A stretch of 64,000 nucleotides of DNA from Phytoseiulus persimilis (Eukaryota > Arthropoda > Arachnida > Mesostigmata > Phytoseiidae), in NCBI GenBank assembly GCA_037576195.1, contig CM075103.1:10106001-10170000 (forward strand), in the 5' to 3' direction. Position numbers and translations under genes: made by a program. Positions 1 through 64,000 of the stretch are shown here, piece after piece. The first letter of the stretch is position 1; every line of letters starts with the position of its first letter. The notes below the pieces were generated by a model. That model saw only the letters and a list, made by a program, of their open reading frames with translations. It was not told where the DNA came from and ran no database searches.

Positions 1-3000
1 AGTATCTGGTTTGAGTTGATTCTGTTATGGAGTGACGAAACCCGAAACAGACTTGCTAGATGGATCGACGCAGCCCAAGATACATCGAACATGTTTCAAA
101 ACTCTCAGATTCGAATGTCCTTGGTCTCGACTCATGCGGACTGGGTGAAGCGCTTCCTTTGACGTAGTGAACGTGCTGCATGAGCGGCAATTAAACACCA
201 ATCACAAGCAACGCCAATCTATTTGATCGCCTCAGGCTGCCACCTAAGATCGAGTACCCGGAAGCTTCAGAGGCGTCTGCCGTTCTGCTGAATGGAGGAA
301 AGTTGACGGATTCGAAGATACGAACCCAGACGTTTCGTCCTCCAAGTGGCGACTATCCGGACTTTCCATGCGTTTACAACGGCCGCGTAACACAACGGTT
401 CTCGAAGCGTAAATCCTTTCGGATTTATTTGTTTCGTCTGCGAGCTCGTTTCGACGCAGACATGATCGAGTCAACCCCTGCCAAAAAAACTTGGCAACTC
501 TCGGTGAACGCAACTCGATCGGGTCCACCGCTCGTGGAGCGCAGCTACCGTCGATGCTCTGTTTGTTCTGGCAGCGAAAGAGATTTGGTGAGCAGAAGTA
601 ATTCAGATTGCGCTTCTCCAAGATCGTGGTTCTCGCTATCGCGGCATCCGAGCGGTGCTATCGCTCGACCTGCGTATCGGATCAGTCCAGAACCAGCGAG
701 CGGGAGAAGAGAATACCAAAAAAATAGAAAAGGGAAAGTGTTTGAGCGGCTGCGAAGGCGTTTTGAAAGTCCGGAAATCAAGCGAGCGATCGACCCAGCG
801 GTGGGATCTGGAGCCGCATCGACATCCGCTGCGCGACTAAGGGAGGAAAATTCCAGAATATCTTCTAATCGCCCTTCGTACCATATTTTCTAACTCAGCT
901 CTTCTACCCCTGTCGGTATCCGTCACTTCCAGCACTTGTCTTTTATTCAACGCGTTCCCATCCGGTGTCGTTCTCGCTGATTGTGTCAAAACTGTCGCGC
1001 TTGATCTATCCTTCACAAGTAATGAAACCGCAGATCCTTTCTGGCACCACCGTTCGCGGGTGGACCTCAACACAGAAGCAGTGCAGGAGACGGTGCTTTT
1101 CTTCTAGCTTTCTCCTGTCAGGAGAAGGGAAAATTTCCTCAGAAACCGCATCGGCTCAACCGGAAACATTCCGCAACGGCATCAGAACATGGACTCGAGC
1201 TCAAGAGGGCTCGGATCCGGGTCGACTTTGGTCGGCGCAAATAATTTCTCCGATTTCCCCGTTCCGTTGGTACCATGCAGAGAGCTCAAACCCTCCCTGC
1301 AATAGTTCTCCCCGGCTCCCCGCGCGAACGGTTCTGGGATAATCGATTCAACAACTGAGCTCAACGAGTGTTACCAGAAACAGAGGAACCAGTTCAGCTT
1401 GTTCCGCGCTGCATTATGACGGAGAAACGTCGCGGCGCGTTCACGGTGATTGCGCTATCGGCCGCGCGAGGCAATGAGCGAACAAGCAATCGGATCATAG
1501 TCGCAGGCGCAGCATTGTCTGAGTTCAACTATCGCAAGCGCCCTGCAGCTTACTAGGCGGCTGTTGGCAAAGCGGCCAGCATTCCATCTCGCCCGGCTGT
1601 CGCAGGCAGCGTTGTTATCGTTGGCGCGAGCGCCGCCACCGGCCCCGCCGGCGCAGATGGGAGCTGATACTGGTCGATTCGCGCACACAATATCGGATCA
1701 TGAAACGAACAATGAAACACCAGAGGGTTCTCCCCTCGGGGGGGGGGGGGGGGGTCGTTGTTCATAACTCGGTTTGAAGGATCCATAGTGAAAATCCTGA
1801 AAGGATGTCCAGGTCTCGATTTCCGGGATCGCTCATCTGTTTCCCTCCTCATCCATGAAATCGCCGGGAGGCCGTCTGCGGAGATGTCCTTACAGACAGG
1901 CTCTTTGGGGAGGACCGCTTTCCCGGCGGATAATAACCCTGTTCCCAGAAGAGTCCGAGTGGACTCGGCGACTCTCCGATCACCTGTCGTAATCCTGACT
2001 TTTGTCCCATCCAGGCGCACGAGGGAACGTGCAAGATTCAGACAGATTCTCTCGGGCGGACACCGTCATTACGTCATCAAACATTAACATTTTCCTCTCC
2101 GCTAAAGAAAGCACAGCAGAACGTTTGTCTTCACCGACCGACCGACCGACCTTTCCCACCCAACCAGCTCGATACAGACGGAAATCTCCCAGCTGGCCAA
2201 TCCATACAGTTCGTTCCTGAATCACAGCCAGCGCTCCCCGAGGAATCTATCGGAGTGATTCAACGACTCACAGCGTACGAACGGCAAACCGAGGGGTTCC
2301 CGAGTCGTTCTGTGATACCTGAATCCCGTTGGATCGATACGAAACACACGGCGACATCTGAACAATTTCGCCAACCCCTCGAGGTCAGATCCGAGAGCGA
2401 TTGCGAACACGAAACCGATCTCCGCGGGAATGGACCGATCGAGGCATCGGGATGGGAATTCGGGGACCTGGATTCGATTCGATCCGGGATTCTCGTCTGT
2501 TTTCGATCGAATATCAACGCAGGAAGATCGAAGAGGAAAACATTCGAGCATCGGGGAGCCAGCGCACGGTTCGCCTTGACTGAAGTGATTTTCGCTGCGT
2601 TGGGCATCTTCAGCTGTGAGATGTTTCATGAAGTGCTGATAACCTTCTATCGTTCAATCCATGTTGCCAGAACGCACATGCCGTACGTTCCGTATCCATC
2701 GGGCATACCCCAGCTAAGAGGCGAGCATTTTCAAACCACATTCGGCAACGTCGGATCGCGCTCGGGCCGTTCAGGGATTTGGGCTCCCCGTGAGTTCAGT
2801 ACCTCCCCGAATCTGAACGCCGCGGCGCTGAGTGAGTTCTCTGGCGTCCATGCTATGCACTCGTCCAGACTCAACTGCGAAATGACATCTCCCCGGTTGC
2901 CTCTCGGAGAAATAATTCCGCACGACGACGGCAAACCGCGGCTTCGCCTTCGATTCTGCTCTGCACTGTTCCCCACTTTACGCTTCCTATCTCTCATTCT

Positions 3001-5200
3001 GCCCGACAGATTCGATATTTGACTTTATCGCTCGCTCCTCCTCGATACTTGGCATTCTCCTCTCATTCGTCTCTCACCCACGGGAGTCCGGGCTTGAACC
3101 GGCTACATGGCACTTGGCCGAACAGCGAATTTCGTCGTACGTCGCATGAGGCCGTGCGGAGCGAAAACATGTTGTTTCCGATCCGATCTCACGAGGTCAG
3201 CTCGCGTGGAAGCCGATCGCCAATCCGTATCCGGCGAGGCACGCAGCCAAGAATGAGCATCGGAATAAGGATCATGGCGAGTAATCATTGGCTTCGGCGA
3301 GAGCTGGTTCCAAACTCGTGATTTCTCATGATTCGCGTCAGCTGGCTCCAATTCCAGTTCGCCCTATTTCCCTGGAGCTCCTCCGCCAAAGTGAGTAGGT
3401 TGACGTCACAGGTGAGTTCGCACCGCTCCCAGTCATTCTGTCCAACGAAAGAGATCGATATTTGTGAATATCGCACAAATTCCGCTCGCAGGCTCTCGGC
3501 TGATCCACTAATTCATCCCGCTCCTGATCGACAACTTCAACCCTTCAATCAACCATGATACTGCTGAAACTGCATTCAGCGGCCGAGCAGCGGAGATCAG
3601 GGAATGTTGTTCAAGCGAAAGGCTCAATCGAGACTCTAGCTTTCGACATTTTTAGGTCGCAGGACACTTGAGTGACGTCATGCTTACGCTGCTGGCGGAA
3701 CAGTGACTTTCGCCTGGGATCCCATTATAGCTTTGAAGCAACTTCGTGGGGTTCGCGCTCGGAGTGGCCGTCGGAGGTTAAGGAGGAAACTGCATCGTTC
3801 ACTACCGCACAGGCTTATGATGGAGAACGGGTCGATAAAGATCGTGCGGGGGAAGGTGTCTGTCTCTAGGAATCCACTTCGATGACATTGAGCGCGAGGA
3901 CTGCGTAGCGAGCTCGAAGAGCTTGAGCCGAGCGTTCCAAGAGCAGCGTGACTCTCGAGGGCGATGACGGTCAACAAAAAATATCCGTTCGCCAAGTGAT
4001 CTTTTGAGAGTCACCTCGATGTCGTGCGTGGCGCCTTTGATTACCTCATTTTACGACCGAGTGTTCAACCCGCAGCCTTCCGCCGGCCAAAGGTGGGATC
4101 TGAGTGGTCCCAACTGATTCCGATCCGTCATGGAAGAGAGGTCCACACCGGATTCCTCTCTATGCTTGAGATTGTTTTCTCGTGACTCCAGTACGTTCGC
4201 GATTCTCCGGGTTTGGAACGGGATGCTTCCGAGGGCTTCAGCTGTCGTGTCCGCTGCCAACGTCGTGAGACCAGCGGAGAACATCAATCAATGTCAAAAA
4301 TCCCGGGTGGAATCCTGCGTCTATCTTGAGCTCTGAGTTCCGAAATTAATCTCTGGAACTTGACCTGTCCCGCTTTCAGCCATTTGACTGCTGCAGCCAG
4401 CCGACTCTGTCGAACGATTCGCTTCTTGGAGTCATTCCTGGAGGTCATTATCCGAACACACTGTTGATTGGGACGTCCGAAATCGTCAAGTAATCTGGTG
4501 GGTTTAATTCGGTGGTAGGAGAAGAGGACGTTTAATTCTCTCTGATTTCGTTGATTTCGGGCTGACAACTCGCTCAGCGGAAGTATCCCGTTGTGTCAAC
4601 GGAAGTCCTTGTGAGTATCTCGAGAGAAGTGCGGGCTATCGTATAACCGGCTTCCTTTGAGCGGCACAGTCTCACTATTGTCCCAAACCGAGCGGCCTAT
4701 GGAGGGATGAGTAATGTGTCAGCACAGACTAGAAGAGAACGCGTCGATTGCGATTCCGTGCTCCAGAGCACATGAATTCGATGGCGACTCAACAACGTTT
4801 CGTATCTCAGCGGTTCGGGGGAACACTCATCGAGCTTTCATTCCATGAATGCAAACTCGAAACGTGATGTGCGGTCGCCGAATACGATGAGTCTAACGGA
4901 CAACGCGACCGCTTTGCCGGCCGGACTTCTCGGTCGGTAAACCAGTTGGATCGTGCAACCGCTTTTCACCGGTTAAGCAGAAACACAGCCGGCTAGACAC
5001 CGGTGCGATTGTTCCTCCAAGGGGCCCCGGTCGACCGACATACGCGCCGTGGTCCACGAGACACGTCCCATGGCGATATATTTCTATTCTCTGAAACAAA
5101 CTGAGTTTTCTCCTCAAGCACTTCGACCACGACTATAGTCCTATTTCTAGAATGAGCCGAGGCGTCTGAACTTCGATCAACATAAGCAAATCGATCTTGT
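1..5200. other. Gene-poor stretch, no supported gene
   Basis: Open frames occur on both strands but none shows a recognisable domain, convincing splice chain or signal peptide. Visible landmarks are a run of 17 G at 1738-1754, a short GACC repeat near 2138-2152, and two perfect TGACGTCA palindromes at 3401-3408 and 3673-3680. It could be intergenic DNA, a large intron or regulatory DNA of a gene outside the window; the sequence alone does not decide. Confidence 0.5.
1738..1754. repeat. Poly-G tract, 17 bases
   Basis: A single uninterrupted run of 17 G lies between two unremarkable stretches. Such runs are length-unstable and often miscounted in assemblies, so the exact number is uncertain. 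Confidence 0.9.
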
Positions 5201-5261
5201 CGCTCTCGCTTCAAGCAACTTCGGGATGAGGCTCAGTTCACTCGGTATCCTCCGGGAGCAT

Positions 5262-7470
5262 TCAGAGGGATCTGATCTGGAAATTTCCGAATAATTCACC
5301 GTGTTCCAGAAGGCCGAATTCTGGTGAGCTAGCGCGTCCGTCAGACTCGGTCGCCGCGCCGTACTTGACGAATCTTCGGCTCGGAACCAAAATCGCCGCG
5401 CTTTTCAGGATGCATGAATTCGTGAGGAGAACGGCGAGTTCCAGCAAGAGGGTTCTTGCCTCTTCGAGGAAGTGTTTACCCTCGGTGCTCGAAGGACATT
5501 TGATCAGCGTTTCCGCTTGGAGACCCTCCGTTGCGGCGAAGACATCCATGACAATCGGGACTTCAACCATTCCGAGAGCGGCAGCCGTGAGAACGCTAGC
5601 CAAAGTGCAGCTACGCTCAGCCCGAAGTCGTCTGCCCATCAGCTTAGCAAACATCTTGCTCCTGAAGACAAGCACTTCGCCTTCTGGTGCTTCGCAGACG
5701 AGCAACAACGATGGAAAAATAGGGGGAAGCACTGAATCTGGATGAACTTCTGGGAGCTGCGGCCGTGTTGAATCAGTTGCCGCTCATAGAAAATCTCGTC
5801 GGCTCGCTTGCCTGAGCAATCAAATCAATCAGCGCTAGCCTTGACGCATGTTCCAGCTCTGGCAAATGGCCGGATCTAACCGGAGATTATTTATACAGTT
5901 CGTCCGCTGAGAAATCGTTAGGGGAGATGATCGAATCCATGCCTCCAAGAAAAAATCACAGATGAGAATTCTCACCTTAGTTTCTTCGGAGCAGACTCAG
6001 CACTCGTCAAGGGAAGCTATCCAGCGAAATTGTCTCGTCAAATCGATATTCATCTCGTCCTTAGGACAGACCGCTTCGACGGTTGCCCAAGCCCGAGGGA
6101 ACAAAAATAGAAATGGCAGAACGATGCAAGGTAGAATTGCGAAGGCGACCGAGGGACTCGAACTGAGCGAAGCTCTCCTGTGATCGATCGATTCCAACAT
6201 AATTTACGGAAAATTATTCGAGTTTTGTTTCCAATGGGAGATTCCCATCGCTGTTCCCTAATCCCCCGTCGCCGCGGTGGAGCACTCGGGTGGCATGGAG
6301 ATGAGCTCGAGCAGATTCTTCCACTTCAACAGCTTGTTTCTGTTCATACGAGAATCACTACTTGTTTCAAGTCGTGAAACCTGCATTCCCAATCAACTTT
6401 CGTGGCTCAAAACTGCACGAAGATGTCGTCCGCGACAACGCTGAATCCAAGTATCGTCTATGTATGCAATCAACTCCACTTAGAGCTGATGTTTTGTCCT
6501 GCCGACTTCCCTCTGGGAGGCATGCGAATCAAACAGATTACGCCTTTCAATCAGTCGTTATTAAGTTTAATGAAGGCCAGCGTAGCGCGACGTTCTTGTC
6601 CACCAAACCATTTACTTTCATCAAAATGTTCTCTCTGTTCGCTCCAACGGTTAATGAAAATTGAGCGGGCCCTAAACAGTGATTCGAAAACAACGGAAAG
6701 CACCCAGAACATCAGGAAAAAAAGCGAAGATACTCCGAGCTCGGAATTTCCAGCAATATTTCCGAATACGGCAGAAGCGAACCCATACTCGTGCCAACTT
6801 CGATTCGTTCCATTATATTTCGTCATCGCTTGAATCGGCCAGTGAGAGAAAGGTTTGACGGAAAAACCGTGTTGACATTCTCACAGTGCGGTTGTTTCGT
6901 TCACCGAATACCCGCCGGGATGGATTTCGCAGAATTCAACGATTTTCAAACAAATCAGTGAACGATCTCTCGAAAGTATCGGATCGGCATGCTATGTTTA
7001 GCAAGCCTGGAAAATTCGTTGTCGAGCGACCACCATTGCTTCCTCCAATCAACCGCACGGCCACCTATGGCTGTTAGCGCTAATTAAAGGCATGTTCGTT
7101 GCGCTCCCGAGATTGCCGAGGAAATTCGAATATCCCAGGAGCCGTGTGCAGCTTGTCGGCAAGGTCACGGCGTCAACACGCATGAGACGCGAGGAGCCGC
7201 GAAGCAAGTTTTTCAGCCCGGTAACAGGGGGAGAAGGAAACCTAACTGCCACTCCAAAAATCTTCCAGGTTTCCGATTGTTTTTTCATAAATATTGCAGA
7301 CTACAGCTCGATCGCGGCGGTTGATGAGATTCATGATCAAGTTGTCAACATGCTTCATGTGAACTCGATGTCCACGTGCCGTCGAGATGACCAACCACGC
7401 AGGTGTTCCAAACCAATAGATGAGTATTCTGGCATCTTTTCGCTTTGAGGTTGTCTCGAATACGAGTTGA
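5262..7470 (-). other. Possible diverged multi-exon membrane protein gene (chemoreceptor-like?)
   Basis: Several minus-strand segments here read like pieces of a multi-pass membrane protein. At about 7470-7250 a frame contains ILIYWFGTPAWLV followed by a polar helical stretch (HRVHMKHVDNLIMNLINRR). At 6826-6551 a frame contains the hydrophobic run SSLFFLMFWVLSVVFESLF and then a charged segment. At 6200-5997 there is another hydrophobic stretch. At 5732-5262 a frame contains LLTNSCILKSAAILVPSRRF. The order and spacing would suit an arthropod gustatory-type receptor, but I could not join these with a consistent set of splice sites, and the diagnostic C-terminal TY motif is not evident. It may be a decayed gene, a real gene with unusual introns, or chance. 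Confidence 0.22.
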
Positions 7471-7699
7471 GAAAATCGAGAAAAACGATTCTCTCTGGTT
7501 TCTCGTTCTCTGATCGGCTCTCGATGCTCGAGTTAGCCAGTGTGAATGGCGAGACGATGTGAATTGGCATCTTCCGTTTCCCGGGAGGCCTCAGGACGGG
7601 GGATTCGGGAAGCAGACTAACGAGCTGACATGACTGTTCCAGAATTCTTCGCGACTTCGTGTCATCAGCTCGACGAAACATCATCAAATGCAGGAAGCT

Positions 7700-10600
7700 A
7701 GCCAGCTCCCTACTCCAAGGGCGGAGTTGGACAGTTTGACATATTCACCGTCGCGCCGTTATTGCTGCCGTGAGCAGCTTCTGGCATCATCTTGAAGTAT
7801 CGCAAACAGTGGCCATGATCGAGTGGGAACGTGTGAATTCTCCGATAAGTTCTGTGGGATTCACATCGGGATTCTCGTGATCTTCATTGGTAGGAAATTC
7901 TCCGCTATCCGGTATTCTCGAGCCATCCGTTCGAATAGCGGACTTGAAATCCCGCAGCTTTGGTCGCAATTAACCCTTTCGGCACCCAGAGGTCGAGAGC
8001 TCCCTTATTACGTCTTTCTGTTGCGCAACGCACCCCTGATCGACCTTGTCCATCCGGGATTCGATGAATCATGGCGAACTGAGTGCATATTGCACGAAAC
8101 AAGATAATCACTCCTCGAGCCGCTTTCTCTGAAACTGTCCTCTAGCATAATACTGCAAGTCCCTCTACCCGTTCGACGCCGCCGAAGAAAACCCCTGAGC
8201 GGTAGGGTGGAGTCGGAGCCATTGCGTGAGTTGTTCAACTTCGGCGTTGTCTCGCGCTGCCGGCTGCGTTTCCGTGGTCTTCGGAGACTGTCACGCGCAG
8301 AAATACTTCTGTCAAACCGCGGATACTGTTTAAGACCCAGCCTGCGGGAGGATTTTCGCCCCCCCCACAAATCGCTCATCATAACAAACATCCTCAGCTA
8401 CAACGAGACGGAAAACAAGATGAAAACCGGAGACAACAAACGCACAAGTCGACGGTTTTCATTGTCTCGGGAATGTTGTGAGGGAGTCGTTGCGAAGCGT
8501 TTTCGGACAATGCAGTCTCTCGTGATCGCGTGTTGCGACGCGAGCCACATGGACGAAGGGCGGAAGAGGAACGCGTGTCTGCGCCTTCGTTCACACGTCG
8601 GTGGATCTGCGGAGGACGAAAACTCGAAGGCTGGATCAACGATTCGAGCGGTCGACGGACTCAATATGATTCTCTCGTTCGGGAATCGATCGACCTTTTG
8701 GCAGGAACTAGCTTCCGAAGTACCGGGACCATCAACGAAATTGTGGCTACCCGTACTCATTCAAGCGCCAACTATCGACCGGCTAGAAAGGAGTGTGGGC
8801 TCGAAAACTCATCATCTAAATGTAGGGAGCTTGGCAAGGGGCTCTCAGATTCGACATCTGATCCCACTTTTCGGGAAGATACAGAAATTTACGAAAACGT
8901 GATTCTGGCCGGGGACGATAAGAGCAAGAACGGAACGCGCACTGCGAGATTGTCAGAAATTGTTCTGGAAATCTTCATTAGGCCGCTCGCGAAACCCGCT
9001 ACTTTCGCGTCACTTTCTTGGCACGTGATCATGAGAGAAGTCAAGGTCGAATATGTCGGTCATGTTCTGTATTTTGAAATCGTTCCGCTGGCAGTGTGCT
9101 GTGAATTCTCAACGTCTCCCCCGGGAAATTCTGTGGCTCCGAGGAGCGCGATGGATTCGCACCAATTAATTACCTCGGAGTAAGCATCCCCGTACTTGGC
9201 TGCTGCCTGAAGAATTCGACGCAGAGATCAATGCCGTCTCCACCAGATCGGTTCTTTATTGTTTGCCACCCTGATTGCTCTTCTGGGGAGGCCAGTCTGA
9301 CAGAAGGACGCCCTCGAGAAGTTCGGGAAGCCGCACGGGAAAATAAGGTATTTGGAGCACGTGCGTCTTCCAGAGACGAAGGATCAGACATTTGCTCGTA
9401 GTCATAGAGAGACTTCAATCCCAGCATGGGACCGGACGAAGTCATCCGTTAAGTGAGGAGTCACGTGACACGCAGTATCCTGAAATGTGCCCTGAATCAA
9501 TTCGTACAGCGGATTCGCCGTGAACGGGACCTGTCATTAGGGCCGAGAAAGCAAACTCATCCGAGGCCCACTGCAGGCCCCATGACTTGAGGCCTATCCT
9601 TATAACTGATAATAAAATGTGGATCTCTGTCCATACCGATGGTATTTCACTACGGTTCGCTCTCCGACTCGTCGAATCCCACCGTAATTTCGAGAAAAAT
9701 TTCGCTTCGCGAGAATCGAGCTGGCTTCGTGCGAGAGTGTCTGCGAGAAGTGTGTTTTGAAGCTTTCCAGACGGCTAAGAGCCGCCAAATAAGCTGTTTG
9801 ACTCAGTCTTGCCTCGAATACACGAAAACGCCTTGAGCACTAACTTTTTCGGCCGAAACCATGACAGGGACAGCCAGGAATCGGGCAGATTCCGGACGAA
9901 GTGAGCCAAACTGGATATTCCCAGCGGTCAACATCATGTCCTCACAAAAAACGGACGTTGTGGAATCAGTAACGAGAATCAACGCATTCTGTCAATCTTC
10001 AGTGCCGAGGGACCTGTTTTCCCAGCGGAAATATTTGGGTATCTGTAGCTAATGCTCTCATGGGGGAGACGTATCCAATCGTCTACGCCAGACTCGCGAG
10101 CGCCCCCGATGTAAACGGTCTCCCTGAATTGTGTTTCTGCCAAATTTGATTATCGGGGCCCAAACATGGGATCGAGCCGCCGCGGAGATGCAGTCCCGAT
10201 TGACTGACCTCCGGGACTGGAAGAACCTGAGAAAGTTTCCACGACATGCAATGACGAAACGAACAGATATTTGAGATTCTGATTGCCGAGCTTGTCAACC
10301 AGTGTGCCGATGTGAATCTTCAGCATGACGTGTCATTCTATTACCCACAATGCGGGGCCGTTTCGCATCGCTCCCAAATCCATGGTCGGAGGAGACGCTG
10401 ACCAATGACTTGCAGGATCATCAATTGCAGTCCAAGGAAAGCTAGCCTAGCCCGCGGCGGTCCGACTCGTTCGAGAATCATGGTAAAGAAGCTCTGAGGG
10501 GAAGTCGAGATCTGTCATAGTGGCCGTTGCTCTTTCTGCGGTTGCCGCTGACAGCTTCCGTTGAACCGATCTCGATGGTCGAAGAACTGGCTCGGGGTGT

Positions 10601-13600
10601 TCTCCAAGTTCACCATGTGAAAACGGCAGCACAGAATCAGGACTTTATTCCGACTTCTTCGCAGCTCGGAGACCTGTGGTTCCACGGGGAGCCTTGCAGC
10701 AGAGGGGCAGATTTCTCTCTTGACCCGTACTCCGTGGTTCAGCATCCTCGTGAATTATGCGTTCTCGGCTCTCCCGGGACAGATCCCACACTGGCGGACC
10801 GTATCACGGGCGGACCATTGCGACGAGAGCGCGCGTGACGTGTTTCTCCCAAAAACCGCTTTGGATGCCTCACAAAGTGCAACCATCCAACGTCCAGTTG
10901 GTGCGCCGCGAGCAACGACAAAGTATGCGCGGGATGAGCGGAAAGACGGTGCGCGTGCCAGCCTGAGATTGAGAGGAAGCTCTCCCGAGTTGACACGAGT
11001 TGTCCGAGTCTCTCAGATTTGATGACTGAACGAGGGGCCGTCGGTCGTCATCTTTCCAGAAGCTCGGACAGTTTTCAGCAGAGGCCGACGAACTCCAGGG
11101 TTGTCCTTGCACGACCTTCCACACCCAATCGCCTGATGTTCTTGTCAAGGCAAAGCGGAGCCGAACCAGCGCTGTCGTCGAGATCGACAGCGGGCGAACG
11201 AACGGCTCGGAGAGGATGCGAGGGCGTGCCGAAAGGGAAGCAAGCCGGCTAGGGCGAACTCATCTCAAGCGCGCCGAAAAAGTGTCTGAATGGAGATGAC
11301 TGTGGAGCGAATTTCAATATTTCGTACGTCGGCATGCGTGGGTGAGCTCCCGCGGTCCCCAACGATGAGATCCTGGAAGGGGCGGGATCGTCCGAGCGTA
11401 GGATAAGCGGTCGATTCTCATTCAGGCCATCGCGCGTCGCCGGCCGAGAAACACCGGAATAAGCGGTGGACGTTGCCCTCCGAACTCCAGGCCGGCTTGA
11501 CAGTCGTGCAGTCCAGGATGTCCCAAATATCCTGCACGAACCGGCTCTCGGCCACCATCCTGGCAGGGCTGTGAAAAAACATACGCCTGATTCCATCAGC
11601 TCGCGAGAGCTTCCGCCATTCTCACGCTTCGATAATCGGTCGCAAGGTTTCCAAAGCTAACCGCGTACTTCCTGAATCACTCTGGGTCAAATTGCGAGTG
11701 CACGCGATATTGCACGTCGGTGTGCCGCCCGTGAGCAGGAAGCGAAAACCGGCGACAGGGCTTGAGTTTCAATGACGGAGGAAGGTATTCTCTCCACACT
11801 CGCCCCCCGCCCCCTTCCCAGACTCTCTTCCACGAAGCAATGTTTTAAGGGTGGGCAAGATCCCGGTGCTGAGCCGTAGATTTTCGCCTTAAATACAATA
11901 CTAGATCGCCTCCTAGCAGTCGCCTCCGCGTCCGTGCGTTCCATGTTGTTCGCAATAGGGAGTTGCCTCAATGGACGTTTGGTCGAAAAAACCGCAAGGA
12001 ACTCGAGTCATGTGGCTCGTGGGATGACAGAAGAAGAATTCTGCCCAACCCAAACTCTGTATAGTAATGGTTCCCCGCCACGCTACGCCCTGATGGGAGG
12101 AGTAACCTGCGGAAAGAACGACAACTAACTCGGACAGACGTACGAAGTCGGAGCGGGGGCCGCTCAGTACAAGCAACCAATGCGCACGCGTCACGAATAA
12201 AGTTAAAAAAAGGGTCGGCAATTCAATCCTCTCCCGTTGATAACCAGCCGCGGCGTCTTTCCCTCCTCTTCCCCGGTAATCTGAGGCTGAAAACTCGAAA
12301 CCCATTTCTAACTTATAGCGTCGATCCGATTAGTTTCCGATGCATCCGGAACCGGGAATGTCATTCTCGAGAGCCGCGCTGTGCCTGTTCCCAGTCATTG
12401 TGGATTCTTCTCCGACGCACGATTGAGCGAAAACGCCACCTGATTGAGAAATTGATTCGAGTCGCAGAATCAGAGCTGCCGCGATGGCCCGTTATGGATT
12501 TTGGTCGAATTCCGTCTCATTGGAGCAAATCATCCTCAAGTCAACGAACAGATTCGCGAGTACTCTCGTAGGTGAGCTTCTCAGCCTCAAGGCCATCCAG
12601 GCGGGCAGCCGGCCGCTCGAGCTTTGCTTCTTGGAACCAGGACTCCGTTCGGTCGGGCCTGCAGCATTAGACTTGCGAGGAGTCGATTCATTTCTCTAGC
12701 TCCCTCGCGACTGTTTTGACGCGAGAACGGAGGACCCGGGCGACGAACGTGAGACCAGGCTCAGAACGAAACGAAGTTTGAGCGAAAACGCGAGATTCCT
12801 TCGACTACCAAAGCTCGAAAGTATTTCCGGTGAGCCGGAACAAGCCACTGCCGCCTTTCGAGGGGAATCGGTTCTGAAAGAACCCGGTGAATATGACGCA
12901 GAAACAAGCGAATATAGGGCCTTGGAAATCTTATGCGGTATCATAGATGGCCTTGTGCGCCTTAACACATCTTCACTGTGTTCGGGTTCTCCCCGCCGTC
13001 GTCTCCTCGCCTGCTCGTCGGGCCCGCCGAGCGCTGTTCTCAACCCTTCACAGAAGCTCTCTATCGACGACGCGGAACACACTTATGAGAGGCCTGACCT
13101 TGAGTTGCTTGAAAGAAACTCGTTCCAGTAGGCGAGACTCTGTTCGAATCGCCGGATTTCTACGGAGGGGAGGCCATCCTGACCACATGACTACCGGAAT
13201 CCGAGATCTCCAGTATTTGAAGGCGGAGGAGCCTGCGGATTGTGACGACAGTGAATTTTGAGGCAGAGGCAAGATTCGAGAGGGGGAGAATATCCTTGAC
13301 TCCCCTGCTTCAAGTCATCCGTGATTTCATCTGCTTCCGCATCGACTTTTCGAGGGGAAATTCAAGCTTCCCACGTCGCGAGCACACCTGAAGGCATGAC
13401 ATGCGGCTTGTTGTTCACAGCTCGAGGGCATTCCCCGAAACGCTCCACGGCAGACAGACTCAAGCGACGACTCATGCAGCCAGGGAGCTTTCCCTCCTTT
13501 AGATCCCCCGTAAGGTTGACAGCCGAGGCAATCGAGCCCATTTCTCTTCCGAGGGCAACACACTTCAAAAACTCAATATTTCCAGGAGGAACGCGGCTGT

Positions 13601-16600
13601 GCTGTTAGAGAAGGCTTGAGTTCGGAATAGCTCACTCACAAACCGCTCGATGGTGCGCGCACTCGAGCTCGATGCAACGCGATCGCGATTGATGACAGAA
13701 ACCGAGTGATCACAAGTTCCCAAGGGCTTCGACGATTCTAAAGACCACTCAGTTTCAGCTATTCCAGTCGTCACCTACAATCGTTTCGAGGGCGTCCTCT
13801 CGACTCGAGCGCAGCGTATCTTACGTGGCGCGGGACGAGTGGGATGGCACCCACGCAGCGCTCTTCTACGTGAGGCGTTCCCACGTACCACGTTTGTTTT
13901 TGAGCGTCATTCCTTGGCGCGAAGAGTTTCTCTATGTGTCACGTTGATGACGTCATTTTTACGCTTTCTTCCGACACTCTGCGGACCGCTCGACAGATTG
14001 TAACGGCCTCTTCTCTCGATAACAGTCTTCCGATTGGGGGTGCTTCAATGACGCTGTCATGAGTCCTGATGGCGCCGTATCCTGTGATGATCCCATGACA
14101 TTTCTGACTAAATCAACGTTCGTTTCGTTCTTCGAGTTTCACCGTCAAGAAAGTGCAGCCTCCATTCGGGCCTTGCCCAATGGAACACCAGATTTGGAGG
14201 GGGATACCAGACTCCGGTGTGGAATCCAGCTCGCTGCGCTCGACTTCAGACCAGAACCCGAGATTCAGAATCTCTCAAGGTCGTTCCGTACGCCCGGTGT
14301 CCCTTGGAAGGAGCGGCGCGCAAGCAGACGGATGGAAGCGGGGACGAGCGGCGGCAGCGGCTCATCCGAAGAGAACGTAGGTGGAGATCCTTCAGTGTCT
14401 TTGCTCTCAACGACCTCTTTCGAGGTCGAAGGTTGATGTGCGCGAACGAAGGCGGACGCCGGGTGGAGCACGTAGTTTGCACCTACCGCCTGGGTCGCGG
14501 GAAAGCTCGGATCTCTTACCGCTAGTCGTTGTCGATACCGCTACCGCTTCAATATCGAACTCCCGACTTGTCTCAGAGCCAGGAAAGTCTCGAAGAGAGC
14601 TCAGGCAAGCAGCTCAGCGGATTCAGGCAGGGGATCCCCTATATTCGAAAGCTCCGGCTTTGTGTTCCCGGCCCAGTAAATTTTCACTGGTCGACAAACT
14701 CTCGTGAGGGTGTGACCAGGATCTCCCCAGGACGCGGCTGTTATCCTGGAGCTCGAGCGACATGGATCTGTGTTTTTATAAAGCCGCCGATCCCGATTGT
14801 TTTCCCACCGTTCCGTCACCTTTCAGTTTTTATCAAGGTCCGAGAACGATTTGATCGATGTCATTCACGCGCAGGCGAGAGTTGTATATCTTCGAGAGCA
14901 CGGCAATAAATCGAAGCGGGTCCCACGAAGGCCAGTTCCTCTCGTTCAACGTTGACTCAGCGCACTGTGTGCGGGCAGCGACGACGAGAATATAATGGAC
15001 CGCGAACCGCGCTCAGCGTCCGTAGGACTTCGTATGATTCGTACTCGCGCGTGCGGCAATCATCAGTATTACCATAGCAGCTTCATCACAAACTCACTCT
15101 GTGAACGAATGACTGTTGAGAAAGTTGAATCGCGGCGTTGCTCTACGTGCGATCGCACGAGTTCGAAGCTGAGCAACGTGCTCGTGCAGCATCTAGAAAC
15201 CCTGCATGTCCAACCTCTTGGATATTCTATCGATTCTCCGAACTTCTCTAATGGAGGAAGGAGTGGCTCGATGGAGTTGCATTCTGTTGCAGCCCACCTG
15301 CGACCCTGATCGTCCGGTTCACTCCAAAATGGGCCCACTCGTGTCCTTGTAGCTTCTTGGTTTGCTTTGATATCCCGCGTGTTTGACAATAGGGAGAGGG
15401 AGCAGAATTGGCTCCCCACGATTGGGGTGGGAAGGGGACGGGGCTTGATGCCTCTGGAATCGGATCGCAGGGCCCGTGACAAAGACACCTGAGCTCCGAT
15501 TGACTCAAATTCCGTTGTTCTGATTAGTCACACTTGTGAAAAGTGAGCAAATTGATGATTTGATCCGATCTTCTCATCCAAGGTCTCCTTGTGGGGCCAC
15601 AATGAAGGGTGTGGTTCATTCATGGAAACGATTGAAAGGCTTCATTATTGTAGAGCGTACTACAGGTGTGTCGAGCAGATTTAGTCTCTCCGCTTTACTC
15701 TTCCCCGGAACGTCGACCGCATGCATCCAACCTCGGTGACCCACATAGTTAACTTAAGTGACGTCATCACAACAATCTAACACGAACGGCGTGGCTCCCA
15801 GCGCGTAAACTCTCATAACGCTGAACCGCGCTACGGAATCTGTGGGTCCAGGGCCTTGTTATCCTCCTGGACTCGGAACCGAATCGACCCAACGCGAGCA
15901 ATGAGAAGGACCAGATGAGCGCCGACTTCGTTCCCACGGCATCGTTCATTTCGGGTTCGCGGAGGGCAACGACCAGCGAAATAAGCCGAGAACGATCAGA
16001 GGTTCTTTCGGTACGATCGACCGCGTCCTTGGCACACTTGACGTGCATTAGGCGTTCCAGTCGTCCGGAGCTTTTTTCGGCACTCTACTGACCCATTCCG
16101 TTTCTGTCTGTCGCGCGACGATATGGAAGTCGGATGCCCTGGGTGCCAGGCCCTCAATGGGCTTCTTCAGAGAGAGGTTCAACCTGACCGATGCTGAACC
16201 CAGGAGTCCGGGCATCGGGTTGCGTCGACGACCTGGGGAGTGAGAACAGATCGTATTGTTTGTCCTCGTCCCGACGATGAGTCTATAAAACAGTCTGGCC
16301 CAGACTGCGAAGCAGAATTATATTTACTAGAGTCTCTCAGGTCCAAGCATCATTCTCCGATCTTCCTCACTGATGGCGACAATTTGGTTCTTATCAGCTC
16401 ATGGATATATCGTTGTATGTGGGGAAAGCTCCATAAATAGTGATCCAGTGAGAGGTTAAAATCCTCTCACAGGCAGTAGCTCCCCAATTTGCGACATTTC
16501 TGACCCATCTTGACCTCACTCCTGCGTCCGTCCCTCTGTCCTTCAAGACATACATATTTCGCCTCGGTCTGACCTTAGTTTCGCTTGGCCCTTCTGCATT

Positions 16601-18000
16601 TTCAGCCCCTCCGAACCGTACTTGAGAGTTTCATTCCGCTCTAACCATAGTTTCACCTAGCTCCTACCCTGTTTCGCGGCCGGTTCCGTCTCGTTTGGTC
16701 TGCCTTTCCGACGATCCTTTAGCCTCGTTCTGAGTTTCCTCGATTCCTCAATCATCTAACGAGTTGTTTCGTTTTCATTCCCCCGAGTCCGAATGCATTA
16801 ATCGTTCCTTTCGATAACGACGGCGTTCGTTGCGGTTTCGAGCATTGGGGATTCATGAAGTTCGCTCTCGAGTTTCCAACGGTTTCCCGAGTCGCGGACG
16901 GTGTTGGTTCCGATAATACCCGCCGTTCTCTTCTCCAGAACGCGGACTCCCGGGCTCGCGAGTGGCAACGAGCGGATCGTTCTTTCCGAAAGCCAGCGCA
17001 GAGGAAACCTCGCATTGAACATGAAACGATGACATGAGCGAGAGAGCAAGATGGCGGGAGTGAGGCAAACTGTGGTCAGGCGGATGCGGATCCCCATCCC
17101 CGGAGTCATTCATCCCCAAAACGACCTATGAACATCATGGACCAGCCGACCTTAACCTGATTCTCTAACCGACTATCCGGGACCGGGAAACGTGAACCCG
17201 TGCGAATATTTGTTCAAGTTCCCAGAGCGGAAATTCGGAACCGTTGATCATACTTGGCGCAGGAAACCGAAAACCTCAATCACGGTTTTAATGCCCATCC
17301 CACGCTCGACTGCTAAGAGTGGCTATTCTTCTCGATGATCGAGCCAGCTCAAGAATCGTGGAAGGACTCGTTGGCGGCTTTCGTCTGATGGACACCGAAA
17401 CCACTGGTGACACAAGGGAGCAGTTTCTGATGGAGCCGAGTTTCATTACAGACACGTAGCCGTCGCCCTTTCGATCCGATCTCGTCCTTCCGAAGATATA
17501 CAACGATCCCGATAGTGCCCCATCAGTGCCGCTCTCAGATCCTACAACTACTCTCTTCCGCTTTGGCAATGTAGCGGCAGTCAGTCGTGCAGAGTTCAAT
17601 AGACTCGATCGACTTGCACGACGAATCGTGCGCTCACGAGCGAACACAAACTACCTGAGCAGCCGGGGAACGCTCACTCTAGTTATCTGGGGAAGAGTTA
17701 CCGTCGACCAAACGAGCCCGAACACTGAGAACGAACGACTGCCACTCCACACGGTTCGCGCCGGCGGTTGAATGTTCTTCCTCTTCTGCTCCCATGAGGC
17801 CGCCGTGGTCCACGGAGAACGATCGACAGCGCAGTTTTGACTTTTACTCCCTCGGGCCCCCGCTGGGGCAGAGCCGCGCTCCCTCGTTGGCATTGCCTAC
17901 ACGTAAGGATCGTTCCGACCTGACCAAGGTGGTTGACACGGGCTCGCACGGAGTCGTCTCGAGCTCGTATCGCGAGGTGGTGTAAGGTAAGGAAGCGCAC
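7700..18000. other. Gene-poor stretch, no supported gene
   Basis: Many overlapping open frames of 60-230 codons occur on both strands, none with a recognisable domain. The longest (8207-8902 and 8530-9183, plus strand) overlap each other in different frames, as expected from chance in stop-poor DNA. Two further perfect TGACGTCA palindromes lie at 13948-13955 and 15759-15766. Confidence 0.5.
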
Positions 18001-18014
18001 AGGACCCAGCTCCC

Positions 18015-18300
18015 GGCTGGGCCGGCTCGTTGGCCGTGTGGCATAAACCAACGCCTTGGGTGCCACGCTAAGCTAGCAATCGCGGGTTCGATCCCCGGCC
18101 GGGACAACAAATTTCTTATGTGGTAAAAAGAGGATTTAATTCATATCAGAATTAAATCTGAACCATCTTAAGACCCAAGCCCACCGCCCGCAATGGGATT
18201 TGCGAGGCGATAGGGAGTGTTACTGAAGCAATACCGAAAGGTGATTCCGGGACACTTCTGAGGGCTGGCTGAGAGGTTCAGCCGGAAAAACAAAAACAAA
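18015..18300 (+). mobile_element. tRNA-derived SINE, copy A, with 14-bp target duplications
   Basis: A tRNA-like head carries an A-box-like TGGCCGTGTGG and a B box GGTTCGATCCC about 50 bases further on. It is followed by a unique body, a stem-loop (GGCTGA, loop, TCAGCC) and an A-rich tail of AAAAACAAAAAC type. The insertion is bracketed by perfect 14-bp direct repeats AGGACCCAGCTCCC at 18001-18014 and 18301-18314, which fixes both ends. Copies with the same head, body and stem-loop are at 45385-45656 (plus) and 60839-61133 (minus). A retroposed SINE mobilised by an unknown LINE is the straightforward reading. Confidence 0.92.
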
Positions 18301-18314
18301 AGGACCCAGCTCCC

Positions 18315-20380
18315 ACCGTCTCTCCTTGCCTTTGGTTGCCTGCCATCGGGGTCCTGAGAATATCCCGACTTTGTTCGGCTCTCGTCAAAATTCCTGAAAC
18401 TCCTCTACCTGCCCAAGCTGGAGTGCTGGATTTTAATGAGTGAGATTTTCTCGTGAATCTGTCATCTACGGTGAACCCCCAATGGAGACTAGAGCTCCGA
18501 GCACTTTGGATGTCTCTGTCGGGGGACTTTCGACAGTGAAGAGTTCCTAAGGGACTACAGGAATTTGAACAGGGACTCCGATTATTCGAGATTACTTCAC
18601 AGACACTTCCAAGCAGAACAGGACAGTAGCAGTGGCAATTGTATGCCAATCGCTTGACGGAACCGATTCTAAGATGGTCTGTCCGACGTACTCATCTCAA
18701 TCATATCGAGCACCTAGCTTCAGCGCTGGAAACTTCTACGAAACAGGTGCTCACTCAGAAAGCAGTTCCAAAAGTATCATGTGAGAATCACACTCACGCG
18801 GCGGCTCTGTTGCTTTTCTTAGGTATCTCCGTGTGATTTACCATAGATCTCTAGTCATCGAGGTGCCCGTCTTTATTGTATGAGCGTCTAGCGCACGGTG
18901 ACGAGTTGAACACTTGCTGATGCTCTTGAAGCCGTAAGGTGTTCAGATAAGCTCAGCAATGCTCGCGAGCTCGTGAACTCCGCCCAGATCCATCGTATTC
19001 AAATGGAACTTCGACACTCATTCACACCAAAAAAAAATCGGAGATCATATCATGAGTGAGCTCAGATCTCCAGAGAGCTTCTGGAAACTACGATTTTCGC
19101 GAGAGCTTCCAATACGATCAAGTTCTCTGGAACCGTCTGTTTTTTTTTTGAGCTCGCTGTGGGCCCCAACGGGGATGAGCTTCGATCACGTGTATTCGGT
19201 GTGAATAAGAATACAAAGAAGTATGGCTTCATTCAGCTCGAATCCAATTCGGTCGAATTCCCAATAGATGGACCGGCGATGAGTTCCAAAATCTCCACGT
19301 CAACTCTAAACTGTTCTTCCGGAATCCACAACCGTGTCTAGTGTTGGCCCTTTCTGCCACGTATGAGGATGAGATATACTAAATAACAGATAACTCCTCG
19401 CGACCGCCCATACCGATGGATACGTGATCGTTGCGGCTTACTGAAGAAACAATAACTTTCCTTGGATTCCTTCTTCCATGATTCATCTCACTGAAAACCG
19501 ATCAACCCTCCTTGTGTATCTGTGTCGACTCCTCGGGCGTCATCGTACGGTTGGAGAATCAACCGAGAAATTTCCTTAGAAATATCATCGAACCTTGTAT
19601 TGGAATCAGCCAGGAGGGCTCAAAGATGGTGGACATGGGAAGATGAGTCGTCGTCGTTGCGATCCGTCTCACCATTCGACACGCTCGTAAATTGCAAGAA
19701 TTTTCGTCTCGCGATGTTCTGCTTCATCGATCCAACCCGGCCTGAAGATCACAGGTCGCGTATTTCGGTCTGATCGAGGGCAGACCAGTTCCTTCGCGTC
19801 GCAAACTGACTTCGTTTCATACCAAGAGCGAGAGTTATGCGAGAGATCTCGTTGAGCGAGTTCAGATTGGTGGGGCCATCCCTCAAAGAAGAAAGAAATC
19901 GATGGGGAACGCTTGCAATGGAGAGTTCCTGCTTCTTCCTCAAAAGTCCTCACCAGGTGCAATCATTGGAGAGAGCACCATCGTAGAGGCGCTTATTCTT
20001 GGCGGAATTAGGGTACTTGCGAGATTCCCTCAGCATGATCAGGAATGTATGCCTTCCCGCAACACTGTACTCGCTTCAAGTTCGTTAGCTTCCAGGCCTC
20101 GACGACGTATGGAGTCCTCACAGATCGATACATTTTCGTGATCAGCTTCGGCACAACGAACCGATCGTGATAACCCCGAACGGCCAGAAGGTTCCGGAAT
20201 CAGGTAGTGTGATAACGCGAAGTTCGGTCACTTTGTCGTACCACATCCAGTTCTACGAAAGGCTTCTCTCGGACCACAACAATAGCCTTCTCATAGGCCA
20301 ATCATAAGTCAAAAGCCTTTCGACGCTGTCAGCGGATTAGGTCGAGATGAGAATCTTATCCTTCCCCTGAGGATTATTCG
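18315..20380. other. Intergenic stretch upstream of the carboxypeptidase gene
   Basis: No gene is supported. An A run near 19028 and a T run of 10 near 19141 bracket about 100 bases with short inverted fragments. The distal promoter of the carboxypeptidase gene probably lies in the last few hundred bases. Confidence 0.5.
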
Positions 20381-20385
20381 AGACT

Positions 20386-20391
20386 TATAAG
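20386..20391 (+). promoter_or_regulatory. TATA box of carboxypeptidase gene
   Basis: TATAAG lies 29 bases before the first in-frame ATG (20415) and 44 before the second (20430). A start of transcription 25-30 bases downstream would fall at about 20412-20416, which favours translation from 20430. Confidence 0.55.
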
Positions 20392-20414
20392 AGGCGAACG
20401 GCGTTTCAAATGCG

Positions 20415-21978
20415 ATGCAGGTCCTGGCAATGCGTTCTGTTTTGTTGCTCGCAGCGGTTTCAGCGGCCTTCGGTGTGCCGTTGGAAGGCCCGAAAAGGTT
20501 CACCGGTCACAGGCTTGTTTCGGCCGAGGGGCTCTCGACAAAGTCCTTCCGCGCGGCCGAGCAGCTCGGAAACCAAGGCCTCTTGGATCTGTGGTCGCAT
20601 GGAGCCGCCCGGGGAGCCCCCATATTATTTTCAGTGGCTCCTGAGCACTTCGCCAGAGTGAAGAGCGAGTTCGCGAAACTCGGGTCGAAGCTCAAAGTGC
20701 TCGAATCGAACATCCAGAAGCTCATCGATGAGGACCGAACCGTTTCCTCGTACTCGACCTACGCTATCGGGAGACCAATCAACTTCAACCAGTTCGAAAC
20801 GTACGAGCAGATCGTCGCCTCGCTCAACTACTATAGCAAGTATACGAAAGTTTTGCCCACCGTGCGAATCTTCAATATCGGACCGACTGCAGAAAACCGC
20901 AACATCTATGGAATCCGAATTTCCAACTCGACCTCGGACAAACCCGTGATTTTCATGGAGTGCGGAATCCACGCCAGAGAATGGGCCGCGACGTCGACCT
21001 GTCTGTACATCATCGACCGACTCATCACAAGCTCGCACCTCTATAAGGATCTCCTCGACAAGTAAGTTCACCCTAACGAATCACTCCCCAGCTCTCTCAC
21101 TTGAGCTCCTCTCGACTGATAACTTCGACCGCTGAATGAACACACAACGGCTCCCCAGGAATGAACTCCGAGACCTCTACTCTGGCATCCGTTGCAGACC
21201 CGTTATCCCTAATCTCGGTTCTCCTTGCAGGTACGAGTTCCACATCATCCCGTCCGTCAACCCTGACGGTTATGTGTACACACACACCACCAACCGTTTG
21301 TGGCGCAAAAATCGCTCAAGACAAGACCGAGGCTGCTACGGCGTGGATCTCAACCGGAACTTCAAGGCTGGGCCGCACTGTGGTGTCGGAACCAGCAACG
21401 ACTCCTGCTCGGACATCTTCTGCGGAAGAGCGCCCTTCTCCGAGCCTGAAACGGCTGCTCTTGATAGATATGTCAAGAAGCTCCGAAGCAGAATCGACTA
21501 TTACGTCTCGCTACACGCGTTCGGTCAGATGTGGATGTTCCCGTTCGCTTACACCAAGAAGGAATGTTCGCACCACGACGACCTCCTACGCAGGGCCAAG
21601 ATAGGCGTCGACGCTATGACGTAAGTCGTGGTTGGAAGTCTAGCGCAATCAGTTCTCACACTTGAGTTCATTGAGAGACTCTATTTCGATTCAGCATGCT
21701 CATTCCGATTATAAGAGTTCTCTGACTCGCGTTGCAGGGATGAGTTCGGGGAGTCCAAGTGGCGTTACGGTCCGACCGCGACAACTATATATGAGGTTAC
21801 TGGAGGCTCGATTGATTGGGCTTACGAGACTCGGAACATCACGAAGTCGTTCGTCCTGGAACTTCCACCAGAAAACGAGTATGGTTTGGGAGCACGCGGT
21901 TTCCTCCTCGACAAGAGATCGATCCGATACGTCGGGAAGAAAACGTTCAATGGTTTGGAGGCCATGTGGCTCTCGTAA
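20415..21978 (+). CDS. Zinc carboxypeptidase, M14 A/B family, secreted zymogen
   Basis: Three exons (20415-21061, 21231-21620, 21738-21978) with GTAAGT donors and CAG acceptors give 425 residues, typical of digestive procarboxypeptidases. A signal peptide opens the protein. The ATG at 20430 gives the cleaner one (MRSVLLLAAVSA) and better suits the TATA box; the one at 20415 is also in frame. A propeptide of about 100 residues follows, then the catalytic domain. Zinc ligands are His186 and Glu189 in HAREW and the later His in SLHAFGQ. The catalytic Glu is in FVLELPP. NPDGY and DLNRNF line the substrate pocket. GGSIDWAY carries Ile at the specificity position, as in A-type enzymes, so hydrophobic C-terminal residues are the inferred substrate. 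It probably acts in the gut lumen. AATAAA follows at 21995-22000. Confidence 0.95.
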
Positions 21979-21994
21979 ATTACGAATCGTTCGC

Positions 21995-22000
21995 AATAAA
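21995..22000 (+). promoter_or_regulatory. Polyadenylation signal of carboxypeptidase gene
   Basis: AATAAA lies 17 bases after the TAA stop codon. It is the first canonical hexamer downstream of the gene. Confidence 0.6.
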
Positions 22001-22085
22001 TCAATTCACCGTCGTGAAATTGATAGTTCGGAGCCGTAAGATTCAATCGGGTGAAGCAGGTTTCTCAAAAGAATAACCTCCGCAG

Positions 22086-22105
22086 CCCAGAACACGTGTT
22101 CTGGG
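22086..22105. promoter_or_regulatory. Perfect 20-bp palindrome with E-box core
   Basis: CCCAGAACACGTGTTCTGGG is exactly self-complementary. It contains CACGTG at its centre and AGAACA/TGTTCT half-sites two bases apart. It lies about 110 bases past the carboxypeptidase stop and 370 bases beyond the end of the convergent gene, so it could be a protein-binding site or form a hairpin in either transcript. Its function is unknown. Confidence 0.45.
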
Positions 22106-22478
22106 AGTTCGACTCGTTGATCATGATTGCATTTCGAAACTCTTGATACGGCATCGACAGCGAATATATTCCAGTTTCCTTCTCTCATTCTAGCAAGGAG
22201 TTGTCACGAATGGAGTTCGTATATATGTACAAATTTATTATGGTTGAATAAGCTTCACGGGTTAGAAAAAGAGGAGAATTGCACAGCCAGCTCACAAACC
22301 GGATCAGAGCTGTCGTGAACCTGGTTCTGTATAAAACGATGATGAATGAATATCCATCCCTATTTACAAAGCTGTCACTGGCGTTCCGACGACGTGCTGC
22401 GAGAGTTAGCTCCTGAGCGCCAGGTTCCTCGTCATCTTTCAACGCGTCATAAACGCTATCCAATGATCTGAACTTGTA

Positions 22479-25400
22479 TCAAGCATGGAACCTCTGGAGC
22501 GACAGGATGAGGGTGAACATGATGATCAGCAAACTCATTCCGATCCGGACGTCGGTCGCTGAGTTAAATATGGCTGCCTGGTCCGAAATCTGTGCGTACG
22601 GGTCTGTTCCATCGTCGAAGTACATGGGACAATCATCGTCTGGAAACAGCATGATGGATGAGAGCATGTTGATTAAAGTAACATGGTGTCTTCAAGTATT
22701 TCGATCAGCCAGATGAGTCTGAGGAACTCACGTTCTCTTTCGTATTCGACCATATCGAGCGCCACCTGGGCTCCTTCCCTCGAACTGATGGAAACCACAT
22801 CTTGCTTCACATGGCAGAAAGCTCCGACACTCAACGACATTAATACTCGATTCAAATCCGCACGTTGGTAAACCCAACAGCGATATTTGCTGTAGGCGTC
22901 CTCCTCCTCGTAGGTGATGAGATAGCTCTTGAGATTTTCTCGCCAAAACCCGATGCATTTCAGCGTGTGATCGGGTTCTGAATAAATGTCGACGGGTCTG
23001 CCAAAATGATCGACTGATACGCAGTAGTCCGCATCAATACTGATGATCCTCTGATCCCTATCGCAAACTGAGAAATCTGGAGAGAGGATGAGAGACTAGG
23101 CTGAAACTTCCCAAATCTGGATTTCGTTGGGCTGCGATAGAAGTGGATTGTAACTTTTGCCCGACCCTCGATATCAAAATCATATATCATACCTGATATG
23201 TTCTCTTTGCAATACACATTCGGACGTGGCATTTGTGTGACGCCTCCCCGAATCCTGGTCTCGAAAAGTATATCCCCGGTCTGAATAAATTTGAACTTGC
23301 CAGCGACAGGACACTTCATGCTCACAGGAGTTTTCATGACGAAAATGTCGTATCTGAGAAGAATAGAACTCATTTTCAGTGACACGCGTAGTGCAAACCG
23401 GAATCGGGTGTTCTGGGGAATCGAGTTTCGTCCAAGCAAACTGCAGTAGAGCCGAAGCTGAAACTTCTTCCGAAGAGCAACCAACCTCCACTCCTGTTTC
23501 GATTTGAACATCGTCCACGAGCACACAGTCGAAAATACGGGATCTCGGAGCTCCTTCCCTTTCCGATAGCGAATAATCGAGTGGTGTCGAGGCACGAAGT
23601 CGAAACACACGTAATCTCGCTGACTGAAAACGAGTAAGTTGGATGCGTCATAAGCGGTGATTAGCTTGGATGGGCATCTGGAACCCGACTGAGAAACTTC
23701 GGGCGTGAACTTGGTTCTCAACTGACTCGTTCAGGATACTGATCGCTGGATCGAAATTTCTATCGGAACAGTGCTCGGAACACGTGAGACGAAGAAGCAT
23801 GAGATGAGCAACAGACAGGGCAGAAAGCGTCTTACCATCCATTGATTCCGTGACGAGCCATCATGTACCGGTTGTTACGTTTCTCGACACAGACGTAGAT
23901 TTGCTCCTTGATTCTCCCGGTATCCGGCTTCCATCTTTCAATGATGTGAGTTCGGTTGATGGTGACGTCGGCATCGAAGTTTGCCGTGTTTATCCACATA
24001 CCGGTGAAATTATCCGGTAACTTACAGCGGGGCTCCATGATTTCCGTTTTCACTTGAATTGCAAGCAAAATATCAGACTGTAGATTCATTGTACACCGTT
24101 GATGAATCTGGAACCCGGTTCGAGGAATGCTAATGACGCGAAGTAGTTATGGATGGACCTTCACCTTGTTCCATGTGGTATCTCGAAGGAGCATCTTGAG
24201 GATTCTTGAGAACATTACACTCTGGAGTTATGGAAGCGCCGAGGAAAGTGTCGTCGTCACGATTTGCGAGGAAGCATCGGTATTTTTCGTCGATACGCGA
24301 CTCTCGAGAGTTGACCACAGCGAAGTAGTGGTTTTTGCCGATATACCAATCGCCCAAGCACTTGAATTGGACCTCTGAGAAGAGAGATCATTTTGGGTTC
24401 CAGATATGCTGCGGAAGGACTGCATCGTCGTTCTCTTTGTCGATCCCCCTCGAATGATGGCATCCGCTTGAGATTCGAGATTACCTCCGTCTTCCGTGTC
24501 CTCCATGCCCTCGCATTTACGGTAGTTCACTTGGAATTGCTGGTTGTCGATGAAGAACTGACTGCCAGGCACCTGACAGGCCGTTATGTTCGCATCTGGG
24601 TGTTTGCACTCTCCAGAGAATTTGTAGGTGTTCTTGTAGGCGAATTTCCACACTCCTTCCATCGAAGATCGACAGTTCTTAGGCGTAGGATTCGTTGCTG
24701 AAAAGATTGGTCCGAGTCAGAAAACGCTGCCAAGACTACCGTCGCCCCGTGACGATGCGAGTGTCTCCCGTTCCTTACGAAGTCAATATTCACTCACAAA
24801 ACAATGTGATCTGCTCCATGTTGACGTCAAGACTCCTACAAACGGTCGACATATCAGGACGCTCCGACGGATTAATGTTGACGCAGGTAGCTGTGAGAGT
24901 GATTTCATATTATTAGCTGATATCAGAGAGGCCGAACGTGGGTGTGACCCTCAGTGATCAACTCACTTGAGATTTTGTCTATGACGTTTAGCGTTCTCAC
25001 GAACATCCTTGTGCAATAGTAGCATGGCCTGGAGGGAAAGAAAACTAATTCAGCTGAACACTGAATATGCTGAGCATGCGCCTTCAGCCAGCGAGGAGAA
25101 CCAAGACGATCGGAAAATTATGCCGCAAGCGTCGGGTAGAGAACTTTTTCGAGAGCTCGAACTCACACCGGCGTATCCGTTCGTTGAAGGATGAATGTGA
25201 AGTTATCATTGTTGTAAATTGACAACGTGATACATCGGGTATCGATGATCAGATTCCGCTGAGTATTCTGATCGTAGGAATTGAATTTGACGGACTCCTG
25301 TGGAACGACGATGATTTCTAGATGGGAAGCGAATCATATCGGCTCGATTGTATTCACGATGGAGGTTGTATGCGAAGCTTCTCATATGAGGAAACCACCC

Positions 25401-25968
25401 ACGTACAGCCTCAATTGTGGTGAATGTGTCGTCTCCGTGCTCCCTTGAGTACCATTCTCCTCGAAGCGTAAGTGAAATGTTGCACCTCGGGTCGAAGTCG
25501 TAACCCCCTCCCAGATAGACCTGCGCGTGGCTGGCGCTCGTTGCCACTGAAAGCGCGAAATGAAGAACTGGTTTTCAGGTGACTTCAGCTTCAAAGCCCT
25601 CGAGAATGAGTCTTCTCAATCTTCCACCCTCCAAAGATTGCTGTGACTCCTGCCAAGATCCGTTCCTAGCCGAAACCTGGTCCTGTATTCCGGCGTCTCT
25701 GTGTCCCGCTCATTTCGAAACGTGACAGCTCACGCACAGTGCGATGACTCGATTTCGGAGCGGAAAACATAGATTTGTATCGGGACGGACCTATATCCTG
25801 GGGGGACCCGAGAACGATCGGTTGTACAGGATATTTCCTCAACTCATTTTCCACCGAATGGGAACGACAGCAGAGTCTCAGAGTTCTCATCGTCTTGGAA
25901 TGTCTCGTCTACGTCGGAATCTTTTCGAAGCCGAACTTACCCAGCAGGATCAGACACAACTTCTCCAT
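22479..25968 (-). CDS. Secreted, probably membrane-anchored two-repeat cysteine-rich protein (DUF7042-7045-like)
   Basis: I could splice twelve exons with closing phases into 637 residues: 25968-25941, 25546-25403, 25317-25167, 25028-24967, 24890-24798, 24697-24485, 24374-24165, 24052-23836, 23623-23486, 23353-23193, 23067-22732 and 22639-22479. A 17-residue signal peptide (MEKLCLILLVATSASHA) is split by intron 1, which is why the start is at 25968. The protein has two similar halves (about 18-300 and 301-600). Each has a Cys-containing W segment (GEWYS / TGMWIN), an STVC block, a Cys block (VWKFAYKN / CPVAGKFKF) and a block with CLGDWYIGKNHY or CIGFWRENLKSY. The C terminus is hydrophobic (MSLLIIMFTLIL) with almost nothing after it, suggesting a GPI signal or a membrane anchor. 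The pattern resembles arthropod proteins carrying DUF7042-7045 domains; their function is unknown to me. Confidence 0.8.
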
Positions 25969-26646
25969 GACTGTTGAGGAGTCGAGAGAGAGTCCGTGAT
26001 CTCACAGGATTTTCTCCATCTCAGAGCCGGTGAGAGAAATCGATGAAACCCCACCTCGCGATCTGACGGCGTCCGACGGAAACGTCTCGCGTTGACGCTT
26101 TTCTCCTCGCTACTTCGACGCTTTGTTGCCCTGACAACGCAACTCAAAACACGATACCAAAAGAATCTTCCTCCCGGTTCGAACCAAGCTGGCGGAGAGC
26201 GGCGACCACGGTATGTCCCCAGTCGGTGTTACAAAGTTACCCGGAATTCCCTCTGTGTCATTTGAGGGCGCGCTCTCCAAGGCAACCTCCAGTCCGCCAA
26301 GCGCCTGAGTAGTTATCGACTCGCAAGACAAAAATCACAGTCATCATCACTGAAAAGCTCAAAATAGCTTTTACAGGCTCAGTATCCCGAGATATGCTCG
26401 GAGAGAGGATTTGGAACAATCTGCATCAGGCTCCAGGCTCTTTTCTCGCTTAATCGAGAGCATCGGACATCTTTTACCATTTTGTATTCGTGGCTCTGGG
26501 ATCTGTGCCTGTTCACTCTCACTCACATCAGAACTGCCGGTCATCATTGTTGAAACGAAACATCAGTGGAAGCCTAGTTGATGCGATTGCTGTTGTTCTC
26601 TCCTAGCTGATCAAGCCGTCCTGCTCGTGCATCCGCTGTGAGAACC
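25969..26646. other. Divergent intergenic region between the secreted protein gene and PSMA2
   Basis: The two flanking genes are transcribed away from each other, so both promoters must lie in or near these 680 bases. I see no TATA box at a convincing distance from either start codon and no repeat. Confidence 0.5.
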
Positions 26647-27727
26647 ATGGGTTCTGAAAGATACAGTTTTTCCCTCACCACATTCAGTCCGACTGGGAAA
26701 CTCGTTCAAATCGAGTATGCTTTGAGCGCTGTGACATCCGGAGCGGCATCAGTCGGAATCAAGGCAACGAACGGAGTCGTATTGGCAACCGAAAAAAAGC
26801 AGAAGAGCATTCTGAACGATGAGCATTCGACGTTCAAGGTGTGGAATTGGTGGAATTCTGTTATTCATGGGCGATGAAGCAGGGCGAGTCCCATGGGATC
26901 ATATTATTAACGCAACTAGAATCCCTGCTGACGGAAGTGAACTCGGTGTCCATGAACGCTGAACTAACCGGGCTCCGAAAATTCAGGTGGAGCGAATCAC
27001 AGAGCACATAGGGATGGTTTATTCCGGCCTCGGCCCTGACTACCGACTCCTCGTGAAGAGAGCACGGAAAATCGCTCAGAGCTACGACCTGCAGTACGGA
27101 GAACCCATACCTACCACTATACTTGTACAGAAGGTGCGTAATCGTTTGACTCCTGAATCAAAGTTCCGTCGGCTGATATTCATCATTCAGAAGGGCTCCC
27201 ACTAAACACTGCCTCTCCGCTCCGCGCGAGGCCTCTTTTCCCAAACTGAGATACTACTTATCGTTTCCATTCCAGGTCGCGTATATAATGCAGGAGTACA
27301 CCCAGTCCGGAGGAGTGCGCCCCTTTGGAGTTTCGCTGCTTATTTGCGGCTGGGACAACGACCGTGGCTACCTTTTCCAGAGTGATCCAAGCGGAGCCTA
27401 CTACGCGTGGAAGGCTACCGCTATGGGGAAGAACAACGTCAATGGGAAGACGTTCCTCGAGAAAAAGTTCGTAGCGAAGATGGCGGAATCATCGTCAGAA
27501 GGGAACTTATTTCGAGTGCAGAAATCCGAACTAACGTCCCTATGAATTACAGATACAGTGAAAACGTCGAACTCGAGGACGCTGTGCACACGGCCATCCT
27601 CACGTTGAAAGAAGGTTTCGAGGGACAAATGACTCAAGACAATATTGAAATCGGTATTTGTGATTCCAAGGGATTCCGCCGTCTCACACCCAGCCAAGTC
27701 AACGATTATTTGGCTAATATTTCTTGA
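26647..27727 (+). CDS. PSMA2: Proteasome subunit alpha type-2
   Basis: Four exons (26647-26838, 26987-27133, 27276-27466, 27553-27727) give 234 residues, the length of the family. The protein belongs to an outer ring of the 20S proteasome, where alpha subunits gate substrate entry; it carries no catalytic threonine. The N terminus [19 protein letters not shown] is the conserved gate and alpha-type signature. [38 protein letters not shown] and [13 protein letters not shown] follow in the expected order, and the C terminus is [17 protein letters not shown]. The third donor is GTTCGT, weaker than the rest, but it restores the conserved [15 protein letters not shown] junction. AATAAA at 27761 is the likely poly(A) signal. 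No break is seen; ubiquitous expression is expected. Confidence 0.97.
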
Positions 27728-29423
27728 AAAGCTATATTGTCGTTTCGACAGAGGAAATGTAATAAATCATCGCTTATGATCCTTCTCATAGACATGTCAT
27801 CTGTCGATTTGATCCGTTCACTCGCGGAATGATTCCGTCGTGCGTTAGTGTGATCAATACATTTCACTCCTCCCTGACTCAACTAGCCTGAGATATCTTC
27901 TCTCGTAGACTAGTGTTCTAGTTCTTGCGTTCATATTGATCGTGTGCTCCGAACAGTTCAAGCGATCGAACCTCCCAATAATATCTCACTCTCGCGCAAA
28001 AGGAGGAAAAGTCCATCGATGAAAGCCAAGGTGAATTGATAGAATTGAATTCACTCCAATATTTGGTGGCGTAGCATCTTGCCTTTGCCACAGTGGGACA
28101 ACGAGCTTGTTGGGGAGATATACTCTCCCGCTTCGCAGACTCCGAGGGTACCCAGGGCTCATGCTCCATGGCAAACTCTGGGCTGGATATCCCTGGGCGT
28201 CTCACGGCAGGCAAAACATTGGCGGTCGGAGATGACACATCGCGCTTCTCTTCCATTTCGATACTGATTGAGGAAGCATAGTGCTGTCAGTCGCTCATAG
28301 ATGGTCTCCTGATGAGCTGATTCCATTGGTTTGCCTTGGACGCTCGTATCTCCCATTATTCTGAACGTTTCCTCCCATCTGATTCTTTTCCTCCCGAGTG
28401 TCGACCGCGGGTCAACAATGCATCGTGTGGGGGTGTTTCGAAATCCTCGAGTATGAGTTTGTTGAAAATAATCTGAAATATGCCGAAATGTGAACTGAAT
28501 CGAGAAAATGTAGTATCCGATGAGTAGTTCAATCGTGCTCCATCCGACGATCGAGCTCGACGGAGGTCTCTAAATACCGAGGAAGAATTCAGATATCGCC
28601 TGCCGTGATAACCAGGTCTAATACTACGGAACCGGTTCTATTCTATAGAAAACGTATGGCGACGAATCCGATGTCATAGGTACAGAAAAAGTATTTCTGC
28701 TACATATTTCTCCGACAAAATCTCGTCCTGGATGTGTCTCCCCCGTATCTTCCCAGGCAATGCTGAGCTCGAACAAAATTCAGACGCCGAAAAGTTCTCG
28801 GAGAAAAGTCAGACGCCGAAAAGTTCTCGGAGAAAAGTCAGACGCCTAGAAGTTTTGGAAAAAAATTCAGACGCCGGGAAGTTCTCGCAGAGAATTCAGA
28901 CGCCGGAAGTTCTCAAATTGATCCAAACTATGTAGTTGCCGTTTCGATCCGACTGTTTTTCCGGGTCGTCTTCCTAGGGACCTGCAACTGGATCAAAGTG
29001 ATTTCCGGGCGAAAAAAAAGTTATTGGACCGAGGCGGAGGCCGACGAGTAGTTTGAATTTTGACAAGACATCAGCGCTTTTCAGGCTTATACTATCGCTT
29101 GCGCATTTCCGAGATCTGTAGCGATACTCGCTCTGTTCGATTGAAAGGTGAGCTATCCTTCTCCGAATGGGATCGTGCAAATTCGATCGGTTCATTCGGG
29201 GAGTTTCCCGTCTGCTTCGGTGGAACGATCCAAGAAAAAAGAAGAATGACTTCTGACGCGTTCTCGAGAATGCAATCCCCCAACGATCGGCGCGAATTGG
29301 AAACCAAGAAAACGCACCATATTGCCCGTTACCGATCACAGGAAAGGAATGGAACTATGACATTCGATTCGAGTCCATTTTTAATGAAATTCTCAATTAA
29401 GACGGATCCGCTTGAAGAGGAAG
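27728..29423. other. Intergenic stretch between PSMA2 and the membrane protein gene
   Basis: No coding exon is supported. It holds the PSMA2 poly(A) signal (27761-27766) and one 29-bp tandem repeat (28781-28914). The two flanking genes converge here. Confidence 0.5.
28781..28914. repeat. 29-bp tandem repeat, about 4.6 copies
   Basis: The unit begins CAGACGCCGAAAAGTTCTCG and is 29 bases long. The first two copies are identical and the later ones carry substitutions and small gaps. It is not related in sequence to the 45-bp satellite at 51-56 kb. Confidence 0.85.
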
Positions 29424-30539
29424 TCAGACGTCCACTTCTGGTGATTTGGTCCGAGTGCCAGATCGAGCTTCAGTGCTCGTCACGGTGCTAGCCGAAACGT
29501 CCGTCTTACGCTTGATCAAACTTCCTCCGAGTAACTCATCGCAGAGCGTAACGTAGATCAATCCGAGGCTTCCGAGGGTGTCGAAAACGGCCGAATGCAT
29601 GAGGATCGCGCCGACTATGGGTTCGGAGGGATTCAGTTCCTGCCGCATGCCCCCCGCTATGAGCTGCATTGTAATTACCATTAAAGTAAGACTCATGGCG
29701 AGCTCGTACAGTGGCAGGAACATTGATATCAAATAGAGTAGAAGTGCCCCCACGCTCGATGAAGCCGAACCAGCGAGGTATCTGAGCGTGTTTTCCACAG
29801 CATATAAGACTATGTAGTAGGTTATGATGAATTTTCGTTGCGTCAGATCTTTCTCCAATACTTTCACCCACGCACTGATTGCTCCCACAAAGAAGGCCCC
29901 GAAAACTATCGAAGAAATCACATTGGAGAAATGCAACTTCCCGAAGTTGTATCTGTATGCTTGGCACACCACGAAGATGGCGAAGAGAGTTGTGGCGCAA
30001 ATGGGCCTGAGCCGAACACTCGCGCAACACACCAGGAGCAGGAAGCAGACATAGGATATTTGGCTGAAATGATATTCAGTTGAGCCCAAGACTCCTCTGC
30101 GCGGGCGTGGGACTCTTCCGAGCAGGAGGGCTCGGCTTGAGCATTGATACACGTATTCGAGAATCTGCAGCGTGCTCGAGACCAATCCAAATGATACGCC
30201 GTGGCCCGAAGAGTCCCACACGCCTCGAAACAAGGCCACGAAATTGTGAAAGGATGTTCCAACAGAGAATCATTGACTGCTCTCGCGACCCCTCGATGAA
30301 GCCGATAGTGCAGCTGGAGTGTAGCAGAGCAGCCTCCCAGCTTCATGGACCCACCTTGCGATGTGGACGAGCCGGATTCCTAACCTGCTATCTTTGATTT
30401 TTTTCGGGTTTTCCAAATCGTCATCGTCTATAGTGTATCCAAACTCGAATTGGAAGATAGAGAGGACGATGTAGGCTGTAAGGTCCATGGCGAAAATCCA
30501 TACGACCTGATTCACAAATTTGCGCCGAGTTTCACTCAT
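29424..30539 (-). CDS. Multi-pass membrane protein, family not recognised
   Basis: A first exon starts MSETRRKFVNQVVWIF with one membrane segment and an acidic patch (IDDDDLENPKK). It probably ends at a GTGGGT donor near 30354. A large second exon from about 30219 to the stop at 29424 holds five or six further hydrophobic segments. These include ISYVCFLLLVCCA, VISSIVFGAFFVGAISAWV, FIITYYIVLYAVENTLRYL, VGALLLYLISMFLPLYELAM and AILMHSAVFDTLGSLGLIYV. The C-terminal tail is Ser/Thr-rich and presumably cytosolic. The YYIVLYAVENTLRYL segment faintly recalls XK-related scramblases, but I would not assign the family on that. The splice junction between the two exons is my best guess, and another ATG exists at 30569. 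Confidence 0.6.
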
Positions 30540-30569
30540 GGCAGATCCAGCTGCATGTGTAGGTATCAA

Positions 30570-33500
30570 TTAGTATATTCCACTGGATGCCGGAACTGCG
30601 AGAAGCTCGACTGTTCCAAGTCTGTTTCGGAATCCAACTATTGGCGAGCTCTCCCCCTAATATGGAATAGATGAGAGCATCGGCTGCAAAAACACCGCTA
30701 TGAGTGCAGCTGATGAGACCAGTTGGAAAATGGGTTCCGACACACGCTGGACTTCGGGTCAACCGCGAAAAAAGCAGGTGATGTCAATCGGCTTACCCGG
30801 TGCGACCAGGGCTAGCTTGGCAGGTATCGCCTGGGTGATACTTCGTGCTTGCTTGACGAGAGCATCCATGTCAGCAAACAAGCTCACGCCGCCGCAGGCT
30901 GAGGAACTCGGGCCAACTTTGTCGTTTCGGAAGATTCGCGAAGGCCACAATCGATTCCTGAGGAAACGACTTCGCTGCTCTGCCGAGAGATCCCTGCAAG
31001 TTCCTCTAAAAGAATCCATGTAATCCAGAATTCAAGGTAGCTCATAATCACGGGAAGCAGCTGACAGAACTGTTGATTGCACGAGCGAACACTGAATATC
31101 TGGGAAAAGCTCCCAGGAATCCGTGTGACGCGCTAATTCGGAGAATGGTTGATCGACAAAGCCCTTGAGACTGGGAGCCTCATCAATCCGTTCCGGAGCG
31201 ATGAGGTTTCTTCAGTTCGTCAACTGGAATCATGTGATACAGGCAGTAGCGTAGCCAGCATGAGGCTTCACAAGCTAAGGCCTCTTGTCGCCGATGTTCT
31301 TTTTCACGTGAATTCGTCTCTTGTGCCCAAGAGCATCCGATTCACGAGTTCACTGCCATTATCTTGAGAGAGAAAGAGTGATCCCTGGAACTTTGGCTCC
31401 GTGCGTTAAGACGGTACACTTCTCACTCAAATTCTGGCTCATCATTTTCGGAATTCAAATGCCTCGTTCCCGCGCAGAGCAGTCGTGTCTGCTCCTCATT
31501 CTGGAGGTTTCAACCAGGCGCCGTGATTCAACCAGACTTCCGCACAACCTGAGTGTCCGTAACACAGATCCTAGTTCTATCCAACTTTCGTTATCTTGAG
31601 GTGATCCATCAGGAGAATGGATGGGATCAAGGAATGCCGCTTGTCTGCATTAGGATGGGAGATATGCCTTGTAAATGTACAGCGGAGTTTGAGAAGGTCT
31701 CAATCAAGCGTTCGATGTCTGCGGCCATATTTGCGGCGGATAGCTGGGTCGTTCAATGCGGAGAGTGATCTTAGAATTCGTGAAATCGTCCTACCCATAG
31801 TTTTAGCCTTTTTAAATTTTGTTTCCCACCCCGTTTCGGTATCCAACCTCTTGAAATCGACGGTAAGACCGGGGTCCACAGCCTATTGGACACAACTCAT
31901 GCTATTTTGCAGGAGGGAAAAGGAATCTCCGACTCGGAGCACGGCTAAATTCCAACCAAACCAGTACGCAAACGAGTGCTTCGGATATCTGCTGCCGATT
32001 GAAGAGGGCTTAAGAAAGCATGTGTTGTATTTGAGAATATCTCTTGTTTTTCCTATGTCAAGTGCCTTGTGTGAGAGCAACTTCAGCGCCCTGCGGAGAG
32101 ATCACTCCCCCCGCCCCTCCCCCAGTGGAAGTGGCAAGCCTCGTAAAAAAAGAGGGCTGGCTACGCTACTGGATACGGGGTGGTCAAATTTAATTAGCAA
32201 GGTTTTGGCCAGACCAAACATGGGAATTCTCGGCCAGAGCCGGTATTGGATGGTAATGCTGGACACAGCTGGATCCCATCGTTGCTGTCGTCGAGCCCCG
32301 GTTTCACAATAGTCTCCAGGGCTTTCAGATGAACAGAGCGGCTCTCAGTCTCTTTCCTTATCAAGATGTTGAAGCCCACCCAGGAAGTTCTTTTTTGGAG
32401 AAGTTCCTCGTAACCTTGTTGGGTTCTTCTTCGGTGCCACAACGACTGTGGTCGCCGCCGTATTTGTCGGCATAACGCGTGAAAAGCGAAACTCCATTCT
32501 CCAACGACACAGCGATCATTCGCAGGGGAACCATGAAACGCATTAATGCTCCACAAATCCAATATTTGTTCACGCGGGGGAAGCATGTGTATCAGCTGCG
32601 AATCGAGATCTGAGATCCTCGTGCGAGTGACGAAACTGCTTAGGCTACGAGCGCGATGAAATATCGCGGTCAACGTTCGAAAATTGGAGGCAATGGCGAG
32701 AACTTGGACTCGGAATCCCGGGAACCGTTAGAAAAATGCGTTGTCGACCTGGAACCGGGACCGAGACACTTGGAGCCGAAGCCGTCCGTTTGTTTATGCC
32801 TGTCCGGTCTCTCATTCGTCCTCGAAAGCTTGGATCGAGTCCGATTCAGGTAGCATTGAACACTCCAAGTTCTGCGAAGCCGTCTCTCGAAGCCATGGTC
32901 GGACTGGATGATTCGCTATACGATCTCATCCATTCCACGGCGAAGGAACCGCCCCCGGAAACTCTCACGCTCGAATGGAATTGGCTCAGACCAGGGAAAG
33001 TACCTGGATCCATGCGAGCCAGCCAGTGTTGGTTAACTCAGGTCGATGTCGTCGACGGAATCCTTCGGCACGTATTGGCTTCCGATACGATTTGAGCGAA
33101 AGCCGTGCAGACCCGTGGAACCCACCAGAATCCAGCAGTTGATCAAGCTCGATTCGAGTGATTGGCCAGCAAAACGGCTGAGAATGAGGCATGAGTCTGA
33201 TGATTTTTCCCGCAGAGGAGAAGCTTTTCGACGAGAGAGGGAACCAACTCAAAGGATTTATCCCGATGGGTATTCAATTCAAGTAGTATGAGTGCTTCGA
33301 CGCTCTATTTGGAGTTCCCGCGCTCCTTCGCGCAGATGTTGGGAGCTTGCGCTGAATGCAGTCTCCGGATATATTCGCGAACCGCCAAGATGCAACTTTG
33401 CACGATCTCGAGAGCCGGGCGGGAAAGCACCTGTCGAGAAAGAAATAGATCGCGGCACCTCTGTTCTACGCTTGCTTAAATAGAGATCATCATCATTGCA

Positions 33501-34021
33501 TCTCGCGTGAATCTTTCATTTCTCGCCCCAGTCTCATTTCCGATTGAGCCATTATCAACGGATCAAGCGATGATTCCCTGCAAGCTCAATGCAGAATGAT
33601 GCGAGAAACTAGGAACGATCCTGTGAGGGAATCGCTGATTCCACCCGCGAAACGATTCCATGTCTATCCTTGCCGCTCGAGGAAAGCAAGATGGCGGCTC
33701 CCGTGCTCTGAACGTTCGATTGTGGATCGAAGAAGGTAAGGCTTGGTTCTGACACTTCCGGAGGATTCTGAGTGAAACTGTGCCTTATTGGACTCTCCTC
33801 CGCAGAGACCGATTACTTGTGTCGCTCGGATAGGCCTGGGATTCGCCATGGCAGATGTTCGGCCTCAGCTGTGAGTGACGTTACTGTCCCCGCCGTGACG
33901 TTTGAGACACGTCTGCGGCCGGCTCTGCGGAAGCCCAACCGTGACCGTGTGCCCATCCGGGATGCAGTGAAACGATCCCAAACTTCCAAGCACCGAATCC
34001 AACTCAATCCGGTGCTCAACG
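30570..34021. other. Intergenic stretch with one transposase remnant
   Basis: No host gene is supported. The plus-strand frame near 32 kb ends in a hAT-type dimerisation motif. The rest shows only overlapping chance frames. The upstream exon or promoter of CANT1 may lie in the last kilobase. Confidence 0.45.
31985..32105 (+). pseudogene. Fragment of hAT-type transposase C terminus
   Basis: A frame reads LRISLVFPMSSALCESNFSALRR, written here with the core SSALCESNFSALRR. This matches the C-terminal dimerisation motif of hAT and related transposases, in which a Ser-Ser/Ala-x-Cys-Glu core is followed by Phe-Ser and Leu-Arg. I find no BED finger, DDE residues or terminal repeats with it, so it is a remnant. 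Confidence 0.5.
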
Positions 34022-35982
34022 ATGACCACCCGTCTCCTCCTCCCCGAGTTCACGCCTGCGGTGGCGTCGAGCCCGTCGAGAGATTGGCTCCAGGCTATTC
34101 GAATGCCTACGAATTTCCGAATAGGAAATTCGACAGTACGCTGTCAGACTAATTTCACGCTCTCGATAATGATTTTGGGCTTATTCACTCTCTTGCTTTT
34201 TTATACCTGGCTACCCAAAGGGGTTTCTCTGTTTGATGACCACACACACTACCTGTCATTGCTGACGGAACCCTCGGACTATAATTCAACTTATCCTTTG
34301 ACACAGCCTGTGGTAAGTGGTTCTCCCACCATCGCATATTCGTTTCCGGTGGCAGGGCTCTCCCCAAGCGTTCCAATTTCATCGTTAACTACAATAAAGT
34401 TGAAGGGGGGTTCCCCCAATACTGAACGGTTTCAAGAATGAGAAACTTGCCGCCAAAGCAGATAGAGTCAGGAATCACTGACGACCAAATCGTCGAATTC
34501 CAATCTCTCATATTCGCTCCCGCAGATATTCGGGCGCCAGATCAAGTACCGTATCGCCGTGGTCGCTGACATGGACAAAGCGTCGAAACTAGTGGATAAC
34601 ACGTGGGTGTCGAAGCTGAAAACGGGTTGGTTGATCATGGATCGACAGTCCCAGATATTCGAAATCGAATGGGATAAGCAAGAGACCACTCTCAAGGTAA
34701 ACAGCACATTTCAGACAGAGAGCTGTCTCTTGAGTCCCGTTCACGTTGAGTTTCCAACAGGCATCGATTCTGTCACGCATTCACATTGGTTCAGTCAATG
34801 ACATCGTTGACACCATGCGAAGCTTCCGCGTTGTAGCCGCAGACGTCGTAGAAACTGAGCATGACGGAGTAGGAATCCGCCCAGATTGCTGTCATGCTGT
34901 ACTTCGTTTCCAGGGGAGTTTGGCACAAGGAGGGAGGGGGATGGAGCTTTCAGAATTGGTGGTTTTTGACGGCAAGCTTCTCAGCTTCGATGACCGGACA
35001 GGCGTCATCTATCAGATCGAAGGCGACAAGGTAGGTTCCTCGTCAGATATCCTTTGTTCGGTACCCTCGTGCTAGAAGGTGGGTTCCTTTTGAAATCGTA
35101 GGAAAATGTTTCCCCGATTTAAGGTTCTTCCGTGGGTTCTCCTGAATGATGGAGACGGTCACGCTACAAAAGGCTTTAAGTCGGAATGGGCTACAGTCAA
35201 GGATGGACTTCTATATGTAGGCGGACTCGGTTGGTATCGCGTTCCTCTGTCGTCCCAGTATGAACGTCGAGGAGGAGAGGGGCAGTCAACAGGGGGAAAG
35301 TAACGTTTATCTTTGGTCCAAAATTAAGGGAAGGAGTGGACAAATTCGAAAGGCGCGGTTCTGTCGTTCGATCCGCAGTGGATAAAGGTCATCACGCCCG
35401 GCGGCCGAGTTGTCCACAGAGACTGGAGAGACAATTATCTGAAACTTTGCTCGGCCGCCAACATTGAACCCCCCGGTTATATGATCCACGAGGCTGTGAA
35501 CTGGTCACCAGTGCATCAGCAGTGGTTTTTCTTGCCTCGGAGAGCATCTCACGAATCCTATGACGATGCCAAAGACGAGCATCGAGGAACCAACATTCTG
35601 CTACGAGCGTCTCAGGATTTCAAAAAAATCTCGTTACAAAACGTCGGCCCAAAAATCGAATCTCACGGTTTCTCGTCCTTCAAATTCATCCCAGGTATTT
35701 ACTCTCTGCTGACGCTTACTCTGGAGAGCGCAGCATTTTTTTCGTACTCCAAGGACGCCCCCAGTCCGGTGATATCCAGGTCGAAAACCTCCTCCGATGA
35801 TCTCATTTCGTGAGTTCATGATTGCAGAAACGAAGAATATGATAGCTGTCGCGATCAAGTCCGAAGAAGTCGATGGACAGGCCGCGACCTATATCACGGT
35901 GTTCAGCGTCGCGGATGGGCGAATTCTTTTTCCCGAGAGCAAGATCGGGAACGTCAAATACGAGGGCGTGGAATTCATCTAG
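34022..35982 (+). CDS. CANT1: Soluble calcium-activated nucleotidase 1 (apyrase)
   Basis: Six exons (34022-34312, 34526-34696, 34914-35030, 35124-35229, 35329-35694, 35828-35982) join in phase to 401 residues, the usual length. The enzyme hydrolyses nucleoside diphosphates and triphosphates (UDP and GDP best in vertebrates) with calcium, in the ER/Golgi or secreted. Blood-feeding relatives use it as a salivary apyrase. A single N-terminal anchor lies at about residues 47-64 ([16 protein letters not shown]), so this is a type II membrane form. Conserved blocks follow in order: [101 protein letters not shown], and KYEGVEFI at the C terminus. The start codon is the first ATG in the exon; the next, at 34103, would also keep the anchor. 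Confidence 0.95.
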
Positions 35983-36128
35983 CGCAGTATGCAACCAACC
36001 CTACCCACAGGAGCAGAAGTTACAGTCCGCGATCATAAAGCCTAGAGTAATAATTGAATTTGCCTTGTAACGATAGTAGCTAGTATTCGAATTATTGTTG
36101 AAAGAGCTGTTTGTACATTCTGTTGATA

Positions 36129-36134
36129 AATAAA
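36129..36134 (+). promoter_or_regulatory. CANT1: Polyadenylation signal of CANT1
   Basis: AATAAA lies about 150 bases after the stop codon and 210 bases before the end of the convergent DDX46 reading frame. Confidence 0.55.
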
Positions 36135-36346
36135 ATACACAGTTATCTGAATCGGCTGGCAATCATCCGACGTCAAGGAAAGCTTGTTACAGCCAGCCGT
36201 GGGTAGACGAGACAGGTGGATTAAATCGTTGGAGGAGAGGTGGAATGCCAAGGTCCGTTAATATGACATTTATTCACGTCACCGAAGAGCGCATCTACAT
36301 ACATACAAGGCACGAGCGAGAACTCGTTGGAATTCTCTCTCGCTCT

Positions 36347-40641
<4,295 letters not shown>

Positions 40642-43275
40642 TCTGGAATTGAATGCAACGTGTTCAGGGATATCAAGTCCATAGCTCGAGAGGGTCTCTA
40701 GATAAAACTTCGCTCGACTGCCTCCTACGGACTCGCGACGCTTCGCTCGAGGATGGGGGAAACATACTCCAGACTACGAATAATAGCAATGACTTCTAGC
40801 AATTAGTAATATGAGTTCGTTCATCATGACGGTGTCGACATCTTTCGAGCAGGCTCTGGTGAGCCCTGATGATTGATAATCTGGACTGTTGGAGTTATTT
40901 GATAAGTCCGATTTCGTTTTACGGCGGACGGGGATCCGCGAATCCGATATGGTCGAGAGAAAACGATGACATCCACTATCCAGGCTCCGGTAATCTCTTC
41001 CATCATTGCGCAGAGAATTCTCGGGAGGCCGTGCGTCAATAGTCGACACCAATATCGCGTCAATCTTTCCCTAGCCATATATTTCGAACGAACCTGTTGG
41101 CGCTGGGAGCTTGATATGCTGTAGCAGAAATGCTCGAGGACTAGCAGCGGGAGCTTCTCATTTCCCTGGATTCAAGCTGTGCCCAGGTATATGCTGTGAG
41201 CATTCGGAGGAACTGCACGAAGCGTGGGAAGTCGTTTCCGAGAGATACGCTCGGCGTTCTATTTAGAGTATGACAATTGTATCCACAGAAAATGGCGGCG
41301 GGCCGGCGAAACGTAGAGGAGCAGACGAGGCCATAGCAGCTGCTGATGATGATCTCTGTTGAAATTTGTCGGAAGTTACTGAAACTCGTGTTGTCGTGTT
41401 TCATTTGAAGTTTGGAATTCCCACCTCGGTGTCGGCGGAAAACCGCGGGAGTCGTCGTGCTGTCTGAAGTAGCGTCCTCTTGTCTCCTTTCGGTATATAC
41501 GGATTCGGATTTCCTCCGAGAAGTAAACCTCTACTCATGGTCAGTCGAGAAGCTGGTTCATGATAGGTTTAAGCTATCTTTCTCCTGAAGAAAAACACAG
41601 TAAAAACAGCAGTGCCGACTGTAGCCGGATTTTGGAGTTCTGGCAGCGATTTCCAAGAAAGGACTGATCTGATCAGACTGATATTGCGTTCCCCTCCGAA
41701 CGCCATTACTCGGCACTGTCCTCGACTTTCAATACTTGATCACGCATTATTATTACGTAGTATACGGTCCAGACGCAATGGCGGGGCACAGGCCCTTTTC
41801 ACAGTGCGCGCATTTGACGGAGGACACATCGCCGTACCACGGACACTGGTCTTCGACAATCTGATGGGAGCAGAACACTCGAAGGGACCCTCAAGCACCG
41901 GGCTCCTCATCCGAGACCTTTTCTTGTAGGGGGCGTTTTTGATAGTGTTTCTAAAACGTGGCTTGCTGTTCGGTACAAATCACTAAGTAACGAGTTGAGT
42001 TTCGTCGATGACTGTATCCGCTATGAAACGAGCTAAAGACTTGTACGGCCGGGAAAAGGAAACATACAGTGGCTGGATGATGCCGGTAGATACCCTAGGA
42101 ATCAGTCCTTTCTTAAGGTGGGAGACGGCGGGTAGACAGGCATTTGAGAGCGTCGTCTCTGTAAGCGGGAGGGTGGGAGGTCAGAGTTCTTGGAGCGGTT
42201 CCCGGACAGCAGTGATCTGTTTGGGTCCCTGTTATGTTCGTCTCCGGACGCCCTTACTCGGCACTCGGCACCGTTTCGAGCCCTTTTGGAGATTTTTTAG
42301 ATCATCCGCTATCAGAGCGTTTTGTGGACAGGTCATGCCTCCAGCTCATCACATGGTTTGCCGGCCGGAGGATATGCTCCGAACGGCGAAATGAACTTAT
42401 CCGAAAAGGAATTGAAGAAAAATGGAACCCCGATCCCGTCTTCGACGCATCACGTCGGAAAAGTTGCGTATTATTTCCAGCATTCAGGCGGCGAAGAATC
42501 AGCCGAAATCGCCCCTGAGAGTCTCGAGTCTCGAGTCATGGCGTCCAGAAAAGGACGCAAACGTGAGTCCAATCAGCTTAGCGTTTTCTTGGGAACGCTC
42601 GGATGAAACTCTTTTGGGTCGGTTCAATGGCTGACCATTGGTAGATGTTCACCTGGAAGCTGACTATATGAAGTTCAACTTCTTTCTCACTCTCAGTTTG
42701 ATCTATTCAGTTTCCTCTGTACGCTATTCTTGGCTTTCTGAACTTCAAGCTCGATCCATCATCTCGAATCCGATTCTCAATATCTCACACAGTCGGATAT
42801 TATCACCTCCACAAACTCTGCGAAGCTTGAGCCGGCCGAGAAGCAATCGGTCAAGATGATTGGATCCACAAAAAGTTCTTCGTCTGAGGATTGTGTGGCT
42901 CCGCAGTCATCGAAACCTCTCGAAGCAAACATTTCTTGAAACAGTTAGAGATGGTTCTCGCCGTAACGTCATCCAAAGCTTCCTTGAGGACCGAATGCCT
43001 TGTGGAAGATCCACCTCCTTGAAGTCATTGGACTCAGCTTGTGTCTGATGACTTCTGTGTTCTCGATGTCGTCTTTGGTGGGAGGGAAAGGATTTCCATT
43101 GAGGTCAGATCAAGATCTACATCATGACACCTGAAATTATCCAAGAGTGGGATGATTCAACGCTTCTACTTCCTAGAGTTTTCAATTTCCAGGAGGCATC
43201 CGCTGAAGATTTTGTTTTTCATCCAAGCTTCGTGATCTGTATTCGCAACCGATTTTCCGCGGCTGGTGATGAGTT
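40642..43275. other. DDX46: Intergenic stretch upstream of DDX46
   Basis: No coding exon is supported on either strand. The DDX46 promoter should lie in the first few hundred bases; no TATA box stands out, as usual for housekeeping genes. Confidence 0.5.
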
Positions 43276-44334
43276 TCATTCATTCAAGTTTTGGGAAACA
43301 GCTTGTTGGCGGCTACGGCCGACGAGCAGCGGCGTGATCTCATCCGTTCCATCGGATTTCGCACAGATTAGCACAGTAAATCGATCCTTACTTTGCTCGC
43401 CGCCGTGACAGGCTTGATTCTTGAAGTGCACGCTCCGCTTTGGAACCATATTGTAGAAGAACGTCGACTCGTCTGCATTGTAAATATCTCTTGGCATGAA
43501 CTCGTCCACTTCCCGTCGGTTCTCTTGGAGCCAATCGTCGACTCCCGCTCGCAAAACTTCCGACGCTCCTCCGCACGCCGTTTACGTTGACAGCCTATAG
43601 CGGTGCTTGAACCCGGCGAGCCACTCATTCGATCCTTCAAACTCTGAGTCGCCGATCTCGTTGGCGACCGTCTTTCCTCGCTCTTGAGGCCCCTGCTTTG
43701 AAATCGGCAATGCCGGGTTTCTGGATCGAGCGTATTCGTAGGTTTGGAAGAGTGCAGGGTTGGCGAGCTGTTCCCGCGGCAAGGACCGCGAGCGGAACAG
43801 CCTAGAAGAGAACCTGGAGAACGAAATGAGACGATAACCAAGAAGTTGAGAAGAGTAGAGAACGTAGCTAGAGTACAGTAGTCCCGAATGTCGTGTCCTG
43901 GAAGTAATACCAAATGGAGAAACCTCTCTGAGTACCCAGACACCCGAGGGCAGAGGAGAGAGTTTTAGAGGGTGCAAGCCCCTCACTGGCCAGGAATACG
44001 CCGAGATTCCTCGTGCGTGCGACAGGCATTTCTCTCTCCTCCATGAAGATATAAAAGAAAAAAAAAAAGTTTGGAACAGTGTCTCCTCAATTGCTCCGTA
44101 TTTCTCTCGCCTGATGCGTTTCCGATACCTTGCAGGCTTCAGGACGCGCTGAGAACGAATTTTCTTGGCGTCGCGTTCAATGTTGCAGACGGTAGCCTGG
44201 GAAATTTTCCACTTTTGCCTGATTTCGAAAACGCTGAAGTTGGCGTCCAGATCTTCGATCACTTGAACTTTCTCTTGGAGGGTCAAGTTCGTATGTTTTA
44301 ACATCCATCTCCTGTGGTTCGGCTCAATGCTCAT
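43276..44334 (-). pseudogene. Tigger/pogo-type (Tc1-mariner superfamily) transposase, interrupted
   Basis: The N terminus (from ATG 44334) is a CENP-B-type helix-turn-helix region: KHTNLTLQEKVQVIEDLDAN, then KWKISQATVCNI. After the interruption the frame resumes with YEYARSRNPALPIS, and later EWLAGFKHRY in the second DNA-binding domain. The DDE nuclease begins with NADESTFFYNMVP, where the first catalytic Asp is expected, and breaks off after ITPLLVGRS. The later catalytic residues are not found. A 314-bp poly(A) retroposon splits the gene between LFQT and YEYAR, and at least one further frameshift follows near 43600. It cannot encode an active enzyme. Confidence 0.88.
43755..44068 (+). mobile_element. 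314-bp poly(A) retroposon inserted in the Tigger transposase
   Basis: The insert ends on the plus strand in a run of 11 A after GATATAAAAG. It is bracketed by 13-bp direct repeats with one mismatch (GTTTGGAAGAGTG at 43742-43754 and GTTTGGAACAGTG at 44069-44081). Removing it rejoins the transposase reading frame. The 5' end holds a strong hairpin, with arms GCTGTTCC and GGAACAGC around an inner CGCGG/CCGCG stem. I do not recognise the family; a SINE or a 5'-truncated LINE are both possible. Confidence 0.75.
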
Positions 44335-45295
44335 TCTTTTGGTCCGTAGTGATGCCCATCTGGTGGAGCCTCAACTGAAACTGCTTTTGAGTGCGAGAAC
44401 TGTACTTTCAAATCAGTCGGTGACCGGTACTTCTTGAGACAGCTTCAAAAGCTGGAACGGCCACTCTCGCACTGGCCACTTACTTCGATGAGTCGCACGT
44501 CAAGAGCGGAGACCCAAGACAGCTTTCACGCAATGAAATATCGGTTCATCCAGCACGGGCCACGGTTGGCGGTCATGACGTCATACGGAATTCGACGGAA
44601 TCTGCCGAAGTCAACGCCACGGAGACGCTCCCTCGAGACCGCCGAGCGGGCAGACGAAAACAACTCGCTCCCGTGCGCGGACAAGTTCCACGAGTGCTAC
44701 AGTCACCCCAGTGTCTTCACCTAATCAGTAAACTGTCCGCCACAGAGGGTGCTAACTGCTTTGTCGATGGCTCCTGTCGTGAGGCGGGAGTGTATTGCGT
44801 CCCACCTTATCTCGGACTATCTTGTATAGAAGTCCCCACAGGTCGTGTCTGAGCGTGTCGACGAGTTTCTTACAGCATTGATCTTTTGCCTGGATGATCC
44901 TCCTGTGATACGATTTCTTACTCTCGGCATCAGTCTTCTGATATCGCTGAACAACAGTCGGGTCTATGCTGGTGAGCCTTATGGTTCTGGTGAGGCGCCT
45001 CCTGGCTGCGATTAATTTCTTGCGTTCCAGCTCAATCTCAACCGATCCGACTCAACCGAATCATGCCGATCCGATTATTGTTATGGAAGTCTCCCGAGAA
45101 CAAACAGACATTGATCTAGATGCCGCTGGAGCGGGTTCCCCGGCTTCTCCTTTCGGGTGACAGCGGATCGCGAATCTGCTAGCGAGAACGGGAAGGGGTC
45201 TCTGCCCTCCTGGGCTCCGGGGAGACTCAGTAGCAAGCGGTCTGCCACCGAGAACTTGAGGATCAGAGTTCTGCGATTGCGGTTGGTAGCTACGA
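44335..45295. other. Stretch without recognised gene
   Basis: No domain is recognisable in any frame. A TGACGTCA palindrome occurs at 44576-44583. The last part is directly upstream of an LTR-like repeat and may be its degraded internal region. Confidence 0.4.
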
Positions 45296-45692
45296 TGTTG
45301 GCTCGCTGAGTGACTGATCAAAGAATTGGTGGCTCGATCGCGTTCGAGAATCTGTGAGATGGAACACTGAGCTTCTGTGGAATCAGTCGGCTCGTTGGCC
45401 GTGTGGCATAAACCAACGCCTTGGTGCCACGCTAAGCTAGCGATCGCGGGCTCGATCCCCGGCCGACAGAAAAAGTTCTTATGTGGTAGAAAGAGGATTT
45501 GATTTATATCAGAATTAAATCTGAATCATCTTAACACCCAAGCCCAGCGCCCGTAACGGGATTTGCGAGGCGACAGGGAGTGTTACTGAAGCAATACCGA
45601 AAGGTGATCCCGGGACACTTCTGAGGGCTGGCTGACAGGTTTAGCCGGAAAAACAAAGCTTCTGTGGAATCCATCCGCCCGCGACGCTATGA
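45296..45692 (+). repeat. LTR-like repeat, copy 1, split by a SINE
   Basis: The sequence starting TGTTGGCTCGCTGAGTGACTG and running to about 45692, without the SINE, matches 60589-60703. The shared part is roughly 110 bases and begins TGTTGGC in both places, which would suit the 5' end of a Gypsy LTR. The other end of the LTR is not defined here. Confidence 0.55.
45385..45656 (+). mobile_element. tRNA-derived SINE, copy B, with 15-bp target duplications
   Basis: The same SINE as at 18015-18300. Its tRNA-like head keeps a paired acceptor stem (GTCGGC at the start, GCCGAC after the B box). The B box is GGCTCGATCCC, one base off the match in copy A. The 3' stem-loop is kept by a G-U pair. Perfect 15-bp duplications AGCTTCTGTGGAATC lie at 45370-45384 and 45657-45671. 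It sits inside an LTR-like repeat whose other copy lacks it. Confidence 0.93.
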
Positions 45693-46758
45693 GCGTCTCG
45701 ACGCCACATGCACATTACGCCACATGCACGAACCTTCCCTTGCATTCGTAACCGTGACACAATCGGCGGGCGCCATCGAAACAGTCCATTGCCGCTCTCG
45801 GACAATGTCGGTCAATTGGAAATCCGTAGGAATTTTTTTTGGCTGCCTATTCGGGCTGCTATGTTTAGTTGCCTATTTGTGCCATATCCTGATTCGGCTG
45901 CGCAAGAAATGTAAGTTCAGGCGCTCTAATTACACCGGGCAAGTTTCGGAAGCCATCATCGGCCGAGCTTCCGAATTGCAAGGTGAGTTTCGGATTCCGA
46001 TTCACACGGCTCAGATCCTAATGAATTGCCGCCTTGCCATAAATCCGTCAGTTCCATCACGCAAAGCATTCCCAACGATTGCGATTCCTCATCCTTGGCT
46101 GTTCCGGGGCTGGAGGGATGATTCCCGGTTCGAGTTCCCGGCGACGGTTCTGACGAAATCAACTTCGGAAATAGAGCGAAAGCTGAACTCGAACGGCTGG
46201 CCGATCGATTATCTCCCCGCGTGCTGGGAGTCTCGCATCCGTCCCCGGTTCACGGTTGTAAATATCATCCGGTCTAACAGAACCACGTTGTTCCAGAGCT
46301 GCTCTTGTGACGTCGGGAGGGGCAAACGTTGCCGTCCTTGAGACCAGGGTATGTGTCCTCCAACGGTGCGGTACAATTCGTCGCTGACGACTCGCCGCTG
46401 GAAACTCGTCGCTGGGATGAATCTTCGCCAGGAAACTCGTCGCCACAGCGGCTTTTCGCGGGACAACTCTTCGCCAACCAGCGCGACGCCAGGAACCAAG
46501 TCTCCTCGGAATCCACGGGGAATCGAGTACTGCAACGCGCAGAATGGAAAGTAGTCAACCCACCGTGCGCTTCATTCGCAATTTTGACAGACGAACGAAA
46601 TAAACTTCACCCGAATGCCGACTTTCGGTCTACTCTTTCGAAACCAGAAACCTGTATCGAAGTTTTCCGTTTCTTTGATTCGACCTCCTCTGTTCCCGAT
46701 TTCCTGGTCTGGTTCGTAAACGCCTCGTCAGGATGTCGATTCAGTCGAATATCTGGTT
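45693..46758. other. Stretch without firm gene; one possible membrane-spanning exon
   Basis: At about 45808-45915 a plus-strand frame reads SVNWKSVGIFFGCLFGLLCL and continues hydrophobic, then turns basic (IRLRKKCK), directly before a GTAAGT donor. This is what a transmembrane exon would look like, but no neighbouring exons could be found. The rest shows only chance frames. Confidence 0.3.
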
Positions 46759-47660
46759 CTACGGCCGGCTGAGCTTATTCCGGATGATTTCATAGGCCTT
46801 TCCAAAAGGGTGGGTGCCTTCATTGATCTGGTCAAGGAGGGAAAACCATCGCTGGCGTTTGCTGATAGCGATCTCTTTCCGAAGGGCAGCCTTCGAGCGT
46901 TGATATTCGCGGCGAAGTCTCTCCGACGTGAGAGGATCTGATTGAGGTCTAGGTCTTGATGCAGGTTCGCCTGGCTTCAGCAATCGTGCTGTTCCACCAG
47001 TATTTCGAAGTTTTGAGCGGGGGTCGAGCGGAACGACCGGCAGTTCTCGATGAGATTCGCGACTGACTCTGGAGAGGGACTCGAGAGGCAAGGGACTTTC
47101 TCCTCGAAGAGGTTGAGCAGTTTTCTGTAGTTCAGTCTGAGGGCGCCAACTGGCCTTGGAGGCTGGCTGGGTGCGCTATCTGAGACGGTGAAGGTAATGT
47201 ACAGGTGGTCAGAAAGGTTCTCATGGTGCGGCCAGGTCTTCCAACCGGAAACGCGTTCGAGAAGGTCAAAGCTGGCAAAAGCTAAGTCGATAGTTGATAC
47301 TCCGGAGTTGCCGACAAAGGTGGGTCCGGGGGAATTGAGTAGCAGAAGATTATGCTGGGCAGCCCAGTCAGCAAGTAGGAAGCCTCTCTGGCAGGAGCTG
47401 CGTTGATTCCATGAGGCGTGCGCTGCGTAAAAGTCGCCAGCAATAAGCAAGATGGTACTTCGGGAGGTGGTCATGAATCCATCAAGTTCGGAAAGAAAGT
47501 CCTCATATTCCGAGAGAGAGATATTCGAAGAGACGTATAGCGAAATGACGATGTAGTCGGAGAGTTCGACCGCGCACGCCGTGGTCAATGGTGAAGGAAC
47601 TGAGTGAGGAATGGAACTGTTGAGGATCTGTATAGTGAATAGGCCATTCGCAACAAACAA
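46759..47660 (-). pseudogene. Non-LTR retrotransposon (R1/Jockey-like) ORF2 fragment, endonuclease region
   Basis: The frame reads through the end of an APE-type endonuclease: LLIAGDFYAAHASW (normally GDFNAHH), FVGNSGVSTIDLAF (the GTSxIDL motif) and LSDHLYITF (the SDH motif with catalytic His). It shifts frame near 47000. The linker to the reverse transcriptase then follows, with SERLRREYQRSKAALRKEI and FGKAYEIIRNKL, and it stops. No reverse transcriptase palm is present. The Asn-to-Tyr change in GDFN and the frameshift mark it as dead. Confidence 0.85.
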
Positions 47661-47690
47661 ACAGACCCTGGATTTTTATATACATAGATG
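47651..47690 (-). repeat. Short conserved repeat shared with 56157-56194
   Basis: Read on the minus strand it is CATCTATGTATATAAAAATC followed by CAGGGTCTGTTTGTTTGTTG. The same run occurs on the plus strand at 56157-56194. The TATATAAAAATC block could be a promoter of a repeat family. In one frame both copies also read NKQTLDFYI. Confidence 0.6.
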
Positions 47691-48185
47691 TAGTCGAAAT
47701 GAGAGCTTGCTCAGTTCGAGGACATCGCATCTCGCTTTTGAGAAAAAAGGAAACCAATTGAGACCTCTAGCAGCGAACGCGGACCGAAGCTTAGCTGGGT
47801 ATCATCCACGGAGAGCTCAAGTCCCTTGCTGCTCAGTTCCACCCGCCCGTTCGGGTTACTCACCGCTGCAGGACCTTTAACAGGAAACGCAGAGTCGCAT
47901 GATCCCTTATCTCCAATATTCGCTGCTTGATTGATACTCCGACAGCTAGATCGGGAAAGAGCCGTCGGCCCTGATCACGGCGGTAAAACGTATCAGAGAG
48001 TTGGTCTCGGGGAAAGGTACCGTGCTACAAACGGATCAACGGCCCTGGTGATGCTCTTGACCTGTTCGAGCACGGAAGAGAGAACAGGCGCCCTCACTCC
48101 GCCTGACCGGAAACCTCTCGTGATCCGTAACTCTGAAGCTTGCGGTGAAGACGATTCGTGCCGGCTAGCAGGGAAAAAGTTAACA

Positions 48186-48790
48186 CCCCAACGGCAAGCT
48201 GGTTCGGGAGATGGTTTGAACGCGAAATCCAATGTGTTAAACGCCCGCTCAGGAAAATCCTCGGAACTTTGATCCCTCACTTCAGAGATCTGGAAATCAT
48301 CCCGAGCGGAATTGAACTGGCGATCAACCGTAGACCAGTAACAACGGTGACAACAGACGCCGATGAACCGAAAGCGCCAAGTCCGCTGGATCTTCTTTAT
48401 GGATTTCAGGTAGAAACGGTGTTGCCTCAATAACAATGAGCTCGAATTCAAAAGCTCACCAAGACAGAATGATCTTCTCGAAACGATACAAGTACCAACA
48501 ACGCCTCCTGGACGCATTCTGGAAACGGTATCAAGTAGAGTACTTACAATACCTGAAGACAGCTCATAAGCAGCCAAAAATTGCGTATCGACCTCTTCAG
48601 CTGGGCGACATCTGCTTAGTGGACGATCCCGCCTCGAGAAGAGCGTTCTGGCCGTTATGACGAGTGATAGCTTTCCCCGAAGGAGTCGACCCGGCCAATG
48701 CACGATATTTTACAATCAAAACAGCGACAGGCCAAATCCTCAACCGGCCCATCAAAAAACTCTACCCAATCGAGCACTCCCGATGACGTT
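48186..48790 (+). pseudogene. BEL/Pao retrotransposon pol remnant (integrase end and DUF5641)
   Basis: The frame begins ASWFGRWFEREIQCVKRPLR, the end of a BEL/Pao integrase core, then AINRRPVTTVTTDADEPKAP, SPLDLLYG, and after a stop the DUF5641 tail. That tail has YKYQQRLLDAFWKRYQVEYL, LQLGDICLVDD, FWPL, RVIAFPEGVD and RPIKKLYPIE. Stop codons after VLPQ and in place of Gly after FWPL disable it. Protease, reverse transcriptase and the rest of the integrase are missing from the window; the upstream 250 bases show no readable pol. Confidence 0.85.
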
Positions 48791-48837
48791 CGACGTCGGG
48801 ACTCCAATTCTGGAAACTTCGTCCATCCAGAATTCCC

Positions 48838-48850
48838 GGGGGGGAGGGAG
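48838..48850 (+). other. Polypurine tract of BEL/Pao element
   Basis: A GGGGGGGAGGGAG run lies just after the end of the pol frame and directly before TGTGGC. This is the expected place and composition of a plus-strand primer. Confidence 0.65.
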
Positions 48851-49141
48851 TGTGGCACACGGAGGCTCCCCGTTGTGCTTGGAGCAGCTCATCACACAGT
48901 CTCCACACAATACACACACTAACATGAGAATCGAGGAGACACGGGTCGGCGATAGAGGACTCATTTCAAATATGTACAGTGAAGTCTCGCTAACTTGGGA
49001 AGTTTGAGACTAGAGTTTTGGGACTTCTTTCAAGTTATAAGTTAGGGAAGACAAAATCATGGAGAGACTGGTCGCCGCCTGAGAAGAGCAGAATAAATAG
49101 GCTGAATTCTTGAAGCCCCTCAGCTCGTATCTGGACCTAAC
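48851..49141 (+). repeat. Probable 3' LTR of BEL/Pao element
   Basis: It starts TGTGGCACACGG right after the polypurine tract and contains AATAAA at 49091-49096. It may end at CTAACA near 49141, giving a TG...CA repeat of about 290 bases. The right boundary is inferred only from the CA and the poly(A) signal, since no 5' LTR is in the window. Confidence 0.5.
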
Positions 49142-50142
49142 AACCGAAAACCCTTGTTCTTGTATAAGGTGGTCTCTTCAGCCTCTCGGTCATGGTTATG
49201 GTATCATTCAAGGATGAGTTCAGCTCCGCGGTTTCCAGACTTGAATCCGGTGGACATGTACCATATGGTGCAAGATCGTCCGCGTCGGAAACCCAGGAAT
49301 CGAGAAGCATTCGGGTTCCTCCTCGTCCTTCTTTGCGGACCGGAACCCGACTCCGAGTCTCAGCAGCTCACGTTCCAATTCGTCGCATGAACGCTGACGA
49401 GAATTGGACATGGTGAACGAACCTCGCGAAGACCAATCGGTATGGATCGTTCGCCGGGGGTGTGCAGGTGTTCAGGGAAGAAAAGTTCAGCCTCGTGCCA
49501 GAGGCGGACCGCGGCGAAGTGCCGCACCTCATGCGAGTTTGCTCGATTCTACATTCAGCGAACCGAGATAATTTTTTGGTATGGGTCTCAAAACGAACAC
49601 GTTGCCTCTGCGTTCTCCCCTGAACCCATTCCGCTCCCCTGTCAGGTGTCCATCCTCATGTGAAGTTCTTAGTGTTTGGATGCAGGTGTGCGTATAAAGG
49701 CCGTCTTACAAGCTAGCGCGAATGTTAGCACGGAAGTATTAGCTTAACTCCGATCGAGTGTGGTTTTTCGATCATTGACACTCTTCCATTCGTCCTTTTC
49801 ACGGGTACGTCCTGGCCTTCCCGTGGGATTGCATTGAAGACACTTGATACATAGTCGCGACCCATTCAATGCCGATGCGACCGACGACAATTTCTCAACC
49901 CCTGCGAAGACCATCCCCTTTCGAAGACGATTTTCAAACGAACCATCACCTTTTCGAAAACCCAGAATAAAACTCATCGTCGAATCTGTGAGCAACGAAC
50001 GGGCGAGGAAATCTCAACGCCAGACCTCCGAAAACCCAATTGAGCTCCTAATGCATGAGATAGAGTTCGAAGAGTTGCGAGAATTCGCTGCACGACTCCT
50101 CACTCGTCAATTCTCGTCTATGAGGAATCCTTTCGGATCATG
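49142..50142. other. Stretch without recognised gene
   Basis: No domain or exon chain is recognisable. It separates the BEL/Pao remnant from the first copy of the 620-bp direct repeat. Confidence 0.45.
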
Positions 50143-50780
50143 ATGCACACTTCTCGCTCAGCGAATGTAACTCGGCTGTTGCTTTATGCCAAAAGACCGC
50201 GAGTTGTCCGGATACTCGGGGAACATTTGAACTCAGGATTCGAGCCGGAGACACAAAGCTAACGACTAATGACGAATGGGGCCGTCCAGCAGAACAGGAG
50301 TCCTTGGCGCACTCCCCGATTCGGCCAACGGTTCCGGAGTCGGGGCACGACTTTCTAGTGCGAGCGTCCAAGAAACTTGCAGGGTGCAATCTAGTGCCAA
50401 TGCCACACGAACACACCCCAGCCTAGATTGCAGACAATCCCCTTGCGGGATCTGCTCATAGAACTCCGGGGAAGGTATCGAGAGAATATTGCCACCAACC
50501 AGAAGCGCGTGTCGGACATGTTGCCGCACCGTCAGTATTCATCTCGAAAAAGGAGGAGGAGGTTCATCATATTTGGAAAAGAACATTTATTTCGCTTCTC
50601 GTCCTTCGTCTCATTATCACTGCGGTAAAAATTTAACAAATTCCAAAGCTACTTCATTGTGGGAGTGGGATTGCCGTCGGTGTCGAGGGCTGTCCCAATT
50701 TTCGGATACGAAATTGGGACCTAACCTAACCTGTCATCTAGAAATCTCTGGCACGAGTACTTCTTACAAAGACACTTGAC
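50143..50780 (+). repeat. 620-bp interspersed repeat, copy 1
   Basis: Nearly identical to 63373-64000 in the same orientation, offset 13,230 bases for most of its length. A 9-base length difference lies near 50710-50730, where this copy has a CCTAACCTAACC segment that the other lacks. No domain is recognisable in any frame. The Helitron begins 40 bases beyond its last matching base. Confidence 0.9.
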
Positions 50781-50820
50781 ATTTAGGTTGTTACTTGAAT
50801 TCTAAACAATTAGTTGTCTA

Positions 50821-53800
50821 CCAGCCGGCCTTTGGCCGACTGGAGTCGGCCGCGCTGCGCGCGCTTGGACGGCGCTCCCTGCCATCGAGGCACTTTTCTC
50901 TCCCTTCACTGGGTTAGCATTCCAACTTTGAAAAGTATGCTCAGATTGGTCTCGGAATCACCCCTTCAGAGTTGGGAAGTAATGCTCAGATTGAGCCCGG
51001 AATCACCCCTCCAGAGTTGGAAAGAAATGCTCAGATTGGTCTCGGAATCACCCCTCCAGAGTTGGGAAGTAATGCTCAGATTGGTCTCGGAATCACCCCT
51101 CCAGAGTTGGGAAGTAATGCTCAGATTGGTCTCGGAATCACCCCTCCAGAGTTGGGAAGTAATGCTCAGATTGGTCTCGGAATCACCCCTCCAGAGTTGG
51201 GAAGTAATGCTCAGATTGGTCTCGGAATCACCCCTCCAGAGTTGGAAAGTGATGCTCAGATTGGTCTCGGAATCACCCCTCCAAAGTTGGAAAGTGATGC
51301 TCAGATTGGTCTCGGAATCACCCCTCCAGAGTTGGAAAGTGATGCTCAGATTGGTCTCGGAATCACCCCTCCAGAGTTGGAAAGTGATGCTCAGATTGGT
51401 CTCGGAATCACCCCTCCAGAGTTGGGAAGTAATGCTCAGATTGGTCTCGGAATCACCCCTCCAGAGTTGGGAAGTAATGCTCAGATTGGTCTCGGAATCA
51501 CCCCTCCAGAGTTGGGAAGTAATGCTCAGATTGGTCTCGGAATCACCCCTCCAGAGTTGGGAAGTAATGCTCAGATTGGTCTCGGAATCACCCCTCCAAA
51601 GTTGGAAAGTGATGCTCAGATTGGTCTCGGAATCACCCCTCCAGAGTTGGAAAGTAATGCTCAGATTGGTCTCGGAATCACCCCTCCAAAGTTGGAAAGT
51701 GATGCTCAGATTGGTCTCGGAATCACCCCTCCAGAGTTGGAAAGTGATGCTCAGATTGGTCTCGGAATCACCCCTCCAGAGTCGGGAAGTAATGCTCAGA
51801 TTGGTCTCGGAATCACCCCTCCAAAGTTGGAAAGTAATGCTCAGATTGACCCCGGAATCACCCCTCCAGAGTTGGAAAGTAATGCTCAGATTGACCCCGG
51901 AATCACCCCTCCAGAGTTGGAAAGTAATGCTCAGATTGACCCCGGAATCACCCCTCCAGAGTTGGGAAGTAATGCTCAGATTGACCCCGGAATCACCCCT
52001 CCAGAGTTGGAAAGTAATGCTCAGACTGACCCCGGAATCACCCCTCCAGAGTTGGAAAGTAATGCTCAGATTGGTCTCGGAGTCACCCCTCCAGAGTTGG
52101 GAAGTGAAGCTCAGATTGGTCTCGGAATCACCCCTCCAGAGTTGGGAAGTGATGCTCAGATTGGTCTCGGAATCACCCCTCCAAAGTTGGAAAGTAATGC
52201 TCAGACTGACCCCGGAATCACCCCTCCAGAGTTGGAAAGTAATGCTCAGATTGGTCTCGGAGTCACCCCTCCAGAGTTGGGAAGTGAAGCTCAGATTGGT
52301 CTCGGAATCACCCCTCCAGAGTTGGGAAGTAATGCTCAGATTGACCCCGGAATCACCCCTCCAGAGTTGGAAAGTAATGCTCAGACTGACCCCGGAATCA
52401 CCCCTCCAGAGTTGGAAAGGAATGCTCAGATTGGTCTCGGAGTCACCCCTCCAGAGTTGGGAAGTGAAGCTCAGATTGGTCTCGGAATCACCCCTCCAGA
52501 GTTGGGAAGTGATGCTCAGATTGGTCTCGGAATCACCCCTCCAGAGTTGGGAAGTGATGCTCACATTGGTCTCGGAATCACCCCTCCAGAGTTGGGAAGT
52601 GATGCTCAGACTGGTCTCGGAATCACCCCTCCAGAGTTGGGAAGTGATGCTCAGATTGACCCCGGAATCACCCCTCCAGAGTTGGGAAGTGAAGCTCAGA
52701 TTGGTCTCGGAATCACCCCTCCAGAGTTGGGAAGTGATGCTCAGATTGGTCTCGGAATCACCCCTCCAAAGTTGGAAAGTAATGCTCAGATTGACCCCGG
52801 AATCACCCCTCCAGAGTTGGGAAGTGATGCTCAGATTGGTCTCGGAATCACCCCTCCAGAGTTGGGAAGTAATGCTCAGATTGACCCCGGAATCACCCCT
52901 CCAGAGTTGGAAAGTAATGCTCAGACTGACCCCGGAATCACCCCTCCAGAGTTGGAAAGTAATGCTCAGATTGGTCTCGGAGTCACCCCTCCAGAGTTGG
53001 GAAGTAATGCTCAGATTGACCCCGGAATCACCCCTCCAGAGTTGGGAAGTAATGCTCAGATTGACCCCGGAATCACCCCTCCAGAGTTGGAAAGTAATGC
53101 TCAGACTGACCCCGGAATCACCCCTCCAGAGCTGGAAAGTAATGCTCAGATTGACCCCGGAATCACCCCTCCAGAGCTGGAAAGTAATGCTCAGATTGAC
53201 CCCGGAATCACCCCTCCAGAGCTGGAAAGTAATGCTCAGATTGGTCTCGGAGTCACCCCTCCAGAGTTGGGAAGTGATGCTCAGACTGGTCTCGGAATCA
53301 CCCCTCCAGAGTTGGGAAGTAATGCTCAGATTGACCCCGGAATCACCCCTCCAGAGTTGGGAAGTGAAGCTCAGATTGGTCTCGGAATCACCCCTCCAGA
53401 GTTGGGAAGTGATGCTCAGATTGGTCTCGGAATCACCCCTCCAAAGTTGGAAAGTAATGCTCAGATTGACCCCGGAATCACCCCTCCAGAGTTGGGAAGT
53501 AATGCTCAGATTGACCCCGGAATCACCCCTCCAGAGTTGGAAAGTAATGCTCAGACTGACCCCGGAATCACCCCTCCAGAGTTGGAAAGTAATGCTCAGA
53601 TTGGTCTCGGAGTCACCCCTCCAGAGTTGGGAAGTGAAGCTCAGATTGGTCTCGGAATCACCCCTCCAGAGTTGGGAAGTAATGCTCAGATTGACCCCGG
53701 AATCACCCCTCCAGAGTTGGGAAGTAATGCTCAGATTGACCCCGGAATCACCCCTCCAGAGTTGGAAAGTAATGCTCAGACTGACCCCGGAATCACCCCT

Positions 53801-55991
53801 CCAGAGTTGGGAAGTAATGCTCAGATTGACCCCGGAATCACCCCTCCAGAGTTGGGAAGTGATGCTCAGATTGGTCTCGGAATCACCCCTCCAAAGTTGG
53901 AAAGTAATGCTCAGATTGACCCCGGAATCACCCCTCCAGAGCTGGAAAGTAATGCTCAGATTGGTCTCGGAGTCACCCCTCCAGAGTTGGGAAGTGATGC
54001 TCAGATTGGTCTCGGAATCACCCCTCCAAAGTTGGGAAGTGATGCTCAGATTGGTCTCGGAATCACCCCTCCAAAGTTGGAAAGTAATGCTCAGATTGAC
54101 CCCGGAATCACCCCTCCAGAGTTGGAAAGTAATGCTCAGATTGGTCTCGGAGTCACCCCTCCAGAGTTGGGAAGTGATGCTCAGATTGGTCTCGGAATCA
54201 CCCCTCCAGAGTTGGGAAGTGATGCTCACATTGGTCTCGGAATCACCCCTCCAAAGTTGGAAAGTAATGCTCAGATTGACCCCGGAATCACCCCTCCAGA
54301 GTTGGAAAGTAATGCTCAGATTGGTCTCGGAGTCACCCCTCCAGAGTTGGGAAGTGATGCTCAGATTGGTCTCGGAATCACCCCTCCAGAGTTGGGAAGT
54401 GATGCTCACATTGGTCTCGGAATCACCCCTCCAGAGTTGGGAAGTGATGCTCAGACTGGTCTCGGAATCACCCCTCCAGAGTTGGGAAGTGATGCTCAGA
54501 TTGACCCCGGAATCACCCCTCCAGAGTTGGAAAGTAATGCTCAGACTGACCCCGGAATCACCCCTCCAGAGTTGGGAAGTGATGCTCAGACTGACCCCGG
54601 AGTCACCCCTCCAGAGTTGGGAAGTGAAGCTCAGATTGGTCTCGGAATCACCCCTCCAGAGTTGGGAAGTGATGCTCAGATTGGTCTCGGAATCACCCCT
54701 CCAGAGTTGGGAAGTGATGCTCACATTGGTCTCGGAATCACCCCTCCTCGTTTTGAAAAGTATGGTCAGATCGGTTACAGAATCACCCCTCCAGAGTTGG
54801 AAAGTAATGCTCAGACTGACCCCGGAATCACCCCTCCAGAGTTGGAAAGTAATGCTCAGACTGACCCCGGAATCACCCCTCCAGAGTTGGGAAGTGATGC
54901 TCAGACTGACCCCGGAGTCACCCCTCCAGAGTTGGGAAGTGAAGCTCAGATTGGTCTCGGAATCACCCCTCCAGAGTTGGGAAGTGATGCTCAGATTGAC
55001 CCCGGAATCACCCCTCCAGAGTTGGAAAGTAATGCTCAGACTGACCCCGGAATCACCCCTCCAGAGTTGGAAAGTAATGCTCAGACTGACCCCGGAATCA
55101 CCCCTCCAGAGTTGGGAAGTGATGCTCAGACTGACCCCGGAGTCACCCCTCCAGAGTTGGGAAGTGAAGCTCAGATTGGTCTCGGAATCACCCCTCCAGA
55201 GTTGGGAAGTGATGCTCAGATTGGTCTCGGAATCACCCCTCCAGAGTTGGAAAGTAATGCTCAGATTGACCCCGGAATCACCCCTCCAGAGTTGGAAAGT
55301 AATGCTCAGACTGACCCCGGAATCACCCCTCCAGAGTTGGGAAGTGATGCTCAGACTGACCCCGGAGTCACCCCTCCAGAGTTGGGAAGTGAAGCTCAGA
55401 TTGGTCTCGGAATCACCCCTCCAGAGTTGGGAAGTGATGCTCAGATTGACCCCGGAATCACCCCTCCAGAGTTGGAAAGTAATGCTCAGACTGACCCCGG
55501 AATCACCCCTCCAGAGTTGGGAAGTGATGCTCAGACTGACCCCGGAGTCACCCCTCCAGAGTTGGGAAGTGAAGCTCAGATTGACCCCGGAATCACCCCT
55601 CCAGAGTTGGGAAGTGATGCTCAGATTGGTCTCGGAATCACCCCTCCAGAGTTGGGAAGTGATGCTCACATTGGTCTCGGAATCACCCCTCCTCGTTTTG
55701 AAAAGTATGGTCAGATCGGTTACAGAATCACCCCTCCAGAGTTGGAAAGTAATGCTCAGACTGACCCCGGAATCACCCCTCCTCGTTTTGAAAAGTATGG
55801 TCAGATCGGTTACAGAATCACCCCTCCAGCTTTCAAAATGTATAATCAGACTCGTACCGGAATCACCTCTCCAGACTCGGGACAGTATGGTCAGATTGGT
55901 CCCGGAATCACCCTCATGTCTTCCAGAAAAAGTGCGGACAAACAGACAAACTGACAAACTTACAGACGAAGCCGATTATATATAGTAAGGA
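50821..55991 (-). mobile_element. Non-autonomous Helitron with expanded 45-bp minisatellite, copy 1
   Basis: Read on the minus strand, the element starts TCCTTACTAT (55991) after an A. It ends CTGG (50824-50821) before a T, the canonical Helitron termini and A|T target. A perfect hairpin, GGCCGACT, loop CC, AGTCGGCC, ends nine bases before CTGG. Homology to the copy at 61434-61893 starts and stops at these points, within one or two bases of flanking A/TA. Between the ends lies a 5-kb tandem array. There is no Rep or helicase protein, so transposition would need an enzyme supplied elsewhere. The length is 5,171 bases against 460 for the sister copy, almost all of the difference being array. 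Confidence 0.88.
50936..55920. repeat. 45-bp minisatellite array, about 110 units
   Basis: The unit is 45 bases (core GGAATCACCCCTCCAGAGTT). Two main variants alternate, one with ATTGGTCTCGG and one with ATTGACCCCGG. The left 900 bases are nearly pure GGTCTC type; from about 51840 the two types mix in recurring multi-unit blocks. Three copies of a diverged unit (CCTCGTTTTGAAAAGTATGG) lie near the right end at about 54748, 55690 and 55780. Because 45 is divisible by three and the unit lacks stops in several frames, giant open frames run through it on both strands (plus 50814-55985 and 50972-55954; minus 55957-50966). I do not regard them as genes. Confidence 0.97.
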
Positions 55992-56542
55992 TCACATGGG
56001 ACCCAGTTCCTGGGGCGATTGCGTTCAGCGGATCTCTCGGGTTTCATTCTCCCATTTTTCCAGGGTCTTCTCGTATCCCTCCATGTCTCCTGTCTGCACT
56101 CCTCAGTCAGACCCAGTCTTCTAGCGAGTTCTTCCGTCTCGGGTTGATTGGTGACACATCTATATATATAAAAATCCAGGGTCTGTTTGTTTGTTTGTTT
56201 GTTTGTCCTCAATAGGCTCCTCTGGTATTGAGGAGTCCAGGCCTTAGAGCACGTGAAAGACTATTACAGTTGGAAATGCATGCAAAATGCCGCTAGCACC
56301 CGCCGCTTTTTTTCTTGATCTCCTCTTCGAGCTCGGGAGGATATGTAGTGGTTTCCAACGCTGCCAGGCTCTCACTTGGAGGTTTGAACGAGGTCTTGAT
56401 GAAGACGGTATCTTTTGAGTATTTCTTTCGGCCAGAAGAATTTCAAGACATTCGCGTGATAGCGAAGCAATACCGGGTGGGTTCTGTCTATCCGGGGAGC
56501 ATTGAGTCGGAAGATGTGCATCTCAGTTCCAGTCGGGTGCCC
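55992..56542. other. Stretch between the Helitron and the hAT element
   Basis: It holds the short repeat at 56157-56194 with its TTTG run and otherwise nothing recognisable. Confidence 0.45.
56157..56194 (+). repeat. Short conserved repeat with TTTG run
   Basis: CATCTATATATATAAAAATC is followed by CAGGGTCTGTTTGTTTG and more TTTG units. It matches the minus strand at 47690-47651. Similar TTTG-rich sequence also occurs just inside the Helitron's TC end, so a shared ancestry is possible but not shown. Confidence 0.6.
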
Positions 56543-56621
56543 GTCAACTGGGCCCCGGCGTCAACTGGGCTTCGCCGTCAACTGGGCCATGGCGTCAACC
56601 GGGCCACGGGGTCAACAGGGG
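56543..56621 (+). repeat. 17-bp tandem array, left, of hAT element
   Basis: Four to five units of GTCAACTGGGCCACGGC type in tandem. The same unit in inverted orientation forms the array at 59912-59996, on the other side of the hAT transposase. This arrangement suits subterminal repeats that bind transposase. Confidence 0.8.
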
Positions 56622-57156
56622 CCTTAACCTGATGTCACCGGATTCCCCCGCACGATTTCGAGTGCGCTGGCTGTCGATCAGCTCGCATCGCTCCGCTCGC
56701 TCGCCCGAGCCCCAACCTAACCTCACCAAATCTCCCAATCCGCTCAAAGTGTGCTGCCTGCCGGTCCGCTCAGAAGTTGACGGCGAGGCCCAGCTGACGC
56801 GCTCCCGTTCCAGTCAAGGGCCCAGCCCGAACGGTTCTTCAGGCACACTCTTAGAGGCACACCAAAGCGCAAACGAGTTCAAGTAACTAGTTGGGAACAC
56901 TTGACGTTGCGAGAAGGGTCTCTCACACATGACCGAATGTACATGGTTGATTGATTTGATTTGATTGGACCTTACATATGCACATATGTTCTCTTTCATT
57001 TCAGGGGTGAATTGTCAGATCATAGTTCGTTGTTCTCCCATCGCCTTAGGATATCCATCGTCCTTATCAGGTTCCTCGCTGTTGAATCAGGGTCAAGTCC
57101 TAGTCGGTGCGCAGGTTAGGTTAGGTTAGCCGCGGAATGTTGGCCGGGTTGGCCTG

Positions 57157-58698
57157 GGCGTAGTTGACCTGCTCGGCATGACCACCGATGCCGCGTCGGT
57201 TATGTTGAAGCTCGGGCGGCTCCTCAAGGAAGCTGTCTTACCTAGACCGTTTTACCATCAGCTGTGCTTCTCCCATGCGTTGCACCTCGCGGTGCGCGAC
57301 ACGCTGAAAGGGCTCGAAAGCCGCAGCCTAGAGCGGGGCACAGAATCTCGCAGCGAGGATGATGATGGTAACGGCGTCGTAGAGTTGGGCCCAGGTACTT
57401 GGCACCTGGTGGACATGCAAGCCGACGCGGGAACTCAAGGCATGTTGTGTGTCATGTTATACGCTCGTTAACCTTCAGCGATATGCCCACTCACGGCTTG
57501 CAATTGGATTTTTTCCGATCAGCCAGTATCAAGTTCTCTCATTTCATCTCTTGTGCTTGCTCGAATATTGCAGGCCTGATGGACGAGGATGAAGAGCTCA
57601 TGGCGGGGTCTCCAGTGTTCCACGGAACACACGGCGAGGCGGTCAACAAGGTCCGCACCTTGTGCCGAGCTTTCCACCGGAAAGCTGGTCTCACCGACCA
57701 GTTTGCGGAGTGCTGCGATGGGAGCGGCGCACGTGTCAAGCTCGTCTTGGACATGCAAACGAGGTGGGGCTCCACGCTCCGTATGCTCCAAAACTTCTTG
57801 GAGCTGGTTGAGCCGCTTCGCCGGTTCTACGAGTCAAGACCGAAAGAGAGATTTCCGCTCTCCAATGGAGAACTATCAGCAATCGGGGAAATTGTGGGGT
57901 GCCTCACTTGCGTGGAAGTCGCATCGGAGCGGCTCTCCGAGGGAGATTCAATTCTGAGAAACTGTGACATCGCCCTCGAGGTGGGTTAGAGTTCTTGAAT
58001 AGATTCAGACCTGACGGCGAAATCCCGATGGTCTCTCAAAGCCTTGCTGATGTATGAGTTGGATGATGAGCCTCTTACCGTTGCTTGCAGGTGATGCTGA
58101 CGCAACTCAAGAGCAATGAGAGCAGCTTCGCTGACGCCCTCTATAATAATCTTTGCATCAGGATACTGCAACGCAGAGGCGTTGCCTCAAGATTGGCGCG
58201 TCTCCTGCGAAGGAAGACAGAAAGCACGGAGCTCGATGGGATGCTTGCAGTGGTCCGCGAGAGAGTCAGCGCTGACATAAACAAGAGACTGCTCTCAACG
58301 TTTCTCAAACACGGTGATATCGTCGTGGAAGTCGCGGCTTTCCAGGAATTTCAGAAAGCCGGGGCTTCAAAGACAAGAACAACGATCGAAACCGGGGTCG
58401 ACAAATTCGAGCTTCTTCGAGACGCTGATGAGGAGGAGGCATCATCGAATGCTCCCCCGAAGAACTCATCAAGCTGCACAAGCGCAGCGTGCAAGTCTTG
58501 CCCGCCGTGCTGTACAAAGCAATGGATGCTCTGCAGGCAAGTAGTGTGGCTGCGGAGCGAATGTTTAGCAAGGCGCGCCACGCTCGGCGCTTTTGCCAAG
58601 AAAGTTTGGACGATACGAGGTTCGTCAACTATATATTCTTAAAGGACTTCTTAGCCAAAAGAAAGACAGCCGCGGATGCGAGTGCGAGCGATGCTTGA
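57157..58698 (+). pseudogene. hAT-superfamily transposase, intron-containing, one frameshift
   Basis: The frame starts around MTTDAASVMLKLGRLL, whose Asp is the first DDE residue. QLCFSHALHLAVRDTL follows, the Cys-x2-His motif. After an intron-like break near 57460-57575 it continues GSGARVKLVLDMQTRWGSTL, the conserved TRW region. A second intron, GTGGGT to TTGCAG, lies at about 57981-58090. The end holds DALQASSVAAERMFSKARHA, the hAT dimerisation motif, and FVNYIFLKDFLAK. A one-base frame change near 58450 separates the middle from the C-terminal frame, with no plausible intron there, so it is a mutation or a sequence error. The N-terminal BED finger was not found. Otherwise it is well preserved. 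Confidence 0.85.
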
Positions 58699-58978
58699 AG
58701 TGCATGTTGTAGAAACTAGTCAAATTCATCCGACATAATGATGAAATGGAATAAGACGAAGTGATAAACATGCAACCTATGTTCCTGCAAACATTGTCTC
58801 TTCATCTTTTCGTGCGACTGCAAATTTCACTCTCTCGCTCTCGATTGTGAGGTTATTGTGGGGTTCTGCAGTTGTGGTCCCATAGCGTTAGCTAATGCAG
58901 CCCACATACGATCATGATCATGAGTGCGTAGCATAGGGCCTAATAAAAAGCAAGTCTCCCATGTATTTTCCCAGATTG

Positions 58979-59063
58979 ATTTTCCGTTATAACGGAAATA
59001 CTATTTTCCGTTATGCGTTATAACGGAAATACTATTTTCCGTTATGCGTTATAACGGAAAATA
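58979..59063. repeat. Tandem palindromic repeat, GTTATAACGGAAA type
   Basis: TTTTCCGTTATAACGGAAA, itself an inverted repeat, is followed by two units of about 33 bases, each again containing TTTCCGTTATGCGTTATAAC and GGAAATACTA. The array lies inside the hAT element between the transposase stop and the middle 17-bp array. It could form stable hairpins. Confidence 0.8.
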
Positions 59064-59080
59064 AGTCTAGTCAGGATGCC

Positions 59081-59131
59081 ATGTGGGCCACGCCGTCGAT
59101 TGGGCTACGCCGTCGATTTGGCTAAGCCCTC
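59081..59131 (+). repeat. 17-bp tandem array, middle, direct orientation
   Basis: Three units of GATTGGGCTACGCCGTC type, the same family as the arrays at 56543 and 59912, in the same orientation as the left one. Confidence 0.65.
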
Positions 59132-59911
59132 AGGAGGGCCATAACGATGCGCCGTCGTCTCAGCGGACACGCCCTATTCTGTGACTTCGGAGACCGTCAT
59201 GCTCATTGAATACGATACTGCAATTATCAGAATTGCTACCGCTCTGAGCCGTGATTCTGTTTCTAAGGCGAGTGTATTCCGTGCTGGGCAGTCAAATAGA
59301 TTGACAGAACTTCGGCTCCGTGCGCCCTCAGCTTTGTCCCCCACCTCGCCGAGGGGTGGAGTTGCTTGGCTCGATTGATCCCCCCTCAGCAGCAGCCTAC
59401 CGACCTTCGGAGGTGCCCCTTTTGAGCTTACGCAGCGCGTCGCTTACCCCATCATGTATAATAACAATGTATTCCATATTCGTCCGTATGAAGCAGGAGA
59501 ACTTTCGACTCATTTCGGGCTCATTGCTCGCCTTGATCCCAAAACTTCCGCTATACTCCGAGTTTGACAGTCCTTTACAAAGCTTTACTTCCCGAGGCAT
59601 TCGGAGCTTGCGCAAACTCGGTGAGCTTCCGGTACATGAGGAGTTTTTGTTTCGCTGGTGCATCTGGCTTTCGGAACTCCGAAGCTTGTGCTTCTGTCCC
59701 CTTAGCCTATGTTCCCTCGCCACCAAAGCGAGAGAGCTGCTTGAGCGATGATTCCAAGATCATAAGAGCACTCTCTCACGGATACCCCTGATTTCTGTTC
59801 CAGCGAGTGGTTCTGAGAACCGTCCTTGGAAGCCCCCCTAGAGGAAACTGTGGGTACACCCCGATTGCGGCCTGCCCAATTCGAGCTCACCCGCTGAAAC
59901 GACGGGCATCG
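59132..59911. other. Stretch within the hAT element, no recognised gene
   Basis: No domain is recognisable. It fills the space between the middle and right 17-bp arrays and would be 3' non-coding DNA of the transposon if the arrays mark its end. Confidence 0.4.
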
Positions 59912-59996
59912 TGATGGCCCACCGAACGTCACAGCCCAGATGACGGCATAGCCCACTTGAGGTTGTGGCCCACCTGACGCCGTGGCCCACTCGACT
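59912..59996 (-). repeat. 17-bp tandem array, right, inverted
   Basis: Five consecutive 17-base units, such as TTGTGGCCCACCTGACG and CCGTGGCCCACTCGACT. They are reverse complements of the left-array unit. With the array at 56543-56621 they bracket about 3.4 kb that contains the transposase. Confidence 0.8.
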
Positions 59997-60129
59997 TGCT
60001 CCGTTTTTCTTGCTGGTATAACACACCGATTTATTACATACAAATTACTTGCCGGGGATCTCGTTCGTGGTGGTGAGGGCCTGTGTAGCGGTCTCAGCTC
60101 TGGAGGCGAAGAGATGATCTGCACAACTG

Positions 60130-60408
60130 AACCGATGGCTCAGCCGAATCGCGGAGTTCACGTTTGAAGTCAAACATCGACCCGGGACAGGCATAGCGCA
60201 TGTGGACGCTTTGTCACGAGAATCGCATGAGGAAGCTTACGAAACGGAGGACGTAGAGTTGCCAAGAGACGTGGCGACGGGGAACATGGTACGAGCAGAA
60301 GTAGTTCAGCTCAGAGCGATGCAGGCAACGGATAAGGACATCCAGGGAAGAACTACGAAACTAGATGGATATAGAGCCAGCACGAGGGACGTGGCAATGC
60401 AAGGATGA
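60130..60408 (+). pseudogene. Gypsy-type LTR retrotransposon pol fragment (RNase H end)
   Basis: The frame reads RWLSRIAEFTFEVKHRPGTG and then IAHVDALSRE, the conserved junction after RNase H in Gypsy/Ty3 elements. About 60 linker residues follow and then a stop. Integrase is missing. A TGTTGGC sequence that may be the LTR starts only 180 bases on, so a large internal deletion is likely. Confidence 0.82.
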
Positions 60409-60588
60409 ACTTCGACGACCACGAGCAGACGGGAAGTCGACCAAGTTCTCAACATCGAGGAGAATCGGCGCCAGAGGAGAGGAGCGCGCATCGTCGTTTC
60501 GAGGGCGTATTACGGTGGCGACCGCTAAAAGACGCTGGAGCTGGGAAGGAACGCCCGTGAGCTCGGAAGTCAACATCAGGGAGGCACC

Positions 60589-60703
60589 TGTTGGCACGCT
60601 AAGTGACTGATTAGAGAACTGGTGGCTCGATCGCGTTCGAGAATCTGTGATATAGAACACTTTCCTGAGATTTTGTAGAATCCATCCGCCCGGGACGTTA
60701 TCA
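60589..60703 (+). repeat. LTR-like repeat, copy 2, without SINE
   Basis: It starts TGTTGGCACGCTAAGTGACTG and matches the copy at 45296-45692 without its SINE. It contains one copy of the site that was duplicated there, in the form AGATTTTGTAGAATC. Its place just after a Gypsy pol fragment supports an LTR origin. Confidence 0.6.
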
Positions 60704-60838
60704 GTAGAGCTTGGAAGTGTAGGCAGTACGCCGAAATCGCCTAAATTTAGGCGAAACCCAGGTTTCACCTCAATTCTCAAGCCACCTAGGTGGTGCCTGA
60801 AACGCCTAAATTTCACCCAAGACGTCTGGATTTCACCT

Positions 60839-61133
60839 GTCTGTTTTTCGGCTGAACCTCTCAGCCAGCCCTCAGGAGTGTCCCGGATTCACCTTTCGGT
60901 ATTGCTTCAGTAACACTCCCTATCGCCTCGCAAATCCCATTGCGGGCGGTGGGCTTGGGTCTTAAGATGGTTCAGATTTAATTCTGATATAAATTAAATC
61001 CTCTTTTTACCACATAAGAAATTTGTTGTCCCGGCCGGGGATCGAACCCGCGATTGCTAGCTTAGCGTGGCACCCAAGGCGTTGGTTTATGCCACACGGC
61101 CAACGAGCCGACTACACGGCCAACGAGCCGACT
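60839..61133 (-). mobile_element. tRNA-derived SINE, copy C, with 15-bp target duplications
   Basis: The third copy, on the minus strand, with B box GGTTCGATCCC and the same body and stem-loop. Perfect 15-bp duplications GTCTGGATTTCACCT lie at 60824-60838 and 61134-61148. Its 5' head carries an extra tandem copy of about 19 bases (CACGGCCAACGAGCCGACTA on the plus strand), a duplication the other two copies lack. Confidence 0.93.
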
Positions 61134-61433
61134 GTCTGGATTTCACCTAGAAGGCCTGAACTTCCCCTGATTTCCACCTGAAATGCCTAGATTCCACAAT
61201 CTCCAGACGAACTCCATCTCCGTTCGATTAAATTCGCTAGAAAGGCTTCTCCTTTCTCGTAGAATGCTGTATTTGACTTCGAATATTCGTTTTGCGCCAG
61301 TCCACTTTCACAGATTCTTGACAAATTAATGCTCCGAATGAATACGAGCTTGATAATGTCAGGTCAGTCCATATCAATATTTTGAGCCCGGAAGGAACCT
61401 AACACGCCCGGAACAGCTCTTTTATCCGCTCCA

Positions 61434-61893
61434 TCCTTACTATTTATAATCGGCTTAGTCTGTCAGTTTGTCCGCACTCCGTCGAGAATTCTGGGACCAA
61501 TCTGACCATACTCTCCCAAGTCTGGAGAGGTGACTCCGGTACGAGTCTGACTATACTTTTCAAAAGCTGGAGGGGTGATTTCGGAATCGATCTGACCATT
61601 ACTTCCCAACTCTGGAGGGGTGATTCCGAGACCAATCTGGGCATTTCTTTCCAACTCTGGAGGGGTGATTCCGAGACCAATCTGAGCATTACTTTCCAAC
61701 TCTGGAGGGGTGATTCCAAGACCAATCTGAGCATTACTTTCCGACTCTGGAGGGGTGATTCCGAGACCAATCTGACCATATTTTTCAAAATCAGAATGCT
61801 GAACCACAAGGGAGAGAAAAGTTCCTCGATGGCAGGGAGCGCCGTCCATCCGCGCGCAGCGCGGCCGACTCCAGTCGGCCAAAGGCCGGCTGG
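61434..61893 (+). mobile_element. Non-autonomous Helitron, short copy 2
   Basis: It starts TCCTTACTATTTATAATCGG after an A and ends with the GGCCGACT-CC-AGTCGGCC hairpin, nine bases, and CTGG before a T. Both ends agree with the long copy in opposite orientation. About eight 45-bp units, several diverged, fill 61495-61795. At 460 bases it is close to the minimal form of the family. Confidence 0.88.
61495..61795. repeat. 45-bp minisatellite array in short Helitron, about 8 units
   Basis: The same unit as the 5-kb array, in the opposite orientation. The outer units are diverged: one end has TTTTCAAAAGCTGGAGGGGT and the other CATATTTTTCAAAATCAG. Inner units are close to the GGTCTC variant. A 139-codon open frame runs through it by the same stop-free effect. 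Confidence 0.93.
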
Positions 61894-62048
61894 TATACTG
61901 ATGATCGCGGAAGTTTCCGCTTGCGAGCCTTTCATGGCAGTTTCGTCGGATTCATGATGACTCAGTACCTCGTGCCAGTTGCTTCTCGTACGAAGAACCT
62001 CTTCGGCAATCAAAGATTGGAAGACAGCGGATACAAATCAAGTTCAGA

Positions 62049-62970
62049 AATGTCAGGTCAAGGCTGCTCAGCAGAAGTCTTTGAGCTCTACGTTGCAGAG
62101 CTGGGACCGGATGTTTTGAGTGCTGAGGGTGAAGCTCTCACCTGCAACGTGTGCAACAAAACTGTGAAGGTCTCGGAGAGGTACCACGTAACGCAGCACC
62201 TTCAATCTGTTGGTCACAGAAAAATACTCCTACGAACAGAGAATGACGCCGAAGACTGATCGGTTGGAAGTCCTGTTCAACTCTCAACAAAGAAAAATGA
62301 CTTCAGCATGGATCTGTGTAGAATGTTAGTGAGTTCGAACGCTCCTTTGTACAATATTCAACATCCAGCTTTCAGAAGTTTCATCCAGAAATACTGCGGT
62401 AACCCGATGCCAGACCACACGGCCTTACGAAAAACATGACTAAGGAAGCTTTACGAGGAGACTATTCTGAAAATATGAGCCTCTACCAGTGAAAATCGGA
62501 TCTGGATCTCGATAGATGAAACGAAAGACGCCAAGGGCCAATTCGTATCAAACACCGTATCCGGGAGCCTCGCGGCGGGGGAGCAATCCACCCCATCCCT
62601 ACTAAACACAGAAATAGTGGAGAGAAGTAATCATTCGAGCATCGCGCAGGCCTTCACCAATGCCCTCCTCAAACTCTGGCCTGGAGGAATACACCACGAT
62701 CGTGTTACTCTCCTCGTGAGCGACGCCGCTTCGTTTATGAAGAAAGCCTTGAAAGTACTCTTCCCCAAGATGATCCATGCGACATGCGTAGTTCATGGAG
62801 TTCACAGGGTTTGCGAAGAGATCCGAGAGCAATTTCCGAAGGCAGACAACCTCATTTCGAACGGGAAGAAGGTTTCCCGTGAAGCTCCCTCTCGGAATCA
62901 GAAATTTCGGTCAGTTGCGCCGAATACACCTCTCCCTCCAGAACCAGATCTGACTCGTTGGGGCACCTGA
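62049..62970 (+). pseudogene. Decayed hAT-like transposase with BED/C2H2-type finger
   Basis: From ATG 62049 the frame codes for a zinc finger, TCNVCNKTVKVSERYHVTQH with a later H, as in CGGBP1-like hAT transposases. The frame then breaks. A second readable part from about 62490 has WISIDETKDAKGQFVSNTVS, whose Asp suits the first catalytic residue. Later come RVTLLVSDAASFMKKALKVL, MIHATCVVHGVHRVCEEIRE and PPEPDLTRWGT before a stop. Stops lie in the intervening 200 bases and the C-terminal half is missing. It begins about 155 bases beyond the short Helitron. Confidence 0.82.
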
Positions 62971-63372
62971 TTTCGCTCATATACAGACTCGATCCCTGCT
63001 TGACAGAAAAAAATTGCTTCCGAACAGAGAGGCATTCGTTTTGTACAATCATACCTCGATACGAATGGAAATTAACTGAGAACTGACTCGGAGAACTGAC
63101 CCTTGAATCAAGTCTCGGCGACTGACGCGAGCTATTCATATGAGTGTAGGGGAGAGTGGCCTGATATTGTCGACTTCTTGCTTTGACCAGTACTGTGAAC
63201 GCACGTAAAAAGAGATCCTAGGGAAACAAACTGGCTCGAGCGGCTCTCCGACGCTCTTCTTATTCCTCTAGATGGCGCGATTCATGTTTGGATTCTCGTA
63301 GGATGCCGAGAGAAAGAAAGTGTTCTTAAAATGGGATACGTTCGTCCTTGGTACTGGAAACTTCAGGTTCAG
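62971..63372. other. Stretch without recognised gene
   Basis: No domain is recognisable. It probably still belongs to the degraded hAT-like element at its left end. Confidence 0.4.
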
Positions 63373-64000
63373 ATACGCACTTCTCGCTCAGCGAATGTAA
63401 GTCGGCTGTTGCTTCATGCCAAAAGACCGCGAGTTGTCCGGATACTCGGGAAACATTTGAACTCAGGATTCGAGCCGGAGACACAAAGTTAACGACCAAT
63501 GACGAATGAGGCCGTCCAGCAGAACAGGAGTCCTTGGCGCACTCCCCGATTCGGCCAACGGTTCCGGAGTCGGGGCACGACTTTCTTGTGCGAGCGTCCC
63601 AGACACTTGCAGGGTGCAATCTAGTGCCAATGCCACACGAACACACCCCAGCCTAGGTTGCAGACAATCCCCTTGCGGGATCTGCTCATAGAACTCCGAG
63701 GAAGGTATCGAGAGAATATTGCCACCAACCAGAAGCGCGTGTCGGACATGTTGCCGCACCGTCAGTATTCATCTCGAAAAAGGAGGAGGAGGTTCATCAT
63801 ATTTGGAAAAGAACATTTATTTCGCTTCTCGTCCTTTGTCTCATTATCACTGCGGTAAAAATTTAACAAATTCCAAAGCTACTTCATTGTGGGAGTGGGA
63901 TTGCCCACGGTGTCGAGGGCTGTCCCAATTTTCGGATACGCATCAGAGAACCTGTCATCTAGAAATCTCTGGCATGAGTACTTTTTACAAAGACACTTAA
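63373..64000 (+). repeat. 620-bp interspersed repeat, copy 2, reaches the window edge
   Basis: Nearly identical to 50143-50780. The match runs to the last base or so of the window, so the true right end of the repeat may lie outside it. Confidence 0.9.

Follow-up and report, generated by a model that had tools for sequence, protein, structure and literature searches.

The element at positions 50,821 to 55,991 of the window (the whole 64,000-nucleotide stretch of Phytoseiulus persimilis DNA that was analysed) is confirmed to be a canonical Helitron whose body consists almost entirely of a 45-bp tandem repeat. Our overall explanation, held with a probability of about 0.9, is that it is a canonical non-autonomous Helitron, probably mobilised in trans by an end-sharing Rep/Pif1-helicase Helitron, and that its array is copied along with it while the array interior changes in blocks.

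The ends, array and flanks of this main copy were read directly. It is 5171 bp long and lies on the reverse strand (50821..55991), so that 55991 marks the 5' end and 50821 the 3' end. The 5' terminus (55967..55991, reverse strand) reads A|TCCTTACTATATATAATCGGCTTCG, and the 3' terminus (50821..50880, reverse strand) comprises the palindrome GGCCGACTCCAGTCGGCC, 9 bases and CTGG|T, the end itself reading ...GGCCAAAGGCCGGCTGG|T with the palindrome upstream. The arrangement GGCCGACTCCAGTCGGCC-AAAGGCCGG-CTGG corresponds to the CTRR end with a palindrome just upstream that is expected of a canonical Helitron. This terminus is predicted to fold into a 10-bp stem that includes the CTGG end, but the hairpin is no more stable than those of shuffled sequences (fold energy z −0.90); with fold energies at z −0.90 and −2.09, the assignment of the 3' structure rests on the palindrome and not on energy. 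The 45-bp minisatellite occupies 50933..55913 (reverse strand) and contains 110 units, of which those at the edges are divergent and those in the interior more homogeneous. TRF reported a single 45-bp array of 110.7 units with 91% matches, covering 96.3% of the element; the dominance of the array in the original prediction was therefore borne out, with its figure of about 97% adjusted slightly. Two frames in the array are open over 1660 codons, yet a coding repeat was rejected, as the stop-making variants among 350 distinct units are about as frequent as expected in the six frames (seen/expected 4/3.3, 4/3.3, 6/5.0, 3/4.2, 8/8.4 and 8/6.7), giving no sign of coding.

A second, more diverged copy of the family, 460 bp long, lies at 61434..61893 on the forward strand, in the opposite orientation to the main copy as had been claimed. 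Its 45-bp array (61500..61792, forward strand, by TRF) holds 6 units by count and 6.5 by TRF. Both window copies carry the proposed A|TC at one end and hairpin-CTGG|T at the other, with A flanking the 5' side and T the 3' side. The claim that they share both ends exactly goes a little too far. Over the ~40 bp at the 3' terminus the two copies are identical, but the second copy has a mismatch in the 5'-most 25 bp, and over the last 110 bp the identities number only 85/110. Adjoining the main copy, at 56159..56181 (forward strand), a terminus of a related Helitron family, the 5' end A|TCTATATATATAAAAATCCAGGG, was read directly; TCTATATATATAAAAATCCAGGG is also found at CTAG|TC junctions of Rep loci.

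The termini recur throughout the 181-Mb genome. The 14-mer AAAGGCCGGCTGGT occurs 207 times as compared to 6 for its reversed control, and the 5' pattern with its preceding A (A|TCCTTACTATATATAATCGGCTT) gave 212 exact matches against 0 in the control, counts so far above the controls that the matches to the Helitron ends cannot be attributed to chance. Many loci with A/T flanks had been anticipated, and exact 5' ends are indeed preceded by A in 212/221 cases (A:non-A 212:9), while exact 3' ends are followed by T in 207/215 (T:non-T 207:8), the 8 non-T matches comparing with 4 in the reversed control. The family thus displays the 5' TC terminus and the insertion between A and T of canonical Helitrons, and its copy number is at least a couple of hundred (about 200 or more). 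A target preference T-N5-AT was also found.

The 45-bp units number 54,559 genome-wide and make up about 1.4% of the genome. It may be argued that the minisatellite is an independent satellite DNA, repeatedly captured or inserted into by Helitrons, with the termini being incidental. Copies with exact CTGG-type ends indeed hold a minority of the units, covering only ~8,700 of the 54,559 (207 ends multiplied by a mean of ~42 units, the mean being taken from 17 copies used as full length, a set that includes L025, whose 5' end matches poorly, and an L030 copy with a CTAG end), and irregularly spaced arrays exist. However, in 27 of the 33 end records, among which one locus (L006) repeats the window main copy, the distance between the start of the last unit core and the 3' end is exactly 151 bp. 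When loci were chosen by the 3' end alone, 19/20 carried units beside it, the exceptions being L034, with no adjoining array, and L026, with a single unit; arrays at loci picked through their Helitron ends have at least one bounded side. CTAG-type ends, present at 426 places at ≤1 mismatch (some of which may be CTGG variants), were seen beside 45-bp arrays at five of the six Rep loci whose flanks were read, so that a second Helitron family holds further units. An independent satellite is accordingly regarded as improbable. A Helentron/HINE (DINE-1-like) identity is considered more improbable still: satellite-carrying relatives in oyster and Drosophila have been placed in that class (PMC7492417; PMC4067079), but the T|T insertion of such elements was not found here, the 5' flank being A in 212/221 exact ends and the insertion A|T, and the ends are TC and CTRR. 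Moreover, no Pfam match with E ≤0.001 was to an endonuclease family in the scanned parts, which began after the first 386 codons of a 1951-codon frame and the first 80 of a 1682-codon frame.

Empty sites were obtained as paralogues within the genome rather than in relatives, where the original prediction had placed them. The L020 copy lies within a dispersed repeat. Its joined flanks match without interruption in 39 of the 40 listed places and the remaining one is the occupied site, although in one paralogue the site is A|C and not A|T. At L022 the flanks rejoin to a continuous unit (a paralogous empty site), and those of one L030 copy rejoin to the family's own 5' end; the L022 and L030 insertions lie inside family copies. 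No target duplication was detected at any of these three sites (L020, L022, L030), so that clean empty sites lacking a duplication are established at paralogous positions. The joined flanks of the main copy gave no informative empty site among 40 listed matches: 3 extend over the left flank only and 37 over the right flank, beginning ≤2 bases from the junction (the locus itself is counted once in each group), a pattern which shows only that the right flank is a dispersed repeat. Past the first ~11 bases the flank profiles displayed no conservation, the exception being a small number of same-flank pairs resembling segmental duplicates. Pairs of insertions with the same flanks include C1:47151442/47154239, C1:22548891/22550702 and C3:9744012/9756221. 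Homology beyond the ends and target site duplications had been named beforehand as refuting outcomes, and neither was seen.

A Rep-Hel element with matching termini, as had been suggested, was located at C3:24444287-24453759, and on sequence grounds it is the likely protein-coding partner of the short elements. Its ends match, and it contains a 45-bp array of 54 units together with an intact Rep-Pif1 frame of 1951 codons, two separately scanned parts of which gave matches to PF14214 (E 1e-61) and PIF1 (E 5.5e-54). The frame carries HxH and YxxKY motifs, so that a predicted HUH Rep with two tyrosines, a Pif1 helicase and matching ends occur together. Identity is 90.7% over the 5' 75 bp (for the best of five stacked 5' ends) and 93.8% over the last 48 bp, to which the 3' sharing is limited; the locus is rearranged or nested. 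A 45-bp array lies within ~4 kb at all six Rep loci with flanks read (drawn from the 9 best of 101 Rep matches), for which the chance expectation is 2e-9 under a rough density model with 3 kb on each side, and somewhat more at 4 kb. The Rep locus at C3:238000-253500 was rejected as a partner; its Rep gene is followed by a CTAG-type 3' end, and the nearby 5' ends are those of the other family, TCTATATATATAAAAATCCAGGG.

Mobilisation in trans by a Rep/Pif1-helicase Helitron with common termini is thus the probable route of spread, as judged from the shared ends and the predicted domains. The short element may represent a partner-like Helitron that lost its gene and retained the 5' end, array and 3' end, and its 3' subterminal part would be derived from elsewhere. 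Transposition copies the array together with the element: different copies have edge units in common and agree in part of their unit order. The interiors differ even among copies with identical last 110 bp: L025, L029, L032 and L036 share this region and have 57, 33, 43 and 36 units, respectively, and the main copy (110 units) differs from L007 (24) and L008 (28) at 1/110 bp of the 3' end. Array lengths in the fetched copies range from 5 to over 175 units, in agreement with the expected range of a few to over 100, and the role of vehicle for satellite DNA is supported; the arrays travel with the element.

The interior gains and loses multi-unit blocks, so that the unit number changes far faster than the end sequence. 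In L021, L017 and L033, stretches of 11, 16 and 18 identical units are found again at offsets of 25, 29 and 21 units, respectively, whereas 100 shuffles of each array reached no more than 0, 7 and 0; no repeated blocks were found in the L028 array, and the main-copy array has only 5-unit blocks, a length also reached by a shuffle. Block duplication explains array growth, its most likely cause being slippage or unequal/template-switch exchange between units, which may take place in the donor, in a circular intermediate or after insertion. Such ordinary exchange is the somewhat favoured source of length change, and a step tied to rolling-circle replication is given a lesser but appreciable chance. 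Amplification of the array by rolling-circle replication, the other mechanism originally proposed, is possible.

Transposition itself might alter array length, through slippage or block re-replication during rolling-circle copying, giving a new length per insertion. Consistent with this, equal unit numbers were recorded in 0/17 pairs with ≤1 difference in the last 90 bp, three long arrays contain block duplications at offsets of 21-29 units, a 12,812-bp Rep unit is tandemly repeated at C3, and CTAG|TC head-to-tail junctions occur; the tandem unit and the junctions bear only indirectly on a circular intermediate. However, ordinary slippage or unequal exchange after insertion predicts an identical pattern, the tandem Rep unit could have arisen by segmental duplication, and end divergence correlates weakly with length ratio (Spearman coefficient 0.24; 136 pairs, not independent), a result that gradual drift of length would be expected to give; length change by transposition is a minority reading. 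A bolder version, in which Rep-Pif1 adds or drops blocks so that length is re-drawn at each transposition, and the array and 5' end also act as landing pads for new copies, is put forward only tentatively. If true, it would make the Helitron a generator of minisatellite alleles and of satellite DNA, beyond a mere carrier.

Array-carrying Helentrons and Helitrons are already known, and the window family is an extreme variant with a likely partner. DINE-TR1 of Drosophila is said to have been described by Dias et al. in 2015 as having internal tandem repeats that feed satellite DNA. DINE-1 and DINE-TR1 are of the Helentron class, and their sequence and termini differ from those of the window family. 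The likeness lies in internal tandem repeats of a rolling-circle element that feed satellite DNA (PMC4067079). Cg_HINE elements of Crassostrea gigas are non-autonomous rolling-circle elements with central satellite-like arrays, and they similarly show paralogous empty sites, no target duplication and tandem-repeat dispersal (PMC7492417; PMC8268682). They are, however, called Helentron-class with TT as the preferred target, unlike the canonical ends and A|T insertion seen here, and their maximum array is 9 to 48 monomers in all but one of 11 satellites inspected, as compared to >175 units (PMC7492417; PMC8268682); their authors could not link them to an autonomous partner (PMC7492417), whereas a likely one was found for the window family. 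Helraiser of bat shares TC and CTAG ends, a 3' hairpin, an HUH nuclease and a Pif1-like helicase, and forms circles with joined ends (PMC4778049); unlike the window family, a tandem-array body is unmentioned in the available part of that source.

How transposons seed and enlarge satellite DNA is, in our judgement, often argued from decayed remnants. One family here offers at least about 200 copies, relatedness that can be read from the ends, and arrays of a handful to >175 units, together with a likely protein source bearing a matching array, and its units account for ~1.4% of a compact genome. The family thereby lends itself naturally to the study of how a transposon spreads and alters satellite DNA. 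The copies, their end-based relatedness and the likely partner make the effect of rolling-circle transposition on array length directly testable.

Truncated tandem plant Helitrons (Xiong et al. 2016, via PMC12628747) likewise have several 5' ends with a single 3' end and form rolling-circle-derived tandem arrays, but their repeated unit is a truncated Helitron and not an internal 45-bp unit. Fusarium oxysporum Helitrons also bear several stacked 5' termini but a single 3' terminus, a structure attributed to insertion of the element into itself and later transposition of the segment between the outer 5' end and the inner 3' end; they are called non-canonical, and a minisatellite body is unmentioned in the available portion of the paper (PMC5148889). 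Insertion into the family's own 5' end and stacked 5' ends were also found in the present genome. Stacked 5' ends at GACCAATCC occur at only 8 genome places at ≤1 mismatch, which indicates that neither stacking nor insertion is frequent at that unit site.

The main copy of the element (window 50821-55991, minus strand) starts with TCCTTACTATATATAATCGGCTTCG immediately after an A and finishes with GTCGGCCAAAGGCCGGCTGG immediately before a T. These ends were read directly and recur genome-wide, which bears out the Helitron termini of the original prediction. Its 45-bp array, at 50933-55913 on the minus strand, comprises 110 units and 96.3% of the element length, in accord with the ∼97% that had been claimed for a body made almost wholly of minisatellite. 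The second copy (61434-61893, plus strand) contains six units and displays the same ends save one mismatch near the 5′ end; the two copies are thus alike at both ends, as had been claimed, apart from that mismatch. The window corresponds to C3:10106001-10170000 of an assembly of 181 Mb in 127 contigs.

Exact searches of the genome revealed 207 matches to AAAGGCCGGCTGGT as compared to 6 for the reversed control; with A, C or G after the same 13 bases, 8 matches were obtained against 4 in the control. The 5′ end preceded by A has 212 matches (control 0), and with a non-A base before it only 9. As these counts are exact matches, the copy numbers are lower bounds. The many loci found by this search, which the original prediction had proposed, establish that the termini are genuine and delimit one family. 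The 20 loci retrieved for comparison represent the first 22 places of the 3′-end list, which was chosen by T and is hence no evidence for T; 45-bp units adjoin the 3′ end in 19 of them (L026 with a single unit), and L034 alone has no 45-bp units beside its 3′ end. T also adjoins the end in all 8 loci retrieved by a query inside the element, one being the window copy itself.

Copies with both ends located carry 5 to 110 units, and the retrieved part of L017 alone carries 175, a spread of the kind the original prediction had looked for. In 27 of 33 end records, a distance of 151 bp separates the start of the last matched unit core from the 3′ end; one of the records repeats the window copy, and units were scanned solely in the element's own orientation. 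Pairing of listed exact ends for 84 of 100 listed 3′ ends yielded 31 pairs of 510-11,030 bp (median 2,512), a few of which may span nested copies; the remaining 53 lack an exact 5′ end within 15 kb. The unit pattern, at up to two mismatches, has 54,559 genome matches (control 0), which add up to ∼2.46 Mb (1.36% of the genome). At a mean of 42 units per copy (n = 17 copies), exact-ended copies hold just about one sixth of these units, and the rest must therefore sit in copies whose ends have changed, in the second, CTAG-type Helitron family or in free arrays.

Arrays were compared as strings of unit types with one mismatch allowed. The first five units are common to L028, L029 and L036, with four of the five in L025 and the first four in L032, and all five loci have the last two units in common. 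Between these edges the units vary in order and number, with totals of 51, 33, 36, 57 and 43 units in L028, L029, L036, L025 and L032, respectively. The last 110 bp are identical in L025, L029, L032 and L036, and one base off in L028. A single base in 110 separates the window copy from each of L007 and L008, yet it has 110 units as compared to 24 and 28, respectively; equal unit numbers were recorded in none of 17 close pairs. Identical blocks are repeated in L017 (16 units, offset 29), L021 (11 units, offset 25) and L033 (18 units, offset 21), against maxima of 7, 0 and 0 in 100 shuffles of each. L022 has one 5-unit repeated block (shuffles 0), the window array has just 5-unit blocks, a length also reached by a shuffle, and the same search found no repeated blocks in the L028 array. 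The shared edge units, differing interiors and repeated blocks show that the element and its array are inherited together, with conserved array edges and an interior that turns over, at least partly by block duplication, which may occur during transposition or outside it.

Comparison of joined flanks within the genome revealed no target duplication at L020, L022 and one L030 copy; these clean empty sites are paralogous, the original prediction having named empty sites in relatives as a test. The host of L020 is a dispersed repeat, and in 39 of 40 listed places (40 scored of 72 candidates; identity 88-98%) its joined flanks match with no break at the junction, the 40th being the occupied site itself. 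One paralogue has C instead of T directly after the junction. Several of these matches lie in pairs ∼7 kb apart, a spacing that suggests long terminal repeats. L022 interrupts another copy in an early array unit, between CCAA and TCTG, and its flanks rejoin to a continuous unit; those of the L030 copy rejoin to the 5′ end of the copy it entered. The joined flanks of the main copy are uninformative, its right flank being a dispersed repeat. This repeat (window 55992-56052) begins at most 2 bases from the junction and recurs elsewhere in 36 of the 40 listed matches.

The motif T-N5-AT lies 3′ of 97 of the 207 exact 3′ ends as compared to about 12 expected (binomial 3e-63, over ends that are not independent, as they include related copies and same-flank duplicates). 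In 15 of the 97 places, counted by eye, the 3′ end is followed by TTATATAT, the sequence remaining after insertion into the family's own 5′ end; without these the signal persists (82/192). Such insertions are repeated, for example at L030 and L004. In 38 distinct right flanks, most chosen by T at +1, the target preference takes the form of an A/T-rich patch from about +6 to +11, and in the left flanks A alone stands out (17/18). Three pairs of 3′ ends (C1:47151442/47154239, C1:22548891/22550702 and C3:9744012/9756221) have identical flanking bases; they are probably segmental duplicates of insertions, and can be used to measure array change after insertion.

Helitron_like_N has 101 matches in the genome. 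One locus, C3:24444287-24453759, contains in order five 5′ ends, a 54-unit array, an open frame of 1951 codons with its first Met at codon 80, and a 3′ end, GGCCGAAGGCCGGCTGG, followed by T. Its best 5′ end is 90.7% identical to the window copy over 75 bp, and its last 48 bp 93.8%. Helitron_like_N, PIF1 and Pif1_2B were detected in the frame, scanned in two parts beyond its first 386 codons, along with HxH and YxxKY motifs. Judged from this sequence likeness, it is likely the partner of the array-carrying Helitron, a candidate for the Rep-Hel element with matching termini sought in the original prediction. The 3′ flank of the partner is TTATATATAGTAAGGA, which puts its end within the 5′ terminus of another copy, an insertion site that its left flank does not suit; the locus is thus rearranged or nested.

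The five 5′ termini of the partner are stacked in tandem before the array (C3:24444287-24444830) at spacings of 103-128 bp, one being imperfect; short fragments reading TCCTTA and TCCTTACTA separate some of them. The modules stop at GGGACCAA or inside the first units, and the following module starts with TCC; junctions of the GGGACCAA type are few (8 genome places at up to one mismatch). The stack would arise by transposition from an outer 5′ end to an inner 3′ end, the same route as that proposed for stacked 5′ ends of Fusarium Helitrons (PMC5148889). L022, a copy inserted in the same orientation at the site of these junctions, is a possible precursor of stacking.

In oyster, non-autonomous rolling-circle elements are established carriers of satellite arrays (PMC7492417; PMC8268682), a subject reviewed in PMC12628747. 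The present Helitron resembles the oyster elements in this respect. A literature search, thin on subscription papers, found no canonical Helitron with such a body plus an array-bearing partner, which hints at novelty of that combination.

Five further Rep loci (C3:248 kb, C4:1.886 Mb, C3:24.16 Mb, C3:38.5 Mb and C2:45.17 Mb) likewise have 45-bp arrays no more than about 4 kb away. Counting the partner, all 6 Rep loci whose flanks were examined, from the best 9 of the 101 matches, have a nearby array. The CTAG-type end, GGCCGAAGGCCGGCTAG followed by T, lies beside the array at 5 of these 6 and occurs at 426 genome places at up to one mismatch. At C3:248 kb (C3:235556-253500), a Rep-Pif1 gene and 45-bp arrays belong to a 12,812-bp unit that occurs as a tandem repeat, as evident from 513 of 514 identical bases in the compared stretch and a second Rep match exactly 12,812 bp off. 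The locus also contains head-to-tail joints of CTAG to TC; the tandem unit and joints are compatible with rolling-circle concatemers or segmental duplication. Two 5′ ends of this second family, TCTATATATATAAAAATCCAGGG-like, lie near the main copy at window 56159 (plus strand) and 47688 (minus strand). Short tandem repeats with 29-, 17-, 31- and 20-bp units occur at window 28768-28914, 56542-56620, 58985-59060 and 61094-61133, respectively.
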